From Desulfocurvus sp. (GTDB taxonomy: Bacteria; Desulfobacterota; Desulfovibrionia; Desulfovibrionales; Desulfovibrionaceae), in NCBI GenBank assembly GCA_020692325.1, contig JAIMKR010000005.1, positions 137,050-201,049 of the forward strand: a DNA stretch of 64,000 nt. The letters are read 5' to 3'. The notes under the pieces were generated by a model that ran no database searches, was not told the DNA's origin, and saw only the letters and a list, made by a program, of their open reading frames with translations. Positions within the stretch are counted from its first letter, which is position 1. The number at the start of each line of letters is the position of its first letter. Of the stretch, positions 1-64,000 are shown piece after piece. Position numbers and translations under genes: made by a program.

Positions 1-319
1 GCTCGACCCAATGGGCGTGAAGGGCGGCGCCAAGGACCTCTACGGCTACTGCGTCGATGACCCGGTCAACCGGCTGGACGTGTGGGGGCTGATGGGGGCG
101 GTATGGGAGTTGCCCACAACCGTACTGACAAAAGTTCCAAAGCTCGTGCGTGATAAACTCGGTCTTGATCCGATGCCACCAGAACGGGTTATTAAAGAGA
201 TAGCAGACAAAGAAATCGCCACCCCTTCAAGCAACTCCACCGGGACTCAGCCTACGGAAGAACAATGGAAGGGGCTAAAGAAAGATGTGGATGAGAACGG
301 TGTGCCTTCAGAATATTAG
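1..319 (+). CDS. Rhs protein, C-terminal end (3' partial) with variable tip
   Basis: The reading frame is open from base 2, so this is the end of a gene that begins left of the window. It contains the hallmark end of the Rhs core (LDPMGVKGGAKDLYG, then YCVDDPVNRLDVWGL), after which a variable tip of about 75 residues starts. In Rhs proteins the core forms a shell and the tip is the released toxin. This tip (Trp-Glu-Leu-Pro start, Lys-rich middle, ending Pro-Ser-Glu-Tyr) matches no toxin family I recognise and is short. Because it is the only tip joined to an upstream frame, it is probably the expressed one, and the copies downstream are silent cassettes. Confidence 0.8.
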   Translation, partial: LDPMGVKGGAKDLYGYCVDDPVNRLDVWGLMGAVWELPTTVLTKVPKLVRDKLGLDPMPPERVIKEIADKEIATPSSNSTGTQPTEEQWKGLKKDVDENGVPSEY

Positions 320-376
320 GCCATTAAACTTTTCCTCAAGGATAAAGGTCTCTGGCCTTTTTAGGAAATCGACGCA

Positions 377-532
377 ATGCGTGGAATCACATGGGATAGT
401 TTAGCCCTGTTTGGGATTCTTTCCGCCATTCTATTGTGGCGTTTTGAGATTCCTCTGGCGACAATTCTCATTGTGGCCCTTGGTGGTGGCGCATATGCCG
501 CAATCCGGTTGTCCTTGCGTGGCAAAAAGTAG
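377..532 (+). CDS. Small membrane protein, putative immunity partner of the first Rhs tip
   Basis: A 51-residue frame starting ATG at 377 lies 57 bases after the Rhs stop. It begins MRGITWDSLALFGILSA and has two short hydrophobic stretches (about residues 8-21 and 26-42) before a basic tail ending RGKK. It is not a recognised family. Position directly after a toxin tip and before the next core repeat is the usual place for an immunity gene, and two other tips in this array are also followed by small membrane proteins. The ribosome site is weak (AGGA about 10 bases upstream). Function is inferred only from context. Confidence 0.5.
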   Translation: MRGITWDSLALFGILSAILLWRFEIPLATILIVALGGGAYAAIRLSLRGKK

Positions 533-590
533 CTTCCCCTGCGCTTTCCCATCAAGTTAACCTGCTGGCACTTCAACAGATTCACCTCCC

Positions 591-1082
591 GTGTCCATGG
601 GCGCGAAGGGCGGCGCCAAGGACCTCTACGGCTACTGCGTCGATGACCCGGTCAACCGGCTGGACGTGTGGGGGCTGGCGGAGGACTGGTGGGACGGGGT
701 CCAGAAGATCGGCGAGGGGCTGAACCAGCTTTGGGACAAAGCCCCCGAAGGGATAACCCAGGCGGTGTCCAAAGGCGCCCGGGGGACGGATGAAGCCGTG
801 CGCAAAGCGGTCGAGGCCTATGAAACCAACGCAGACTTGCGGAAATACACCGCGATCGCTCTCGGCGCTGGCGCTCTTCCTGTCGCGGCGGCTGGCGGAG
901 TTGAGGCGGCCCCGGCGGCCGCAGCCACTGTGGCGCGCAACCCGGAAAATGTCGAGAAGGCCTATGATTTTCTCACAGGCGCTTTTGTGCCTGGGCCGCC
1001 TGCAATGACTTGGGGCGGTGTGCGAGGCGGCGGTGTTTCTGCTGGCCTCGACTACATAAAAGACCTGACGAGGAATAAATAA
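591..1082 (+). CDS. Orphan Rhs C-terminal tip, copy 2
   Basis: The frame opens with the Rhs core end (MGAKGGAKDLYG, then YCVDDPVNRLDVWGL) with no upstream Rhs body: before base 595 the homology to the core stops. The tip starts AEDWWDGVQKIGEGLNQLW and continues with an Ala/Pro-rich segment and a C-terminus ending YIKDLTRNK. It may be a displaced toxin module that can recombine into the full Rhs gene through the shared core. A GTG at 591 or ATG at 597 could start translation, but no good ribosome site is present, so it is probably silent. The first two thirds of the tip are almost identical to the tip at 2128-2600. The toxin activity is unknown. Confidence 0.65.
   Translation: MSMGAKGGAKDLYGYCVDDPVNRLDVWGLAEDWWDGVQKIGEGLNQLWDKAPEGITQAVSKGARGTDEAVRKAVEAYETNADLRKYTAIALGAGALPVAAAGGVEAAPAAAATVARNPENVEKAYDFLTGAFVPGPPAMTWGGVRGGGVSAGLDYIKDLTRNK
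595..895 (+). repeat. Long direct repeat, copy 1 (Rhs core end plus tip N-terminus)
   Basis: About 300 bases here are nearly identical to 2128-2430. They cover the Rhs core end and the first two thirds of the tip. The two sequences diverge soon after the shared segment GALP(V/I)AAAGG, so the tips differ only at their C-terminal ends. Confidence 0.85.
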
Positions 1083-1285
1083 TGAAGCGAGTGACGGTAT
1101 CGGATATTATACTGGGCGCAATCTTTGCTTTCGTCGGATGGTCTGGCGCTGATCGCGGTGTGATACGTTATTGGGGGGTTGCGTCCCCATATCCTAGGCA
1201 ATTCGGCTGGGCGCTCATCGCGCTAGGTATCGGCATTCCCATTGCTGCGTACATCATGCGATCCCGACAGGATAGGAACAAGTAA
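1082..1285 (+). CDS. Small membrane protein, putative immunity partner of orphan tip 2
   Basis: A 67-residue protein begins MKRVTVSDIILGAIFAFVGW; its ATG overlaps the TAA of the preceding tip by one base, so the two are translationally coupled. Two hydrophobic helices (about residues 8-22 and 40-58) frame a short loop, and the end is basic (RSRQDRNK). The N-terminus resembles that of the protein at 2597-2803, which follows a nearly identical tip, so the two are likely homologous immunity proteins that have diverged together with the tip C-termini. No family is recognised. Confidence 0.6.
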   Translation: MKRVTVSDIILGAIFAFVGWSGADRGVIRYWGVASPYPRQFGWALIALGIGIPIAAYIMRSRQDRNK

Positions 1286-1334
1286 AAGACTCGGCCGGTT
1301 GCTCTGCCCTTTGTGGGAGCCTTCGCGTTACCGA

Positions 1335-1748
1335 GGCTACTGCGTCGATGACCCGGTCAACCGGCTGGACGTGTGGGGGCTGCGGACTGATGTGCTTTTC
1401 GATTTCGGAGGCGAAGGTCGCAGCCCTCTAGATGGTCCCAAGTATGGCAATTACTGCGGGAAGAATTGGACTGGTGGCTGGAATCCCAAAGAACATGGGA
1501 ACAAACCCGGGCCGCTACCTTCTACCGACAGTCTTGACGAACAGTGCAGGGCCCATGATTATTGTTGGAGCGATTGCGATGATTCCTCAAATATTGAACA
1601 GTGCAAAGGACGATGCGATCAAGTCCTTGTCGAACGACTTAAAGCGTTGGATGAGGACTCTGCCCAGTGGGAACGTCAGCCACCTCCGGGGCAGGAGGAT
1701 CAAGCAGAGGCCATGCGCAAGGGAGCAATCTGGTGGTTCAACCGGTAA
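1335..1748 (+). CDS. Orphan Rhs tip carrying a phospholipase A2-like domain
   Basis: The Rhs core homology starts abruptly at about 1335 (GYCVDDPVNRLDVWGL) and leads into a tip of about 120 residues. The tip has the two signatures of the Ca2+-dependent phospholipase A2 fold: a calcium-loop-like YGNYCG…GG beginning at 1443, and the catalytic helix DEQCRAHDYCW with the His codon at 1554-1556 and Asp at 1557-1559. Further cysteines (SDC, EQCKGRC) fit disulfides. The expected activity is hydrolysis of membrane phospholipids at the sn-2 position, which would kill a target cell. No own start or ribosome site is evident; upstream the frame is open to 1242 but is not Rhs-like. Likely a silent cassette. 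Confidence 0.7.
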   Translation, partial: GYCVDDPVNRLDVWGLRTDVLFDFGGEGRSPLDGPKYGNYCGKNWTGGWNPKEHGNKPGPLPSTDSLDEQCRAHDYCWSDCDDSSNIEQCKGRCDQVLVERLKALDEDSAQWERQPPPGQEDQAEAMRKGAIWWFNR

Positions 1749-1822
1749 TCCATCACCTTGTCGGTGGGAATAGGTTAAGCCAGCTATGCGGTGGGGCCGC
1801 CTTTCTGGCGGCCCTCCTCCCT

Positions 1823-2047
1823 ATGTCTCTGCCATATTACTTTCTCGGCTTCGACATGACAGGAATTGCCGGGAACTTGGCGGCGAGGCTTCCCCTCTTG
1901 GCATGTATAATCTGTGCATTCGCATTTCATAAAGGCCCCAAGCAAAAACCGTGGTGGGCGCTCCTCGCCATTCCGCTCGCTTTTTTGAAGGCTCTTGGTT
2001 TCTGCCTCGCATATCTTGCGTGGAGCTGTAACGGTTTCGCTCCATAA
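1823..2047 (+). CDS. Membrane protein, putative immunity to the PLA2 tip
   Basis: The frame after the PLA2 tip encodes at least 74 residues from the ATG at 1823 (MSLPYYFLGFDMTGIAGNLA). The same frame is open further upstream through another hydrophobic stretch (GGAAFLAALLP), so the true start may be an alternative codon nearer the tip's stop at 1748. Two more hydrophobic helices are visible (around AARLPLLACIICAFAF and WWALLAIPLAFLKALG). No family is recognised. A membrane protein is a sensible partner for a lipid-degrading toxin, but that is inference from position. Confidence 0.5.
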   Translation: MSLPYYFLGFDMTGIAGNLAARLPLLACIICAFAFHKGPKQKPWWALLAIPLAFLKALGFCLAYLAWSCNGFAP

Positions 2048-2060
2048 TGCCTGCCTTTAG

Positions 2061-2600
2061 TGTCTCCACGGTAACTTCGTCTGGCGCGATTACGACGCCG
2101 ACACGGGGCGCTTCACCGCGCTGGACCCCATGGGTGCGAAGGGCGGCGCCAAGGACCTCTACGGCTACTGCGTCGATGCCCCGGTCAACCGGCTGGACGT
2201 GTGGGGGCTGGCGGAGGACTGGTGGGACGGGGTCCAGAAGATCGGCGAGGGGCTGAACCAGCTTTGGGACAAAGCCCCCGAAGGGATAACCCAGGCGGTG
2301 TCCAAAGGCGCCCGGGGGACGGATGAAGCCGTGCGCAAAGCGGTCGAGGCCTATGAAACCAACGCAGACTTGCGGAAATACACCGCGATCGCTCTCGGCG
2401 CTGGCGCTCTTCCTATCGCCGCTGCGGGCGGAGCTGAAGCGACTCCGGCCGCAGCGGCCGCTGCGGCGAAAAATCCAGACAAGATCGCGAATGCTTTGGA
2501 TTTTGTGTCCGGCGTTTTCGATCCTGGTCCCCCGCCCATGACAGGAGCGGGAGTAACAGGATATATAACAAACAAGACTTATGAGCGGTTTAACAAATGA
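2061..2600 (+). CDS. Orphan Rhs C-terminal tip, copy 4
   Basis: This orphan carries the longest stretch of core: from 2064 the frame reads LHGNFVWRDYDADTGRFTAL and then the usual DPMGAKGG…DVWGL, with one Asp-to-Ala change (VDAPVN). An in-frame TAG at 2058-2060 cuts it from anything upstream. The tip begins AEDWWDGVQKIGEG as in the tip at 591 and stays nearly identical for about 70 residues. It then diverges into an Ala-rich stretch and ends TGYITNKTYERFNK. The DWRDYDxDTGRF-type motif is the classical end of Rhs/YD-repeat cores. Toxin activity is unknown. Confidence 0.65.
   Translation, partial: CLHGNFVWRDYDADTGRFTALDPMGAKGGAKDLYGYCVDAPVNRLDVWGLAEDWWDGVQKIGEGLNQLWDKAPEGITQAVSKGARGTDEAVRKAVEAYETNADLRKYTAIALGAGALPIAAAGGAEATPAAAAAAAKNPDKIANALDFVSGVFDPGPPPMTGAGVTGYITNKTYERFNK
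2128..2430 (+). repeat. Long direct repeat, copy 2
   Basis: Second copy of the roughly 300-base block at 595-895. A recombination between the two would delete or duplicate the intervening PLA2 tip and its partner. Confidence 0.85.
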
Positions 2601-2803
2601 GAGTGACATTATCGGAAATTTATCTAGGTCAACTGTTTGTTGGCATAGGAGCGCTAGAGATCGGCGCAGGTGGAGGCTCCTGGCACGGCTATCCCATGCC
2701 ATTGTGGACATCGTACCTCCTTCTCGCAACAGGTATGGCAATACCATTGCTTGCCTGGTACTTGCGCAGACCATCGCAGAATCCAGAGAGCAACAAGCAT
2801 TGA
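2597..2803 (+). CDS. Small membrane protein, putative immunity partner of orphan tip 4
   Basis: A 68-residue protein starts MRVTLSEIYLGQLFVGIGA; its ATG overlaps the TGA of the preceding tip (ATGA). Two hydrophobic helices (about residues 8-22 and 36-54) and a polar tail give the same layout as the protein at 1082-1285, whose first residues (MKRVTVSDIILG) also align. The pair therefore looks like two alleles of one immunity family. No known family is recognised. Confidence 0.6.
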   Translation: MRVTLSEIYLGQLFVGIGALEIGAGGGSWHGYPMPLWTSYLLLATGMAIPLLAWYLRRPSQNPESNKH

Positions 2804-2878
2804 CTCAGCAAGGTGCGGACCACTTGTGATCTCGCTGCCGCCTTGCTTTCTCTACAGCACGCATCGCTCTCGACGACG

Positions 2879-2980
2879 AAGGGCGGCGCCAAGGACCTCT
2901 ACGGCTACTGCGTCGATGACCCGGTCAACCGGCTGGACGTGTGGGGGCTGGAGAGAAAAAACGGGGCGGGGAGCGCGTAA
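2879..2980 (+). pseudogene. Rhs core remnant with truncated tip
   Basis: The core end repeats once more (KGGAKDLYG, then YCVDDPVNRLDVWGL) and is followed by only nine codons (ERKNGAGSA) before a TAA. It is the last copy of the array and encodes no toxin. The stop lies inside a strong hairpin. It may be a scar where a tip was deleted. Confidence 0.75.
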
Positions 2981-2994
2981 ACTTCCCACCCCGT
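2961..2994 (+). terminator. Hairpin closing the Rhs array
   Basis: A 13-base arm at 2961-2973 pairs almost perfectly with 2982-2994 (ACGGGG…/…CCCCGT) around an 8-base loop. There is no strong T run afterwards, so it may be a weak terminator or an mRNA 3' stabiliser. Confidence 0.5.
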
Positions 2995-3206
2995 TCGTAT
3001 GATCGGTGTGCGCTGGGGGGGGAGGCTTGGTCTCGGTCAAGGAACGAAGCAGTGGTCCACGAGCGGACCCCGATTGCCGCGCGGGACAAAAGAAAAGCCG
3101 TCCGAACCGCGCGTGGCGGTCCAGACAGCTTTCTTGCGCCGATCAGGCCGAAACCGTATCGGACGAGCGGAGCCGGGAGGGAGGCGCGCGGGCGCTCCCC
3201 TATGGG

Positions 3207-3347
3207 CTAGTGCTGCTCGTGTTTGCCCTGGTGGATGCGGATGAAGGCCATGGCGAGGATCCAGGCCAAGTAGATGAAGATGAGAGAAACGCCCACAACG
3301 CCCTGGGGCGTGCTGGTGGCCATGTCCTTCAAAAGTTCGCCGAGCAT
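3207..3347 (-). CDS. Small single-span membrane protein
   Basis: A 46-residue protein begins MLGELLKDMATSTPQGVVG. The ATG at 3347-3345 is chosen because a GGAGG sits nine bases upstream; the frame is open further but without a ribosome site. One hydrophobic helix (about residues 18-37, VVGVSLIFIYLAWILAMAF) is followed by a short His-rich tail (HQGKHEQH). The family is not recognised. It is a monocistronic gene divergent from the dehydrogenase at 3607. Confidence 0.6.
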   Translation of the reverse strand: MLGELLKDMATSTPQGVVGVSLIFIYLAWILAMAFIRIHQGKHEQH

Positions 3348-3606
3348 GGATGAATCCTCCGAAAGTTCTCTCCGGCCTCGTGGCCGCAGGCGAATCCATT
3401 TCACTCGAAGCGGCGGAAATGTCAAGGGGGTGGCGAGGAACCGGAGCAGGGCGGGGCGGCTCGCGCGTGGATATCGTCCGGGAGGCGCGCGCCGCGCGCC
3501 TCCGAATGGGGTGCGTCATGTTCACGGGGCCTTGCCAAGGACCGCGCCCGGCGGGTACACCGGCGGTTCCCCACGCGGCCGCGCGTCGGGGGAAAGGAGA
3601 CGCATC

Positions 3607-4581
3607 ATGATCGGAAAACCGCGCATCGTCGTGCTCGACGCCTTCACCATGGGCCAGGACGTGTCCTGGGAACTCATCGAGGAGCAGGGCGATCTCGTCC
3701 GTTACGACCGCACCGCGCCCGAGGAGCTGCTGGAGCGCGCCCGGGGCGCGCAGGTGCTGTTCACCAACAAGTGCGTGCTCTCGGCCGAGGCCATAAACGC
3801 CCTGCCGGACCTCAAGTGCATCTGTGTGCTGGCCACTGGCTACAACGTGGTGGATCTGGCCGCGGCGGGCGTGCGGGGCATTCCCGTGTGCAACGTGCCG
3901 GGCTACTCGCCCAGGGCCGTGGCGCAGCACGTCATGGCCGTGGTGCTGGAGCTGTTCACGCACGTTTCGCGGCACGCGCGCGCCGTGAGCGAGGGCCGCT
4001 GGAGCGCCCAGCCGGATTTTTGCTTTTGGGAGGACCCCATCGTCGAGCTGGCGGGCAAGACCTTCGGCGTGGTGGGATTCGGCGACATCGGATCGCGCGT
4101 GGCCATGCTGGCCAACGCCTTCGGCATGAATGTGCTGGCCTACGTCCCGCGTCCCAAGCCCATGCCCCCCTACGGTCCCTTCGACTTCGCCCCGCTGGAG
4201 GCGTTGTTCGAGGAGGCCGATGTGGTGAGCCTGCACTGCCCGCTCACGGCCGAGAACGAGAACATGGTGAACGCCCGGCTCATAGGGCGGATGAAGAAGA
4301 CGGCGTTTCTGGTGAACAGCGCGCGGGGGCCATTGGTGGATGAGGCCGCGCTGGCCGCCGCCCTCGTCTCGGGGGCCATCGCCGGAGCCGCTCTGGATGT
4401 GGTGCGCACCGAGCCCATCGCGCCGGACAACCCGCTGCTCTCCGCGCCCAATTGTCTCATCACCCCGCACGTGGCCTGGGCCAGCCGCGAGGCGCGTATC
4501 CGGCTGCTCGGCATCGCCGCGGCGAACCTGCGGGCGTTTTTTGCCGGAGCGCCGCAGAACGTGGTCAACGGCGTGCAATAG
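3607..4581 (+). CDS. D-isomer-specific 2-hydroxyacid dehydrogenase
   Basis: A 324-residue NAD-dependent oxidoreductase of the D-2-hydroxyacid dehydrogenase family, probably acting between hydroxypyruvate/glyoxylate-type 2-oxoacids and their D-hydroxyacids in the cytosol. Visible marks are the nucleotide-binding GFGDIG near residue 158, the catalytic Arg in NSARGPLVDE, the Glu in the TEPI segment, and the His in ITPHVAW near the C-terminus. The start ATG at 3607 follows GGAAAGGAG with good spacing. Length fits glycerate dehydrogenases (HprA-like). The exact substrate cannot be read from sequence. It is a single gene with CBS protein convergent downstream. Confidence 0.88.
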   Translation: MIGKPRIVVLDAFTMGQDVSWELIEEQGDLVRYDRTAPEELLERARGAQVLFTNKCVLSAEAINALPDLKCICVLATGYNVVDLAAAGVRGIPVCNVPGYSPRAVAQHVMAVVLELFTHVSRHARAVSEGRWSAQPDFCFWEDPIVELAGKTFGVVGFGDIGSRVAMLANAFGMNVLAYVPRPKPMPPYGPFDFAPLEALFEEADVVSLHCPLTAENENMVNARLIGRMKKTAFLVNSARGPLVDEAALAAALVSGAIAGAALDVVRTEPIAPDNPLLSAPNCLITPHVAWASREARIRLLGIAAANLRAFFAGAPQNVVNGVQ

Positions 4582-4772
4582 CCCGACGGGACGAATCCCG
4601 GCCTTCGGCGAGCTCATCCGCCGGGGGCCGGTGGACAAGCCGCTTCCGGCGCACCACCGTCAATCCGGCGTAGGCCTGAACGCCCCCTCGGTTCTTCCTT
4701 TGGCGGGAGGGTTCCCGCGAACACGATCCGGCCGGTTGGAACCGGGGAGACAGCTTTCTATGGTTTTTACAG

Positions 4773-5270
4773 CTAGAAAGTGTTGACCATGTCGTTGGAC
4801 AGGGTGCGGTACAGATCGGCAACCAGCACCACGCCGAGGACCTTGCCGTTTTCCGCCACCACGGCCCAGCCGCGTTTTTTGCGCAGGAACAGCTCCAACA
4901 CCACAGGCAGGGGATCGGTGGGCTTCAGCATGGGCACGTCCGGCTCCATGTGGCCGTCCAGGGCCACGTGGGTGCAGGCGGCGCTGGCCCGGGCGAAGGC
5001 CTTGTCGAAGTCGGACTCCTCGGCCACCTTGAGTTCGTGGTCGCGCAGGACGTTCTCGTCCAGGGCTGCCAGCACTGTCCAGATGGACACCGCGCCCTTG
5101 AGCACGTCCGTGCGCGAGCCCTCGCGGCCGAGGACGAGCACCACGTTGTTCTCCGGCGTCTTCTTCTGACTCTCGCGCAGAACGCGCACTGCCTCGGCCA
5201 GGCTGGCGCTTTCGTCCACGCTGGCGAAATCCTCGCGCATCAAATCCCAGGCCCTTTTGCGGAACAGCAT
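4773..5270 (-). CDS. CBS-domain pair protein
   Basis: A 165-residue cytosolic protein made of two CBS modules: the first covers about residues 10-75 (WDLMREDFASVDESASLAEA) and the second about 95-160 (ending GVVLVADLYRTL). CBS pairs bind adenine nucleotides and usually sense energy state; no catalytic domain is attached, so this is a stand-alone sensor. The ATG at 5270 is preceded by GGGAG eight bases upstream. The stop lies in a small inverted repeat (CTTTCTA…TAGAAAG, 4754-4779). A partner protein is not indicated by the neighbours. Confidence 0.8.
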   Translation of the reverse strand: MLFRKRAWDLMREDFASVDESASLAEAVRVLRESQKKTPENNVVLVLGREGSRTDVLKGAVSIWTVLAALDENVLRDHELKVAEESDFDKAFARASAACTHVALDGHMEPDVPMLKPTDPLPVVLELFLRKKRGWAVVAENGKVLGVVLVADLYRTLSNDMVNTF

Positions 5271-5520
5271 TCGGCACACTCCCGGTTTCGTATCCGCCGC
5301 CCCTTTCAGGAAAAAACGCCAGGCGGTCTTTTCCGACACATAACCGGGCGCGCGACCGGAGGCAAGGGGGCGTTTGCGGCGGGAATTCCCTGGTCGGACC
5401 GGCGTCGCCCAGCAGCTGTCAGGCGGCCTCGGCGTGGGAGGGGCGCGTCGGCGTCGCCTGCCCGTCCGATCATTCGGACCGGGCGGAACAAGTGGACCGG
5501 CCCCGGGCCTGTTTCTTTGA

Positions 5521-5895
5521 CGTGGCGTTTGCGGAAATCGCACGGCCGGAAGGTCTGGGGGGCGGGGCGGTCTTGGCCTCGCGACCACGGCCGAGGCGGT
5601 GGGCGACCATCTGGCCCTTGACCGCGCGCCGTTCGCACCATTTTTGCGGGAGACGATCGAGGATCCGTTCGAGGTCTGGAGTTGCTTCGAACGCAACCAG
5701 CTCACCGGCAAGGTCCGCCTGACCACACGTTTTGTGAAGTGTGTGGTGCTCGACGGAGACGACATGGAATTCCTCGTCGCGGCGCAGGCGAGCCATGGCT
5801 GCTTGGAAACGTGGACAGCCATGCCCGTGCGTCAGCTGAACTACATTCAGCGGCAGCGTGTCGGGATGCTCATGTGGGGGAGGGGAATCGGATAA
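5521..5895 (+). pseudogene. Relic of Mu-like minor head protein gpF: C-terminal PBECR-like nuclease domain
   Basis: The frame from 5521 has no start, but from about 5587 it reads TTAEAVGDHLALDRAPFAPF, then LRETIEDPFEVW, RFVKCVVLDGDDMEFLVA, LETWTAMPV and QRQRVGMLMWGRG. This order (LRETIEDPxEVW, central KRV strand, WTxxP, ending in a GRG) is that of the PBECR (phage barnase/EndoU/colicin/RelE-like) domain often found at the C-terminus of Mu gpF-type head proteins. The upstream head-protein part is missing. A gpG fragment follows in the same direction, which is the Mu order F-G. So this is the debris of a second Mu-like prophage, not of the element at 40-64 kb. Family assignment rests on motif recall. 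Confidence 0.55.
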
Positions 5896-6009
5896 GATCT
5901 CAAGAGCCGCCGCATCCTGGACCCCCAGCGAAATCGTTTCGGGCAGCGGCCCACGATTTCGCCTTCGCCCCTTCAAAATACGCATTTCCGCGCGGCCGTC
6001 AACATCCGT

Positions 6010-6045
6010 CCAAATACCATCCATAGCGCGCACAGTTTCAAGCGG
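6010..6045. repeat. Dispersed repeat, copy 1
   Basis: A stretch of about 35 bases (containing CCATAGCGCGCACAGTTTCA) closely resembles 48742-48775 (CTATAGCGCGTACCGCTTCA). Both copies lie in phage debris. Function is unknown. Confidence 0.45.
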
Positions 6046-6074
6046 CGCGCCTTTGCCCGGGCTATCTTCGCCCC

Positions 6075-6300
6075 GTGCCATGCACGCATATCTCCATCCA
6101 CGACGAGGCAGTCCAAGCCACCCTGCACGGCATGTCCGAGCGGGCCGGCGACTTGTCCGGCGCGATGAAGGTCATCGCCGAAACCATCGTGGCCAGCGTG
6201 CAGCGCAACTTCGAGGTCGGCGGCAGGCCCGCCAAATGGGCGCTGCTCAAGCCCTCCACGCTCAAGAAACGCGGATCCGGCGGCGGCCCCCCCGTGGGCG
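6075..6300 (+). pseudogene. Relic of Mu-like virion morphogenesis protein gpG
   Basis: The frame gives about 75 residues typical of the phage virion morphogenesis family (Mu gpG, tail completion): ISIHDEAVQATLHGMSERAG, then AMKVIAETIVASVQRNFEVG and WALLKPSTLKKRG. The pattern 'DLSGAMKVIAE…VQRNFEVGGRPAKW' is characteristic. After the KKRG segment (about 6270-6300) the sequence stops resembling the family, so the C-terminal half is lost. It follows the gpF relic at 5521-5895 in the expected phage order. Confidence 0.7.
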
Positions 6301-6457
6301 TGGCTTCGACGGCGGTTCTTGGCGAGGGGCGGCCCGGCCCTGAGGCGGTCGACCTTTCTTGGTCTTTGGACCATCATAAGTGGCGTCGCGCCTGGGGCGA
6401 TGCGTTTACCCGAATGCGGACGCCACCGGGAGCGGTGCGACCGGGGAGCGCGCCGGC

Positions 6458-6487
6458 TTGACAAGATGCGGCCGCGCACCGCATGCT
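6458..6487 (+). promoter_or_regulatory. Possible sigma-70 promoter upstream of the RNA methyltransferase
   Basis: A perfect TTGACA at 6458-6463 is followed after 18 bases by CATGCT (6482-6487), a poor -10 match. It is the only convincing -35 between the gpG relic and the methyltransferase. The stretch 6300-6690 otherwise holds no recognisable gene. Confidence 0.3.
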
Positions 6488-6689
6488 CCAGCGTATGGGA
6501 CGTTCCACGGCGTTCGCGCCGTCGCTGCTGGTCCTGGGCCATGGCCGGCGGGCGTCCGTCCGGGCGGAGATTCCTTCCGCCCCCGACGAGCGGCTGCGTC
6601 GCGACCTCTCCTGGATCTTCGCCCGGACCGGCGAAGCACTTCGCCCCGTTCTGAATCAATCAAAAAATCTTGAAACAAAAGGCGGCACA

Positions 6690-8324
6690 TTGAGCACCAG
6701 ACACAACGGCCGGGCCGGAAGACCCGGCGGACGCTCCGGCGGCGGGCGGGTTCAGCCGCTCTCGTCGCATTCCCCGCGCCCGGTGTATTCGGCCCATCCC
6801 CTGCAGGGCAAGGTCTTCGATTTCGACATCGAGCGTTTGGCGCTCGGCGGGGCCGGCGTGGCCAAAATGCCCGAGGCCGCCGGCGCGGAGCACGCGGGAA
6901 TGACCGTGTTCGTGACCGACGCCTTGCCGGGGGGACGCGTGCGCGCGCGCATCGACGCCGTGCACCGCCGCCACGCCGAGGCCACCCGTGTGGAGACGCT
7001 GTCGCCCTCGCCGGACGAGGTCGCGCCGCTTTGCCCGCACTTCGCCGCGTGCGGTGGCTGCCCGTTGCAGAACCTCGACCCGGCCCGGCAGCTGGAGTGG
7101 AAACAGCGGCAGATTCTGGACGCGCTCGAACGCATCGGCAAGGTGACGCCCGATCGCGTGCTCCCGGCGGTTCCCGCCCCGGCGCTCATCGGCTTCCGCA
7201 ACAAGATGGAGTTCGCCTTCCAGGGGCTGGGGGAGTCGCTCCGGCTGGGACTCTACGCCAAGACCGACTCCGGCCGCGTGTTCGACGTGGACGCCTGCGC
7301 CATCTTCCCCGAGGCCGGGATGCCGGTGCTCGCCGCCGTGCGCGAGGCCTGCCGGGCTGCCGGCCTTTCCGCCTACGACCGTCGCACCGGGCAGGGCCTT
7401 TTGCGGCATCTGGTGCTGCGCCACGGCGTGCTGCAAAACCGTCTGCTCGCCCAGCTCATCACCGCGCCGGTCCCGGCGGACAGCGCTCCGGCCGCGGCCA
7501 TCCGCGCCATGGGCGAGGATTTGCTGCGGCGCTTCCCGGCGCTTGCCGGCTTTGTCCACGCCGAGCGCGCCCGCGCCGACGGCCTGGCCCAGGCCGAGCG
7601 CACCATGCTGGCGCTGGGCGAGCCCGCCCTCATCGAGGGGCTGGAGAACGCGCGGTACGTGGTGGGGGCCGATTCCTTCTTCCAGACGAGCACCGGCGGG
7701 GCGCTTGAGCTGTACTCGGCGGTGCGCGAGCTGGCCGTGCCCACGCCGGAAGACGTGGTTTTCGATCTGTACAGCGGGGGCGGCGGCATCGCGCTGTTCC
7801 TCGCCCTCTCCTCGCCCGGCCCGGACCGCGTGTTGGGGCTGGAGGCCAATCCGGCCGCCGTGGCCGACGCCGAGGCCAACGCCAGGTTGAACGGGTTGGC
7901 GAAGGGCTCCGGCCCGGCCGTGTGCCGCTTTCTGCGCGCCGATCTCACCGGGGAGCATCCCGCGCCCGAGCGCCTGCCCGACGGTTTCGCCAAACCGGAC
8001 GTGGTGGTGGCCGACCCCCCGCGCGAGGGCCTGGACGCGGGCGTGGCCGCATGGCTGAACACCCTGCGTCCGTCGCGGCTGGTCTACGTGTCCTGCAATC
8101 CCGCCACGCTCGCGCGCGACGCAGGGGTGTTGGCCGGCCCGGACGGGAGCTTCCGCCTGACGGCCCTGCGCGTGGTGGACCTGTTCCCGCACACGGCCCA
8201 CGCCGAGTGCGTGGGGCTCTTTGAACCGAGGTCCTTCGAACCGAGGTCCTTCGAACCGAGGTCCTTCGAACCGGGGTCCTTCGAACCGGGGTTCGTCGAA
8301 CCGGGGCCTTCAGAGCCGCTTTAG
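6690..8324 (+). CDS. 23S rRNA (uracil-5-)-methyltransferase RlmD-like (TrmA/RumA family)
   Basis: A class I SAM-dependent methyltransferase of the RumA/TrmA family that methylates a uridine in RNA, most likely 23S rRNA. An N-terminal TRAM-like segment (DFDIERLALGGAGVAKM) is followed by Fe-S cluster cysteines (CPHFAACGGCPLQ plus a later DACAIF), the SAM loop FDLYSGGGGIALFL, the DPPREGLD motif, and the catalytic Cys in YVSCNPATLARD. The start is unsure: no ATG fits, and TTG at 6690 (after a weak AGGCGG) or GTG at 6783 are options. The C-terminus carries a five-residue repeat (FEPRS/FEPGS) that is not part of the enzyme. Confidence 0.85.
   Translation: MSTRHNGRAGRPGGRSGGGRVQPLSSHSPRPVYSAHPLQGKVFDFDIERLALGGAGVAKMPEAAGAEHAGMTVFVTDALPGGRVRARIDAVHRRHAEATRVETLSPSPDEVAPLCPHFAACGGCPLQNLDPARQLEWKQRQILDALERIGKVTPDRVLPAVPAPALIGFRNKMEFAFQGLGESLRLGLYAKTDSGRVFDVDACAIFPEAGMPVLAAVREACRAAGLSAYDRRTGQGLLRHLVLRHGVLQNRLLAQLITAPVPADSAPAAAIRAMGEDLLRRFPALAGFVHAERARADGLAQAERTMLALGEPALIEGLENARYVVGADSFFQTSTGGALELYSAVRELAVPTPEDVVFDLYSGGGGIALFLALSSPGPDRVLGLEANPAAVADAEANARLNGLAKGSGPAVCRFLRADLTGEHPAPERLPDGFAKPDVVVADPPREGLDAGVAAWLNTLRPSRLVYVSCNPATLARDAGVLAGPDGSFRLTALRVVDLFPHTAHAECVGLFEPRSFEPRSFEPRSFEPGSFEPGFVEPGPSEPL
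8220..8312 (+). repeat. 15-bp tandem repeat at the 3' end of the methyltransferase gene
   Basis: About six copies of a 15-base unit (TTCGAACCGAGGTCC and variants with GGGG) run head to tail in frame. They add FEPRS, FEPRS, FEPRS, FEPGS and decayed versions to the protein's end. Copies are nearly identical, which suggests recent slippage. Confidence 0.9.
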
Positions 8325-8343
8325 GGCGGGAGAGTAGAAAACG

Positions 8344-8604
8344 ATGCCGCGCGCTGTGGCGTATCTCTACGTCCCCGAGGGCATGGCCGACGGGGAGCCA
8401 ACCCTCGTCATGGCGGAGCTGGCCTCGGGCCGGTTCTTCCGGCCCGGCGCGCCGGGGCTCGTGACGCGCGTTTGCACCGTGAGCGGCTGGCCGGCGCGGA
8501 GCATGGGCGGGCTGACCATCCGGTCAGCCTTCCCCCGCGCCACTTGCCGTGTGGGGCGAAGCGGGGTACTCTCCGGCATGGTTCCATACCCCCCGGAGGA
8601 ATGA
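8344..8604 (+). CDS. Hypothetical small protein
   Basis: An 86-residue frame starts MPRAVAYLYVPEGMADGEPT, with GGGAGAG about 11 bases upstream of the ATG. It fills the gap between the methyltransferase and the HD-domain gene, and its stop overlaps the next ribosome site. It has no recognised domain, signal or membrane helix. The N-terminal half looks protein-like, while the C-terminal half is Arg/Gly-rich and less convincing. It may be a real small gene or chance. Confidence 0.35.
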   Translation: MPRAVAYLYVPEGMADGEPTLVMAELASGRFFRPGAPGLVTRVCTVSGWPARSMGGLTIRSAFPRATCRVGRSGVLSGMVPYPPEE

Positions 8605-9849
8605 ATGACCGCGGTCATCCGAAAAAGTCTGCTGCAACTCGTGTTTTCCGGCGCGTTCATGAAGCGCTGGAACGACCGCATGCGCCCCATGGAACTCATG
8701 GAGGTGGACAAACAGGCGCATAAGATGATCGCGGCCTGGATGATCCTCACCCGCGTCACCGCGAACATGTCCCTTCCCGAGCGCCTGGCCCTCACCGAAG
8801 AGGTCATCGAGGGCGGTTTGTTCGACTACTTCTACCGGCTGATCATCACGGACATCAAACCACCGGTATTCTACAAGATCAAGGCCAATCGCGAGGACTA
8901 CGACAAACTGACGCAGTGGGTTCTGCCGCAGCTCAAGCCCCGGCTGGCCCCGCTTGGCGAAGCCTTCTGGGAGCGTATGACGACCGCCCTCATGGAGCCG
9001 GAGGAGAAGACCCCGGCCCGGCGCATCCTCCTCGCCGCGCACCTGTTCGCCTCGTACTCGGAGTTCCGGCTGCTCAAGCCCCTCAACCAGCACGACGAGG
9101 AGATGCCCGAGATCGAGGAGAGCTTCCGCGAACGCCTCACCGCGCTCATGGACATCCCCGGCGTGTCCGAGCTCGTGTCCGGAAACAACGAATTCAGCCG
9201 CTTCGCCGCGCGCGCTGGCCAGCTGCGTTTTCAGAAGCGCTGGTCGCAGACCCCCCGGGTGCCGGAGACAACGGTGCTGGGGCACATGTTCCTGGTGGCC
9301 GCCTACTCCTGGTTCTTCAGCGTGGAGGCCGGCGCCTGCCAGGCCCGGCGGCAGAACAATTTTTTCACCGGGCTGCTGCACGATCTGCCCGAGTTGCTCA
9401 CCCGCGATATAATCTCGCCGGTCAAGGGCTCGGACGCCTCCATCGGCGCACTCATCAAGCAGTACGAGCGGCAGGAGCTGGAGCGCAAGATCCTCGGCCC
9501 GCTGAACGCCGGCGGCTGCGGGGATCTGGCCGATCGTCTGGCTTATCTGCTGGGCCTGGAGGTTGGGTCGGAGTTCATCGCCACAGTGTGCGAGAACGGC
9601 GAGGTGCACAACGTCTCCGAGTCCGACCTGCGCGGTCCCATGAACCGGGACGAGTTGGACCCCAAGGACGGCCCGCTGCTCAAAATGTGCGACCGGCTGG
9701 CCGCCTTCATCGAGGCCGACACGGCCCTGCGCAACGGCATCAACAACGAGCAGCTGCACCAGGCGTGCTGGCGCATCCGGCAGATTTACGAAAACCGGCC
9801 CGAGGTCATGGGCATTCAGGTGGGCGCGCTGCTTGCTGACTTCGACTGA
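8605..9849 (+). CDS. HD-domain phosphohydrolase family protein
   Basis: A 414-residue cytosolic protein with a C-terminal HD domain: the metal-binding His in TVLGHMFLVAAYSWFF, the HD pair in FTGLLHDLPELLTRDIISPV, and a downstream Asp in LLKMCDRLAAFIEAD. These fit the YfbR/HD_3-type nucleotidase group, but the roughly 200-residue helical N-terminal region is extra and unrecognised. The substrate is unknown. The ATG at 8605 follows GGAGG with five-base spacing. The 3' end overlaps the rsmI start by 17 bases, so the two are likely co-translated. Confidence 0.75.
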   Translation: MTAVIRKSLLQLVFSGAFMKRWNDRMRPMELMEVDKQAHKMIAAWMILTRVTANMSLPERLALTEEVIEGGLFDYFYRLIITDIKPPVFYKIKANREDYDKLTQWVLPQLKPRLAPLGEAFWERMTTALMEPEEKTPARRILLAAHLFASYSEFRLLKPLNQHDEEMPEIEESFRERLTALMDIPGVSELVSGNNEFSRFAARAGQLRFQKRWSQTPRVPETTVLGHMFLVAAYSWFFSVEAGACQARRQNNFFTGLLHDLPELLTRDIISPVKGSDASIGALIKQYERQELERKILGPLNAGGCGDLADRLAYLLGLEVGSEFIATVCENGEVHNVSESDLRGPMNRDELDPKDGPLLKMCDRLAAFIEADTALRNGINNEQLHQACWRIRQIYENRPEVMGIQVGALLADFD

Positions 9850-10750
9850 TTCCACGCACGAGGACGCGCGTCTGGCCCCGGGCCTGTACGTGGTGGCCAC
9901 GCCCATCGGCAACACGGGCGATCTTTCCCCGCGCGCGGCGGACGTGCTGTGCCGCGCCGACGTGGTGCTGGCCGAGGACACGCGCCGCGCCGGACTGTTC
10001 TTCGCCCGGCAGGGGCTGACGCGCGCCGGCGGCCGCAAGGGCTTCCTCAGCCTGCACGACCACAACGAGGAGGGGCGCATCCCGCAGGTGCTGGAGCTGA
10101 TCGCCGGCGGCGAAAGCGTGGCCCTCATCAGCGACGCCGGAACGCCCGTGCTCTCCAACCCCGGCTATCGTTTGGTGCGCGCCTGCCGGCGGGGCGGCAT
10201 GTTCGTCACCAGCCTGCCCGGCCCCTTCGCGCCGGCTGTGGCCCTCTCCGCCTGCGGCCTGCCGCCAGCGCCCATGACCTTCCTGGGCTTTCTGCCCCGG
10301 CAGAAGGGGCAGGCGCGCAAGCTGCTGGCCCGGCATGCGGCCACGGGCGCGAGCCTGATTTTTTTCGAGCGCAAGGACCGGCTGGCCGGCACGCTGGACT
10401 TGGCCGCGGAGGTCCTGGGCGACCGGGAATTCGCGGTCTGCCGGGAATTGACCAAGCAATACGAGGAGTTTATTTTGGGCCGGTTGGGCGACCCCGCCGC
10501 CGTCCCAGGAGATGTGCTCGGCGAGGTGACGGTGGTCGTCGGGCCGGAGCCGCTTTCCGGCGCGCCCGCCGGCTTCGACGCCGACGGGACGGACGTTGCG
10601 AACGATCCCGCCGCGGCGCTGGATGTTCTGCTGGCCGAGGAGCGCGCCCATGGCGGCAAGCCGCGCGAGGTGGCCCGCCGCGTGGCCGCTCGGCTTCACG
10701 GCGCGCTTTCCGCCAAGGATGTTTACGAGAGGATGACGCAGCATGACTGA
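9833..10750 (+). CDS. rsmI: 16S rRNA (cytidine(1402)-2'-O)-methyltransferase RsmI
   Basis: A 305-residue SAM-dependent methyltransferase of the tetrapyrrole-methylase fold that 2'-O-methylates C1402 of 16S rRNA. Motifs: VVATPIGNTGDLSPRA at the N-terminus, LAEDTRRAG, LISDAGTPVLSNPG and the FLPRQKGQ segment. TTG at 9833 is the only start that retains the whole N-terminal strand, and it lies inside the HD gene, overlapping by 17 bases. The C-terminus overlaps bioB by eight bases, which suggests one transcript from 8.6 kb onward. Confidence 0.92.
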   Translation: MLTSTDSTHEDARLAPGLYVVATPIGNTGDLSPRAADVLCRADVVLAEDTRRAGLFFARQGLTRAGGRKGFLSLHDHNEEGRIPQVLELIAGGESVALISDAGTPVLSNPGYRLVRACRRGGMFVTSLPGPFAPAVALSACGLPPAPMTFLGFLPRQKGQARKLLARHAATGASLIFFERKDRLAGTLDLAAEVLGDREFAVCRELTKQYEEFILGRLGDPAAVPGDVLGEVTVVVGPEPLSGAPAGFDADGTDVANDPAAALDVLLAEERAHGGKPREVARRVAARLHGALSAKDVYERMTQHD

Positions 10751-11762
10751 GCCCGGCATGGAGGATCTGGACAGGGCGCTGGCCCTGGCGCTGGAGAACC
10801 GCGCCCTGGACGACGCGGCCGTGACCGCCGTGACCCGCTGCCCGGACTGCGGGCTGCACCGTCTGTTTGACGGCGCGCGCGAGGTGCGGTGTAAATTCCT
10901 GGGGCGCTCGCTTTCGCTGTGCGCCATCATCAACGCCAAGAGCGGCGCGTGCAGCGAGGACTGCGCCTTCTGCGCCCAGTCCTCGCGCCACCATACGCAA
11001 AGTCCGCGTCACGGTTTCCTCGATCCCGACGCGATCGGCCGGGCGGCGGCGGAGATGCGCGCGCGGGGGGCGCACCGTTTCGGCATCGTGGCCAGCGGGC
11101 TGGCCCCCAGCGAGGGCGATTTCGAGAAGCTGCTGCGCGCGGTGGAGCTTGTGGTCCAAAACGGTCTGGCGGCGGATGTCTCCGTGGGCATCCTGACCCG
11201 TGAGCGTTTGCGCCGGCTGAAGGCCGCCGGACTCTCCGGCGTGCACCACAACCTGGAGGTCGCCCGCAGCTTTTTCCCGGGCATCTGCACCACGCATAGC
11301 TACGAGGACGACGTGGCCGCCGTGCGCTTGGCGCTGGAGGAGGGCCTGTTCGTCTGCTCGGGCGGTATATTCGGCCTGGGCGAGAGCTGGGCGCAGCGGG
11401 CCGAACTGGCCACCACCCTGCGTGAGCTGGGCGTGCGCAACGTGCCCATGAATTTCCTCATCCCCATCGTCGGCACGCGGATGCAGGACCGGCCGGTGCT
11501 TTCGCCGGCGGAGGCGCTGCGCATCCTGGCGTTGTTCCGGCTGATGCTGCCCACGGCGCACCTGCGCGTGTGCGGCGGCCGGGGCACCGTGTTCGGCGCG
11601 GCCGGGGGCGAGGGCCAGCGCGAGGTCTTCGACTCCGGCGCGAGCGGGATCATGATCGGCGACTACCTGACCATCGCCGGGGCCCCGCCCGAGGCGGACC
11701 TCGAACTGGCGCGGGCCATGGGCTTCGAGCTCGAAGACCGGCCGGCCGGCGGGCGGGGGTAG
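10743..11762 (+). CDS. bioB: Biotin synthase BioB
   Basis: A 339-residue radical SAM enzyme that inserts sulfur into dethiobiotin. The [4Fe-4S] SAM motif is C70-SED-C74-AF-C77, preceded by INAKSGA. The substrate-side HHNLEVARSFF and the RVCGGRGTVFG segment holding the Arg ligand of the sacrificial [2Fe-2S] cluster are both present. The ATG overlaps the end of rsmI, and the next gene starts three bases after its stop. Other biotin genes are not in the window. Co-transcription with a PTS component is unusual and probably has no metabolic meaning. Confidence 0.95.
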   Translation: MTEPGMEDLDRALALALENRALDDAAVTAVTRCPDCGLHRLFDGAREVRCKFLGRSLSLCAIINAKSGACSEDCAFCAQSSRHHTQSPRHGFLDPDAIGRAAAEMRARGAHRFGIVASGLAPSEGDFEKLLRAVELVVQNGLAADVSVGILTRERLRRLKAAGLSGVHHNLEVARSFFPGICTTHSYEDDVAAVRLALEEGLFVCSGGIFGLGESWAQRAELATTLRELGVRNVPMNFLIPIVGTRMQDRPVLSPAEALRILALFRLMLPTAHLRVCGGRGTVFGAAGGEGQREVFDSGASGIMIGDYLTIAGAPPEADLELARAMGFELEDRPAGGRG

Positions 11763-11765
11763 GGC

Positions 11766-12554
11766 GTGTCCCTGCGCGAACAGTTCTGGAGCGAGCGCGG
11801 CAAGGCGTACCTGAGCTGTTTTCTGCGCACGTACCTCGTGGGCGCGTCCATGAACCCGCGCGGGCTCATGAGCGTGGGGCTCCTGTACGCCATGCAGCCG
11901 GGGCTGTGGGTCATCCACCGCGAGCCCAGGGCGCGCGAGCAGGCCCTGAAGCGTTACGGCCGGCACTTCAGCTCGCATCCGTTCTGGGTGCCCTGCCTGG
12001 TGGGCATCTTCCTGGCGGTGGAGGCGGACATCGCCGGCCGACGGCTCCCGCCGGAGGCGCTGGAAAAGGTCAAAAACACCACGAGCTACACGCTTTCGGC
12101 CATCGGCGACTCGGTGTTCGCCGGCAGCCTGCTCATCTTCTGGGCGCTGGCCACCTCGTGTCTGCTTTTGCTGGGCCAGCGGGCCTTGCCCTTCACTTTG
12201 GGCGTGCTCTTTTTTCTTGGATTGCAGGCGTTCCGCGTGTACACTTTCGTTGGCGGCGTGCGCCGGGGCTTCAGTTTCCTGGCGGAACTCAAACGCTGGG
12301 ATCTCATCAACTGGGGCCGGCGAATCAAGTTCGCCAACGCGGCGCTTCTGCTGTGGTTGTGGACCCTGCTCTTCCCCAAGGGGGACCCTCAGGCCTGGAG
12401 CTGGGGAATGGGGGCCTTGGGCGTGGCCGGCCTGCTTTCCATGCGGCCCGTGCTGCCGCGCTGGGTGGTCGCCGGGGTCGTGCTGGCCGTGCTGTCGGCC
12501 TTTCCCTGGCTTGCGCAGCGCGCCTGCGAACTGCCCCCCGTGGCGATGCCCTGA
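11766..12554 (+). CDS. PTS system mannose/fructose/sorbose family, EIID component
   Basis: A 262-residue membrane protein starting at GTG 11766. The N-terminal LRTYLVGASMNPRGLMSVGL and GRHFSSHPFWVPCLVGIFLA segments are typical of mannose-family EIID, and several hydrophobic helices fill the C-terminal half. EIID forms the translocator with EIIC. No EIIA, EIIB or EIIC is adjacent: bioB lies directly upstream where EIIC would be expected, while HPr and EI follow. The sugar is unknown, and the system may be mainly regulatory in this type of organism. Confidence 0.85.
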   Translation: MSLREQFWSERGKAYLSCFLRTYLVGASMNPRGLMSVGLLYAMQPGLWVIHREPRAREQALKRYGRHFSSHPFWVPCLVGIFLAVEADIAGRRLPPEALEKVKNTTSYTLSAIGDSVFAGSLLIFWALATSCLLLLGQRALPFTLGVLFFLGLQAFRVYTFVGGVRRGFSFLAELKRWDLINWGRRIKFANAALLLWLWTLLFPKGDPQAWSWGMGALGVAGLLSMRPVLPRWVVAGVVLAVLSAFPWLAQRACELPPVAMP

Positions 12555-12589
12555 AGACTTTTGGACGGACGTTTGAGGACGGCGAGATC

Positions 12590-12904
12590 ATGACGGAGAC
12601 GAGCGGCATTTCCGGGCCGGGGGACGGCGCCGGAGAGGCGTGCGTGCGGCAGGTCCTGGTGGCCAACCAGCTTGGTCTGCACGCGCGGCCGGCCAGCCAG
12701 ATCGCGCGGGAGGCCCAGGCCTTCGCTGCGGACATAAGCCTCGTGGCCCAGGGGCAGAGCGTGGACGCCAAGAGCATCCTCGACGTGCTCACCCTGGCCG
12801 CCGGCCCTGGCAGCACGCTGGAGATCCACGCCAGGGGCGCGGACGCGGAGGCTGCCGTGGATCGCATTTCGCAACTGTTCGCCGCCAGATTCGGGGAGAA
12901 ATAG
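12590..12904 (+). CDS. HPr phosphocarrier protein
   Basis: A 104-residue PTS phosphocarrier that takes phosphate from EI on His31 (LGLHARPAS) and passes it on. The HPr fold spans residues 17-104; the first 16 residues (Gly-rich MTETSGISGPGDG) are an extension not found in standard 85-90 residue HPr proteins. A Ser in VDAKSILDVLTL occupies the place of the regulatory Ser46. The ATG at 12590 is 36 bases after the EIID stop, and the TAG overlaps the GTG of EI. Confidence 0.92.
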   Translation: MTETSGISGPGDGAGEACVRQVLVANQLGLHARPASQIAREAQAFAADISLVAQGQSVDAKSILDVLTLAAGPGSTLEIHARGADAEAAVDRISQLFAARFGEK

Positions 12905-14688
12905 TGGCCAGAGCCATCGTTCGCGGCATATCGGTTTCCACGGGCTTCGCCATAGGCAAGGCCGTGTTCGTGAACCGTCGCCATCACTCGGACATTCCGC
13001 GTCACGCCGTCGCCGAGGCGCAGGCCGAGGCCGAGGTGGAGCGCCTGCGGCAGGCCTTCTCCGGCGTGGAGACCGAGCTGGAGGGCGCCCGCGACCGCAT
13101 TCCGCCTGAACTTTCCGAGCACCGCCACATTCTTGAGTCGCACCTGATGATCCTGAAGGATCCCAAGCTGTGCGGCGCGGCGGTGAAGCTCGTGCGCGAG
13201 CTGCGCGTCAACGCCGAATGGGCGTTGGAAAAGGCCGTGGCCGAGGTGGAGAAGGCCTTTGGCCTGCTCGACGACATGTACATCCGCGAGCGCCTGCAGG
13301 ACGTGCGCGTCATGAGCGACCGCGTCATGGCCCGGCTGCTGGGCACCGTGCGCGAGCTGCTCACGGTGGACGGCCGCGTCATCATCATGGCCCACGACCT
13401 CACCCCGGCGGACACGGTCATGCTCGAGGTGGGCAAGATCATGGGCTTCGCCACAGCCCAGGGCGGCAAGACCTCGCACACGGGCATCATGGCCCGCACC
13501 CTCGGCATCCCGGCCCTGGTTGGCGCGGGCGACCTGGAGGAGGCCGTGCATGATGGCGACCTCGTCATCATCGACGGCGTGGGCGGCCGCGTGCTGGTGG
13601 ACCCCGACGAGGACGAACTCACCGAATTCAACGAGCTGGCCAGCCAGTTCGAGGACTATCAACGCCGCATCTACCGTGGCTGTCAGCTCCCGGCCGAGAC
13701 CAGCGACGGCTACCGCGTGCAGGTGCTGGCCAACATCGAGCTCATCGAGGAAGTGGCGGCCGTGCTGGATAACGGCGGCGAGGGCATCGGCCTGTACCGT
13801 ACGGAGTACAGCTACCTGAACCGCACCGACCTGCCCGGCGAGGACGAACTGGCCGACAAGTACGCCGACCTCGCCGCCATCATGAGCCCGCGCAAGGTCA
13901 TCTTCCGCACCCTGGACCTGGGGGCGGACAAGTTCATCGCCAGCTTCGGCGCGCTGGACGAGGCCAACCCGGCCATGGGCCTGCGCGCCATCCGCTTCTG
14001 CATGCAGCACCCGGATCTGTTCAAGACGCAGCTGAAGGCCGTGGCCCGCGCCAGCGCCTATGGCAACGTCTCGCTCATGTTTCCCATGATCTCCGGCCTG
14101 CGCGAGGTGCGCCGCGCCAAGGCCAAACTGCGCGAGGCGCAGGAGGAGCTGCGGGCCGAGGGCAAGCGCTACAACCCGGACATGCCCGTGGGCATCATGG
14201 TGGAGCTGCCGGCGGCGGTGATGATGGCCTCCATGCTGGCCGAGGAGGTCGATTTCTTCAGCATCGGCACCAACGACCTCATCCAGTACAGCCTCGGCAT
14301 CGACCGCACCAACGCCCACGTGAGCTACCTTTACCAGCCGCTGCATCCGGCGGTTCTGCGCAGCATCAAGCACGTGGTCGACGCCGCGCATCAGGCCGGC
14401 ATCGAGGCCAGCCTCTGCGGCGAGGTGGCGAGCGACCCCTTCTGCGTGCCCATCCTCATGGGCATGCAGGTGGACTGCATTTCCCTTTCGCCGCAGGCCA
14501 TTCCCGGCATCAAGCGCATCATCCGGCAGGCGCGCATGAGCGAATGCAAGGCGCTCTTGCGCGACGTGCTGGCCTGCCGCACGGTGAACAAGATCAATCG
14601 CCTCGTGCGCGATACGATTTTCCACAAATACCCGGAGGAACTGAGCTTCTTTGCGTCCCTCCTGGACAACGACGACCTCGGCGGCTGA
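12904..14688 (+). CDS. ptsI: Phosphoenolpyruvate-protein phosphotransferase (PTS enzyme I)
   Basis: A 594-residue cytosolic enzyme that transfers phosphate from PEP to HPr. The phospho-accepting His192 is in [12 protein letters not shown]. The PEP-binding barrel shows [22 protein letters not shown] and [17 protein letters not shown], and the active-site Cys lies in [11 protein letters not shown]. It starts at GTG 12904, overlapping the HPr stop by one base, so the two are coupled. Length is close to the usual 570-580 residues. Confidence 0.96.
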
Positions 14689-14692
14689 TCTT

Positions 14693-15175
14693 ATGAGTCC
14701 GAATTCCAATCGTCACGCTGGCGAGAAACTCATCGCCACGAACAAGAACGCGCGGCGCCTCTACGAATTCGTGGAGGTGCTGGAGGCGGGCGTCGCGCTC
14801 ATGGGCTCGGAGCTCAAGAGCCTGCGCGAGGGCCGCGTCAACTTCATGGACGGCTACGTGCGCTTTGGCGGCGACGAGGCCTGGCTCACCGGCGTGCATA
14901 TCGCGCCCTACGTCAACGCGGGCATGGACCAGCATGAGGCCACCCGCGAGCGCAAGCTGCTGCTGCACCGCCGCGAGATCGAGAAGTTGCAGGCCGCAGC
15001 CGCGCAAAAGGGCCTCACCGTCATCCCCGTGCGCCTGTATTTTAAGAACGGCCGCGTGAAGCTGGAAATCGCGCTGGGTCGCGGCAAGAACGTCCACGAC
15101 CGCCGCGACGACCTCAAGGAGCGCGACCTGAACCGCGACACCGCGCGCCAGCTGGCCGACTACAAACGCGGCTGA
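14693..15175 (+). CDS. smpB: SsrA-binding protein SmpB
   Basis: A 160-residue protein that binds tmRNA (SsrA) and brings it to stalled ribosomes for trans-translation. Recognisable segments are [49 protein letters not shown] and the basic tail [11 protein letters not shown]. The start ATG at 14693 is four bases after the EI stop. The ssrA gene itself is not seen in this window. A GC-rich inverted repeat (15184-15198) follows the stop. Confidence 0.96.
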
Positions 15176-15219
15176 CCCAACCCCCGCCCACGGGCGGGCC
15201 TCTCGCAGGACTTTCCCCC

Positions 15220-16620
15220 ATGACCGGCAATCTCGTCTCCGCCCTCACTCCCGCCCATCTGCGTTTTTTGGAAGGTCTGTTCCCCGGCGAGGGGCTCGTC
15301 ACCGACCCGGCCGCCATGGCCGTGTACGGCGCGGACTCCAGCCGGCGCTCGGCCATGCCCTGGGCCGTGGTGCGGCCCAAGGGAGAGGAGCAGATCGTGG
15401 AGCTTTTGAAGTGGGCCGACGCCGAGCGTGTGCCGCTTGTGCCGCGTTCGCGCGGGACGGGCATGAGTGGCGGGGCGGTGCCGGCCTTCGGCGGGATCGT
15501 GGTCTCCTGCCTGTGGATGAACCGCGTGCTCGACGTGGACGCCGACGACTTCGCGGCCGAGGTGGAGCCCGGCGTGGTGACGGCGGAGTTCCAGGCACTG
15601 GTGCAGAAGCACCGGCTGTTCTATCCGCCGGATCCGGCCAGCATCAAGATGTCCAGCCTGGGCGGCAACGTGGCCACCTGCGCGGGCGGAATGCGCGCGG
15701 TCAAGTACGGGGTGACGCGCGAGTACGTGCTCGGCGTGCGCGCCGTGCTGCCGGGCGGGCGCATCGTGAACGCCGGCGGCCGCACCCACAAGAACGTGGT
15801 GGGCCTGGATCTGACGCGGCTGTTCACCGGCTCCTGCGGCACCCTTGGGGTGTTCACCAAGCTCACGCTGAAACTGCTGCCCTTGCCGGAGAGCTCGGCC
15901 ACGGTGCTGGCCGCGTTCCCCTCCCTGCACGACTGCCTGGCTGGCGCGCGTGGGGTGTTCCGGGCCGGCATTCTGCCCACGGCCATGGAATTTCTGGACG
16001 CCAAGGCCTGCTGGGCCATCAGTCAGATACGCGAGGTGCCCTGGCCCAAGGACACGACCCAGGCCGTGCTGGTGCTCAAGGTGGACGGCGGCCGCGAGAC
16101 CATGGCGGCGGAGTTGTCGCGTCTGGAGCGGGCGCTGGCCCCATCCGGGCCGCTGTGCCTGTTCCAGGGCCTGGGACCGGAGGAGGAGGAGCCGCTGTGG
16201 GAACTCCGGCGGCTCGTCAGTCCGGCGGGCTTCCACCTCGGGGTGGACAAGCTCGGCGAGGACGTGGCCGTGCCGCGCGGCAAGACCGCGCAGGCTGTGG
16301 ACGGCTTCCAGGCCATCGGCCGCGAGTTCGACACCCACGTGGTTTGCTACGGCCACCTGGGCGACGGCAATACCCACGTGAACATCTTTTACGACGCCAA
16401 GGACCCGGATCAGGCCGCGCGCGCGGTGAAGTGCAAGGAGGCCGTGTTCCGGCTGACGCTCTCGCTGGGCGGCACGCTCTCCGGCGAGCACGGCACGGGC
16501 ATCACCAAGGGACCCTATGTGTCCTGGCAGTTGGGCGAGAACGAGCGTGCGGTCATGGCCGGCATCAAGAACGTCTTTGATCCCAACGGTATTCTCAATC
16601 CCGGCAAGGGGTGGTCGTAA
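15220..16620 (+). CDS. FAD-binding oxidase, GlcD / D-lactate dehydrogenase type
   Basis: A 466-residue flavoprotein oxidising glycolate or D-lactate. The PP-loop FAD-binding part shows [29 protein letters not shown] and [16 protein letters not shown]. The C-terminal FAD-oxidase_C part ends with [26 protein letters not shown] and [13 protein letters not shown]. The stop codon abuts the start of the Fe-S partner at 16621, so they form a two-gene unit. In sulfate reducers such pairs feed electrons from lactate to the membrane. The choice between lactate and glycolate cannot be made from sequence. Confidence 0.9.
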
Positions 16621-17832
16621 ATGGCCGAATGCGTGCTCTGCGGCTGCTGTCTGGCCGGGTGCCCGCTGCTGGCCGCCACCGGACGCGAGGAGCTGTCCCC
16701 CCGGGCCAAGGCCCTGCTGGCCGGTCCCAGCAAGTGGGACGCGGCCCTTTTGCGCGAGACCGACGTGGCGGCGCTGACGACCCTGTGCCTGGCCTGCGGC
16801 CGCTGCGAGAAGCTCTGCCCCCAGGGCGTGAAGGTGCCGCAGCTGGTGGCCGCCATGCGCGCGGCGCACCCGGATTTCCGACAGTGGCTGTGGAAGCAGT
16901 GGATCACCCGCCTTGGTCCGTGCTGGTCGCTGGCGGCGCGCGGGGCGGCGTTGCTGCCGGAGTCCTTCGTGCCGGCCTCGCTGGGATTGGCGCTTAAGGG
17001 TCTCAAGGGGCTGCGGCCGGGCGGGGGGCTCGACCCCTGGCTGCGCGTCACCGACTTGCCCGAGGCCGCGTTCGCGGCGAAATACGCCGATCACGAGGTG
17101 GCGGTGTTCGACGGCTGCGTCGGTCGCGGCCCCCGGGCCTCGTCGTGGGGCGAAAACGCGCGCTACCTTTTGCGCGAGCTGGGCGCGCGGCTGATCGACG
17201 TGAAGTTCGGCTGCTGCGGCAGCACGCTGGGCGTGGCCGGTCTGCCCGGGGAGCAGCGCGACACCCGGCGGGCGAACATCGACGCCTGGCGCTCGGCCGG
17301 CCGCCCGCTGCTGGCCGTGTACTGCGCCACCTGCGTCAAGGGTTTGTCCGACTACGCGGCGCCCGGGACGGACGTGACGGAGTTGTTCGCCGACGCGGCC
17401 GAGGCCGAGCTGTGGACGCGCGGCATGATGCCCCTTTCCGCGCTGCTGGCCGGAGCGCGCGGCAGGGTGACGTCCGGCGCGCCGGACGTGGTTGGGTATC
17501 ATCAGCCCTGCCACGCGGCGCAGCTCCCCGGCGGGGGCGACGCGGACCAGGCGCTCCTGCACGGGCTGCTCAACTCCCGGCTGCGTGCGCCGGAAAAAAG
17601 TGCCTGCTGCGGTTTCGGCGGCATATTGCAACTGACCGCGCCGGATCTTTCGACCAGGGTGGGCGCGGCCTGCTGGGCCAATCTGGAGGGCGCGCCGGGC
17701 TCCGGTGACGCGCTGGAAGCCGCGCCCGCGTCGGTGCTCACGGGGTGCAGCGGCTGCGTCATGCAGTTGTCCGCCACAGCCCCGGCGGGCGTGCGCGTGG
17801 GCCACTGGCTGGAGGTCATCCGCAGGGATTAG
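16621..17832 (+). CDS. Fe-S electron-transfer subunit, GlcF / LutA type
   Basis: A 403-residue partner of the preceding flavoprotein. Two [4Fe-4S] motifs lie at the N-terminus (CVLCGCCLAGCP and CLACGRCEKLCP). Two cysteine-rich CCG domains follow (FGCCGSTLGV and SACCGFGGILQL, with CHAAQLPG and TGCSGCVMQL). It passes electrons from the FAD subunit to a membrane acceptor. Immediate adjacency (stop, then ATG) argues for a complex. The length and domain order match GlcF-like proteins. Confidence 0.9.
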   Translation: MAECVLCGCCLAGCPLLAATGREELSPRAKALLAGPSKWDAALLRETDVAALTTLCLACGRCEKLCPQGVKVPQLVAAMRAAHPDFRQWLWKQWITRLGPCWSLAARGAALLPESFVPASLGLALKGLKGLRPGGGLDPWLRVTDLPEAAFAAKYADHEVAVFDGCVGRGPRASSWGENARYLLRELGARLIDVKFGCCGSTLGVAGLPGEQRDTRRANIDAWRSAGRPLLAVYCATCVKGLSDYAAPGTDVTELFADAAEAELWTRGMMPLSALLAGARGRVTSGAPDVVGYHQPCHAAQLPGGGDADQALLHGLLNSRLRAPEKSACCGFGGILQLTAPDLSTRVGAACWANLEGAPGSGDALEAAPASVLTGCSGCVMQLSATAPAGVRVGHWLEVIRRD

Positions 17833-18085
17833 GACGAAAAATCCAGCCGGCGCGCGGAGAAAGCGCCGCCGTGCGGGTTGACGAACAGGGCATCGGGGTT
17901 ATCTCCAAACCAGCGATTTGACGCCGGGCCGGAAATATCCGAAGAACACCGCGGACGCGAATCTGGGGGAAAGCCCAGGTATGCGCCCGCGCGATCGTGG
18001 GGAATCCCCCCGCGCGAACGTCACGACACGCAGAAAATCCACCGGAGGGGGGACGTCCCGCCGCCGGATCGAGGAGTCCTCGCGA
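17833..18085. other. Intergenic region upstream of secA
   Basis: About 250 bases without a gene. TTGACG at 17878 with a weak TATCTC 16 bases on is a possible promoter. A GC-rich inverted segment near 17965-18025 could form structure in the leader. Nothing more specific can be supported. Confidence 0.3.
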
Positions 18086-20650
<2,565 letters not shown>

Positions 20651-20781
20651 CCCATTCGCGATGGCGCTTCGCGCCGCTTGATGGCCGTTACCGGCCATGA
20701 TGTCCGGCATGCGCGCGGCGTTGGGGGCGTTCCCCCGCGCCGGCGCGGCCGGTTTTTGCCGCCGCCCCCGGGGGACGCCGT

Positions 20782-22056
20782 ATGACCAGAGTGCTCGTTG
20801 TGGAGGACAGCCGCTCGTTCGCGGCGCATGTCTCCAAACATATCCGTCAGGATTTGGGCTTCGATGTCGTCGTGGCCCCGAATCTGACGGCCGCCAAGAC
20901 CATTCTGGAGCGCAACGCCGACTTCCTGGCCGCGCTGCTCGATCTCAATCTTCCCGACGCCCCCAACGGCGAGTGCGTGGACGTGGTTCTGGCGTACAAG
21001 GTGCCGGTCATCGTCTTCACCAGCGTGCTTTCCGAGACCCTGCGCGAGAGCTTCTGGAACCGCCACATCGTGGACTACGTCTTCAAGGACACCATGGAGA
21101 ACGTGGACTACGTGGTGACCCTGCTCTCGCGGCTGAACACCAACCCGCGGATAAAAATCCTCGTGGTGGACGACTCGCGCAGCTACCGTCACGCCGTGTG
21201 GCGGCTGTTGTCCACCCACCGCTACCAAGTGCTGGAGGCCGGCACCGGCGAGGAGGCCCTGCGGGCTCTGGAGGCCAATCCGGACATCAAGCTCGTACTG
21301 GTGGACTACAACATGCCCGGCATGGACGGCTTCGCCCTCACGCGCGAAATCCGCCGCGAGCACGGCAAGGACGAACTCGCCATCATCGGCGTCTCCGGCG
21401 AGAGCGGGGCCCGGCTCTCCCCACGCTTCATCAAGAGCGGCGCCAACGACTATCTGCACAAACCCTTCCTGGCTGAGGAATTCTACACGCGTGTCACCCA
21501 GAATATGGAGATGCTCGAACGCATCGCCCAGGTGCGCGACATGGCCGAGCGCGATTACCTGACCCGCGTGTACAACCGCCGCTATTTCTTCTCCGCCGGC
21601 ACGCAGCTGCTGGCCCTGCAGGGGCGCCGGGGCAATTCCGTCACCGTGGCCATGCTCGACATCGACCACTTCAAGAACGTCAACGACACCCTCGGCCACG
21701 ATGCCGGCGACGCCGTGCTGCGCGGCATGGCCGGTCTGCTGGCCTCCCGGTTCCGCTCGTCGGACATCGTGGCGCGCATCGGCGGCGAGGAATTCTGCGT
21801 GCTCGCCACGGATCTCGTGGCCGATCAGGCATTGTTGCTTTTCGAGGATCTGCGCAAATGTTTCGAGTCCACGCCCGTGCGCTTCGGCGAGGACGTGGTG
21901 CGCTACACGGTGAGCATCGGGTTGTGCTGCGGCGTGGGCGGCACCATCGACGAGATGCTGCGCGAGGCCGATCGGATGCTCTACCGCTCCAAAACCTCCG
22001 GCCGCAACCGTGTGACCCTCCTCGGGCCGGGCCGGGAACAGGCTATCGGCATTTGA
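20782..22056 (+). CDS. PleD-like response regulator diguanylate cyclase (REC-REC-GGDEF)
   Basis: A 424-residue protein that makes cyclic di-GMP when phosphorylated. The first REC covers about 1-115 (VLVVEDSRSF, phospho-Asp in LLDLNLPD). The second REC covers about 123-240 (ILVVDDSRSYRHA, phospho-Asp in LVDYNMPGMDGF, conserved Lys in HKPF). The GGDEF domain covers about 265-415 with the active-site RIGGEEF and the Mg-binding MLDIDHFKNVND. An RSSD just upstream of GGEEF fits the RxxD inhibitory site, so product feedback is expected. No cognate histidine kinase is adjacent. Confidence 0.92.
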   Translation: MTRVLVVEDSRSFAAHVSKHIRQDLGFDVVVAPNLTAAKTILERNADFLAALLDLNLPDAPNGECVDVVLAYKVPVIVFTSVLSETLRESFWNRHIVDYVFKDTMENVDYVVTLLSRLNTNPRIKILVVDDSRSYRHAVWRLLSTHRYQVLEAGTGEEALRALEANPDIKLVLVDYNMPGMDGFALTREIRREHGKDELAIIGVSGESGARLSPRFIKSGANDYLHKPFLAEEFYTRVTQNMEMLERIAQVRDMAERDYLTRVYNRRYFFSAGTQLLALQGRRGNSVTVAMLDIDHFKNVNDTLGHDAGDAVLRGMAGLLASRFRSSDIVARIGGEEFCVLATDLVADQALLLFEDLRKCFESTPVRFGEDVVRYTVSIGLCCGVGGTIDEMLREADRMLYRSKTSGRNRVTLLGPGREQAIGI

Positions 22057-22274
22057 AATAAAACTCGGACCTCCTTCCCGCAATCAACGGCGTTTCCTAC
22101 CGATCAGCCCGATTTCTCACACTATTTCCTCTTAGTGCATCCTGCCTTGCCGGCCCGGCGCTGGCGTGAAACACCCTTTGAAACCCGCGTCGGCCTGTGC
22201 TAGCTTCCCCCTCTCGCGCGAGGGAGCAGTGCATCGTTTTGACCTTTCGCGCGGCATCAATCGGGAGGTTCGCC

Positions 22275-23459
22275 ATGACCATCATACCCAAGGGATACCG
22301 CTTCGCCGTGGCCGCCGCCGGCTTCAAACGGCCGGACCGCAACGACCTCGGCCTCATCGTCAGCGACGTTCAGGCCGCCGCCGCGGGCGTGTTCACCAAA
22401 AACCGCTTCCAGGCCGCCCCGGTGCTGACGTGCAGGGCGCTGCTCGCCGCGCGTCCTTACGCCCGGGCCCTCATGGCGAATTCCGGTCAAGCCAACGCCT
22501 GCACCGGCGAGGAGGGGCTAGGCAACTGCCGCGCCACGCTCAAGCTCGCGGCCGATCAGGCCGGGCTTGCGCCCGAGGACGTGCTGCCAGCGTCCACCGG
22601 CGTCATTGGCGCGCAGCTCAAAATGGACAAGTGGGAGGTCGCCGCGCCACAGCTGGGGGCCAGCCTGGGGCACGCCGCGCCCAGCGACGTGGCCAAGGCC
22701 ATGATGACCACCGATACCTTTCCCAAGCTCGTCACGCGCAGCCTGGATTTGCCCGGCGGCGAGGTCCGCGTGCTGGGTATGTGCAAGGGCGCGGGCATGA
22801 TCTCGCCCAACATGGCCACGCTGCTGGCCTTCGTCATCACCGACGCCGGCATTGAGCCCGAGGCCTGGCGCGGCGTGCTTTCCCATGCGGCGAACCGTTC
22901 GTTCAACGCCCTCACTGTGGACGGCGACACCAGCACCAACGACTCGCTCATCGGTCTGGCCAACGGAGCCTCCGGGGTGACGATCGGCGACGCCAAGTCC
23001 CTGCGCCAGCTGCGCAACGCCGTGACCAGCCTGTGCCAGGAGCTGGCGTATCGCATCGTGCAGGACGCCGAGGGCGGCACCAAGGTGGCGCACATTTCCG
23101 TGAAGGGCGCCAAAAGCCCGGCGCAGGCCGAACTGGCCGCGCGGGCCGTCGGCACATCGCCGCTGGTCAAGACCGCGCTGTTCGGCTGCGATCCCAACTG
23201 GGGGCGCATCATCGCCGCGCTGGGCCGCAGCGGGGCCGACTTCGAGCCGGACGCCGTGGAGCTGCGCATCGGCGGGGTGCTGGTGTTCGAGAAGGGCCAG
23301 CCCGCGCCGGAGGACTTGGACGCGCTGCTCGCGCCGAGCATGCGCCACCAGGACGTGGAGATCGCGCTGGACCTGCACGCCGGACACGGCGCGTTTACCC
23401 TGCTCGCCTCGGACCTCTCCAAGCGCTACGTGGAGATCAACGCCGACTACCGCACCTAG
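22275..23459 (+). CDS. argJ: Bifunctional glutamate N-acetyltransferase / amino-acid acetyltransferase ArgJ
   Basis: A 394-residue enzyme of arginine synthesis that moves the acetyl group from N-acetylornithine to glutamate. It is made as a precursor that cleaves itself before Thr182 in SPNMATLLAF; the residues around it (KGAGMISPN) are canonical. Other conserved parts are GVFTKNRFQAAPV, ALMANSGQANACTG and DGDTSTNDS. The ATG at 22275 follows GGGAGG. The region 22057-22274 upstream holds no gene. Confidence 0.95.
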   Translation: MTIIPKGYRFAVAAAGFKRPDRNDLGLIVSDVQAAAAGVFTKNRFQAAPVLTCRALLAARPYARALMANSGQANACTGEEGLGNCRATLKLAADQAGLAPEDVLPASTGVIGAQLKMDKWEVAAPQLGASLGHAAPSDVAKAMMTTDTFPKLVTRSLDLPGGEVRVLGMCKGAGMISPNMATLLAFVITDAGIEPEAWRGVLSHAANRSFNALTVDGDTSTNDSLIGLANGASGVTIGDAKSLRQLRNAVTSLCQELAYRIVQDAEGGTKVAHISVKGAKSPAQAELAARAVGTSPLVKTALFGCDPNWGRIIAALGRSGADFEPDAVELRIGGVLVFEKGQPAPEDLDALLAPSMRHQDVEIALDLHAGHGAFTLLASDLSKRYVEINADYRT

Positions 23460-23564
23460 CTGTGGCGGCCCCGCTTCCTTTCCGGGCTCGGGGCGATTTT
23501 TATCTGGAGACAAGGGTCCGAAGGGGGCAAGGCTCCCCTCGGCTCCGTCGGAGGCAGTCCGCGC

Positions 23565-24173
23565 ATGTCTAAACTCGATTCCCGCTCCCAGCTCACCCGT
23601 CTTGCCGATTTTCTGTTCGAATGCGGCATGTTGCGCAAAACACCGCGCAGCGGGTACCAGTTTCTGGGAACCGGCGCGGAGAACGTGGCCGAGCACAGCT
23701 TCCGCACGGCGATCATCGGCTTCGCGCTGGCGCGCAGGGCCGGGGCGGACGCGCAGCGCACGGCCATGCTCTGCCTGTTCCACGATCTGCCCGAGGCGCG
23801 TACCGGCGACTTCAATTATGTGAACAAGGTCTACAACCGGTGCGACGAGGCCCGGGCGCTCGCTGACGCGGTGGCCGGCACCGGGCTCGAGGACGCGGTG
23901 CCGCCGCTGCACGACGAACTCGCGGCGAACGCCTCGGCCGAGGCCCGCCTCGCCCATGACGCGGACCAGCTGGACCTGATGCTGAATCTGAAGGAACAGG
24001 CGGATTTGGGCAATCGCTACGCGGACAAGTGGCTGGCTGCCGCCAAGGAGCGCCTGCGCACGCCGCAAGGCGTGGAGCTTGGCCTGACGATTCTGGACAC
24101 CGATCATGCCGACTGGTGGTTTCTGGGACAGGATGACGCCTGGTGGGAGCGGAAGGGCGGCGGGCGGAAATAG
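23565..24173 (+). CDS. HD-domain hydrolase, YfbR/HDDC2-like (probable 5'-deoxynucleotidase)
   Basis: A 202-residue single-domain HD protein. The metal-binding residues are visible: His in ENVAEHSFRTAIIG, the HD pair in MLCLFHDLPEARTGD, and Asp in RLAHDADQLDLML. This pattern is that of the YfbR/HDDC2 group, which removes phosphate from deoxynucleoside monophosphates. The ATG at 23565 has GGAGG 11 bases upstream. The C-terminus is Trp/Gly/Lys-rich (DDAWWERKGGGRK). Confidence 0.85.
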   Translation: MSKLDSRSQLTRLADFLFECGMLRKTPRSGYQFLGTGAENVAEHSFRTAIIGFALARRAGADAQRTAMLCLFHDLPEARTGDFNYVNKVYNRCDEARALADAVAGTGLEDAVPPLHDELAANASAEARLAHDADQLDLMLNLKEQADLGNRYADKWLAAAKERLRTPQGVELGLTILDTDHADWWFLGQDDAWWERKGGGRK

Positions 24174-24373
24174 CCCCCGCGCTGACGAAAATTTCTTCAG
24201 CGTTCCCCGTATGTTTAAAATGCAAACCCGTGCCGGGCGCGCCTTGCGGGGGCGTACTGGCTGTGTTATTCATACGCTGTTGGCCGGCGGCGCGCCCCGG
24301 CTGGCGAACCGCCGCAGATCGCGGCCGATCCGCCGTACGCGTCGCATCCGGCCGAGAAGGAGAGCCGCAGACC

Positions 24374-25183
24374 ATGATACAGGCCACTCGCGCCCGGCAG
24401 CTCTCGCCCATTGCGCATCTGGGCGACGCCACCATGCGCCTTCTGGGTGACACGGGGGCCATGTTCCTGTTCCTGCTGGAGGCCTTCGGGCGCATTTTCC
24501 GTTCGTGGGGGCAGTTCTCCAAAACGGTGCGGCAGGTCTATTTCGTCGGCGTCAAAAGCGTCAGCATCATCACGCTCATCAGTCTGTTCACGGGCATGGT
24601 CATTGGCCTGCAAATGTACTACGCCCTCGCCAAATTCGGGGCCGACGGCTTCCTTGGCGCGGCTGTGAGCCTCTCGTTGGTGCGCGAGCTGGGGCCCGTG
24701 CTCACGGCCATCATGATCACCGGCCGGGCCGGCTCCTCCATGACCGCCGAGATCGGCGTCATGCGCATCTCCGAGCAGATCGACGCCCTGCGCGTCATGG
24801 ACATCAATCCCATCAGCTATCTGGTGAGTCCCAAACTGGCCGCCAGCATCATCTGTTTTCCCATTCTCACGGCGTTCTTCGACCTCATGGGCATTCTGGG
24901 CGGCTATCTCACCGGCGTGCTGCTGCTGGGCGGCAACTCCGGCGTGTATTGGTACCGCGTCGGCGCGTACCTCAAACTGAACGACATCAGCGGCGGGTTC
25001 ATCAAGTCCCTTGTGTTTGGGGTCGTGGTGTGCACGGTGTGCTGCTTCATGGGCTACTACACCCACACGCGCCGCGACGCGGTCGGCCCCGAGGGCGTGA
25101 GTCAGGCCACCACGGCTGGCGTGGTCGTCTCCTGCGTACTTATCCTCCTGACCGACTACATCCTGACCTCGTTGTTGTTCTAG
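24374..25183 (+). CDS. mlaE: Lipid-transport ABC permease MlaE
   Basis: A 269-residue inner-membrane permease of the Mla phospholipid transport system. The family motifs FTGMVIGLQMYYAL, LVRELGPVLTAIMITGRAGS, ISEQIDALRVMDINPI and GYYTHTRRDAVGPEGVSQAT are all present, with five to six hydrophobic helices. The ATG at 24374 is preceded by AAGGAG. It heads an operon mlaE-F-D-C-A (24.4-28.1 kb) closed by a strong terminator. No MlaB (STAS) gene is in the operon. Confidence 0.95.
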   Translation: MIQATRARQLSPIAHLGDATMRLLGDTGAMFLFLLEAFGRIFRSWGQFSKTVRQVYFVGVKSVSIITLISLFTGMVIGLQMYYALAKFGADGFLGAAVSLSLVRELGPVLTAIMITGRAGSSMTAEIGVMRISEQIDALRVMDINPISYLVSPKLAASIICFPILTAFFDLMGILGGYLTGVLLLGGNSGVYWYRVGAYLKLNDISGGFIKSLVFGVVVCTVCCFMGYYTHTRRDAVGPEGVSQATTAGVVVSCVLILLTDYILTSLLF

Positions 25184-25193
25184 GAGCCTTGAC

Positions 25194-26036
25194 GTGACTC
25201 AGCAGATCATACCGGCCACACCGGACATCCGCCTGGAGGGACTCTCCATCGGCTACGGGGGCGTTCCCGTGGTCAGCGGGATCGACGCTGTGCTGCCCGG
25301 CGGCAAGATCACGGTGATCCTCGGCGGATCGGGCAGCGGCAAGTCCACGCTGCTCAAGCACATTCTGAAGCTGCAACCGGTCATCGCCGGGCGCGTGGTC
25401 ATCGACGGACACGACGTGAACAGCCTGGACCGGCGCGGTCTGCACTGCCTGCGACAGCGCATGGGGGTGCTGTTCCAGGACGGCGCGCTGCTCGGCTCGC
25501 TGACGCTGGGGGACAACGTTTCCCTGCCCCTGCGCGAGCATACGCGTTTGAAGGAGCGGGAGATCCGGGAACGGATGATGGCCACCCTTGCTTTGGTGGG
25601 CCTGGAGGAATTTCACGACTACTTTCCCAACGAGCTTTCCGGCGGCATGCGCAAGCGCGCCGGGCTGGCCAGGGCCATGGTCATGGAGCCGGCCCTGCTG
25701 TTCTGCGACGAACCCACCAGTGGTCTTGATCCCGTGACGGCCGCCGAGCTGGACCAGCTGCTGCTGGAGCTCAAACGTCGTTGGGACATGACGCTCGTGG
25801 TGGTGAGCCACGATCTGGACAGCATGCGCACCATAGCCGACCACGTCATCGTGTTGGGCGACGGCTGGATGCTTTTTCAGGGCGGACGGGTCGAGCTGGA
25901 GGCCACACAGGACGAGTATCTGCGGCGCTTCCTGGATCGCAAGGCCGCGGATCGCGACACTCCGCTGCTGACCCTGCCCCCCCTGGATATGAGAGTGATG
26001 AAGCGCGACTGCTCGGAGTATCTGGAAGAGAAATAG
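25194..26036 (+). CDS. mlaF: Lipid-transport ABC ATPase MlaF
   Basis: A 280-residue ATPase that powers MlaE. Walker A is GGSGSGKST, the signature is LSGGMRKRAGLARAM, and Walker B with its Glu is LLFCDEPTSGLDP, followed by the switch His in VVSHDLDSM. It starts at GTG 25194, ten bases after the mlaE stop. The C-terminal 40 residues (after LEATQDEYLRRFL) extend beyond the core fold as in other MlaF proteins. Confidence 0.95.
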   Translation: MTQQIIPATPDIRLEGLSIGYGGVPVVSGIDAVLPGGKITVILGGSGSGKSTLLKHILKLQPVIAGRVVIDGHDVNSLDRRGLHCLRQRMGVLFQDGALLGSLTLGDNVSLPLREHTRLKEREIRERMMATLALVGLEEFHDYFPNELSGGMRKRAGLARAMVMEPALLFCDEPTSGLDPVTAAELDQLLLELKRRWDMTLVVVSHDLDSMRTIADHVIVLGDGWMLFQGGRVELEATQDEYLRRFLDRKAADRDTPLLTLPPLDMRVMKRDCSEYLEEK

Positions 26037-26092
26037 CCGGGCGTCGCAGGGCTGGCGGTGGCCGGCCGTCCGGCGGCCAAACGAGGTGAGGG

Positions 26093-26536
26093 ATGAAAAA
26101 ATATTCCAAGGAAACGCAGGTTGGCCTGTTCGTGCTGGTGGGGTTCCTCGCCATCGCGTACATGAGCATCAAGCTTGGCAACGTGCACCTGTTCGGTGAC
26201 GACCGTTACGCGGTGAAAGCCATGTTCAACGATGTCACCGGGCTGAAGGTGGACGCTCCCGTGCAGATGTACGGCGTGGACGTGGGCTTCGTTGAGTCCA
26301 TCGGCATCGACCAGAAATCGGGCATGAGCGTGGTCATCCTCAAGGTGCGCAAGGACGTGAAGCTCACCGACGACACCATCGCCTCGATCAAGACGAACGG
26401 GCTTATCGGCGACAAGTACGTCAAGCTTTCACTCGGTGGCGGTGATCCGGTGAAGCCCGGCGCGGTGCTGCGTGATACGGAGTCATCTATTGACCTTGAG
26501 GAATTAATCAGTAAGTATGTTTTTGGCGGCGTGTAA
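26093..26536 (+). CDS. mlaD: Mla periplasmic substrate-binding MCE protein MlaD
   Basis: A 147-residue protein anchored by one N-terminal helix (about 10-28, VGLFVLVGFLAIAYMSIKLG) with a single MCE domain in the periplasm (FNDVTGLKVDAPVQMYGVDV, then TNGLIGDKYVKLS). MlaD hexamers link MlaE to the shuttle MlaC. The ATG at 26093 follows GAGGTGAGG. It sits between the ATPase and MlaC, as expected. Confidence 0.93.
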   Translation: MKKYSKETQVGLFVLVGFLAIAYMSIKLGNVHLFGDDRYAVKAMFNDVTGLKVDAPVQMYGVDVGFVESIGIDQKSGMSVVILKVRKDVKLTDDTIASIKTNGLIGDKYVKLSLGGGDPVKPGAVLRDTESSIDLEELISKYVFGGV

Positions 26537-26572
26537 GAACGTTTCCGGCCACTCCATCTTCAGGAACTATTC

Positions 26573-27199
26573 ATGAAAAAAACATCCTTGATATTCGGCG
26601 TGCTTGTGCTCATGCTCGCCTTGGCCTCCCCAGCGTTCGCCGGCGAGGCGCAGAACCGGCTGAAGATTGGTGTCGATAAGGTCCTCGCCATCCTTTCCGA
26701 TCCCTCCATGAAGGGACCGCGAAAACATCAGGAACGCGAGCACAAGCTGCGCGCGGTGGCCGACAGCTTCTTCGATTGGCGTGAGCTTTCCCGCCGGTCC
26801 GTGGGTGCCAATTGGACCAAGTTCACCGTCGCCCAGCAGAACGAGTTCGTGGGGCTGTTCTCCGAGCTGCTGGAGAAAACCTACGTCCGCAAGCTGGAAA
26901 AGTTCAACAACGAGAAGATCGAATACCTGCGTGAGCAGGTCTCCGGCGACCAAGCCTTCATCAACACCCAAGTGCTGATGAAGGACAAAAAGGTCCCCCT
27001 GAATTACGTCATGATCAAGCATCGCGACTGGATGGTCTACGATGTGGTCATCGAGGGCGTGAGCTTGGTCAAAAACTATCGTTCGCAGTTCACCAAGATC
27101 CTTTCCCGCGAGACGCCCGACGTGCTGATGCAGCGCATCAAGGCCAAGATCAAGGCTTTGGACGAGGGCAAGAACGTCGATGACGCGGTAGTGAAATAG
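26573..27199 (+). CDS. mlaC: Periplasmic lipid carrier MlaC
   Basis: A 208-residue exported protein with a Sec signal peptide (MKKTSLIFGVLVLMLALASP…AFAG). The mature part is the Tgt2/MlaC fold: FFDWRELSRRSVGANWTKFT, LLEKTYVRKLEKF and WMVYDVVIEGVSLVKNYR. It ferries phospholipid between MlaD and the MlaA complex. It lies 36 bases after mlaD and eight before mlaA. Confidence 0.93.
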   Translation: MKKTSLIFGVLVLMLALASPAFAGEAQNRLKIGVDKVLAILSDPSMKGPRKHQEREHKLRAVADSFFDWRELSRRSVGANWTKFTVAQQNEFVGLFSELLEKTYVRKLEKFNNEKIEYLREQVSGDQAFINTQVLMKDKKVPLNYVMIKHRDWMVYDVVIEGVSLVKNYRSQFTKILSRETPDVLMQRIKAKIKALDEGKNVDDAVVK

Positions 27200-27207
27200 G
27201 GGGGCGC

Positions 27208-28128
27208 ATGAATGTCCGCTTGATGAACTCGGCAAGCCGCATGGGGCGTCTGATCGGCGCTGCGGCTCTGGCCTCCCTGCTCTTCGCCTCCGTGGGCTTC
27301 GCTGCGGATCAGGAGCCGGCGCCCGGGACTGCGGGGAACACGTCAGCGCCTCTGCTGGCGGCGAACGAGCCCGTCGCGCCCGCAGTGGCGGCCCCGCAGG
27401 CGAGCACGGTCGGTTCCGGCCTGCTCGCCTATGGCGACGACGACATCTGGGACGAGAACGGGCAGATCATCAAGAAGGGTGATCACCCGAACATGAGCGT
27501 CGCCGACGATGTGGCCGCCACGTCCGACCCCCTTGAGGGTTGGAACCGCATGTGGTTCACCTTCAACGACAAGTTGTACTTCTGGGCTTTGAAGCCCGTG
27601 GCCACGGGCTACTCCTACGTCATTCCCGAACGCCCGCGCCTGTGGGTGCACAACTTCTTCCACAACCTGCTCTTCCCGGTGCGTTTCACCAGCCTGATGT
27701 TCCAGGCCAAGTTCGACGCCGCCGCGGTGGAGACCTCGCGCTTCATCGGCAACACGGTCTTCGGCCTGGGCGGCCTGGGCGACATGACCAGCGACCTCAA
27801 GCCGTTCCATCCCATCGGCAACACCGAGCAGGACATGGGGCTCACCCTGGGCTACTGGGGCATGGGCAACGGCTTCTACCTCGTGTGGCCTTTCATCGGC
27901 CCCTCCACGGGGCGCGACACCCTGGGCTACGCCGGCGACTGGTTCCTCACGCCCACGAGCTACCTGAACCCCTGGTACTGGTCCGTGGCCGCCAAGAGCT
28001 ACGACAAGGTCAACGAGGTATCCCTGCGTCTGGGCGACTACGAGACCCTGAAGGATGCCGCGGTGGATCCCTACGAGGCCGTGCGCGACGCCTACCTGCG
28101 TCTGCGCTTCAAGAAGTTGAGCGAGTAA
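27208..28128 (+). CDS. mlaA: Outer-membrane lipid-asymmetry protein MlaA (VacJ)
   Basis: A 306-residue exported protein. The signal peptide (about 1-31, LIGAALAS-like core ending GFAAD) lacks an obvious lipobox Cys, unlike the E. coli lipoprotein. An Ala/Pro-rich linker precedes the MlaA fold: DPLEGWNRMWFTFNDKLY, NFFHNLLFPVRF, RFIGNTVFGLGGLGD, TLGYWGMGNG and LVWPFIGPSTGRDTLG. It removes phospholipid from the outer leaflet of the outer membrane. Last gene of the operon, 16 bases before the terminator hairpin. Confidence 0.93.
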   Translation: MNVRLMNSASRMGRLIGAAALASLLFASVGFAADQEPAPGTAGNTSAPLLAANEPVAPAVAAPQASTVGSGLLAYGDDDIWDENGQIIKKGDHPNMSVADDVAATSDPLEGWNRMWFTFNDKLYFWALKPVATGYSYVIPERPRLWVHNFFHNLLFPVRFTSLMFQAKFDAAAVETSRFIGNTVFGLGGLGDMTSDLKPFHPIGNTEQDMGLTLGYWGMGNGFYLVWPFIGPSTGRDTLGYAGDWFLTPTSYLNPWYWSVAAKSYDKVNEVSLRLGDYETLKDAAVDPYEAVRDAYLRLRFKKLSE

Positions 28129-28144
28129 CGACGACCAACGAGCG

Positions 28145-28169
28145 GGGGGCCTTCGGGGCCCCCTTTTTT
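28145..28169 (+). terminator. Rho-independent terminator of the mla operon
   Basis: GGGGGCC at 28145-28151 pairs with GGCCCCC at 28157-28163 around TTCGG, followed by six T residues (28164-28169). Confidence 0.93.
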
Positions 28170-28186
28170 ATCGGGAACGAACAACA

Positions 28187-28669
28187 ATGCGCTTGGCCGT
28201 CATCTCCGACACGCACCTCTCCAGCCCGGACGAGCGCTTCGCGGGCATCTACGAGCGTTACCTCGCCCCTGCCGACATGCTGCTGCATTGCGGCGACATG
28301 GTTGGCGCGCAACTCTACCACTTCCTTTGCGCGCATCCGCATTTCTTCTGTGTGCGCGGCAACTGCGACCAGTACATCCTGGACCACGACGTGCCCCAGA
28401 GCATGACCCGGGAGCTGCCCCTCGCCTGCGGCGGCGCGCTCAGCTTCGGCATGGCCCACGGCTGGGGCGAGCGGAGCACCGTGTGGCGGCGCGTGTACGA
28501 CCTGTTCCCGTGGGTCGATCTCGTGTGCTACGGTCACACCCACCGTCGGGAATTCACCGAATTCGAGGGCACGCGCATCCTCAACCCCGGCAGCGTGGCC
28601 GAGGGCTCCCTAACCTTGCTCGACGTGGCCGACGACGGCGCGTTGAGTTGCCAATTCGTCGATCTCTGA
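28187..28669 (+). CDS. Metallophosphoesterase, YfcE/MJ0936 type
   Basis: A 160-residue phosphodiesterase with the calcineurin-like motifs in order: SDTHLSS at residue 7, LLHCGDMVG, VRGNCDQ, MAHGWGE and CYGHTHRRE, then LNPGSVAEG. It binds two metals and hydrolyses a small phosphodiester; the substrate is unknown. It starts 18 bases after the mla terminator and ends four bases before the convergent lytic transglycosylase. Confidence 0.9.
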   Translation: MRLAVISDTHLSSPDERFAGIYERYLAPADMLLHCGDMVGAQLYHFLCAHPHFFCVRGNCDQYILDHDVPQSMTRELPLACGGALSFGMAHGWGERSTVWRRVYDLFPWVDLVCYGHTHRREFTEFEGTRILNPGSVAEGSLTLLDVADDGALSCQFVDL

Positions 28670-28673
28670 TTTG

Positions 28674-29888
28674 CTACATTCCCACGAACAGCTTCTCGGC
28701 GGTGATGACCTTTTGCAGGTACTCGCGCGTCTCTTTCGCCGCGTGCTCGCGGGTGATGGTCTGATAGACGGCCAGAGGCGGCTTGGCGTTGATGGCGGTC
28801 AAGACGCGCGAGCGGTTGCGGTCGAAGGTGCGCAGCAGCGCCCCGGCCCCGCCGTTGTAAGAGGCGATGACGCAGTATTCCCGGCTCACGGGGTCGCGAA
28901 CGCCGGAAAGGTGCCGCGAGTCCAGCAGCTTTAGATATGCCGCGCCGTAGGTGATGTTGTTCTCCGGCTCGAAGAGGAAGGCCTTGCTCGGCTCCTGGCG
29001 GCGGCCTGTCAGGAAGGCCTGCACGTCGGCCCCGGCCGTCTGCGGAACCACCTGCATGAGGCCGATGGCCGGGACGGTGTTGATGGCGTAAGGGTTGAAG
29101 TCGCTCTCCACGCGGATGACTGCGTAGATGAGCGTGCGCGGCATGTCGAAGCGCTTGGCCGCGGCCTCGACCATGGGCTTGAACTTGGCTGCACGCACGT
29201 ACATGTGGTCGCGTTCCATCTCGATGACCACGTAGCGGATGATCTGGCCGGTCTCGCCGGTGCGCTCCTGCACGCCGTCGGACACAAGCCGGCGGGCGAA
29301 ATCCTCGGCCTGCCGCTCGGTGCGGATGTCGCGGCCGGCCTGGTCCTTCACCTCGCCGAGAAGGAAGGGCGTGCCGCCAAGCTTCACCGGCCCGCTGGAG
29401 AACATGTCCACCGCGCGCGGATCGTAAGGCGTCAGCACCGTGGTCACGATGGCCTCGCGCAGACGCTTCACCGGTGCGTCCTGGTCAAGTGTCTCGATGG
29501 TGATGCGGCCGGCCTCGAAGTCCACGCTGGCGCGAGAGAGATAGTTGTCGGTGTACTTGACGTATTCCTTGGGCTTGGCCTCGCGGGCGTCGCCCTGGCC
29601 CCACTTACCGCTGACGGCGTTGCGGAAGGCGTTCAGAATGCGCTTGAAGCGGCGGTAGTCCGTCAGAATGGCGTTGGGGTTGCTGGCGTAGCGCACGGCG
29701 CGGTTTTTGGCCATGTCCACGGCCCCGCCTGGATCGCCGCGGGCGACGCGCGCCACGTTCACCGCGTCGGACATGGAGCAGGAGACCAGCGGCAGGCAGC
29801 AGGCGCACAAGAGCAGCGTGGCGACGAGGACGTTCCCGCGTCGAGGAAGCCGCATTTTCGTAGACCGTGCGCTTGCGCGCCGCGACAT
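28674..29888 (-). CDS. Membrane-bound lytic murein transglycosylase, MltC-like
   Basis: A 404-residue lipoprotein that cleaves peptidoglycan. A basic start (MSRRASARSTKMRLPRRG) precedes a hydrophobic signal and a lipobox LVSC, so it is probably attached to the outer membrane. The middle part is the MltC-type N-terminal domain. The C-terminal SLT domain shows the catalytic Glu in AVIRVESDFNPYAIN, then GLMQVVPQTAG, NITYGAAYL and VIASYNGGAGALL. The ATG at 29888 is chosen because AAGGAG precedes it; an in-frame ATG upstream lacks one. Confidence 0.9.
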   Translation of the reverse strand: MSRRASARSTKMRLPRRGNVLVATLLLCACCLPLVSCSMSDAVNVARVARGDPGGAVDMAKNRAVRYASNPNAILTDYRRFKRILNAFRNAVSGKWGQGDAREAKPKEYVKYTDNYLSRASVDFEAGRITIETLDQDAPVKRLREAIVTTVLTPYDPRAVDMFSSGPVKLGGTPFLLGEVKDQAGRDIRTERQAEDFARRLVSDGVQERTGETGQIIRYVVIEMERDHMYVRAAKFKPMVEAAAKRFDMPRTLIYAVIRVESDFNPYAINTVPAIGLMQVVPQTAGADVQAFLTGRRQEPSKAFLFEPENNITYGAAYLKLLDSRHLSGVRDPVSREYCVIASYNGGAGALLRTFDRNRSRVLTAINAKPPLAVYQTITREHAAKETREYLQKVITAEKLFVGM

Positions 29889-30065
29889 CTCGTCTCCTTC
29901 ATGGTTTTGGGACATCCGCCGGGCCCCCGTGAGTTTGTGGGACTGGCGGCGTAGCGCCGTGCGTCGCGACAAAATCGGCGGGAGGCCGAATCGGTGACGG
30001 GGCGAACGTTCGCAAGCGGATTGTAGCCAGCGCGGGCCGTCATGTCGAGGCGGCGGAGGAGAGGA

Positions 30066-31067
30066 TCAGCGGGCCAGGGCGCGGGCTTCGGCCACATAAC
30101 GGGTGGCGAGGAGATTGTCGCCGCAGGCCTCGGCCCAGTGCAGGTACAGCAGACGCAGGTCGCGGCGCAGCGCGGCGTCGGGCTGGTTTATGCGTTTGTC
30201 GGGCAGGTTGTCGTCGAATCCCTGGCGCAGCATGGCGGCGAAGGCCTCGGCTCGGTGCCGGGGCCGGTCGGCCGCGTCCACCAGGGCCGCGCCGGCGCGG
30301 GCCAGCATGTGGCGGCGCGGTTCATCGGCCAGCAGTTCCCGGGCCACGCGCGCGCAGTCCCCGGCGTCGTCCGGGGCGTACGCGGCGAAATGCCGGCCCT
30401 CCCGGAACAGCAGGTTCTGACCGTTGCCGATGCGGGGGGTGAGCAGGCACGCGCCGCAGGCCAGAGCCTCGAACACGCGGAAGTTCAGGTCGCCGCGTTC
30501 GGCGATGTTCAGCACCACGCGCGCGCGGGGGAACAGTTCGGTGAAGTCGCCGCGCGTGACGCGCAGACCGGGCAGCAGTCCGGCCAGACGACGCAGGAAG
30601 CGCTCGCGGCCCGGCGTGGTGAGGGGGTCCACGGCGCCGACGAAGAGCACGCCGTATTCCTTCGCCGTCGGGCGCGGAACGTAGCGGTCCTCGGCGAAGG
30701 GCGGCAGCCAGAGCACGCGGCCGTTGTCCGGCCCGGCCGCAAAACGGGGCAGCTCGTCGCGCAGGCTCAGGGCGCAGAGGTCGAAGGCCGCGGCGTAGAC
30801 CGGGTACCAGCCGTGGATGTGCGCGTCGATGCAATAGAAGGCGGTAAGGCAGGGGTAACGCTCCACGCCGAGCAGCGGCGGCGGCAGGCTGCGGTCGGCA
30901 TAGACCACCACGTCGGGCTCGTCGCCGCAGGCGGTCACGATGTCGTCCCAGGAGAGCGCGGCGGGCTTGGTCAGCGAGATCAGCCTTGTCGCGAATCCCC
31001 ATGCGGTCATGTGCGGTTGGAAGAACTGCCCGCCGATCCAGGCGATGAGCGGCTGCGCGCGCGTCAT
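30066..31067 (-). CDS. Glycosyltransferase (CgeB/GT1-like)
   Basis: A 333-residue protein. The N-terminal half is a Rossmann-like domain (PLIAWIGGQFFQPHMTAWG). The C-terminal half resembles the glycosyltransferase domain found in CgeB-type proteins: VLFVGAVDPLTTPGRERFL, VVLNIAERGDLNFRVFEALA, GACLLTPRIGN and FREGRHFAAYAP. The substrate is unknown, but a sugar on the cell surface is likely. Its ATG overlaps the stop of the WcbI-like gene by four bases, so both are made together. Confidence 0.65.
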   Translation of the reverse strand: MTRAQPLIAWIGGQFFQPHMTAWGFATRLISLTKPAALSWDDIVTACGDEPDVVVYADRSLPPPLLGVERYPCLTAFYCIDAHIHGWYPVYAAAFDLCALSLRDELPRFAAGPDNGRVLWLPPFAEDRYVPRPTAKEYGVLFVGAVDPLTTPGRERFLRRLAGLLPGLRVTRGDFTELFPRARVVLNIAERGDLNFRVFEALACGACLLTPRIGNGQNLLFREGRHFAAYAPDDAGDCARVARELLADEPRRHMLARAGAALVDAADRPRHRAEAFAAMLRQGFDDNLPDKRINQPDAALRRDLRLLYLHWAEACGDNLLATRYVAEARALAR

Positions 31068-31891
31068 GCCGACACCGCCCGCAGGTAGCCGATGAAGTCG
31101 TCGATGCCGGCCAGACGGCAGTCCACATAAGCCGCCGCGTATTCCTGAAAATTGCGTTCCCGGCCGTAAGTGGGGTAGCGCGTGTCCTGGCGGCCGTAAG
31201 CAAGACCGTAGAATTCCGCCGCCTGTGGATGGATGGGCAGGTGGAACTCCTCGTAACCGGTGGTGAAGCCGCCCAGCCGCGCCGGGTCCATGGGGGCGAA
31301 CCCGAGGTGAGCCAAGACGCCCGCCGCCGCGAGCAGGATCAGCTCCGCGACGGGGTGGTTGACGGTGAGAAAGAGCGGCCGTTCGCGGAAATGCTCCAGT
31401 ACGTGGTCCAGATAGGGCACGGACGTGCGGGTCTGGCGCGCCCGCTCGGTTCGCACGGTCTCGGCGAGCAGGGCGGACAGGTCGAACTTGGCGGCCAGTG
31501 GCGTGTGCAGGTATACGTGCAGGATGTCGCGCCGGGGCAGGCCCATGGCGAGCAACTTGTCCAGCAGCTTGTCGCGGTAATCGAAGCCCGGCTCTCCGGA
31601 CCACAGGGGCCATGGCCCCCGGAAGAACATGTTGGGGATGCACAGCCGGGGCGTGGCGGCAGGCAGGCGTCGCAACAACGCGTCCGAGGCCAGCTCCCCC
31701 CATTCCGGCCCCAGATGCTGGTGCAGGAACAGCCCGCAGGACGCCAGCGCCTCGGCCGGAATCGGCTCGCGCGCGTAGTTGAGGAACACGCGCGGCGTGA
31801 AGGCGGCGTTGAATTCCGGGCTGGCTTGCAGCGCCCGGGCCAGCGGTTCTCCCTGGCAGTTGGCGTGCAGTATGGCGAGACGTTTTTTCAC
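31064..31891 (-). CDS. WcbI-domain polysaccharide biosynthesis protein
   Basis: A 275-residue protein beginning RLAILHANCQGEPLARAL, the nucleotide-like loop of the WcbI family known from capsule gene clusters. Later conserved parts include LCIPNMFFRGPWPLW, YLDHVLEHFRERPLFLTVNHP and EFHLPIHPQA. The start is uncertain: GTG at 31891 gives MKKRLAIL but has no clear ribosome site, and the frame is open upstream. With the overlapping glycosyltransferase it forms a two-gene unit on the minus strand, divergent from the B12 riboswitch. Confidence 0.65.
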   Translation of the reverse strand: MKKRLAILHANCQGEPLARALQASPEFNAAFTPRVFLNYAREPIPAEALASCGLFLHQHLGPEWGELASDALLRRLPAATPRLCIPNMFFRGPWPLWSGEPGFDYRDKLLDKLLAMGLPRRDILHVYLHTPLAAKFDLSALLAETVRTERARQTRTSVPYLDHVLEHFRERPLFLTVNHPVAELILLAAAGVLAHLGFAPMDPARLGGFTTGYEEFHLPIHPQAAEFYGLAYGRQDTRYPTYGRERNFQEYAAAYVDCRLAGIDDFIGYLRAVSA

Positions 31892-31984
31892 GGTGAAAAA
31901 TAAGCAATCATCGTGCCATATTGAGGGCGGCGCGCCACGCCGGTTCTTGAAAACGCGGGGCGCATCGGCTAGAAAACCCACGCC

Positions 31985-32145
31985 GGGCGGACATCCCGGA
32001 ACACGGTGCGATTCCGTGGCGATCCCGTCGCCGTAACCGGGGACCGGGGAACGTGGGGCGAAAAGCCCAGCCACTGCGCTTTGCGTGGGAAGGCCGTTCC
32101 CAGGAATGATCCGGAAGCCGGAAGACCTGTCCGCGCCGTGTTGGT
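31985..32145 (+). ncRNA. Cobalamin (B12) riboswitch
   Basis: The conserved blocks of the cobalamin aptamer occur in order: GGTGCGATTCC at 32005, GCCGTAACCGGGGACC near 32030, AGCCCAGCCACTGCGC near 32065 (the GCCACTG box), TGGGAAGG, and CCGGAAGCCGGAAGACCTG at 32111-32129 (the B12 box). It lies about 110 bases before cobT. A GC-rich inverted repeat with a T run at 32188-32222 follows the aptamer and may be the expression platform. B12 binding should reduce cobT expression. Confidence 0.92.
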
Positions 32146-32255
32146 GGAGCGGAGCCCGATGGCAAAGGGTTCCGGCGGACGTTTGCGCGTCGGCCGGGCC
32201 TTTTTTGGGTCCAGGCCGGCGCATTCCGGGCAACCTTCGGATTTAAGGAGCTCCC

Positions 32256-33323
32256 ATGCGCCAGAACCTCGACGCCGTTCTCGCGGCGATCCAACCCGTG
32301 GACCCGCGCCTCGCCCCAGCCGGGCAGGCCCACATCGACAACCTGACGAAGCCCAAGGGCAGCCTGGGCCGACTGGAGGAGTTGGCCCTTCAACTCTATC
32401 TCGTGCAGGGCGGCAAGGCCCCGGTCGCCGACCCCGCGCGCGTGTACACCATCGCTGGCGACCACGGAGTGGTGGACGAGGGCGTGAGCCTGTTCCCGCA
32501 GGATGTGACGCGCCAGATGGTGCTGAATTTCCTGAACGGCGGCGCGGGCATCAACGTGCTGGCAAAAACCGCCGGGGCGCAGCTCTTCGTGGTGGACGCC
32601 GGCTGTAAGGGACCGGACTTCGAGCCGCATCCGGCGCTCATCCGCGCCAAGGTGGCCGAGGGCGCGGCCAATCTGGCCAAGGGACCGGCCATGACTGAGG
32701 AGCAGTGCGTGCGCGCCCTGCTGCTGGGCGTGGACCTGGCCGACCGCGCGGCGGCCGAGGGGGTGCGCGTGCTCGGCACCAGCGACATGGGCATCGGCAA
32801 CACCACGCCCTCGACGCTGCTGTACTGCGCCTACCTGGGGCTGCCGCCGGAGGAGATGACCGGCCCGGGCACCGGGCTGGACCGCGCCGGCGTGGCGCGC
32901 AAGCTCGCGGTCATCCACCGGGCGTTGGCTCTGCACGCGGATGTCGTCGCCGGCGGCGATCCCCTGGCCATTCTCACCGCGCTGGGCGGGCTGGAAATCG
33001 CGGCCCTGGCCGGTCTGGTGCTGGGCGGGGCGAGGAACCGGCAGCTCGTCTGCGTGGACGGGTTCATCTCCACCGCAGCGTGTCTGGCGGCCTGGAAGCT
33101 CTGTCCGGCCACGGCGGACTACACGGTGCTCTCCCACGCCTCGGCCGAGCCGGGACACAAGGCGGCCGTGGCGCGCATGGGCAAGAAGCCCCTGCTCGAC
33201 CTGGGCTTCCGCCTGGGCGAGGGCACGGGCGCGGTCATCGCCATGTTCCTGCTGCGTTCGGCCGCGGCCATGTTCAACGACATGGCCTCCTTCGATTCCG
33301 CCGGGGTGAGCACGGCCGACTAG
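32256..33323 (+). CDS. cobT: Nicotinate-nucleotide-dimethylbenzimidazole phosphoribosyltransferase CobT
   Basis: A 355-residue enzyme that activates the lower ligand base of cobalamin by transferring phosphoribose from nicotinate mononucleotide. Motifs: LTKPKGSLGRLEELA, TIAGDHGVVDEGVSLFP, NFLNGGAGINVLA, GTSDMGIGNTTPSTLL and FISTAACLAAWKLCP, plus the catalytic Glu region in LGEGTGAVIAMFLL. The ATG at 32256 follows AAGGAG. It is controlled by the riboswitch upstream and closed by a terminator at 33349. Confidence 0.97.
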   Translation: MRQNLDAVLAAIQPVDPRLAPAGQAHIDNLTKPKGSLGRLEELALQLYLVQGGKAPVADPARVYTIAGDHGVVDEGVSLFPQDVTRQMVLNFLNGGAGINVLAKTAGAQLFVVDAGCKGPDFEPHPALIRAKVAEGAANLAKGPAMTEEQCVRALLLGVDLADRAAAEGVRVLGTSDMGIGNTTPSTLLYCAYLGLPPEEMTGPGTGLDRAGVARKLAVIHRALALHADVVAGGDPLAILTALGGLEIAALAGLVLGGARNRQLVCVDGFISTAACLAAWKLCPATADYTVLSHASAEPGHKAAVARMGKKPLLDLGFRLGEGTGAVIAMFLLRSAAAMFNDMASFDSAGVSTAD

Positions 33324-33348
33324 CCGGTGGGCGCTGCCCGACGAAATA

Positions 33349-33390
33349 AGAAAGGCCCGGGGCTGTGTGCTCCGGGCCTTTCTGCTTTTG
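33349..33390. terminator. Bidirectional terminator between cobT and the YbjQ-like gene
   Basis: AGAAAGGCCCGG (33349-33360) pairs with CCGGGCCTTTCT (33372-33383), with A-rich and T-rich flanks on both sides. It serves two convergent genes. Confidence 0.88.
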
Positions 33391-33392
33391 AT

Positions 33393-33728
33393 CTATTTCA
33401 TGACGGGTTTGAGACGTACCGCCGTGCCGTAGCAGGAGTAGTACTTCTCGCCCTCGGGATGGAAGGCCACGCTCTCGCGGTAGCCGAGGATGGCGTCGGC
33501 GTTGACTTCGAGCGCCTGGGCGATGAGGCCGTAGAAGGCGTTGTCGAAGTTGTAGCTGCGGCAGACGATGAGCCCGAAAGTGCCCAGCACCTCGCGGCCG
33601 CTGATGGCGTCGAGGGTGACGATTTTGAAGCGCCCCGCCATGTAGACGTCCTTGGCCAGGGACACGCGCGGCTCCGGCTTGGCGTCCTCCTCGGCGGGCT
33701 TGTTCTTGCCACCCTTGAATATCGTCAT
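33393..33728 (-). CDS. YbjQ-like (UPF0145) heavy-metal-binding-fold protein
   Basis: A 111-residue protein. The N-terminus is Lys/Glu-rich (MTIFKGGKNKPAEEDAK), followed by a compact fold: GRFKIVTLDAISGREVLG, then ALEVNADAILGYRESVAF and a C-terminal CYGTAVRLKPVM. The 'NADAILGxR…YGTAVRL' pattern recalls the YbjQ family, whose role is not established. The ATG at 33728 follows AAGGAG; an upstream in-frame ATG has none. Confidence 0.55.
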   Translation of the reverse strand: MTIFKGGKNKPAEEDAKPEPRVSLAKDVYMAGRFKIVTLDAISGREVLGTFGLIVCRSYNFDNAFYGLIAQALEVNADAILGYRESVAFHPEGEKYYSCYGTAVRLKPVMK

Positions 33729-33813
33729 CGTTTTCTCCTTGTATCGTCCGGCCATCCGCGGTGCGCGGCCGGCGCGCCGTTGTTTGTAGCGCAGGCGCGC
33801 CCGCCGGGCAACC

Positions 33814-36528
33814 CTAGGGCCGCACCTCCACGACGGATGCGCCGTCCCAGTTCAGGACGCGAGCGGCGGCCTGCCGCACGTCCTCGGACGTCAGGGTCCT
33901 GGCGTGCTCCACCAGCTTCCGTTCCGCGTCGCGGTCGAAGCCCTGCACCAGCGCTCCGGCGGTCTCGGCGCTGCGCGCCATGAGTCCCTGCCGGCTCTGG
34001 TAGTAGTCGCCGATGAGGATGTTCTTGGCTCGGATGACCTCGGCCTCGGGCAGCGGATGCGCCGTCAGGTTGGCCGCGGCCTTGCGGAAGCCCTCCATGG
34101 CCTGTGGCAGCTTGTCCGGGTCGGAGCCGATGTAGAAGGCCATGTAGCCCGCCTGCTTGAGCTGCCACAGGAAGGCCGTCACCGTGTAGCCGAGGCCCTG
34201 CTTGTCGCGCATGTCGCGGAAGAGCAGACCGCTCTGGCCGGCCAGGGCCGCGCGCAACAGCGAGAGCCGGGCGCTCTCGTCCAGGTTCTCGCGGCCGGGG
34301 GTCTTGAAGATGACGAACAGGTGCGCCTGATTGCGGCCGGGCAGAGCGAGGTCCGCCCGGGCCTTGTCGCGCCAGACGGGTGCGGGGGGCAACGCGGCGT
34401 TCTGTGTGGGCGCGAGCCGTTCGGCCAGCTTCCGGGCAAAGGCCGTCACGGCCGCCTCGTCGAAGTCGCCGCACACGCTCAGAACGAAGGGACGCGCGGT
34501 CTGCCGCTTCCAGAAGTCCCTGGCCTGCGCCGTGGTGAAGCCGGCCACCGTGGTCGCGTCGCCCAGGCGCTGGTAGTCGTACGGGGCGGAGTCGAAGAGC
34601 ACTCCCGGCAGCTTGCGGAAGGCCAGACCGAGTGGCTGATCCTCCGCGCGTTTGATGGCGTTGATCTGGTCGCGCCGCGCACGGGCCAGCTCGGAATCCG
34701 GGAAGGCCGGGACCGTCAGCATCTCGTCCATCAGGCCGAGCATGTCCGGCGCGAAGCGGCTGGGGAACTTGGCGCGCAGGCTGAAGGTGTCCGTGCCGGC
34801 GCCGGCGGAGAGTTCCGCCGCGCGGTCGGAAAGGAAGTCCTCGATCTGGTTGTTGCCGTGCGTTTTGGTCCCGCGCGTGAGCAGCGACGCGGTGAAGGAT
34901 CCCAGGCCCTGTTCAGCGGGCGTCAACAAGGCGTCGCCGCCGGTCCAGGCGATGGTCGCGGCCGTGTAGGGCAGGGTGTGATCGGGCGTGAGCGCGAGCA
35001 CGCAGCCGCCGGGCAGGGCGATTTGCCTGGGCTTGGCCTGGGCTGTCTTTTCCGCGCCGGCCGTGGCGGCGGGCTTGGCGGGCCAGTGCTTGCGCAGGGA
35101 GGCGAGCAGCGCGGCCTTGTCGAGTTTGGCGTCCTTGGGTTCGAGGATGGCGGCGGAGAGGGCCTCGGGCCGGAGGAACTCGCGATAGGCGGCGGAGAGC
35201 TGCGTTTTGTCCATTCCGGCCACGGCGGAGAGATAGTTGGCCTCGGCCTGCTGGCCGCCCTCGAAGGCATACTGCCGCGCCAGCTTGCCGGCCAGGCCTC
35301 CGATGGTCTCGCGCTCCAGGAAGATGCCGGCCTCGATGTTCGTGCGCGCGCGGCGGATTTCCTGATCGGTGACGCTCTCGGGATCGAACTTCGCCAGCGC
35401 CTCGGTCAGCTGATCCCAGAAGGCGGGCAGCTTGTCCGCGTCGAGGGTGGCGGAGACCATGAGGATGCCGCCGCGCTCCAGGTTGCTCACGCCCACGCCG
35501 ATGGAGTCCACCAGCCCCTTCTCATATTTGAATTCGCGGTACAGACGCGAGGTCTCGTCGCCGCCGAGGATCTGCGCCAGCATGTCCAGGCTGGCCATCT
35601 TGCCGGAGAGGAAGTCCGGCGCGGGGAAAGCCAGCCCAAGATGCACCTTGTTCCACACGCCGGGCACCACCACGAGCCTTGGCCCGCCGTTCTCGACGAG
35701 CTTGAAGGGATGCGGCGGGGTGATGGGCGTGGTGTTCGGGATGCCACCGAGGAGCTTGTCAGCCTCGGCGATGACGTCGGCCGCCTTCACGCGGCCCACC
35801 ACGCAGAGAACCATGTTCTGCGGCTGGTACAGCGGTGCGATGTATCCGCGCAGGGAGTCGCTCGTCACGGCGCGCACGGTGTCGCGGTAGCCGATGATGG
35901 GCCACTGGTAGCTGGTGCCGGCGAAGACCATGCCCTGCAGGGTCTGGAAGAGCATGCTGCCGGGGGTGTCCTCCCCGCGCTTGAGCTCGGCCAGCACCAC
36001 TTCCTTCTCGCTTTTCAGCTGATCGGGCAGCAGGCTGGGACGGAAGGTCATGTCCGCCACGACCTTCATGCCGAGCTTCCACGAGGCGTCGGGCACCTCC
36101 ACGTGATACACCGTGTCGTCGAAGCTGGTGGCGGCGTTGAGGCTGCCGCCCACGTCCTCGATGCGCCGGGCCACCTCGCCGGGTTTCATATCGCCCGCGC
36201 CCTTGAAGACCATGTGCTCCAACACGTGGCTGATGCCGGCCTGGGCGCGCGTCTCATAGGCGCTGCCGGCGTGCACCACCATGCGGATGTGCGCCAGCGG
36301 GAAGCGGTCATCGGGTTTCACCAGCACGCCCAGACCGTTTTTCAGGCAAACGAAGGTCACTCCCTCGATTGCGGTCCCGGGCTGGGACTGGGCGTCCGCC
36401 TTGGGAGCGTCCGTGGCGGGGGGGACGGGCTGCCGCTGGGCCTTGGACACGTGCGCCCCGGCCGCCAGCGCGCCGCCGGCGGGCAGAAGAACGAGGGCCA
36501 AGAGAAGCCAGGAAACGATGCGGCGCAT
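33814..36528 (-). CDS. M16 family zinc metallopeptidase (two-domain, exported)
   Basis: A 904-residue pitrilysin-family protease. A signal peptide (WLLLALVLLPAGGALAAG) directs it to the periplasm. The inverted zinc motif HVLEH lies near residue 106 (ISHVLEHMVFKGAG), with the third ligand Glu about 75 residues on (VVLAELKRGED). The C-terminal half repeats the M16 fold (RDQINAIKRAEDQPLGLAF…YTVTAFLWQLKQAGYMAFYIG) but has no zinc motif, as usual. Length fits the 850-950-residue bacterial forms. Substrate unknown. Confidence 0.92.
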   Translation of the reverse strand: MRRIVSWLLLALVLLPAGGALAAGAHVSKAQRQPVPPATDAPKADAQSQPGTAIEGVTFVCLKNGLGVLVKPDDRFPLAHIRMVVHAGSAYETRAQAGISHVLEHMVFKGAGDMKPGEVARRIEDVGGSLNAATSFDDTVYHVEVPDASWKLGMKVVADMTFRPSLLPDQLKSEKEVVLAELKRGEDTPGSMLFQTLQGMVFAGTSYQWPIIGYRDTVRAVTSDSLRGYIAPLYQPQNMVLCVVGRVKAADVIAEADKLLGGIPNTTPITPPHPFKLVENGGPRLVVVPGVWNKVHLGLAFPAPDFLSGKMASLDMLAQILGGDETSRLYREFKYEKGLVDSIGVGVSNLERGGILMVSATLDADKLPAFWDQLTEALAKFDPESVTDQEIRRARTNIEAGIFLERETIGGLAGKLARQYAFEGGQQAEANYLSAVAGMDKTQLSAAYREFLRPEALSAAILEPKDAKLDKAALLASLRKHWPAKPAATAGAEKTAQAKPRQIALPGGCVLALTPDHTLPYTAATIAWTGGDALLTPAEQGLGSFTASLLTRGTKTHGNNQIEDFLSDRAAELSAGAGTDTFSLRAKFPSRFAPDMLGLMDEMLTVPAFPDSELARARRDQINAIKRAEDQPLGLAFRKLPGVLFDSAPYDYQRLGDATTVAGFTTAQARDFWKRQTARPFVLSVCGDFDEAAVTAFARKLAERLAPTQNAALPPAPVWRDKARADLALPGRNQAHLFVIFKTPGRENLDESARLSLLRAALAGQSGLLFRDMRDKQGLGYTVTAFLWQLKQAGYMAFYIGSDPDKLPQAMEGFRKAAANLTAHPLPEAEVIRAKNILIGDYYQSRQGLMARSAETAGALVQGFDRDAERKLVEHARTLTSEDVRQAAARVLNWDGASVVEVRP

Positions 36529-36726
36529 GGGGACTCCTTGCGTTGAGGGAACGGGGCGCGGCCGTGGAGGACGAACGGGGCCGGGAGCGGCCCGCCGCGC
36601 GAATCATCCGCGTAGTGATAAGCCCGGGCCGGTCGCTCGGCAAGTGCGGCCGGGGGCCGGTTCACGCACAGGCGGGATCGCCGCTGGCGTTGACCGCGCG
36701 CGCGCGCCGGGCTAGGCTCCCCGGTC

Positions 36727-37755
36727 ATGCGAATCCCTTGTTTCCGCGATCGTGTTCCCGGCCCGCTCGCGTGGCCGGTCCTTGGGGCCGCGTTTGTCCT
36801 TGTCTGCCTCGCCGTCCCCCTGTGCTGGACCGCCGAGGGAAGCCAGCCGGCCGGGCCCGCAAGGTCCGTCGCGTCCGCCAATTCGCCGGGCGTATCCACG
36901 CCGGGCGCATCCACGCCGGGCGCATCCACGCCGGGCGCATCCGTCGTTTCGGGCACCCCGGTCCATGCGGTCGCCGTGGTCAATCCGGCGACCCTGCCCG
37001 CCGTCGCGCGGCTCGATCTGGCCGTGTTGCGCTCGGCCTACCCTGGCGTCGTGGACGGCATGGAGCGCGGGACCGATGGCCTGCTGTACCTGCGCCTGCG
37101 CGACGGCACACGGCTGGTCTATGACGACGGGAAAAAACGCGCGCCCCGGGAGGCGCGGGAGCATCCCGACGTGCGAACCATGCTCGCGCAGATCTATCCG
37201 CTCGGGCCGCTCACCCCGGCCATGGCGCGTCCGGCTAGTGACTTCAATCCCGGCCGCCGCCGCGTGACGGCCTTGTTCAAGGCGCTGTACGGCAACAGTC
37301 AGGCCGAGGTGCGCGCCAACTGCGTCAAGGTGAATTTCGATGGCCACGAGGAGCTGTTCAACGCGCGCCACGGTGCTGCTGCGGCGCTTGCCCGCGTGGC
37401 CGCGCGCATCGGCGCGCTGCTGCCGGCGCATCCCGGATGGGCGCGCGTGCTACGGCCGCTTGGCGGTACCTTCTGCTGGCGTGAGATCGCCGGCACGGAC
37501 CGCCTGAGCGCGCACTCCTTCGGCGCGGCCATCGACCTCAACGCCGGTCTGCCGTATTGGCGCTGGGAACGCTGGCCCGAGACCGTGCCGGCCAAGCGTC
37601 TGGCCTTCCCGAGCGAGATCGTCGAGGCTTTCGAGGCCGAGGGCTTCGTGTGGGGCGGCAAGTGGGACGCCTTCGACCTCATGCACTTCGAGTACCGCCC
37701 GGCGTTGATTCTCAAGGCGCGGGTGCTCGCCGGGCAGGTCAAACTGCCCCGGTAG
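36727..37755 (+). CDS. M15-family D-alanyl-D-alanine carboxypeptidase-like protein
   Basis: A 342-residue exported enzyme predicted to trim peptidoglycan stems. The N-terminus (MRIPCFRDRVPG, then a hydrophobic stretch) is a signal or anchor, followed by a Pro/Ser/Thr-rich linker that includes the repeat at 36886-36945. The C-terminal peptidase_M15C domain shows ANCVKVNFDGHEELF, the zinc ligands in LSAHSFGAAIDLN and the final LMHFEYRP. The ATG at 36727 is the only good start; its ribosome site is weak. Confidence 0.85.
   Translation: MRIPCFRDRVPGPLAWPVLGAAFVLVCLAVPLCWTAEGSQPAGPARSVASANSPGVSTPGASTPGASTPGASVVSGTPVHAVAVVNPATLPAVARLDLAVLRSAYPGVVDGMERGTDGLLYLRLRDGTRLVYDDGKKRAPREAREHPDVRTMLAQIYPLGPLTPAMARPASDFNPGRRRVTALFKALYGNSQAEVRANCVKVNFDGHEELFNARHGAAAALARVAARIGALLPAHPGWARVLRPLGGTFCWREIAGTDRLSAHSFGAAIDLNAGLPYWRWERWPETVPAKRLAFPSEIVEAFEAEGFVWGGKWDAFDLMHFEYRPALILKARVLAGQVKLPR
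36886..36945 (+). repeat. 15-bp tandem repeat in the linker of the M15 peptidase
   Basis: Four copies of CGCCGGGCGCATCCA (first one with GTATCCA) run in frame and encode repeats of PGAST. A change in copy number keeps the frame and only alters linker length. Confidence 0.88.
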
Positions 37756-37795
37756 CGCGCGCCGGGCGTTCGCGCGGCGTTCCGGGAGGATACGG

Positions 37796-40294
37796 TTAGA
37801 AGAGGTTGAGCTGGGTTTGTCTGGTCTGCACGCGGCGGGCCAGCACCGTGCGACGCACCAGCTCCCGGGGCAGCAGGTTCAGGAGGGACGAGGGCGTTTT
37901 GGCCTCGGTCTTGCCGTACAGCGTGCGCGACCGCGCGAAGGACAGGCACAGCCGGCTCTTGGCGCGGGTGAGCCCCACATAGAAGAGCCGCCGCTCCTCC
38001 GCCGGGTCCGTCGGCAGGGCGGACTGCCCGCCGAAGCCGGTGAAGGGGAGCAGCCCCTCCTCCAGCGCGGGCAGGAACACGGCCTCGAATTCCAGCCCCT
38101 TGGCCGCGTGCAGGGTCATGATGCGCACCTTCTGCGCGCTTTGCCGGATGCTGGCGAAATCCGTCTCCAGGCGCACCCAGTCGAGCAGGCCCACCCATCC
38201 GCCCTGAGCCTCGAAGGCCTGGCATAGGTCGCGGAAGGCCGGGCCGTCCCAGAAATAGCGGTCGAAGGGCGGGGTCTCGCGCAGGGCCCCGGGCAGCACG
38301 CGCGGGCCCTGCAGCAGCAGAAACTCGGGCAGGTCCGCCCGCACCGCGTCGTCCCGGCCCTCGTCCCCCATGTCGTCGTCGGGTTCTGGGCCGTGCCCCG
38401 GCAGGCCGAACAGACGCTCGGCCACGCGCAGAATGGCCGCCACGCGCGCGTCCTCCCAGAACATTTCCGTTTCCGGCGCGGAGCAGGGCACGCCGGCCAG
38501 CTCCAGCGCGGCCTTGTACGGTCCGATGAGCGCGCGCAGGCGCACCAACACGGCCACATCGCCAGGCGAAAGCTCCGCGCCGCCGGCCTCCATGAACGTG
38601 AGGCTGTTGCCGCCCAGGAGTTTGGCCACGCGCGCGGCCACGAGGTTGGCCTCGCGCCGGGCGTCCGGGGCCTCCACGAGTTCAATGTCGGCCGTGGGGG
38701 CCTCCGGCCGGGCCAGCAAATGCGGGTTCACTGCGGCCACGGCCCCGCTGGCGTCGAGGATGCCCTGGCCGCTGCGGTAGTTCTCCGCCAGGGTGATGAC
38801 GGAGAGGTGCGGCCAACGGGCGCTCAGGCGCTGGCGCACGTTGCCGGCCGCGCCGCGGAAGCCGTAGATGCTCTGCTCCGGGTCGCCGATGGCGAAGAAT
38901 CCGGCCCCTCCGGCCGGCTGCGCGGCGTCCGCCGGCCCGCCCTGCCCATTGGCCGGTCCGCCGTCCATCGCTGCCGTCGGCGTTGGTCCGGTCGCGGTTC
39001 CGGCCGCGTCCATGGCGGATTGGGCCGTGGTCCCGGCGGGCGCTCCGGCCGCCTCGGCGGGGCTCGCGGCGTTCATGGCCTCGGCGGTCCCTGCGGTGTC
39101 CTTCGGCCCGGCAGGCTCATTCGCCGCTGCGTCCGGCGCGGGGGAAGCGGAGTCTTCCCCATCGGAGTGGGGCGTGGCCGTTGCAACCGGCGGAATCGGC
39201 GCGTCCGGTGTGATCGTCGAGACCGATGGACGCGCCGGCGAGCCGGCCAGACCGAATACGGCCTCCAGCTGCAAGGGCGAGAGGTCCTGCACCTCGTCCA
39301 CCAGCAGGTGGGCGAAGGGCGGCACGAAGCGCGGCCCGCGCACGAGGGCCAGCAGAAATTCCAGCAGATCGGTGAAGTCCGCCTGATTGCGCACGGCCTT
39401 CAGTCCCGCCACGTGAGCGGCGGCGGCCCGGGCCAGTTCGCCGCGTTCGCCGTCGAGGGGCCGGAGCGTCTCGCGCGAGAGGGCGTGGTCGCGGTGCAGG
39501 GCCAGACGATCGCGCCGGGGCATGGAGTCGGGCAGGGCCTCCATGAACATGCGCCGTGCCGCGTCCTCGGAGAGCAGCACCGGCGGCTGGCCGCGCCGGG
39601 CGGTCCACAGGTCCAGCGCCAGGGAGTGCAGCGTGTCCGCGATGGGCAGATCCACGTCCGGACCGAGGCGGGCGCTCAGCCGTTCGCGCAGTTCGTCGGC
39701 CGCGCGGCGGGTGAAGGTGACCACGGCGATGGATTGGGCCGGCGCGCCGGACTGCATGAGGCGCAACACGCGGGAGAGCAGGGTGTGCGTTTTGCCCGTG
39801 CCGGGCCCGGCCAGCACCAGCACCGGACCTGGGGCCTCGCCCGGGGCCAGGCGCGCGCGCACGGCGGCCTCCTGCGCGGGATTCAGGCGGGCGGGCCTGG
39901 GCGCTTCCGCATGGGGCTGCCGGATTGACCGAACGGACTGAACGGGCTGGCCGGCCCGCGGGGAGGCGGAATCGTCGGGAGAGGCGTTTTGCCCGGAATC
40001 GGCGGGGTCGGGGTCGGCGTCGGGGGCGGATTTCCCAGCCGTGGTCGGATCGCCGGATTTGGCGGCCGGCTTGCGGCCCCGGCGCGGGCTCATGCCCGTG
40101 AGCATCCGGCCCCGGCGCATCTCGGCGCGCTCCTCGGGCGTGAAGACCGTGATGACGCCGTACTCGCCGTCGAAGCCGGCGCGGCGCAGCACTTTGCCGG
40201 CGCGCATCCGCTCCACGGCCTCGGCCAGCACGGGCGAGACGCGCCCGATGTCGTCGGCCGGGACCTCGCGCAGGATGACTGGGGAGGCATTCAT
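37796..40294 (-). CDS. UvrD/PcrA-type helicase, probably 5'-truncated by the Mu-like element
   Basis: An 832-residue superfamily 1 DNA helicase. Motif I is LAGPGTGKTHTLLS, Ia VVTFTRRAADEL, II LLVDEVQDLSPLQ, III FAIGDPEQSIYGFRG, IV TLAENYRSGQGI, V IMTLHAAKGLEFEAVFLP and VI FYVGLTRAKSRL. Between II and III lies an Ala/Pro/Thr-rich insert of about 120 residues. The first 60 residues (EVPADDIGRVSPVLAEAVER…AGFDGEYGVITVF) look like the end of an EndoQ-type PHP protein, a domain fused upstream of UvrD in related species. The ATG at 40294 has no ribosome site and abuts the phage end, so the native start is probably on the far side of the element. Confidence 0.85.
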   Translation of the reverse strand: MNASPVILREVPADDIGRVSPVLAEAVERMRAGKVLRRAGFDGEYGVITVFTPEERAEMRRGRMLTGMSPRRGRKPAAKSGDPTTAGKSAPDADPDPADSGQNASPDDSASPRAGQPVQSVRSIRQPHAEAPRPARLNPAQEAAVRARLAPGEAPGPVLVLAGPGTGKTHTLLSRVLRLMQSGAPAQSIAVVTFTRRAADELRERLSARLGPDVDLPIADTLHSLALDLWTARRGQPPVLLSEDAARRMFMEALPDSMPRRDRLALHRDHALSRETLRPLDGERGELARAAAAHVAGLKAVRNQADFTDLLEFLLALVRGPRFVPPFAHLLVDEVQDLSPLQLEAVFGLAGSPARPSVSTITPDAPIPPVATATPHSDGEDSASPAPDAAANEPAGPKDTAGTAEAMNAASPAEAAGAPAGTTAQSAMDAAGTATGPTPTAAMDGGPANGQGGPADAAQPAGGAGFFAIGDPEQSIYGFRGAAGNVRQRLSARWPHLSVITLAENYRSGQGILDASGAVAAVNPHLLARPEAPTADIELVEAPDARREANLVAARVAKLLGGNSLTFMEAGGAELSPGDVAVLVRLRALIGPYKAALELAGVPCSAPETEMFWEDARVAAILRVAERLFGLPGHGPEPDDDMGDEGRDDAVRADLPEFLLLQGPRVLPGALRETPPFDRYFWDGPAFRDLCQAFEAQGGWVGLLDWVRLETDFASIRQSAQKVRIMTLHAAKGLEFEAVFLPALEEGLLPFTGFGGQSALPTDPAEERRLFYVGLTRAKSRLCLSFARSRTLYGKTEAKTPSSLLNLLPRELVRRTVLARRVQTRQTQLNLF

Positions 40295-40295
40295 T

Positions 40296-40443
40296 TTGGC
40301 ACTAGGTCAAGATGAAGCCCAAAGCCCGCGAGGCCCCACGGCGCAAGCGTTTCCGGCCGAAGCCGTCGCGCACGCACGTTTGGCACGGAATGGCTGGAAG
40401 TGGAACGGAAATGCGCTGGAATCGGCACTAAGTTGAACGAGGA
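40296..40443 (+). promoter_or_regulatory. Left end of the Mu-like element with putative transposase-binding repeats
   Basis: Three related motifs lie in this gene-free stretch: TTGGCACTAGGTCAAGATGA at 40296, TTGGCACGGAATGGCTGGAA at 40380 and TCGGCACTAAGTTGAACGAG at 40422. The first and third share GGCACTARGTYRA. Mu ends carry three MuA sites at each end, so this is the expected arrangement. The exact terminal TG is not certain; it should lie between about 40280 and 40298. Confidence 0.6.
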
Positions 40444-40458
40444 ACGGAGGGCGAAGTG

Positions 40459-41202
40459 TTAATACAGCTCACGTCCTATCCAAACCGCGCGACCGATGAT
40501 GCGGATGCCGTCCACCAAGTCGCCCCGCGCATCGATCTCCAGCGGCTGATAGGCTGGGTTGTAACTCTTGAGAATGATCTTGCCCGGCAGCGTGTCCACC
40601 ATCTTGATGTACACCACGTCCTCGACTCCCACGGCATAAAGCCCACCGGCCCTGGGCGTCGTCTGACTCTGGTCGATCAACACCACATCATTGTTTGAAA
40701 TTCGTGGCTCCATGCTATCCCCGTCCACCCGCATGAGCACCATGCTTGACGGGTTGCCCTTGCGCGTGAGGAAGTCCACGCGGAAGGCGTAGCGCCGCTC
40801 CTCCTCGCCCCCCGTCACGAAACTCCCCGTCCCGGCCGAAAGCCGCGCCTCAACCATGGGCACCATGGCGAGCCGGCAATCCTCGCTGTCCACCGTCTCC
40901 ATGTGTTGCACCGCAACAACAGGCGAAAGCGTCGCCGCGCCTTCGCGCCCCGTCTCCATCTGGGGGGGCGTGCTGCGGGCATCCAGCGTCCCCCCCGTCC
41001 GGCCGAACAGCAGCCAGTCCGCCGATGCCCCTGTCTTCTCCGCGATAGCCTCAACCCAACTACCTGGAATCTGTTGCCGTTTTTTTGCTGCGGCCACGGA
41101 TGGCGGTTGGATGCCAAGAGCGCGGGCAAGCTCGGAGTCTGATTTAGCTTCAGCTGCCGCCATGAGACGCGCAAGGCGTTCGGTGAATTTCGCTGTTGGC
41201 AT
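40459..41202 (-). CDS. Phage repressor with LexA/S24 self-cleavage domain
   Basis: A 247-residue CI/LexA-like repressor. The N-terminal helix-turn-helix (SDSELARALGIQPPSVAAAK, about residues 22-45) resembles Bet v/CI-type repressors. The C-terminal S24 peptidase has the nucleophile in LMRVDGDSMEPRI and the Lys in VEDVVYIKMVD. Such repressors cleave themselves on RecA activation, so the element should be SOS-inducible. The ATG at 41202 follows GGAG. It is divergent from the early operon and separated from it by an A+T-rich operator region. It fills the place of Mu c repressor but belongs to a different class. Confidence 0.9.
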   Translation of the reverse strand: MPTAKFTERLARLMAAAEAKSDSELARALGIQPPSVAAAKKRQQIPGSWVEAIAEKTGASADWLLFGRTGGTLDARSTPPQMETGREGAATLSPVVAVQHMETVDSEDCRLAMVPMVEARLSAGTGSFVTGGEEERRYAFRVDFLTRKGNPSSMVLMRVDGDSMEPRISNNDVVLIDQSQTTPRAGGLYAVGVEDVVYIKMVDTLPGKIILKSYNPAYQPLEIDARGDLVDGIRIIGRAVWIGRELY

Positions 41203-41364
41203 AGACAACTCCGAAAGTTACTCCGAAATAGACAAAAACTAAAAAACTAAGCTTAAATAATTAGTTAGACTAAAGTTATAAAATTAAACTACGAAACATA
41301 TTTTTACCTTGCCTTTATTAGCTATAATTTATAATACAGATCCACGGGCAGTAAGGAAAACAGC
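41203..41364. promoter_or_regulatory. Early operator/promoter region between repressor and transposition operon
   Basis: This 160-base stretch is far richer in A+T than its surroundings. AACTAA (41245-41250) and TTAGTT (41261-41266) form an inverted repeat with a ten-base spacer, a candidate operator. TATAAT occurs at 41323-41328 and at 41330-41335, with TTGCCT at 41309 fifteen bases before the second. It is the likely rightward early promoter. Confidence 0.5.
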
Positions 41365-41456
41365 ATGAAAATTCCTACCAGCCCGCAAGATCAGGGTCAA
41401 CGTCCGAGCCCCGGTGGAGATTGGACGCAGCCCTCACCACAAGGTGGACGGTGTCT

Positions 41457-41885
41457 ATGCGACAGGCTTCCCTCTTTGACGATGACGACCACGGCAGGCT
41501 CTCCGGCCTGCTGCCAGCCATGCGCGCGGCCATGAACCGCGCCGCCGGCGAGGACGAGGCCGGCCGCAAGCAGCTGGTCGACCGCATCAACGCGGTGGCG
41601 CAGGCCGCCGGCGTCCGGCTCACCGCCGGCAACGCCAAGGTCATCAGCAAGGACACCCTCGACAAGTGGCTCAACCCCAACGACCGCGACCACACGCCGG
41701 GCATCCTGGCCGTGGCCGCCTTCTGCGCGGCGACAAGGGACATCGCGCCCTTGCGCGAGTTGCTGCGCGCCCTGGGTCTGGACGTGATGACCGGGGGAGA
41801 TCGCAAGGAGCGTGACTACGGCCGGGCCTGCCTGTCCGAGCGCGCTGCAAGGAAGAAAAAAAAGCTGTTGGAGGAATCGCTATGA
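41457..41885 (+). CDS. Early Mu-like phage protein, DNA-binding-like
   Basis: A 142-residue protein beginning MRQASLFDDDDHGRLSGLLP. It is rich in Ala and charged residues (AMNRAAGEDEAGRKQLVDRI), and its KDTLDKWLNPNDRDHTPGI segment resembles the regulator-type proteins placed before the Ner-like gene in related Mu-like prophages. The Lys-rich end (RKKKKLLEE) may bind DNA. The ATG at 41457 has AAGGTGG upstream; a TTG at 41421 is an alternative. Its end overlaps the next gene by four bases. Exact role unknown. Confidence 0.65.
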   Translation: MRQASLFDDDDHGRLSGLLPAMRAAMNRAAGEDEAGRKQLVDRINAVAQAAGVRLTAGNAKVISKDTLDKWLNPNDRDHTPGILAVAAFCAATRDIAPLRELLRALGLDVMTGGDRKERDYGRACLSERAARKKKKLLEESL

Positions 41886-42121
41886 AGCCTTTGGAATGCC
41901 GCGCCGCGCGGCAACGTGTGCGGTTTCGGATTCGTGAGTGCCTGGACCGTCAGGGTCTCAACTCGGCTGAGGTCGCCCGGCGTCTTGGCCTGAAGCCGAA
42001 TCAGGTGACCGAGACCATCGCGGGGAACCGCAACGATCTGCGCGTGCTGCTGGCCCTGCGTGACGAGTTCGGCGTGCCCGAGAATCTGCTGTACATCCCC
42101 GAGGGCAGGCGGGCGGCCTAG
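41882..42121 (+). CDS. Small helix-turn-helix regulator (Ner-like position)
   Basis: A 79-residue protein with a central HTH (LNSAEVARRLGLKPNQVTETIAG, about residues 24-47) of the XRE type. It lies between the repressor and the transposase gene, the place of Mu Ner, which dampens early and repressor transcription. The ATG overlaps the preceding stop (ATGA), and MuA starts three bases after its stop. Function by position and fold only. Confidence 0.7.
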   Translation: MKPLECRAARQRVRFRIRECLDRQGLNSAEVARRLGLKPNQVTETIAGNRNDLRVLLALRDEFGVPENLLYIPEGRRAA

Positions 42122-42123
42122 CT

Positions 42124-44304
42124 ATGGAAGCGTACAGTTCAAAGGAAATTGCGCAGTTATTGGGCCGCACGGAACGGGCGGTCCAAATCCGCGCCAAGCG
42201 CGAAGGCTGGCAGGGCCGGCCGCGCCACGCACGCGGCGGAGGCAGCGAGTGGCTGCTCTCGTCCGTCCCCAAGCCCACGCGGGACGCCATAATTTCCGCC
42301 GAGCTGGCCGAACAGGGCGCTGCGTTGCCGACAAGCGCCGACACGGCCCAGGCGGACCCGCGTAAGGCCGCCGTGTCGCGCACGGCCGACCTCTCCGGCC
42401 TGACGGAACCGCAGCGCGCCACCGTGCTGGCCCGGCTGGCCCTGGTGCGCGAGGTGGAGCGCATGAGCGTCGTCACCGGCAAGGAGTCGGCCATCCGCCA
42501 TTTGCTGGCCGCCGCCAAGGCCGGCACCCTCGCCGACCGCTTGGCGCAGCTCATTCCCAGCGCGAACGCCCGCTTTGGCGCGGGCGCGGGGCGCGGCCTG
42601 TCGCGCCGCCGCCTGTACGAATGGTGCGCGCTCTACGCCGAGGGCGGCGAGCTGGCGCTTGCGCCGCGCGCCCCGCAAAAGGACATGACCGTGCCCGCCT
42701 GGGCACCCCTTTTCCTGGCCGCCTACCAGCGGCCGCAGAATCCCAGCCTGGCCGAGGCCTACCGCGAATTCCGCGTGGACTGGGAGGACAAACAGCCCAG
42801 CCGCGCCCCATCAATCGACGCCGTGCGCCGCTTCCTGGGCAAAATCGCCACGCCGGATTTGCAGACCGGCCGCAAGACGGGCAACGCCCTGTTGCACCTC
42901 AAGCCGTACAAGACGCGCAAGACGGACTGCCTCATGCCCGGCGACGTGTACACGGCGGACGGCACCACCTTCGACGCCGAGATCGCCCACCCGGACACGG
43001 GCCGGCCCTTCAAGCCGGAAGTCGTCGCCTTTCTGGACGTCGCCACGCGCCGCTGCGTGGGCATTTCCGTGGCCCTGGCCGAGAGCGCCGCCGCCACGCT
43101 GGACGCCCTGCGCATGGCCTGCCTGTACGGTGGCATCCCGAGCATCCTCTACACGGACAACGGTCCCGGCTACAAGGCGGCGCTGCTCTCCGCCTCGGGC
43201 GTGGGCATGTTGGAGCGCCTGGGCATTGAGATGCGCAACGCCATCCCCGGCCGACCGCAGGGCAAGGGTCTCATGGAGCGCGCCATCAAGACGTTGTGCG
43301 TGCCCGCCGCCAAAAAACTGGCCACCTGCACCCACGCGGACATGGACGAGGACGCCGCGCACAAGGTGTTCAAAATCACCCGCGCCCAGCTCAAAAAGTA
43401 CGGCCGCTCGGCCCTCTTGCCCACCTTCGAGCAATTCAAGCAGGTGCTGCTGGCCCGCGTGGAGGAATACAACGCCACGCCGCACCGTGGCCTGCCCATC
43501 ATCGAGGACGCGGCCCAAGGCAAGCGCCGGCACATGAGCCCGGACGAATGCTGGCAAAGCTGGCTCGGCCGGGGCTTCGAGCCGCTGTTCCCCGAGCCGG
43601 AGCTGGCCGACGAGCTGTTCCATCCCGGCACCATCCGCAAGGTCAAAAACGGCATGGTGCGCCTCTGGAACCACACATATTTCGCGCCGGAGCTGGCCCC
43701 CCTGCACGACGAGCTGGTCGAGGTCCGTTACGACCTGTGGGATTCCGCGCAGGTCACGGTCTGGACCGAGGCCGGAGAGAAAATCTGCACGGCGAAACTC
43801 GACGCCAACGCCATGGACTACTTCCCGACCTCGGTGTTGGAGGGCGCGCGGGCCAAGCGCGACCGCGCGCGGCTCAAGCGCCTGGAGGCCAAAGCCCAGA
43901 CCATCGCCCCGGGCGCGACACTTTCCGCGCCGGAAGAACGCCCCGCCCTCATGGCCGACAGCCTTTCCGCCCGGCGCGTCATCACCGTGCAGGCCCCGCC
44001 CGAGCCGGCCGCCGCCACCCCGGCGGACCTGGAGCGCATCGGCGCGGTCATGGCCGAGGCCGCGCGCAAGGCCGAGCAGGCCGCCCGGCCCGAGCCGGAA
44101 AAACGCCCCATCTTCCAGGCCTTTCCCGAAAAATACCGCTGGCTCATGCGCCACCAGGACCAGTGGTCGGACGCCGACCGCGCGTGGCTGGCGGACTACG
44201 CCCAGAGCACCGAGTACGCCCTCCTGCGCGAGCGCTACGAGCGCGAGGGTTTGGCGCTCACCCCGGCGCAACTTTTCCCGGTGTTGGAGACCCCGAGCCT
44301 TTGA
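42124..44304 (+). CDS. Mu-type transposase A (DDE integrase)
   Basis: A 726-residue transposase that cuts and joins the element's ends. The N-terminal winged-helix DNA-binding part (SSKEIAQLLGRTERAVQIRA) resembles Mu A domain I. The DDE core is complete: Asp279 (TADGTTFDAE), Asp345 (LYTDNGPGYK) and Glu385 (GLMERAIKTL). A beta-barrel part (NGMVRLWNHTYFAPELAPL) and a C-terminal region for MuB and ClpX contact follow. Length is close to MuA (663) with some extra linker. Intact, so transposition may still be possible. Confidence 0.95.
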   Translation: MEAYSSKEIAQLLGRTERAVQIRAKREGWQGRPRHARGGGSEWLLSSVPKPTRDAIISAELAEQGAALPTSADTAQADPRKAAVSRTADLSGLTEPQRATVLARLALVREVERMSVVTGKESAIRHLLAAAKAGTLADRLAQLIPSANARFGAGAGRGLSRRRLYEWCALYAEGGELALAPRAPQKDMTVPAWAPLFLAAYQRPQNPSLAEAYREFRVDWEDKQPSRAPSIDAVRRFLGKIATPDLQTGRKTGNALLHLKPYKTRKTDCLMPGDVYTADGTTFDAEIAHPDTGRPFKPEVVAFLDVATRRCVGISVALAESAAATLDALRMACLYGGIPSILYTDNGPGYKAALLSASGVGMLERLGIEMRNAIPGRPQGKGLMERAIKTLCVPAAKKLATCTHADMDEDAAHKVFKITRAQLKKYGRSALLPTFEQFKQVLLARVEEYNATPHRGLPIIEDAAQGKRRHMSPDECWQSWLGRGFEPLFPEPELADELFHPGTIRKVKNGMVRLWNHTYFAPELAPLHDELVEVRYDLWDSAQVTVWTEAGEKICTAKLDANAMDYFPTSVLEGARAKRDRARLKRLEAKAQTIAPGATLSAPEERPALMADSLSARRVITVQAPPEPAAATPADLERIGAVMAEAARKAEQAARPEPEKRPIFQAFPEKYRWLMRHQDQWSDADRAWLADYAQSTEYALLRERYEREGLALTPAQLFPVLETPSL

Positions 44305-44327
44305 CCACAACCAACGGAGGCGGACCC

Positions 44328-45074
44328 ATGCGCAAACTCTTCGTACGAACAAGCAATTACGAGAAATTCTCGGCGGCGGTGACGGCCGTGGAGAATCGCG
44401 GCGCGGCCGAGGCCGGCATGATGCTGGTCTACGGCCTGCCCGGCTACGGCAAAAGCGAGGTGCTCACCAGCTGGGCCGTCGATTCCGGCGCGGTGTTCCT
44501 GCGCGCCAACATCGACTGGACCCCGCGTTATTTCCTCGTGGAACTGGCCAAGGCGCTGGCCGTGGACCCGCGCGGCACCAGCGAGCAGCTGTTCAACCGG
44601 CTGCTCGCCGTCATCGCCACGCAGCAAATCCCGCTGGTCATCGACGAGGCCGAGGCCACGCTCAAGGACCACGCGGCCGTGCTGGAGAAAATCCGCGACT
44701 TTTCGGATCGCACGGAAACCATGGTGGTGCTGGTGGGCATGGAGAACATCCAAACGTCCATCGCCAAGTACCAGCAGATTTCGAGCCGCATCGCCCAGGT
44801 GGTGGAGTTCGGCGCGGCGAGCCTGGACGACGTGGCGCTGGCCTGCCAGCAGCTCGCGGAAACGCCCATCGCCCCGGACCTCGTGGCCGAAATCCATCGG
44901 CAAACCGCCGGGCGGATGCGCGAGGTCATGAACGCCATCGCCACCGTGGAGCGCGTGGGCCGCATGAACGGGCTTAAGCAGGTGGACGTGGCCGCCGTGG
45001 AGGGTCTGGCGCTGACTCACGACTGGCGGGCGCGCCGCCCGCGCGTGGTCGGCAAGGCCAAGAGGGCCGCGTAA
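44328..45074 (+). CDS. Mu B-type transposition AAA+ ATPase
   Basis: A 248-residue target-capture ATPase. Walker A is YGLPGYGKSE, Walker B is IPLVIDEAEATL, and the sensor segment is MVVLVGMENIQ, then QISSRIAQVVEF. It delivers target DNA to the transposase and stimulates it. The ATG at 44328 follows GGAGG by nine bases. The C-terminus is basic (RARRPRVVGKAKRAA). It lacks the N-terminal HTH of phage Mu B (312 residues), as in many Mu-like elements. Confidence 0.93.
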   Translation: MRKLFVRTSNYEKFSAAVTAVENRGAAEAGMMLVYGLPGYGKSEVLTSWAVDSGAVFLRANIDWTPRYFLVELAKALAVDPRGTSEQLFNRLLAVIATQQIPLVIDEAEATLKDHAAVLEKIRDFSDRTETMVVLVGMENIQTSIAKYQQISSRIAQVVEFGAASLDDVALACQQLAETPIAPDLVAEIHRQTAGRMREVMNAIATVERVGRMNGLKQVDVAAVEGLALTHDWRARRPRVVGKAKRAA

Positions 45075-45652
45075 TGGCCTGGCGCGGACTCGAGGTGCTG
45101 CGCCTGTTGGCCGGCGGGGCCAAGCTGACGCGGGAAATCGCCGGGTCTCTGGGCGTCGCCCAGGACACCGCGCGGGACATTTGCCGGCGGCTGGCGGCCC
45201 GGGGGCTCATGGAGAGCGTGCGGGGCGTGCATGGCATCACCAAGGCCGGGCGCGAGGCGCTCGCCGGCGGGGAGCAAGTCGTCTCCGGCCCCGGCAAGGG
45301 CGGTTGCGCGGAGCGCTACAAGCACAGTGGCCGCGCCAAGGCGTGGCGGGCGCTGCGCATCCGCCGCAAGGTGGATCTGGACACGCTGCTCCCGCTGGTG
45401 CTGCCGCCCGCCGCCACCCCGGCGCAGGAGCGCAACACCCGTCTGGACCTGACCAACTACCTGCGCGCGCTCACCGCCGCCGGAATCCTGGCCGAACTGC
45501 CCGCGCGCACGCCCGGCATGGCGCGGCGCTGGCTGCTCACCCGCGACACCGGCCCTTGCGCCCCGGCCTGGAACAAGGCCGGGCACACCGTCACCGACCC
45601 CAACACCGGCGAGATCCACAATTTGCCCCCCAGGGAGGCCGACCATGCCTAA
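45074..45652 (+). CDS. Winged-helix early phage protein
   Basis: A 192-residue protein. The first 65 residues form a winged helix (LRLLAGGAKLTREIAGSLGV, then ARDICRRLAARGLMESV, ending KAGREAL). A second region (residues 100-175) looks like another wHTH with an RWLLTRDTGP segment. The ATG overlaps the MuB stop by one base. It may regulate early genes or replication. Not further identified; it recurs at this place in Mu-like prophages of related bacteria, as far as I recall. Confidence 0.7.
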   Translation: MAWRGLEVLRLLAGGAKLTREIAGSLGVAQDTARDICRRLAARGLMESVRGVHGITKAGREALAGGEQVVSGPGKGGCAERYKHSGRAKAWRALRIRRKVDLDTLLPLVLPPAATPAQERNTRLDLTNYLRALTAAGILAELPARTPGMARRWLLTRDTGPCAPAWNKAGHTVTDPNTGEIHNLPPREADHA

Positions 45653-46010
45653 CGGCGATTGGCTGGCCCTCTTGCGCCGGGCCGTGGACGAGGCCGGCAG
45701 CCGCGCCGCCGTGGCGCGCGAGCTGGGCGTCAGCCGCACGGCCGTCAGCCTGCTGCTCTCCGGCGCATACCCCGGCGGCACGGCGCGCATGGCCGCCCGC
45801 GTCATCGCCCGCTACGACCGCCTGCTCTGCCCGCACACCGGCAGAATCGTGCCACCGGAACACTGCCGGCGCATGGCCGGGCCGGTGCCCACCAGCAGCC
45901 CGGCGGCCCTGCGCCAGTGGCGCGCCTGCCAGACCTGTTCCAACAAGCCCACGGGCAAGCCCACTGGCAAACCCAACGCCAACCACCCCAACCAGGAGAA
46001 CGCCGCATGA
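45645..46010 (+). CDS. HTH-containing early phage protein
   Basis: A 121-residue protein whose N-terminal part (LLRRAVDEAGSRAAVARELG, then VSRTAVSLLLSG) is a helix-turn-helix. A Cys pair (RACQTC) and a Lys/Pro-rich repeat end (KPTGKPTGKPN) follow. The gene overlaps both neighbours (eight bases before, four after), a tightly packed early operon. Confidence 0.65.
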   Translation: MPNGDWLALLRRAVDEAGSRAAVARELGVSRTAVSLLLSGAYPGGTARMAARVIARYDRLLCPHTGRIVPPEHCRRMAGPVPTSSPAALRQWRACQTCSNKPTGKPTGKPNANHPNQENAA

Positions 46011-46204
46011 TTTCCGAAACGATCACCAACGTTGTCAGCGTGTTGGACGACCTGCGCCAGTACACCGCCCCGGAAGAGGCGGAGGTGATGCGCCAGGCCT
46101 GCACCGTGCTGCGCGCCGCCGCCGAGGACGCGCGCAACCTGGAAACCCTGCTGCCCATCGCCGGCACCGGCGAGCCGCGCAGCGCAACGCCTGCGGCCGC
46201 CTAG
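46007..46204 (+). CDS. Small early phage protein
   Basis: A 65-residue acidic protein (MISETITNVVSVLDDLRQYT…) of helical appearance. The ATG at 46007 overlaps the preceding stop, and AGGAG lies ten bases upstream. No recognised family. Confidence 0.6.
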   Translation: MISETITNVVSVLDDLRQYTAPEEAEVMRQACTVLRAAAEDARNLETLLPIAGTGEPRSATPAAA

Positions 46205-46223
46205 GCCCGGCAAGGAGAAGAAC

Positions 46224-46742
46224 ATGCCCAGAACCAAGCCCCAGCCCTACATCATCGCCGACCTGCCCCAGGCCGACGACGCCCTGCGCCAGTTGGCGGA
46301 AATCGCCCGTGAACAGGCGCGCATCGAATCCGGCCTGAACGACCAGGTCGACCAGCTCAAGGCCGCAGCCAAGGCCCAGCTTGCCCCGCTTTCCGCCAAC
46401 CGCAAGCGCCTGGAGGACGCGCTCGCCGTGTTCGGCACCCAGCGCAAGGCCGAGCTGTTCGGCGAAACCAGAAACCGCAGCCAGGAACTGGCGTTCGGCG
46501 TCATCGGCTTTCACAAGGTCACCGGCCTGCGCCTGCTGGCCAAGCACACCTGGGCCATGGTGCTCCAGCGCCTCCAGGACCTCGGCTTCGGCGAAGGCGT
46601 GCGCACCAAGCTGGAGGTGAACAAGGACGCCCTGCGAGGCTGGCCGGACGGCAAGCTGGAGGACGTGGGCGTGAAGCGCGAGACCACGGACGAATTCTAC
46701 ATTGAGCTGAAACAGGAAGAGCTGGCCGACAAGGCCGCCTAA
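46224..46742 (+). CDS. gam: Host-nuclease inhibitor protein Gam
   Basis: A 172-residue DNA-end-binding protein of the Mu Gam family (Ku-like), which protects linear DNA from exonucleases. Signatures: DALRQLAEIAREQARIESGL, then a coiled-coil (DQVDQLKAAAKAQLAPL), and SQELAFGVIGFHKVTGLRLL. Length is equal to Mu Gam. It keeps its normal place downstream of B. Confidence 0.9.
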   Translation: MPRTKPQPYIIADLPQADDALRQLAEIAREQARIESGLNDQVDQLKAAAKAQLAPLSANRKRLEDALAVFGTQRKAELFGETRNRSQELAFGVIGFHKVTGLRLLAKHTWAMVLQRLQDLGFGEGVRTKLEVNKDALRGWPDGKLEDVGVKRETTDEFYIELKQEELADKAA

Positions 46743-46761
46743 CGCTTGGGAGAAGGAAACC

Positions 46762-46932
46762 ATGGCCGAGGTCATCATCACCATCAAGGACACCGAGGCG
46801 GGGCTTGTGGACGTCCGGCTCGACTTCACCCCACCCCTTAAAGGCGGCGTGCCGGCCACTCCAACGCAGGCGGCGGCGCTGGAGGCGGTTGAAAGCATCC
46901 AGGCCTATCTGGCCGGAACCGACGACGAGTAA
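46762..46932 (+). CDS. Small early phage protein
   Basis: A 56-residue protein (MAEVIITIKDTEAGLVDVRL…, ending YLAGTDDE). The ATG at 46762 has AAGGAA upstream. The 'DTxAGxVDVRLDFxPP' start is common among small proteins between gam and gp16 in Mu-like prophages. Role unknown. Confidence 0.7.
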   Translation: MAEVIITIKDTEAGLVDVRLDFTPPLKGGVPATPTQAAALEAVESIQAYLAGTDDE

Positions 46933-46935
46933 GCG

Positions 46936-46980
46936 AAACCGCCCCGGCATTGCCGGGCGCGGTCGTCCGGGCGTGGCGGC
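46936..46980 (+). repeat. Hairpin element D, copy 1
   Basis: AAACCGC, then a CCCGGCA/TGCCGGG stem, then CGCGGTCGTCCGGGCGTGGC. The 3' part is identical to copy 2 at 47914-47961. The two copies bracket the gp16-like and Mor genes. It may be a terminator or processing site. Confidence 0.6.
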
Positions 46981-47013
46981 CCGGGCCTGATGAGCAGCCA
47001 CAATGGAGACCCC

Positions 47014-47460
47014 ATGAAGACCGAATCGCGCCGCAGCTTGCTGGCCAAGGTGCATATCGCCGCCAAAACGCTTGGCCTGGACGACGACACCTACCGCGAC
47101 ATGCTGGAGAGTATCACCGGCCAGCGCTCGGCAGGCCCGCTCACGGATAGGCAGCTGGTGCAAGTCATCGCCGCGCTGCGCAAGCGTGGCTGGGACGATA
47201 CGGACCCGCGCCCGGCGCGCAAAAGGCCCAAACCGCGCGCCACGCCCGGCACCGCGCCGCTGCTCGGCAAGATCGAAGCGTTGCTCGCCGACGCCGGCCG
47301 GCCCTGGGCTTACGCCGTGGCCATCGCCAAGCGCCAATGCGGCGTGGAGAAGCTGGAATGGGCTGGGCCGGAGCAGCTGCGCGGCGTCATCGCCGCCCTG
47401 GTGAAGGACGCCCAGCGCCGGGCCAAGCGCGAGGCCGCCGAACAGGAGATGCCCGCATGA
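47014..47460 (+). CDS. Mu gp16-like protein (DUF1018)
   Basis: A 148-residue protein starting MKTESRRSLLAKVHIAAKTL. The pattern LAKVHIAAKTLGLDDDTYRD, then LESITGQRSAGPLTDRQL, is characteristic of the gp16/DUF1018 family of Mu-like phages (GemA-related). The ATG at 47014 is preferred, as GGAG precedes it; ATG 46990 is possible. It overlaps the mor gene by four bases. Confidence 0.85.
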   Translation: MKTESRRSLLAKVHIAAKTLGLDDDTYRDMLESITGQRSAGPLTDRQLVQVIAALRKRGWDDTDPRPARKRPKPRATPGTAPLLGKIEALLADAGRPWAYAVAIAKRQCGVEKLEWAGPEQLRGVIAALVKDAQRRAKREAAEQEMPA

Positions 47461-47912
47461 GCGCCGCGCTGGACCACGTGGAGATCGCGCGGCTGCCGGC
47501 CATGGCGCGCGAGCTGGCCGAGGTGGTGGGCCTGCCCGCCGCCGTGCGGTTGGTGGAGGCCCTGGGCGGCACCACGTACCCCATTCCCAAACGCGAGACC
47601 AAACGCGGCGAGCTGCGCTACGCCTACCTTGCCGGCATCGTTGGGGCGGATGCGGCGGACAGGCTGGTGCGGCGCTATGGCGGCACGGACCTGTATGTCC
47701 CGCGTTGTTCCGACGCCCTGCGTCACGTGCGCGACGCGGCCATTTGCCGCGAGTACGACCGACTTATAGCCGACATGAGCGGCAACGCCGCCGTGCAGCG
47801 GCTGGCCCGCGCGTACAGCCTGTCCGACCGGCGCATCTTTTCGATTTTGAAGGGCACCCCCGCCCCCACCGTGGACGAGGGCGGGGCCGTGCAGCTCAAA
47901 CTTCTGGGATAG
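47457..47912 (+). CDS. Mor/C-family transcription activator
   Basis: A 151-residue activator. The dimerisation part holds LAEVVGLPAAVRLVEALGGT and YPIPK, and the C-terminal HTH reads AAVQRLARAYSLSDRRIFSI, typical of Mor and C of phage Mu, which bind upstream of -10-only promoters and recruit RNA polymerase. Only one such gene is present here, so it may serve both middle and late promoters, including the repeated element found before the lysis and tail operons. The hairpin element D follows directly after the stop. Confidence 0.9.
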   Translation: MSAALDHVEIARLPAMARELAEVVGLPAAVRLVEALGGTTYPIPKRETKRGELRYAYLAGIVGADAADRLVRRYGGTDLYVPRCSDALRHVRDAAICREYDRLIADMSGNAAVQRLARAYSLSDRRIFSILKGTPAPTVDEGGAVQLKLLG

Positions 47913-47913
47913 C

Positions 47914-47961
47914 AAAACCGCCCCCCCATCCTTGGGGGCGCGGTCGTCCGGGCGTGGCGGC
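47914..47961 (+). repeat. Hairpin element D, copy 2
   Basis: AAAACCGC, then CCCCC paired with GGGGG, then CGCGGTCGTCCGGGCGTGGC, as in copy 1 at 46936-46980. Stem bases differ while pairing is kept, which argues that the structure matters. Confidence 0.6.
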
Positions 47962-48068
47962 AGAAAGCGTGCGGGCGGAGATGGGTCGGGTGGTGGAGTT
48001 GAATGCGGCTTGCTAACCGCAGCATTGTCATATATCAGTTAAAACATTATTTAGGAATGGGGGGTCAT

Positions 48069-48653
48069 ATGCCAATGTTCCCATGCCCCGTTTGTGGCAA
48101 CAATCTTTCCTCTGCTGCTGCTTCGTGCCCTAAGTGTGGGCAACCTTTCGCCCCATGTCCATATTGTACAAAGGCCATCATGCCCGACGCTAGCCGTTGC
48201 CCTTGGTGTGGCAATTCATTTTTAAGTTCCCCAGAGTCGAAGCCGAAAAGGCCACTAGACGGGAAAACCATGTACGGCTGCGGAACGGCCATCGTCCTCA
48301 TTTTCTTGGTCAGCTTTATTTTTTCTAAATGCGATAGCAAGTCCTCCCCGCCAACAGTTGCAACGCCTTCTGCCCCGTCAGCGCAAGTTGCCGTTGTCTC
48401 CAACAGCGCTTGGGACGGCTCCGTCTATCAAGTGGAGCGATGGCTCAAGGACAACCTCAAAGATCCTGACTCCTTTAAGGCCATTGAGTGGTCCCCCGTG
48501 GTAGAGGTCCCGCCGGGCTCCAGCTTGCCCCACAAATTCATCGTGCGCTGCAAATACCGCGCGAAGAATTCCTTTGGCGGCTATGTCATTGAGCAAAAGA
48601 TGTTCTACCTCGACAGCGAAGGGAATGTCGTCAACGTCCAGGCGTACCCTTGA
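48069..48653 (+). CDS. Zinc-ribbon membrane protein (cargo gene)
   Basis: A 194-residue protein with four CxxC pairs at the N-terminus (CPVCGNN, CPKCGQPF, CPYCTKA, CPWCGNSF), forming two zinc ribbons. One membrane helix follows (CGTAIVLIFLVSFIFSKC, about residues 70-90). The C-terminal domain (VERWLKDNLKDPDSFKAIEW, then KFIVRCKYRAKNSFGGYVIE) is a small fold often seen in exported or membrane-attached phage and bacterial proteins. Its base composition is less G+C-rich than the phage. The start 48069 follows a run of G; an upstream frame is open to 48003. Probably a moron expressed in the lysogen. Confidence 0.7.
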   Translation: MPMFPCPVCGNNLSSAAASCPKCGQPFAPCPYCTKAIMPDASRCPWCGNSFLSSPESKPKRPLDGKTMYGCGTAIVLIFLVSFIFSKCDSKSSPPTVATPSAPSAQVAVVSNSAWDGSVYQVERWLKDNLKDPDSFKAIEWSPVVEVPPGSSLPHKFIVRCKYRAKNSFGGYVIEQKMFYLDSEGNVVNVQAYP

Positions 48654-48741
48654 GTAGTCACCGAATTTGACCCGAGTCATGGGCGGCCCTCCATCACCAG
48701 GAGCGTCGCCTTTTTTGTGCCTTCCGCTCGCAGAAGTCCAA

Positions 48742-48775
48742 AACCAGTCTATAGCGCGTACCGCTTCAAGATTGC
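48742..48775. repeat. Dispersed repeat, copy 2
   Basis: Closely related to 6010-6045; see that entry. Here it lies between the zinc-ribbon gene and a lysozyme fragment. Confidence 0.45.
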
Positions 48776-48846
48776 TCCCGCTTTTCTCCCTATCCTCCAC
48801 CTGTGGAACGGAGTTCCCCCCTGCGGCTCACCACGGCGCGCCGTCG

Positions 48847-48891
48847 GCGTATGCGGCGCCCGGCGGGCAGTGGACCATCGGCTGGGGACGG
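48847..48891 (+). pseudogene. Fragment of the phage lysozyme gene
   Basis: About 45 bases encode AYAAPGGQWTIGWG, matching AYRCPAGKWTIGWG of the lysozyme at 50046-50501; about 30 bases are almost identical in DNA. Nothing else of the lysozyme remains here. It marks a duplication or recombination break at the edge of the cargo insertion. Confidence 0.7.
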
Positions 48892-48950
48892 GCGCTTGTC
48901 CTGGCCGAAAAACTGTGCGAAACAACGGGGATAAATAGGGAGGCGACTCT

Positions 48951-49385
48951 ATGAGGAGGGCTCTTTTCCCCCTAATGGGGATTCTGTTGTTCCTGGCGGC
49001 TTGCAAATCGTCCAGTGACATCGACAGCATGGAAGAAGCGCAAAAGTACGTCCTCGCAACGTGGACCTACACCGATCCTATCAATCTGGGCGATCCGACC
49101 CAGCTCGTCTGTCATTGGATGAAATGGGTAGTCAAGAAAGACGGGGTGATAGTGGCATATACGGCCGATCCGGTGGATAACTCATGGGGAAAACCACGGA
49201 TGTTGCGCTATACCATCAGTACGGACAAATTCGCGGATACCGGCGAACGTTACTACGCCATCCACGTTTTGGACACGGGGGATATTGCCATCCTCAAGCC
49301 CGACGTGTTGGTCTACAGCACTAAGGGCCTGTGGATGGGCTTGGTCTCCATGACCCGCGGGGACCGGAATCCCTTTTCCAAATAG
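48951..49385 (+). CDS. Lipoprotein of unknown function (cargo gene)
   Basis: A 144-residue protein with a short signal and lipobox LAAC (MRRALFPLMGILLFLAAC), so it should be anchored to a membrane facing the periplasm. The mature part (KSSSDIDSMEEAQKYVLATW) has no recognised domain. It is followed after 13 bases by a second lipoprotein, and the pair sits between the phage activator gene and the lysis cassette. Surface lipoproteins in this position commonly affect superinfection, but that is inference. Confidence 0.75.
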   Translation: MRRALFPLMGILLFLAACKSSSDIDSMEEAQKYVLATWTYTDPINLGDPTQLVCHWMKWVVKKDGVIVAYTADPVDNSWGKPRMLRYTISTDKFADTGERYYAIHVLDTGDIAILKPDVLVYSTKGLWMGLVSMTRGDRNPFSK

Positions 49386-49398
49386 CCAGGAGGTTCTT

Positions 49399-49935
49399 AT
49401 GCGCCGTTTTTCCCCCGCGTTGCTGTTCGTCGCAGTTTTGGCCCTTGCCGGGTGCCAATCGGGCACGAATCCGGAAGACTTCAAGGTGAAGGATGCCGAT
49501 TTCGGGACGTGGGAGACGTTCGTAGCGAGTTGGAATATAAAAGAAGGGATGACTCGTATCGGAGAGGCCTATTACGCCAAGGAAGGGTCCTTTTCCCCTA
49601 CGTCCTGTCCCGATTACCCTGGTTATCGGGTGGACTTCGACCATGGGGTAACTCTCTTCGTTTTTATAAAAAATGACCATGTCGTTCGTTTCAGCCTGGG
49701 CGTTGTCGGCTTTGACCAGAAGGCTTCGGACTGTTTTGCCGAATGCATGGCGAAGGCCATTGCAATCGTGGGCAGGACCGCCCACTGGGATACCAATATG
49801 TATTCAAAGGTGATCGACATGGTCGACCAGAACGACACCAAGAGTCACACCTTCATCGTAGGCAATTATGCTTTGAATATGGTGAACCAGACTGGACTGG
49901 AAAATTGTTTATTGTTTGATGTCGGCCACAAGTAG
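49399..49935 (+). CDS. Lipoprotein of unknown function (cargo gene)
   Basis: A 178-residue protein with signal and lipobox LAGC (MRRFSPALLFVAVLALAGC). The mature part (DFGTWETFVASWNIKEGMTR, FFDHGVTLFVFIKNDHVV-like centre) has four further Cys residues. No known domain. AGGAGG precedes the ATG. The late element A starts directly after its stop, so this is the last gene of the cargo block. Confidence 0.75.
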   Translation: MRRFSPALLFVAVLALAGCQSGTNPEDFKVKDADFGTWETFVASWNIKEGMTRIGEAYYAKEGSFSPTSCPDYPGYRVDFDHGVTLFVFIKNDHVVRFSLGVVGFDQKASDCFAECMAKAIAIVGRTAHWDTNMYSKVIDMVDQNDTKSHTFIVGNYALNMVNQTGLENCLLFDVGHK

Positions 49936-49936
49936 C

Positions 49937-49997
49937 TCCCGCCCACTGAACCCCTTCCGTCTGTCCCGCCCCTGCCTGCCGCCTATTCTAGGCGGTG
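49937..49997 (+). promoter_or_regulatory. Conserved late element, copy A (upstream of the lysis cassette)
   Basis: CCCACTGAACCCCTTCCGTC followed by CTGTC, a C-rich tract and the inverted repeat CCGCC-TATTCTA-GGCGG. The same order occurs at 54102 and 63856. TATTCT lies 18 bases after CTGTC and could be a -10. The lysozyme ATG is about 50 bases further on. It is a candidate activator-dependent late promoter (compare Plys of Mu) or a boundary element. Confidence 0.6.
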
Positions 49998-50045
49998 TGT
50001 GGGGGCGGTTCTGTTTCCGCCTCCCGAATCGATCAGGAGGCGAAA

Positions 50046-50501
50046 ATGCTCCGCACCAACCTTGCGGGCCGGCGAATCATCAAAAGCTGCGAATCGCTGC
50101 GCCTGCGCGCCTACCGCTGCCCGGCGGGCAAGTGGACCATCGGCTGGGGCGACACCGGACCGGACGTCCACCCCGGCCTGAGCATCACCGGGGAGGAGGC
50201 CGAGGCGCGTTTCGACCACCGTCTGGCCACGGAGTTCGAACCCGGCGTGGTGCGGCTGCTGGACGTGCCCGTCACCGGCAACCAGTTCAGCGCCCTTGTC
50301 TCGTTCGCCTACAATACCGGGCTGCCGGCCTTTGCCGGCTCCACCCTGCTGCGCAAGCTGAACGCGGGCGACTTCGTCGGCGCGGCGAACGAGTTTGGCC
50401 GCTGGACGCGCTCCGGTGGCCGGGTGCTGCCCGGTCTGGTGGCGCGTCGCGCGGCCGAGCGCGAGCTGTTCCTCACCCCTGGCGATGGGGAGGCCGCGTG
50501 A
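50046..50501 (+). CDS. Phage lysozyme (endolysin), glycoside hydrolase family 24
   Basis: A 151-residue muramidase that cuts the cell wall at lysis. The N-terminal RRIIKSCESLRLRAYRCP holds the catalytic Glu, and WTIGWGDTGPDVHPGLSIT holds the Asp/Thr of the family. The rest (VSFAYNTGLPAFAGSTLLRK, then GGRVLPGLVARRAAERELF) is typical of T4-like lysozymes. The ATG at 50046 follows AGGAGG. There is no signal peptide, so it depends on the holin next to it. Confidence 0.92.
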   Translation: MLRTNLAGRRIIKSCESLRLRAYRCPAGKWTIGWGDTGPDVHPGLSITGEEAEARFDHRLATEFEPGVVRLLDVPVTGNQFSALVSFAYNTGLPAFAGSTLLRKLNAGDFVGAANEFGRWTRSGGRVLPGLVARRAAERELFLTPGDGEAA

Positions 50502-50770
50502 AAAATTTGCTGCGCGCCTTCAATTCCACCGCAGTTCCCACCGAGTCGCACACGGCCCTGGTGCTGGTGGCCTTCATCGTGCTCGTCACCTTTCAGGGGT
50601 TCGCCTTGTGGAAGGGGCAGGAATTCAGCGCGTCCGCCTTCGGCGAGGCGCTGGGCATCGTGCTGGGCGGTGGCGGCGTGGCCGCGATTGGCCAGGGCTA
50701 CCTGACGCGCGCCCGGTCCGGGGCCGGCCTCACGCCCGATAATCCCGACGCGGGCGAAGGAGGCATGTAG
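50498..50770 (+). CDS. Holin-like small membrane protein
   Basis: A 90-residue protein from GTG 50498, overlapping the lysozyme stop (GTGA). Two hydrophobic helices (ALVLVAFIVLVTFQGFALW, about 21-39; ALGIVLGGGGVAAIGQGYL, about 50-68) and a charged C-terminus fit a class II holin. Position between lysozyme and Rz supports this. Confidence 0.75.
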   Translation: MKNLLRAFNSTAVPTESHTALVLVAFIVLVTFQGFALWKGQEFSASAFGEALGIVLGGGGVAAIGQGYLTRARSGAGLTPDNPDAGEGGM

Positions 50771-51420
50771 TGGACATTTCCTGTTTGAACAAAGTGTTGG
50801 CGACAACAAAGGGCAAGCTGGCCCTGGGCCTGGGGCTGACGCTCGCCCTCGTGCTGCTGTACTTGGCCGTCTACTGGGGCGGCTACCGCCACGGCTACGG
50901 CACGGCCAAGGCCGCAGGCGACGCCAAATACAACGCGTTGAAGGCGTCACAGGAACACGCCAACAGCCTTGCCAGCGATGAGGCCCGCAAAGTGCTGGAC
51001 GCCGAAATCATCCGCCGCGACGGACTCGCCAGGGACCTGGCTGTCGCCCGCGCGACCATCGCCGCCAAAAGCGGCGCAATCACGGAAAGGAGAATAGCCG
51101 ATGTCTCGCGTTCCGTTACTCCCGCTGCTGACGGCCGTTGCCGTTTCAGCGTTGGCTGGGTGCGCCTTTACAACGAAGCCGCCGGTTTCGGCGACGGTGA
51201 TTCAACCGGTTCCGCCGCCTCCCCCCGCGCTGACGGAGCCGCCGGAGGAGTTCAGGCCGCTGCGGGCGGGCAACTTCCCTCGGGCGTGACGGAAGAGGAC
51301 GTGCTCATCACCCACCGCGACAACATGCGCGTGTGCCAGGACATCAAGGCCCGGTACCTGGGGCTCGTGAAATGGGCGCGGGGCCTGCCCCAAACCGTCA
51401 ACGCCACGGAGGCCCGTTAG
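50770..51420 (+). CDS. Rz-like inner-membrane spanin
   Basis: A 216-residue protein from GTG 50770, overlapping the holin stop by one base. One N-terminal helix (LALGLGLTLALVLLYLAVYW) anchors it, followed by a periplasmic coiled-coil (KYNALKASQEHANSLASDEA…). With Rz1 it fuses inner and outer membranes at lysis. The Rz1 frame lies inside this gene. The C-terminal part after the Rz1 region (EEDVLITHRDNMRVCQDIKA) is an extension. Confidence 0.8.
   Translation: MDISCLNKVLATTKGKLALGLGLTLALVLLYLAVYWGGYRHGYGTAKAAGDAKYNALKASQEHANSLASDEARKVLDAEIIRRDGLARDLAVARATIAAKSGAITERRIADVSRSVTPAADGRCRFSVGWVRLYNEAAGFGDGDSTGSAASPRADGAAGGVQAAAGGQLPSGVTEEDVLITHRDNMRVCQDIKARYLGLVKWARGLPQTVNATEAR
51101..51289 (+). CDS. 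Rz1-like outer-membrane lipoprotein spanin, nested in Rz
   Basis: A 62-residue lipoprotein in a different frame within the Rz gene. Signal and lipobox are LLTAVAVSALAGC, and the mature part is Pro-rich (QPVPPPPPALTEPPEE), as in lambda Rz1. AAAGGAG lies 12 bases before the ATG. The fully embedded layout is known for Rz/Rz1 pairs. Confidence 0.85.
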   Translation: MSRVPLLPLLTAVAVSALAGCAFTTKPPVSATVIQPVPPPPPALTEPPEEFRPLRAGNFPRA

Positions 51421-51783
51421 ATGGACTGGTTGAGCATCGTCTTTAACGCCGTCTCACTCGTGCTGCTCATTTTTCAGGGCGTGCTGGCCTGGGGGCTGTG
51501 GAGCCTGCGCAAGCAGTTCGTCAGCCGCGACCACTGCGACGGCCAGTGCAAAGCCATGGATGACAAGCAAGCCCAGCTGGCCCAGGCCCAGGCCGCGCTG
51601 GAACAGGCGCAACAGGCCTTGCCCGACGCGGCGACCGTGCAGAGCCTGCAAGTGCAGCTGGCCAAGATCGAGGGCAGCGTGGAGACGCTGGCCGCCACGG
51701 TGCAAGGGCAAACCGAGGTCATGGCGCGCATCGAACGGCCACTGAACCTGCTGCTGGAGCACCATTTGCGGACCGACAAATAG
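51421..51783 (+). CDS. Mu gp25-like protein (DUF2730)
   Basis: A 120-residue protein with an N-terminal membrane helix (VFNAVSLVLLIFQGVLAWGLW) and a long helical part (QAQLAQAQAALEQAQQAL…). This helix plus coiled-coil layout and its place after the spanins fit the DUF2730 family of Mu-like phages. In intact relatives the packaging genes follow directly; here they do not. Confidence 0.8.
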   Translation: MDWLSIVFNAVSLVLLIFQGVLAWGLWSLRKQFVSRDHCDGQCKAMDDKQAQLAQAQAALEQAQQALPDAATVQSLQVQLAKIEGSVETLAATVQGQTEVMARIERPLNLLLEHHLRTDK

Positions 51784-52396
51784 CCTTGGCTGGCGCCCGA
51801 CGGCATGGCGGTCGTCGGCCCAACCGTCGCCGCTCCTTCATCGCCGCCCATTCGACGTTGCCCGTCGGCACCGCTTCCGTCACCTCGCCCATCTGGCGTT
51901 ACTCCCGTGTCGTTGTTTGTCTGGCTTCGCCCAGCCGTTCTCGCTGTCGCGCGGCGGGAACCTTGCCGCGTTCCCGCTTCGCCTGGCCACACGCTGGTCA
52001 GCCCCCACGCATCCCCCTCCCGGCGCGTCGGTCACTCATCCGCCGCGCCCTTCGTCATGCCATCCCGCTTCGGATCCGCTCGTCGCTTCGGACCGGCTCG
52101 ACCGTCCAACGGCTGGTCCTCCGGCCGCCTCCACACAACTCGCTCCGCCTCCCTTGCCGACCCACCGTCCACCACCCTCCCGCATCTATAAATCGGCGCG
52201 GCCGTGATCGCGACTTGGCCGAGGCCGTGAGGCGGGTTCTAACGGGGGGGCAGGTGGCCGGAGGGGGCGAGTGTATGCGCGAGGCTATTGCAGAAGTTCT
52301 AACGGGGTGCTAACGGTCAAAAAGTTTCGTTCCCAATTAGGAACCACATAGATACAGGATGTCTGGGCTAGCTATTTCCCAAGCAGGTGGTGCCGC
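51784..52396. other. Gene-free, C-rich region in place of the packaging and head genes
   Basis: About 600 bases with no convincing gene on either strand: the open frames are Arg/Ser/Pro-rich and unlike proteins. The first 400 bases are strongly C-rich on the plus strand. Near the end, TTCTAACGGGG occurs twice (about 52238 and 52296). Composition changes sharply to A+T-rich at about 52320. It may be degenerated phage DNA left by the deletion of the head module. Confidence 0.5.
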
Positions 52397-53029
52397 ATGA
52401 CTCATGATCAATTAAAAATTCTACGGCTTTGGCTTCCTGGTGTGTTTTTATGTGTTTTTTATTCTCTGGCAGGGCGCATTACAGGGGAATGGAGTCCTCT
52501 TTTTGTAAATCTAGATGATATTAAATATAGCACTCCAGCTTTGATTCTTGGCTGCTTATACTATGCACTACCTTTAAGGGAATACTCAAATCGGCGATAC
52601 TACGATTCAGTCAATGAAAACCTTAGATCAAGACTTGTCGAAATTAGTGGGCTCACAGATAATAAAGAAATGTATAGTTGGAATAAAATGCGTTCGATTT
52701 TTTATATTATTATAGACAATGACAACAGTTTGACAATCAAAAGCCGACAGGCATATCAAAATGGTCTTATCTGGACAACAGTTGCAGATATTCGTGCTAT
52801 AAGTGCGTTGTCTCTTGTTCTTAGTATTGTTTTACTTATACATAAGGTAAACAACTCCGGTGTTCTATGCGCTATGTTTATGACATTAGTATTGGTGAGT
52901 TACTTGTTTTCATATCTCATAACAAAGCGACATATTAGAATTGGCAACGAACAACTCGAAATCATCGATCAGGCATACCGCGAAAAGCTGCAAAATGAAA
53001 TGGCAAAGCTTGATGATAGACACATTTAA
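52397..53029 (+). CDS. Four-helix membrane protein of an A+T-rich cargo cassette
   Basis: A 210-residue protein with two pairs of membrane helices: about 10-29 (LWLPGVFLCVFYSLAG) and 46-62 (TPALILGCLYYALPL), then about 133-150 (AISALSLVLSIVLLIHKV) and 155-175 (LCAMFMTLVLVSYLFSYL). A 70-residue soluble loop (YYDSVNENLRSRLVEISGLT…) joins them. No family is recognised; the two-plus-two layout resembles predicted pore-forming effectors of defence systems, which is only a resemblance. Base composition is far more A+T-rich than the phage. Its end overlaps the DndC-like gene, so the two form one unit. Confidence 0.75.
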   Translation: MTHDQLKILRLWLPGVFLCVFYSLAGRITGEWSPLFVNLDDIKYSTPALILGCLYYALPLREYSNRRYYDSVNENLRSRLVEISGLTDNKEMYSWNKMRSIFYIIIDNDNSLTIKSRQAYQNGLIWTTVADIRAISALSLVLSIVLLIHKVNNSGVLCAMFMTLVLVSYLFSYLITKRHIRIGNEQLEIIDQAYREKLQNEMAKLDDRHI

Positions 53030-54074
53030 AGAGGCTATTGATCTCACGGCTAGAGCTCTCGATGAGTTTGACCAGTCACATTGGATTATTGCATTTTCTG
53101 GTGGCAAGGATTCTACTGCTGTACTCAAAATTTTTTCAAATGCAGTTTTACAGGTGTCGCGTTTTTCTGGAATAATTGATGTAATATATTGCGACACAGG
53201 TGTAGAAAATCCTCTTTTGGACTCTTATGTTAAAAAAACTCTTTTTGATTTTTCGACTGAAGCAAGATCAACAGGACTACCATTTAATGTCAAAATACTA
53301 ACTGCACCTGTCCAAGATAGATTTTTTGTGAAAGTCATTGGCCGTGGATATCCACCACCAACGAATAGTTTTCGTTGGTGTACAAAAAATTTACGGATCA
53401 AGCCTGTTTCTAATTTTATAAGCAATGCGGCAATTGGTGATGCTATTGTTGCAATTGGGCTTAGACGGTCAGAAAGCATTCAAAGATCAAGGTCTATTAA
53501 AAAAGCTGGCGACGACTATTGGCAATTTCAAAACGAAGCTGGACGAAAATATAAAGTATTTCTTCCTATTATTAATTTTGATATATCTGATGTATGGGGA
53601 ACAATTTCAAGCATAAAACGTCCTGTGTCCATCGATACAGAAAAACTAAAATTATTGTATTATGGTGCGAGTGGAGAATGCCCAATGCTGCGATCCCCGA
53701 CCTCCCCGCCTTGTTCGTCTGGGCGTTTCGGGTGCTGGACGTGCACCGTCGTACGGAAAGACCACTCGGCTTTAAAATTGATCGAAGCGGGATATCGCGA
53801 GTTACTGCCCTATTTAAATTTTAGAAATTGGCTTTCCCAAATCAGAAATGACCCGGAAAGAAGATGGCCACAAAGGCGAAATGGCAAGCATGGCCTCGGG
53901 CCTTTTACAATTGCAGCTCGTTCGGAGATACTAAAGGAACTTAGGCGGCTAGAAGGAATGACTGAAGAGCACATTCTTTGGGCTTCTGAATACGAATATA
54001 TTCACATGCTGTGGGAAAATGACATTCAGACAGAGAACGATCTTTTGAACGGTAAAAACACTATTGCATCTTAG
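53013..54074 (+). CDS. DndC-like PAPS-reductase/ATP-pyrophosphatase family protein
   Basis: A 353-residue protein of the PP-loop ATP-pyrophosphatase fold. The PP-loop is WIIAFSGGKDSTAVLK (SGGKDST about 29-35). YCDTGVENP and RWCTKNLRIKP follow, and near residue 238 RFGCWTCTVVRKDHSALKL, a signature of DndC, the DNA phosphorothioation protein. No DndA, B, D or E is present, so it cannot be a full Dnd system. It may modify a nucleotide or DNA, or use nucleotide cleavage for defence. The start is uncertain (ATG 53013 or 52995, both inside the preceding gene, neither with a clear ribosome site). Strongly A+T-rich, so recently acquired. Confidence 0.8.
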   Translation: MIDTFKEAIDLTARALDEFDQSHWIIAFSGGKDSTAVLKIFSNAVLQVSRFSGIIDVIYCDTGVENPLLDSYVKKTLFDFSTEARSTGLPFNVKILTAPVQDRFFVKVIGRGYPPPTNSFRWCTKNLRIKPVSNFISNAAIGDAIVAIGLRRSESIQRSRSIKKAGDDYWQFQNEAGRKYKVFLPIINFDISDVWGTISSIKRPVSIDTEKLKLLYYGASGECPMLRSPTSPPCSSGRFGCWTCTVVRKDHSALKLIEAGYRELLPYLNFRNWLSQIRNDPERRWPQRRNGKHGLGPFTIAARSEILKELRRLEGMTEEHILWASEYEYIHMLWENDIQTENDLLNGKNTIAS

Positions 54075-54101
54075 CTAATTCAGATTTGGCAATCTGTTTC
54101 C

Positions 54102-54163
54102 CCGCCTACTGAAACCCTTCCGCCTGTCTCCTCCCCGCCCGCCACCGTAAAACCGGTGGCATG
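54102..54163 (+). promoter_or_regulatory. Conserved late element, copy B
   Basis: CCTACTGAAACCCTTCCGCC followed by CTGTC, a C-rich tract and the inverted repeat GCCACCG-TAAAAC-CGGTGGC, which runs straight into the ATG at 54161. Same order as copies A (49937) and C (63856). Confidence 0.6.
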
Positions 54164-54616
54164 AAGCGCAAGCACCCCGTCCACACAGACAACCACGCCG
54201 TCCTGGCCGAGCCCCTTTCTGGAGGCGCGGCCGGGACCGATTTGGTCCGCCCCAAGGGGGGCGCACCGTCGAGCGCGGCCATTTGGCTCCGCCCGGGCGG
54301 CGACTTCGCCACGCGCATCGAGCGGTCGGGCCGCTTCGTCGTTGGCGGGATCACCGCCGCGCTTCCGGGCGTGGGCGTCGCGACCGCCCGAAAGGCCAAG
54401 TCCATTCCGGCCCGCGGCGACCACTTCCCCCCTCTCGCCTTCCGCTTCGATTCAATCATCGGCGCGGCGCTCGAACCATCGGGCGTCGCACGCATCGAAC
54501 AACCGGCGTCGCACGGCATGGACGTCGCGGCCTTGGCCGCGTCGTTTCCGCCGTCGCGCCCGAACCCGAGCTCGCCGTCGAGGAGGGCGGCAATCAATGG
54601 TCTATGCCACCGTTGA
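54161..54616 (+). CDS. Putative remnant of a head-module gene (protease/scaffold-like start)
   Basis: A 151-residue frame starting directly after late element B. Its beginning (HAVLAEPLSGG, then SSAAIWLRPGGDFATRIERS) vaguely recalls the start of Mu-type head protease I proteins, which in Mu is the first gene after the PI promoter. The rest (FVVGGITAALPGVGVATARK, then HFPPLAFRFDSIIGAALEPS) matches nothing I know, and the last 40 residues are Ser/Pro/Arg-rich and overlap the next gene by 20 bases. It may be a fused or frameshifted leftover of the head module. Coding status itself is uncertain. Confidence 0.4.
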   Translation: MKRKHPVHTDNHAVLAEPLSGGAAGTDLVRPKGGAPSSAAIWLRPGGDFATRIERSGRFVVGGITAALPGVGVATARKAKSIPARGDHFPPLAFRFDSIIGAALEPSGVARIEQPASHGMDVAALAASFPPSRPNPSSPSRRAAINGLCHR

Positions 54617-54983
54617 CGACCTCATCGCAGCTTACGGCGCTCAGGAGGTGATAGCCCTGACCGACCGCAAGGAACGGACGGACTCGGCGGGCGCCGGCAC
54701 GGTGGACGCGGCCGTCGCGCAGGAGGCCCTGACCCGGGCCTCCAGCGAGGCGGATACGTACATCGCCGTGCGCTACGCCCTGCCGCTCTCCAGCGTGCCT
54801 GCCGCCCTCAAGACCATGGTGTGCGACATCGCGCGCTTCCGCCTCACGGGCGGCGGAACCACGGAGACCATGCCCATCGTCGGCCGGTACACGTCGGCCA
54901 TCGCCTGGCTCAAGGAGATCGCCTCCGGCGGGGCCGTGCTGCCCGGCGCGACGCTGGCCGCTAGCGGCGGGAGCGTGGCGTGA
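54597..54983 (+). CDS. Mu gp36-like protein (DUF1320), head-tail connection
   Basis: A 128-residue protein. MVYATVDDLIAAYGAQEVIA, then VAQEALTRASSEADTYIAVR, YALPLSSVPAALKTMVCDIA and the SAIAWLKEIASGG segment are the DUF1320/gp36 pattern. In Mu it is the first gene after the capsid block. AGGAGGGCGG precedes the ATG at 54597. From here on the tail module is complete and in Mu order. Confidence 0.9.
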   Translation: MVYATVDDLIAAYGAQEVIALTDRKERTDSAGAGTVDAAVAQEALTRASSEADTYIAVRYALPLSSVPAALKTMVCDIARFRLTGGGTTETMPIVGRYTSAIAWLKEIASGGAVLPGATLAASGGSVA

Positions 54984-55633
54984 TGGACATCTCCACCATC
55001 GAGGACGCCATCCTGGCGCGCATCGCCGGAGCCAAGCTGCCATATCTGCGCACCCTGGCCACCTATGGCGGCGAGCTGGGCGACAGGCTCGTCGAGTCCG
55101 TGCGCCAGTTCCCGGCGGTGTGGCTGGCCTTCAAAGGCGCAGGCAATGGCCGGCCCCTCAACACCGCCGGCAGCGTGTACCGCGTCCCGGCCACGTGGGT
55201 GGTGTTCGTGGCTGCGCGCAACCTGCGCAACGAGGCGGCCACGCGGCGTGGCGACCACGTGCTCGTGGGCGCCTACCAGATACTGAATGACGTGCGCGCG
55301 CTGCTCACCGGCCAGGACCTGGGACTGGAGATTGAGGCCCTGCGCCCCGGCCGCGTGCGGAGCATGACCAGCGCCAGGTACCAGGCCCAGGGCGTCAGCG
55401 TGTACGCAATGAAGTGGCACACCAAGTACGATTTTCGCGTGTTTGAACGCGGCACCGGCCAGCCCGCCACGGGCGCGGACGGCCAGCCAACCACGCCGCT
55501 GCCGGCCCTGTCGCGCATCGGCGTCAACTACTACCTCACCCCCGGCGACGACGTGCCCGACGCGGTGGACCTGCTGACCCTGCAAGAGGGCCGGCCCGCC
55601 GCCACGGCCGACGCCGAAACCGGCGAAGCATAG
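54983..55633 (+). CDS. Mu gp37-like protein (DUF1834), tail terminator region
   Basis: A 216-residue protein (DISTIEDAILARIAGAKLPY, then YRVPATWVVFVAARNLRNEA and VLVGAYQILNDVRALLTGQD), matching the DUF1834/gp37 family at the neck of Mu-like tails. The ATG overlaps the preceding TGA; a GTG three bases earlier is also possible. The C-terminus is extended (PDAVDLLTLQEGRPAAT). Confidence 0.88.
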   Translation: MDISTIEDAILARIAGAKLPYLRTLATYGGELGDRLVESVRQFPAVWLAFKGAGNGRPLNTAGSVYRVPATWVVFVAARNLRNEAATRRGDHVLVGAYQILNDVRALLTGQDLGLEIEALRPGRVRSMTSARYQAQGVSVYAMKWHTKYDFRVFERGTGQPATGADGQPTTPLPALSRIGVNYYLTPGDDVPDAVDLLTLQEGRPAATADAETGEA

Positions 55634-55641
55634 GAGGCGAC

Positions 55642-55836
55642 ATGCTCGTCAAAGCAGCCCCCGGCCTGCGCCTGCCCAAGGAGGGCAAGCCCCGCCAGTA
55701 CATTACCGAGACCGACACCGTGGTGGTGCCCGAGACCGCATATTACCTGCGCGCCCTGGCCAGCGGCGACCTGCTGCCGGCCACGGCCGCCAAAGCCAAG
55801 GCCCCGGCCGCGACCACGGCCCAGGCAAAGGAGTAA
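55642..55836 (+). CDS. Mu gp38-like small protein (DUF2635)
   Basis: A 64-residue protein (MLVKAAPGLRLPKEGKPRQY…, VPETAYYLRALASGDLL), the DUF2635 family always found just before the sheath gene in Mu-like phages. GGAGG precedes the ATG. The C-terminus is Ala/Lys-rich. Confidence 0.88.
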   Translation: MLVKAAPGLRLPKEGKPRQYITETDTVVVPETAYYLRALASGDLLPATAAKAKAPAATTAQAKE

Positions 55837-55839
55837 CCC

Positions 55840-57270
55840 ATGGCCGACACCATCACCTTCGAGAGCATCCCGTCCTCCATCAGGAAGCCGGGCAAGTACA
55901 TCGAATTCAACACCAAGCTGGCGGTGCGCACTCTGCCCGACAATGGACAGCGCTGCCTGCTCATCGGCCAGCGTCTGACGTCCGGCGCCGTGGCGGCCAA
56001 CACGGCCACACAGGTGTTCAGCGACGCGGAGGCCGAGGTCTACTTCGGCGCGGGCAGCATGTTGCACCGCATGGTGCGCGCGGCCATCAACGCCTACGCC
56101 TACATGGACATCACCTGCGTCGCCCTGGATGACGCCACGGCGGGTATCGCCGCCGTGGGCAAGCTGGACATCACCGGTCCGGCCTCGGGCTCCGGTGTGG
56201 TCACCCTGCGCATCGGCACAGACCTTGTGCAGGTGGCCGTGGCGTCCGGCGACACCGCCACCGGAATCGCGACCGCCCTGGCCGCGCAGGCCGCGCAACA
56301 GACGGACCTGCCCGTGGCCGTCACCGCCCCGGAGGGACAGACCGGCTCGCTCACCATCACCGCCAAGCACAAGGGCGCGCAGGGCAACAGCATCCGCCTC
56401 GCCGCCGCCAGCACCGCAGCCGGCGTCTCCGGCGCGGTCACAGCCATGACCGGCGGCCAGGTGGACCCGGACATCACCAGCCTGCTGGCCCTGGTGGCGG
56501 ACGCCGGGCACAACCTGCTCATCACCCCGTACAACGACCAGGTGAGCCTGGCGACGTTGCGTACGCACCTGGACTACGTGAGCGGGGCCATGGAGCAGCG
56601 CGGGGCCTGCGGCGTGTACGCGCTGGTGGGCACCCTGGCCCAGGCCACCACGCTGGCCGGCGCGGTCAACAGCGGGCGCATCACCGGCGCGGCCATCCGT
56701 GGCGTGTACCGCCTGCCCTGGGAAATCGCCTCCGGCTATGGCGCTGTCATCGCGTCCGAGGAAGACCCCGCCCGGCCGCTCAACGGTCTGGCGATCGCCG
56801 GCGTGGACGTGCCGGCCGTGGGCGACCGTTGGCTGCGCACGGAGCAGGAGGTGTTGCTCAAAAACGGCGTCACCCCACTGGAGGCCGCCGCCGACGGCAC
56901 GTCCGTGACCATCGTGCGGGCCATTTCGACCTACACCAAGGACACGCAGGGCGTGCAGGACGTGAGCCTGCTGGACCTCACCACCATCCGCACGCTGGAC
57001 TACGTGCGCAAGGCGGTGCGCACGCGCTGGGCGCTGCGCTTCCCGCGCTCCAAGCTCTCCACCCGCACGCCGAACGCGGTGCGCAGCGAGACGCTCGACG
57101 TGCTGCTCAAAATTGAGGAGCTGGAAATCATCGAAAACGTGCTGGCCAACAAGGACAAGCTCATCGTCCAATTCGACGGCCAGGACCCGAACCGGCTGAA
57201 CGTGCGCATCCCCGTCGACGTGGTCAACGGCCTGCACGTCATCGCCGGCGTCATCGACCTGTACCTGTAA
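55840..57270 (+). CDS. Contractile tail sheath protein (Mu gpL-like)
   Basis: A 476-residue sheath protein. The start ITFESIPSSIRKPGKYIEFN and RTLPDNGQRCLLIGQRL, the middle GVYRLPWEIASGYGAVIAS and the end (TIRTLDYVRKAVRTRWALRF…, LNVRIPVDVVNGLHVIAGVI) follow the Mu gpL family. Presence of a sheath means a contractile (myovirus or tailocin) tail. Full length; no disruption. Confidence 0.95.
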   Translation: MADTITFESIPSSIRKPGKYIEFNTKLAVRTLPDNGQRCLLIGQRLTSGAVAANTATQVFSDAEAEVYFGAGSMLHRMVRAAINAYAYMDITCVALDDATAGIAAVGKLDITGPASGSGVVTLRIGTDLVQVAVASGDTATGIATALAAQAAQQTDLPVAVTAPEGQTGSLTITAKHKGAQGNSIRLAAASTAAGVSGAVTAMTGGQVDPDITSLLALVADAGHNLLITPYNDQVSLATLRTHLDYVSGAMEQRGACGVYALVGTLAQATTLAGAVNSGRITGAAIRGVYRLPWEIASGYGAVIASEEDPARPLNGLAIAGVDVPAVGDRWLRTEQEVLLKNGVTPLEAAADGTSVTIVRAISTYTKDTQGVQDVSLLDLTTIRTLDYVRKAVRTRWALRFPRSKLSTRTPNAVRSETLDVLLKIEELEIIENVLANKDKLIVQFDGQDPNRLNVRIPVDVVNGLHVIAGVIDLYL

Positions 57271-57290
57271 CAACACCAAGGAGACAACGC

Positions 57291-57665
57291 ATGGCGCTGA
57301 AAGAATACCTGGGGGCCATCATCCTGGAGGTTGACGGCATCGAGTACGAAGTGGAGTCCGTGGACGTGGACCACAAGCCGAACCGGAACATGGTCAAAAC
57401 CATGAACCGCAAGGGCAAGCCCAGCGGCTATTCGGAGGGAGTGCACGAGTGGTCGCTCAAGGTGGTGGCCCCCATTCCCGTCACCGACGCGCCGGACTGG
57501 GACGCCATCAGGGGGGGTAAGCTGACCGTGTTCCCCGTCACGTCCAGCGGCGTGCGCACCAGCTACCTGGACTGCGTGAGCATGGGCGATTCCAAATCAT
57601 TCAATGTGGGCAACGAGGCCAAGGTGACCGTGACCCTCGCCGCCTGCGACGAGATCAAGGAGTAG
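57291..57665 (+). CDS. Tail tube protein (Mu gpM-like)
   Basis: A 124-residue protein (YLGAIILEVDGIEYEVESVD, DHKPNRNMVKTMNRKGKPSG, KVTVTLAACDEI), the tube protein that lines the sheath. AAGGAGA precedes the ATG. Length and place are as in Mu. Confidence 0.92.
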   Translation: MALKEYLGAIILEVDGIEYEVESVDVDHKPNRNMVKTMNRKGKPSGYSEGVHEWSLKVVAPIPVTDAPDWDAIRGGKLTVFPVTSSGVRTSYLDCVSMGDSKSFNVGNEAKVTVTLAACDEIKE

Positions 57666-57671
57666 TGGATC

Positions 57672-57989
57672 ATGGGACTGACCGAAACCGGCAGCCTGAA
57701 ATACGGCGTGGAAGTGGACGGCGTGCGCCACAAGGACTTCGAGATGCGCGTGGCCACGCTGGAGGACATGGAGGAAGCCATCGAGGACGCGGGCGAGGGC
57801 GCGTGCAACGCCCGCGTGAGCCGCCACCTGTGGGCGCGCACCCTGGTGCGCCTGGGCACGCTTGAGCCCAAGGCCATCACGGCCGAGCTGCTGGCCACGT
57901 TGCCCGCCAACGAATACGGCCAGCTCGCCGCCGCGGAGGAAATTCTGCGGGGAAAGCTCGCGGCCGCGAACGACAGCTCCGCGAGCTAA
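57672..57989 (+). CDS. Tail assembly chaperone, short form (Mu gp41-like)
   Basis: A 105-residue protein (TETGSLKYGVEVDGVRHKDF, then VATLEDMEEAIEDAGEG and LVRLGTLEPKAITAELLATL), the gp41 family that coats the tape measure during tail assembly. It ends EEILRGKLAAANDSSAS. A slippery GGGAAAG at 57950-57956 allows a -1 shift into the frame that continues to 58195. Confidence 0.9.
   Translation: MGLTETGSLKYGVEVDGVRHKDFEMRVATLEDMEEAIEDAGEGACNARVSRHLWARTLVRLGTLEPKAITAELLATLPANEYGQLAAAEEILRGKLAAANDSSAS
57950..57956 (+). promoter_or_regulatory. Programmed -1 frameshift site GGGAAAG
   Basis: In the gp41 frame this reads G-GGA-AAG, the X-XXY-YYZ form and the same heptamer as used in lambda G/T. After slippage, reading resumes at 57956 in the frame ARGAERQLRELRLAQLALTR, which is open until 58195. 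Confidence 0.8.
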
Positions 57990-58195
57990 GGCTCGCCCAA
58001 CTGGCGTTGACGCGGCACGGCATCAGCTTGACGGAGGCCCGGGGGCTCACCGTCGCGGAAGCGGAAAGCTACCTGGATTTGTTGGCGGACATGGCCGCCG
58101 GAAAGACCGGCGGCACGGGCAAGACGCATGTGAACCAGCGGCTGCTGCGCAAAAGGCGCAGCGCGGAACGCAAGAGGAATAAGGGCGGACGATGA
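57956..58195 (+). CDS. Frameshift extension of the tail chaperone (gp41' long form)
   Basis: This frame lacks a good start of its own; a TTG at 58007 is the first candidate. It is best read as the second part of a 174-residue fusion with gp41 by -1 frameshift. The sequence (LALTRHGISLTEARGLTVAE, AESYLDLLADMAA, then HVNQRLLRKRRSAERKR) has the GxSxxEAxxL helix and basic end usual for gp41'. It overlaps the tape measure start by four bases. Confidence 0.8.
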   Translation, partial: ARGRERQLRELRLAQLALTRHGISLTEARGLTVAEAESYLDLLADMAAGKTGGTGKTHVNQRLLRKRRSAERKRNKGGR

Positions 58196-60327
58196 GCGAC
58201 ATGGAAATGCAGGTCACGCTGAAATTGCGCGACCAGTTGAGCGCGGAGAGCGCCGAGATGCTGGAGACCCTGCGCAAGGGCATCAGCGCCACGGTCACCG
58301 CGTTTGTCCAGTCCGCCACGGCCAGCCAGGATTCCGGCCGGGCGGCGGTGGAGGCGGGCAAGGCCAGCCAAACCGCCGCCGTCCGGGCCACGGCCGCAGT
58401 GCGGCAGCAAACCACGGCCACAGCCAGCGCGACCCAGGCCACGCGCGCCCTGGCGAGCGCCACGGCCGAGGCCAAAACCCGCGCCGAGGGCATGTCCAAG
58501 GCCCTGCGGGACCTCGGCTACCGGGATCGCAACATCCTTGGCGTGGCGGAGCGCATCCGTCAGGTGGACCAGTACGCCCGCCGTGCCGAGCAGGGTCTGC
58601 TCGGGGCCGCCCGCGCGGCCGGTCGCATGGGCCAGGCCGTGGTCCGGGGCGGAGCGGCGCTGGCCGCCGGCGGCCGCGTGGTCGGACAGGCGCTGTCCGG
58701 ACCCGTCGCCTACGAAAACAGCTTGGCCGACATGGCCAACACCGCCTACGCCGACAAGGGAAAGGCCGGAAGGCAGGCCGGCGAGCTTCAGCTCCACGGC
58801 GCGATCCAAAAGGCTTGGCATGAGGGGGGCGGTTCCGACAGGAGCGCCACCGAGGCCATGAAGGCGCTGATCGACAGCAAGGCCGTCTCCACCAACGACG
58901 CCATGAGCATGCTGCCGAAGATCCAAAAAGCCGCGACGGCGGCCAATGTCGCCCCTGTGGACTTGGCCAAAGTTGTCGTCAGCGGCATCAAGCAAAAGTT
59001 CATTCGGCCGGACCAGGTCGGCAAAGCGTTGGACATGTTCATCGCCTCCGATCGGACTGGCGGGAGCCAATTGCAGGACCTGGCCCACCGGTTGCCGCAG
59101 GTGATGGAGAACGCGCCGGGCGCGCGGTCCCTGGGCGGCTTCGGGCGCATCCTGACCGCCGTCCAGGCCGACGCGGCGGGCACCGGCGGCGGGGAACAGT
59201 CCGGCGAGGGCCTGACCAGCCTGATGCGGAGTCTCAACAATCAGGGAACCATTCAAGACTTCCAAAAGCGGCATCTCGACCTTTCCGGCGCGTTTGACAA
59301 GACGGGGAACGGCACGCTGTCCGTGGACTCCTTCGCCCAGATCGTCGACCAGCGCGTGATGGGCAACGACAAGAGGTTCCAGGCCCTCAAAATGCGCGCC
59401 ATGTCGCCCGGCGGCGACCCCGCCGCCACGAACGCCATGGTGGACATGCTTCAGGGATCGGCTGTCGGTAAGCAAATTTCGGACCGCGAGGCCCTGAGGG
59501 CGCTTGTCACCCAGATTATCCAACGGAATGTCGCCGACAAGACGATGGCTGCCATCAATCAGTCGGACGGAGCGGCGCAAACTGGTTGGGAAGTGAAGAA
59601 GGACACGATCGGCTATAAAATCCAGCAGGCGCAGAACGAGAAAAACGCCGCGGCGTTCAACCTGCTGCAAGCTGTGCACAATCCGCTGGCCGGAGCGCTC
59701 GACGCCGTGAACGGTCTGGCGCAGCGTTTCCCCGGTCTGGCCACGGCGGCCTATGCGGCCACGACGGCGCTTTCCGCCCTGGGCGCATCCGCCGGCGACG
59801 GTCTGGCCTGGGGCGGCCTTGTCGGCGCAGGCCAGCGGCTCTTCGGCGGCGGCGCGGCGGCGGGGATGGCTGGCGCAGCCGGAGTGCCCACCTCACGGCT
59901 CGGCCGGCTCGGTGGGCTGTTCGGCCTGGGCACGGCGGCCTTGAGCGTCTACGACACGGAGACCAACGCCAACCTCACCCGCGCGCAGAAAAACGCGCAG
60001 CACGTCGGCACGGCCGCCGGGACCGTCGGCGGCTGGGGTGGGGCCGTGCTGGGGGCCAAGGCCGGGGCAGTGATCGGCGGGGTCATAGGGACCGCCGTTC
60101 CCATCATCGGCACGGCGGCCGGCATGGCGGTGGGCGCGGCGGGGGGTGCCATCCTCGGCGGCTTTTACGGCTCGAAGTATGGCTCCACACTCGGCCAAAA
60201 GGCCGGGGATGTGCTCTTCGGCGGCGGGCAGACCGTGATCCGCAACGAGATCAAGCTCGTGGCCGACGGCCGCCAGTTGGCCGCAGTGGTCAACGAGGTC
60301 AACGCCCGCCAGGCGCAGCGGCACTAA
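58192..60327 (+). CDS. Tail tape measure protein
   Basis: A 711-residue protein that sets tail length. The N-terminal 120 residues are helical and Ala/Gln/Thr-rich (TAAVRATAAVRQQTTATASA). The middle (SLADMANTAYADKGKAGRQA, then SGIKQKFIRPDQVGKALDMF) resembles TP901-type tape measures. The C-terminal third has Gly/Ala-rich hydrophobic segments (GAVIGGVIGTAVPIIGTAAG) that may span a membrane on injection. Length predicts a rather short tail. The ATG overlaps the chaperone stop. Confidence 0.92.
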   Translation: MSDMEMQVTLKLRDQLSAESAEMLETLRKGISATVTAFVQSATASQDSGRAAVEAGKASQTAAVRATAAVRQQTTATASATQATRALASATAEAKTRAEGMSKALRDLGYRDRNILGVAERIRQVDQYARRAEQGLLGAARAAGRMGQAVVRGGAALAAGGRVVGQALSGPVAYENSLADMANTAYADKGKAGRQAGELQLHGAIQKAWHEGGGSDRSATEAMKALIDSKAVSTNDAMSMLPKIQKAATAANVAPVDLAKVVVSGIKQKFIRPDQVGKALDMFIASDRTGGSQLQDLAHRLPQVMENAPGARSLGGFGRILTAVQADAAGTGGGEQSGEGLTSLMRSLNNQGTIQDFQKRHLDLSGAFDKTGNGTLSVDSFAQIVDQRVMGNDKRFQALKMRAMSPGGDPAATNAMVDMLQGSAVGKQISDREALRALVTQIIQRNVADKTMAAINQSDGAAQTGWEVKKDTIGYKIQQAQNEKNAAAFNLLQAVHNPLAGALDAVNGLAQRFPGLATAAYAATTALSALGASAGDGLAWGGLVGAGQRLFGGGAAAGMAGAAGVPTSRLGRLGGLFGLGTAALSVYDTETNANLTRAQKNAQHVGTAAGTVGGWGGAVLGAKAGAVIGGVIGTAVPIIGTAAGMAVGAAGGAILGGFYGSKYGSTLGQKAGDVLFGGGQTVIRNEIKLVADGRQLAAVVNEVNARQAQRH

Positions 60328-60346
60328 TAAACCGGGAGAAAGACAC

Positions 60347-61579
60347 ATGGCCTGGAAAGACACGCTGTTGCCCGCCAGCTTCCGGGGCGCGGCCTTCGAG
60401 GTGCTGCGCACCCGCGACATGGGCAAGGCCGCCGTGCCCGAGCACCACTACCCCTACCGCGATGGCGGCGCGGTGGAGGACATGGGCCGCGACATGCGGC
60501 GCATCGAGATCGTCGCCGTGCTCTGGGGCGACACCTACGAGCCCGCGCTGCAAAAACTGCTCAAGGCCCTTTCCGAGCGCGGCAAGGGCGAGCTGGTGCA
60601 TCCGGTGCTTGGCCCCGTGCAGGCCCAGGCGCTGGACTGGGACGCCCCGCACTCGGCCGAGCGGCCCAATTACGTCGAGGTCACCATGCATTTCGTGGTG
60701 CCCGACGAGGACCCCAAGTTTTTCGACCGGACCTGGCCCAAGGCCGACGCCAAGGCCGAGACAGCGCGCACCGGCGCGGCCTCCGTGCTGGAACGCGCGG
60801 CGGCCGCCGCCAAGAACGCCAAGGCCATGAGCACCGCCGGCCTGGACGGGCTGGCCAATCTCAAGAGCCTGGCCACCGGCTTCATCACCAGCGGCGCGGA
60901 CATCGTCACCGCCCCGGCCGCCTGGGCGGCGGACGTCACCAGCCTCGTTTCCGGCTTCATCGGCCTCAAGAGTTTCGCCTCGTCCTCGCTGCTGTCGGAC
61001 TACGAGAGCGTGTACTCCCGGCTATCCGGCCTGTTCCCCGCGTCGTCGTCCACGTCGTCCTCTTCGTCGGGGTCGTCCTCAGGCAGCTCCGGCACAGCCC
61101 CCGCCGCCGTCACCCCGGCCGCAGCGGCGGCCGCAGCCAAGGTCGAGAAGCAGGTGCAGGCGCACGTTGCGCTTGAGGCGGCGCTTGGCGTGGCCGAGGC
61201 CGCGCAGGCGGTGCTGGAGAGCGAGGCCGAAACGCCCACCCTCACGCCGGAGGAAATCGAAAAGGTGACCGCCACCAGCCGCGAGCAGGTGCAGGCCAGC
61301 ATCACCACCTACCGCGAGCTGTACGACCTCGAGCTTTCGCGCGCCGTCACCGAGCCCGCCAAGGACGTGGCCGCCGCCATTCAGGACGCGGCAAAGGCCG
61401 TGCTGGCGGCGCGCCCGCCGCTCGTCACGCGCGTCGTGGCCGCGCGCACCTGCCCGCGCCTGCTCGCGCACCAGCTGTATGGCGACCACACCCGCGCGGC
61501 GGAGATCGTGCGGTTGAACGCCTTGCGCGACCCCAACTTTTTAACGCCGGGCCAGGAGTTGCGCGTCTATGCCAGTTAG
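60347..61579 (+). CDS. Mu gpN-like DNA circularisation / tail protein
   Basis: A 410-residue protein. MAWKDTLLPASFRGAAFEVL, then GRDMRRIEIVAVLWGDTYEP and GPVQAQALDWDAP, is the 'DNA circularization N-terminal' pattern of Mu gpN, which forms part of the baseplate-tail junction. A Ser-rich spacer lies near residue 235 (SSSTSSSSSGSSSGSSG). The C-terminal ARTCPRLLAHQLYGDHTRAA…FLTPGQELRVY looks LysM-like. It overlaps the next gene by 11 bases. Confidence 0.9.
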   Translation: MAWKDTLLPASFRGAAFEVLRTRDMGKAAVPEHHYPYRDGGAVEDMGRDMRRIEIVAVLWGDTYEPALQKLLKALSERGKGELVHPVLGPVQAQALDWDAPHSAERPNYVEVTMHFVVPDEDPKFFDRTWPKADAKAETARTGAASVLERAAAAAKNAKAMSTAGLDGLANLKSLATGFITSGADIVTAPAAWAADVTSLVSGFIGLKSFASSSLLSDYESVYSRLSGLFPASSSTSSSSSGSSSGSSGTAPAAVTPAAAAAAAKVEKQVQAHVALEAALGVAEAAQAVLESEAETPTLTPEEIEKVTATSREQVQASITTYRELYDLELSRAVTEPAKDVAAAIQDAAKAVLAARPPLVTRVVAARTCPRLLAHQLYGDHTRAAEIVRLNALRDPNFLTPGQELRVYAS

Positions 61580-62702
61580 CCAGCAAGCCGAGGGCGACAA
61601 GCTCTCGCTCATCGTGGACGGGCACGAGCACCGCGACTGGGAGACGGCGGAGGTGGACTCGGACCTGCTCACCCCGGCGGACGCCTGGCGCGTCAGTATC
61701 GGCCTGCCCAGCGCCAAACTGCCCGCGTACCTCATGCCGTGGGCTCCGGTCACGCTGGCCATCGGCGGTCAGGTGGTCATGCGCGGCCGAATCGACACGG
61801 TCGAGCCAACGGTGGGCTACGGCGAGCATACCCTGGCCCTCGCCGGGCGCGATCTGGCGGCGGTGTTGGTGGACTGCTCAGCCCCCATTTTCAGCGCGCG
61901 CCAGTGTGGCCTCGCCGAGATCGTGGCCAAGATGGTGCGGCCGCTGGGCATCACCAACATCCGCGTGGTCGCGGGCAGCGCCACGCACGACAAGATCAGC
62001 GTGGACCCCGGCATCACCGCCTGGGATGCGCTCCAGCGGGTCTGCGAGGAGAACGGCTGCTGGCCGTACATGGCCCCGGACGGCACGCTGGTCATCGGCG
62101 GGCCGGACTACAGCGACGCCACCAACCCGGCGGTTGGCCAGCTCACCCTGCGCGAGGATGGCCGGGGCAACAACATTTTGCGCCTGGGGCTGCGCCGCAG
62201 CATTCAGGACTGGCACAGCCCGGTCACGGTGCTGGGGCAGGCGCACGGCGGCGTCTCCTCCTCCGGCGCGCACAACATCAAGGCCACGGCCAGGGACGCG
62301 GCCGCGCATTTCAACCGCCCCAGGATCGTGGTGGAGGCCGATTGCGACAACGTCGGCCACGCCCAGCGCCGGGCGCGCAAGATCGTGGCCGACGGCAAGC
62401 TGGCCTCGTTCGAGATCCACGCCACCGTGGCGGGGTACCGCGTCCTCGGCGCGCCCGGCTCGCCGTTGTGGACGCCGGGCCAGCGCGTGCGCGTGCTCTC
62501 CGAGCCGCACAACCTGGACGGCGTGTACTACCTCATGCACCGCACGTTTTTGTGCAGCCGCTCGGCCGGGCACACCACGGAACTGGTGCTCAAGCCGGAC
62601 GCCCTGTGGCAGCCGGACGTGGCGCACCACAAGCGGCACCACTTCCGCAAAAAGAAAAAAGGCCGCAAATCGTTGGGGCCTGGGGAGATCATCGACTTAT
62701 GA
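61569..62702 (+). CDS. Mu gpP (gp44)-like baseplate hub protein
   Basis: A 377-residue protein of the phage late-control D/gpP family. VDSDLLTPADAWRVSIGLPS, GGQVVMRGRIDTVEPTVGYG, LAEIVAKMVRPLGITNIRV and GCWPYMAPDGTLVIGGPDY are typical. It forms the hub around the spike. The C-terminus is strongly basic (HKRHHFRKKKKGRKSLG). It overlaps both neighbours. Confidence 0.92.
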   Translation: MPVSQQAEGDKLSLIVDGHEHRDWETAEVDSDLLTPADAWRVSIGLPSAKLPAYLMPWAPVTLAIGGQVVMRGRIDTVEPTVGYGEHTLALAGRDLAAVLVDCSAPIFSARQCGLAEIVAKMVRPLGITNIRVVAGSATHDKISVDPGITAWDALQRVCEENGCWPYMAPDGTLVIGGPDYSDATNPAVGQLTLREDGRGNNILRLGLRRSIQDWHSPVTVLGQAHGGVSSSGAHNIKATARDAAAHFNRPRIVVEADCDNVGHAQRRARKIVADGKLASFEIHATVAGYRVLGAPGSPLWTPGQRVRVLSEPHNLDGVYYLMHRTFLCSRSAGHTTELVLKPDALWQPDVAHHKRHHFRKKKKGRKSLGPGEIIDL

Positions 62703-63283
62703 TGGATGCCATGCGCGATGTGATGCGCTACGTGGAGCGCCGGTTGGCGGGCGTGCGCCTGGCCTACCGGGCCAGCCTCTCGGCCTTGTCCAAGGGCGCG
62801 GCCGTGCAGCTGGCCCAGGGCGACGCGCTCGCCGGTGAGGTCATGCAGGGCGCGGAGGTGTTCCAGCAGTTCGGGTTCACCAGCGCGCCGCCTGCGGGCA
62901 CGCAGGCCATTGTGCTGCCCCTGGGCGGCAGCACCGCGCACAGCGTCATCATCGCCACCGAAAACGGCGCCTACCGCGTGGACGTGGCCGGCGGCGAGGC
63001 CTGCATCTATAATATGTACGGCGACAAGGTGCATCTCAAGCAAGAGCGCATCGACGTGGAGACCAAGACGCTGCACATCAAGGCCAGCGAGCAGGTCATC
63101 TTCGAGACGCCATCCATCGCCATGCAGGGCACGGGCGGCGGCGACGCGGCGGCCACCATGACCGGCAGCCTGCATATCACCGGTGGCATCACGTCCGACG
63201 CGGACATTGTGGCGGGCGGGGTGAGTCTGGAGCACCACACGCATCCTGGGGATAGCGGCGGGGTGACGGGGGAGGCTATTTAG
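62699..63283 (+). CDS. Mu gp45-like membrane-piercing spike (baseplate assembly protein V)
   Basis: A 194-residue spike. The N-terminal OB part (AYRASLSALSKGAAVQLAQG, then GFTSAPPAGTQAIVLPLGGS) is followed by a beta-helical segment (VHLKQERIDVETKTLHIKAS). The end SLEHHTHPGDSGG is the His-rich, metal-binding apex seen in P2 gpV and Mu gp45. The ATG at 62699 overlaps the hub stop (ATGA). The minus-strand cargo gene overlaps its last eight bases. Confidence 0.92.
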   Translation: MMDAMRDVMRYVERRLAGVRLAYRASLSALSKGAAVQLAQGDALAGEVMQGAEVFQQFGFTSAPPAGTQAIVLPLGGSTAHSVIIATENGAYRVDVAGGEACIYNMYGDKVHLKQERIDVETKTLHIKASEQVIFETPSIAMQGTGGGDAAATMTGSLHITGGITSDADIVAGGVSLEHHTHPGDSGGVTGEAI

Positions 63284-63779
63284 TCTCTGCTCGTATTTGT
63301 TTTACTGCCCAATTTATAACGCCCTGTGTAAAGAGAGTGACGGAAAACTCGAGCATCCATAGCATGTTTGGTGGATTGTTTTTATCAACAGCATAAATGC
63401 TCGTAATAGTGAATGGATCTTCTTCGTCGGTGAATTTTATGACATAGTTTGCATGGATGATTTTATCACAAACATCCTTAATACTAAAGTTTACCGTGTG
63501 CTCTCTGTTATTGGCATATTTATACATAAAGCCAGAATGATTCACATATGCAGATGTCGGCTCATGTGGGATTCCTTGGTAGAATTTTACTCTTGTCGTA
63601 ATCGCAAGATTGAGCAAACATTTTGAGAGCATCTCATTGTATTTGCTTTTGACATATTCCTTATCATCAATTGTTGAATGCTCAAATAGACTATACGCAG
63701 TGGCGTCGATTGCGTGACACTGCATCGCAAGATCAATGATATTATCCCATGTCACATCTATGCCATTCATTATATCCAT
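63276..63779 (-). CDS. A+T-rich cargo gene of unknown function inside the tail operon
   Basis: A 167-residue soluble protein (MDIMNGIDVTWDNIIDLAMQ, ending WAVKQIRAETK). No domain is recognised; it is helical and acidic in the first half. The start at 63779 is chosen because AAGGAA lies six to seven bases before it; an ATG at 63785 is too close. It runs against the tail operon, between gp45 and gp46, has its own promoter and is much richer in A+T. Most likely a moron, perhaps defensive. Confidence 0.65.
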   Translation of the reverse strand: MDIMNGIDVTWDNIIDLAMQCHAIDATAYSLFEHSTIDDKEYVKSKYNEMLSKCLLNLAITTRVKFYQGIPHEPTSAYVNHSGFMYKYANNREHTVNFSIKDVCDKIIHANYVIKFTDEEDPFTITSIYAVDKNNPPNMLWMLEFSVTLFTQGVINWAVKQIRAETK

Positions 63780-63821
63780 ATACATTTCCTTTGTAACACG
63801 TGTATTATCGAATAAATATTT

Positions 63822-63849
63822 TGTATAACGTGTGGTACCTTTGAGTCAA
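63822..63849 (-). promoter_or_regulatory. Sigma-70 promoter of the minus-strand cargo gene
   Basis: On the minus strand TTGACT (63849-63844) and TATACA (63827-63822) are separated by 16 bases. The transcript would reach the ATG at 63779 after about 35 bases. Confidence 0.65.
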
Positions 63850-63855
63850 GTTGCC

Positions 63856-63916
63856 TTGACCTACTGAAGCCCTTCCCTCTGTCCTCCCCCCCGTCCGCCA
63901 CTAGAGTGGCGGCATG
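63856..63916 (+). promoter_or_regulatory. Conserved late element, copy C
   Basis: CCTACTGAAGCCCTTCCCTC followed by CTGTC, a C-rich tract and the inverted repeat CCGCCAC-TAGA-GTGGCGG, which runs into the ATG of gp46. Same order as copies A and B. TAGAGT is 18 bases after CTGTC. Confidence 0.6.
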
Positions 63917-64000
63917 TCGGACGCACTGATTGATCCTACTATTGGCGGTTACACGCTGACCGACGGCGGTCTCACCCCGGATCCCGCGCGCGGCCTGGCC
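63914..64000 (+). CDS. Mu gp46-like baseplate wedge protein (5' partial)
   Basis: The first 29 codons (MSDALIDPTIGGYTLTDGGL, then TPDPARGLA) are the start of the gp46 family of baseplate wedge proteins, which comes next after gp45 in Mu. The gene continues past the window end. Its ATG abuts the hairpin of late element C; the only upstream purine-rich stretch (GTGGCGG) lies in that hairpin. Confidence 0.85.
   Translation, partial: MSDALIDPTIGGYTLTDGGLTPDPARGLA

What the first reader, a model, noticed from the sequence alone, without database searches (positions are those of the whole stretch)
1335..1748. Phospholipase A2-type warhead on an Rhs tip
The tip has YGNYCG…GG and DEQCRAHDYCW, the calcium loop and His-Asp catalytic helix of the PLA2 fold. 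PLA2 is rare among described Rhs toxins. The following gene is a membrane protein, unlike the soluble immunity proteins common for lipases.
Basis: partly seen in the sequence, partly recalled or inferred. Interest (0 to 1): 0.65.

Follow-up and report, generated by a model that had tools for sequence, protein, structure and literature searches.

The report
PLA2 toxin tip with membrane immunity
A spare toxin tip stored behind an Rhs gene in a deltaproteobacterium is a small relative of the secreted phospholipases A2 of plants and animals, and it travels with a small membrane-protein gene that probably protects the owner; the idea of such toxins is known, but this subfamily and its membrane partner appear undescribed.

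Summary
Window 1383-1748 encodes a 121-aa domain with YGNYCGxxxxGG and DxxCxxHDxC, the two signature motifs of plant secreted PLA2. H58-D59 are invariant in 31 aligned members; D79 (the Asp99 position) is D in 27 and N in 4. Three cysteine pairs, two at the sPLA2 C29-C45 and C51-C98 positions, appear and vanish strictly together (0 discordant rows). Family profiles hit almost only sPLA2 among PDB sequences (60/60 listed for the Rhs set); a reversed decoy hits none. AlphaFold models rank rice PLA2 first, weakly (Z 6.8-7.2).

The tip is not attached to rhs here. It is one of four displaced tips behind a short rhs gene, joined by an identical 48-nt core; in related genomes the same tip is fused to rhs. 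The next gene (1733-2047) starts inside the toxin gene and encodes a 104-aa, three-helix membrane protein. Its family accompanies nearly every tip and recurs with Mu-F-linked versions: the likely immunity protein.

The genome shows no T6SS sheath, PAAR or PF05954 match, so delivery is unknown. PLA2 on Rhs is already described (Tox-PLA2 2012; Nte1 2021). New here: the subfamily, its coupled cysteines and the membrane immunity family.

The parts
1..319 (+). 3' end of the upstream short rhs gene (core end plus its attached tip 1)
   Evidence: open frame 2-319; continues upstream as a 458-codon open frame in L013
377..532 (+). 51-aa membrane ORF behind tip 1, candidate immunity of tip 1
   Evidence: weak LapA_dom hit E 0.0012, below cut-off
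591..1082 (+). displaced tip 2 (unrelated to PLA2)
   Evidence: shares a 300-nt, 98% identical block with tip 4
1082..1285 (+). 67-aa membrane ORF, candidate immunity of tip 2
1335..1382 (+). 48-nt Rhs core-end repeat, identical to the copy in the upstream rhs gene; likely recombination site
1383..1748 (+). PLA2-type toxin tip, 121 aa plus stop
1443..1478 (+). calcium-loop motif YGNYCGKNWTGG (residues 21-32), same pattern as plant sPLA2 YGKYCGxxxxGC
   Evidence: G26 invariant in 31 rows; plant motif in PMC6635587
1545..1565 (+). active-site helix CRAHDYC (C55, H58, D59, C61); His codon 1554-1556
   Evidence: H58 and D59 invariant in 31 rows
1614..1619 (+). C78-D79, the C98-D99 position of sPLA2 on the second long helix
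   Evidence: C78 covaries perfectly with C61; D79 is D in 27 and N in 4 of 31 rows
1719..1725 (+). Shine-Dalgarno-like AAGGGAG, 7 nt before the immunity start, inside the toxin gene
   Evidence: sequence
1733..2047 (+). candidate immunity gene, GTG start, 104 aa, three hydrophobic segments, ends ...WSCNGFAP
   Evidence: homologous ORF beside the PLA2 tips of relatives; N-in/C-out by charge
2130..2600 (+). displaced tip 4 (unrelated to PLA2)
2597..2803 (+). 68-aa membrane ORF, candidate immunity of tip 4
2860..2980 (+). truncated displaced tip 5 (core repeat and a stub)

Best explanation
The tip is a calcium-dependent sPLA2-fold toxin. His58, helped by Asp79, would activate water to cut phospholipids, with Asp59 and the Y21-G32 loop holding the calcium. 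It probably acts on the periplasmic side of a rival's inner membrane, where calcium is available and disulfides can form. In this genome it is a displaced, probably silent, reserve tip: recombination through the identical 48-nt core would move it onto the upstream rhs gene. The overlapping gene makes a three-helix inner-membrane immunity protein that can be translated without the toxin and would protect the owner from siblings or relatives carrying the tip in active form. Shown here: homology, coupled cysteines, genetic linkage of the pair, displaced-tip layout, fused form in relatives. Inferred: catalysis, site of action, neutralisation, silence of the tip, delivery.
For: PLA2: H58/D59 31/31, G26 31/31. 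Cys pairs C25/C55 (16 both, 14 neither), C61/C78 (13 both, 18 neither), C65/C74 (9 both, 14 neither), with no discordant rows; one relative instead has Cys at 54 and 85, the C44/C105 spacing. PDB profile hits are sPLA2, decoy none. Related proteins reach PF08398 at E 1.1e-4 and PF00068 at 1.6e-4. Models: two long antiparallel helices, pLDDT 80-95; best Foldseek hits rice PLA2 and then pancreatic PLA2. Immunity: overlapping or adjoining membrane ORF downstream of 17 of the 18 PLA2 tips with E below 1e-9 in 348 genomes of the class, found independently by its own profile; in the 18th (G095) a weaker homologue lies just upstream. Toxin and partner identities correlate, r 0.85, 0 of 5000 permutations. 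Same partner family beside Mu-F-linked PLA2, sometimes in tandem copies. Displaced tip: 5 core repeats, fused versions in L041, L024, L029. Constraint: window vs L042 differences by codon position 32/26/72. Nte1's PLA2 domain was toxic only when sent to the periplasm (PMC8263058).
Against: This sequence alone passes no Pfam cut-off. Model confidence is moderate (pLDDT 72) and much of the first 45 residues, calcium loop included, is poorly modelled; no structural hit has E below 0.001 and Z stays under 8. No activity data. The 0.85 correlation could partly reflect shared species history. No T6SS component was found, so a delivery route is missing. Some Mu-F relatives have a different partner, a PD40 lipoprotein-like protein.
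Confidence: 0.82

Rival explanations
1. The tip has the PLA2 fold but is not a phospholipase; it is a catalytically dead membrane-binding or pore-forming toxin, as some venom PLA2 homologues are, which would also fit a membrane-embedded immunity protein.
For: Immunity is an integral membrane protein, as is usual for pore formers; D79 is N in four family members.
Against: H58-D59 invariant in all 31 rows, which a dead scaffold would not need; the window copy keeps the full H58/D59/D79 set; plant enzymes carry N, S or H at the Asp99 position (PMC6635587).
Confidence: 0.1
2. The tip is a dead remnant with no present role; the array is decaying and only the immunity gene is kept.
For: No attached rhs core and no convincing start codon; a decayed copy exists in a relative (L021).
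Against: Open frame intact, catalytic and cysteine residues intact, third-position excess of changes versus relatives; intact 48-nt core for re-use.
Confidence: 0.15
3. The neighbouring membrane protein is not an immunity protein but an accessory factor (export or folding).
For: No functional test; Mu-F relatives sometimes carry another partner instead.
Against: Small downstream gene overlapping the toxin, tandem paralogues next to some toxins, co-divergence with the toxin, own ribosome-binding site in the window copy: the usual marks of immunity genes.
Confidence: 0.12
4. The motifs are a chance resemblance in an unrelated helical domain.
For: Weak single-sequence Pfam score; moderate structural Z.
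Against: Coupled cysteine pairs at sPLA2 positions, profile hits to sPLA2 with a clean decoy, rice PLA2 at the top of both fold searches.
Confidence: 0.02

Closest known systems
Plant secreted PLA2, group XI (rice structures 2wg7, 2wg8, 2wg9; PMC6635587)
   Same: Calcium-loop pattern YGxYCGxxxxG, active-site pattern DxxCxxHDxC, best structural match.
   Different: Six cysteines instead of twelve, longer stretch between Cys25 and His58, about 11-21% identity in the structural alignments, and it is a bacterial toxin tip with a linked partner gene.
Tox-PLA2 of polymorphic toxins (Zhang et al. 2012, PMC3482391)
   Same: PLA2 fold used as the C-terminal toxin of Rhs and other polymorphic toxins.
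   Different: That family is defined on the Streptomyces type (PDB 1kp4) with CxxHxxxYxN and no immunity protein listed; the window has CxxHDxCWxD and a linked membrane protein.
Nte1/Nti1 of Neisseria cinerea (PMC8263058)
   Same: Rhs protein with C-terminal PLA2-like domain (cd00618); toxic in the periplasm, neutralised by the adjacent gene.
   Different: PAAR and T6SS associated; the window genome has neither. No plasmid match to the window domain by tblastn; whether that plasmid is in the collection was not checked.
Group XIII PLA2 of parvovirus VP1u (Pfam PF08398; PMC3626588)
   Same: HDxxY and a calcium-loop motif; 11 of 17 Rhs relatives match this Pfam model at E up to 10, best 0.00045.
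   Different: A capsid domain; the window domain has paired cysteines and scores only E 0.22, below the cut-off.
Displaced C-terminal tips of rhs loci (Jackson et al. 2009, PMC2935791)
   Same: Dissociated tips, each with an identical piece of core, lined up behind an intact rhs gene.
   Different: Here in a genome without detectable T6SS and with short rhs genes.

Membership tests
Secreted PLA2 superfamily | His-Asp dyad on a long helix (H48-D49) | tested here: met
   H58-D59 invariant in 31 rows, on predicted helix 50-67
Secreted PLA2 superfamily | Glycine-rich calcium loop before the active-site helix | tested here: met
   Motif YGNYCGxxxxGG, G26 invariant; tied to the active-site helix by C25/C55 covariation. 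Loop geometry in the model is low confidence
Secreted PLA2 superfamily | Asp99-type residue on the second antiparallel helix | tested here: met
   D79 in the window; 27 D and 4 N in the family; helix 71-88
Secreted PLA2 superfamily | C29-C45 and C51-C98 disulfide positions | tested here: met
   C25/C55 and C61/C78 present or absent together in every row; bonding itself not shown
Secreted PLA2 superfamily | PLA2 fold by structure comparison | tested here: inconclusive
   Rice PLA2 top, Z 6.8-7.2 over 82-86 residues, Foldseek E 0.11 at best
Secreted PLA2 superfamily | Calcium-dependent sn-2 hydrolysis | not testable with these tools
   needs an enzyme assay
Pfam PF00068 / PF09056 / PF08398 | score above the curated cut-off | tested here: not met
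   window: PF08398 12.3 bits against 23.9, no PF00068 or PF09056 hit; relatives reach 22.8 bits (cut-off 23.9) and 22.6 bits (cut-off 32.1), still below
Tox-PLA2 (2012) | DxC[ST] and CxxHxxxYxN motifs | tested here: not met
   window has DEQCRAHDYCWSD: CxxH present, Y replaced by W and N by D (motif)
Rhs polymorphic toxin tip | variable tip directly after the conserved Rhs core end | tested here: met
   48-nt core repeat at 1335-1382; same kind of tip fused to Rhs core in L041, L024, L029, L051
Rhs polymorphic toxin tip | adjacent cognate immunity gene | tested here: inconclusive
   genetic linkage in relatives; protection not testable here
T6SS-delivered Rhs effector | T6SS sheath, PAAR and VgrG in the genome | tested here: not met
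   no PF05943, PF05488 or PF05954 match in a genome of 100% estimated completeness

The most novel reading that the evidence does not exclude
An undescribed sPLA2 subfamily forms a mobile toxin/immunity cassette shared by Rhs tips, phage Mu-F-type head proteins and stand-alone phage genes, and it is neutralised by a small three-helix membrane protein, an intramembrane way of blocking a secreted PLA2 for which I know no precedent; in this lineage it is delivered by a route other than T6SS.
Probability: 0.4. Interest if true: 0.68.

Novelty: new variant of a known kind. Interest (0 to 1): 0.5.

Why it matters
It gives a clean set of bacterial and phage PLA2 domains in which cysteines are gained and lost as pairs, linking the disulfide-rich sPLA2 of plants and animals with cysteine-free versions. 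It also names a small membrane-protein family as the probable antidote, making it directly testable how a membrane-embedded protein can stop an interfacial lipase.

Tried and rejected
Single-sequence searches of PDB, plasmids and phages gave no PLA2 or no match. NCBIfam gave nothing useful; PHROGs gave only phrog_11353, function unknown. The viral hit L043 is taken as a chance match: the 26-codon match is followed by sequence without the HD motif. A T6SS reading was tested and dropped. The only contractile sheath gene found lies 55 kb away in the window and gives no reason to link it to Rhs. A second model with more sequences did not raise confidence (72.0 to 72.1). Pfam and NCBIfam have no family for the immunity protein. 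I considered that the glycine-rich stretch just before the active-site helix (around G43) might be the calcium loop instead of 21-32, as HMMER aligns it there with venom enzymes; the C25/C55 covariation and the plant motif favour 21-32.

Full report
Location and layout. The window is base 137050 onward of contig 3 of a 3.05-Mb genome; the closest titled relatives are a deltaproteobacterial and a proteobacterial MAG. The first 319 bases finish a short rhs gene whose open frame begins about 1 kb upstream (part of that stretch reads N). Behind it lie four more core ends, carrying the same DNA, at 587, 1292, 2120 and 2860. The one before the PLA2 tip keeps 48 identical bases, 1335-1382. Each tip except the last stub is followed by a small hydrophobic ORF. 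This is the layout of displaced Rhs tips described for enterobacteria (PMC2935791). In related genomes the PLA2 tip is joined in frame to the Rhs core (L041, L024, L029), so the window copy is best read as a reserve form of a tip that is attached elsewhere.

Is it PLA2? The single sequence is a weak case: PF08398 at E 0.22 and nothing for PF00068 or PF09056. The family is a strong one. A search of 348 genomes of the class found 18 clear copies, the phylum search added more, and two phage contigs carry stand-alone forms. In 31 aligned sequences only G26, H58 and D59 are invariant. Cysteines come as pairs: 25/55, 61/78 and 65/74 are both present or both absent in every scorable row, and one relative has 54/85 instead. 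From general knowledge of sPLA2, C29-C45, C51-C98 and C44-C105 are the disulfides at the positions of 25/55, 61/78 and 54/85. Profiles of the family match sPLA2 in PDB: 60 of 60 listed for A1, 58 of 60 for A4, 17 of 18 for A5, E 0.0014 at best, whereas a profile of reversed sequences of the family matches none. Mu-F-linked relatives reach PF00068 at 1.6e-4 and PF08398 at 1.1e-4. Two AlphaFold models show long antiparallel helices 50-67 and 71-88 carrying H58-D59 and D79; rice PLA2 is the best match in both, with pancreatic enzymes next in the second Foldseek list. The structural scores are modest and the calcium loop is poorly modelled, so the fold is supported rather than proved. Plant sPLA2 are defined by YGKYCGxxxxGC and DACCxxHDxC and may carry Asn, Ser or His at the Asp99 position (PMC6635587); the window has YGNYCGKNWTGG and DEQCRAHDYC, and four relatives have Asn at position 79.

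The partner. An ORF of about 92-107 aa with two to three hydrophobic segments follows the toxin, mostly overlapping its 3' end, and ends in W..GF(AP). In the window it starts at GTG 1733, seven bases after AAGGGAG, in a different frame from the toxin. A profile of this ORF, searched on its own in 348 genomes, lands next to 17 of the 18 PLA2 tips with E below 1e-9 and rarely elsewhere: two fragments in G300, one in G213 and two weak hits. In the remaining case (G095) a weaker homologue sits just upstream. Toxin and partner identity matrices correlate (r 0.85), though common ancestry contributes. The same partner family occurs beside Mu-F-linked PLA2 genes, up to five copies in one locus. Positive charges are in the N-terminus and second loop, so the conserved C-terminus should face the periplasm. 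Neither Pfam nor NCBIfam has a family for it.

How it would work. Inference: a calcium enzyme with disulfides should act outside the cytoplasm, as shown for Nte1, whose PLA2 domain harms E. coli only from the periplasm (PMC8263058). A membrane immunity protein with its conserved end on the periplasmic side is suited to block the enzyme at the membrane surface. A well documented lipase antidote, TilA, is a lipoprotein (PMC10730906); some Mu-F relatives of this toxin have a lipoprotein-like PD40 partner instead. Delivery is open: no T6SS sheath, PAAR or PF05954 match, and the rhs gene has no evident N-terminal export domain.

Known versus new. PLA2 as an Rhs toxin is known (PMC3482391, PMC8263058). 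The displaced-tip array is known (PMC2935791). Not found in the literature searched (six searches of the open library): this subfamily, its paired cysteine loss, its spread across Rhs, Mu-F and phage genes, and its membrane partner. The absence of a description in an open-access library is weak evidence of novelty.

Noticed in passing
window 591-1082 and 2130-2600: Two displaced tips share a 300-nt block at 98% identity and then diverge towards the 3' end, each with its own small membrane ORF; they look like two versions of another membrane-active toxin.
   Followed up: partly
window 56464-56931: A contractile phage-tail sheath gene (PF04984), the only one found in the genome; a prophage or tail-like element in the window.
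   Followed up: no
L052, L055, L062, L063: PLA2 domain of the same family fused behind a Phage_Mu_F-like domain, i.e. Mu-F-type phage-borne toxins; the partner is either the three-helix protein (in L055 in several tandem copies) or a PD40 beta-propeller lipoprotein-like protein.
   Followed up: partly
L044 1289-1651, L045 4473-4838: Stand-alone PLA2 relatives in phage contigs among structural genes.
   Followed up: partly
L068-L081: Viral contigs of about 2 kb hold short ORFs with (H/W)GxWCGPxWT and CxxHD, a minimal PLA2-like module; only the matching stretch was read.
   Followed up: no
G000 contigs C1, C3, C27: Four rhs loci with unusually short rhs genes and displaced tips in a genome without detectable T6SS; the export route is unexplained.
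   Followed up: partly
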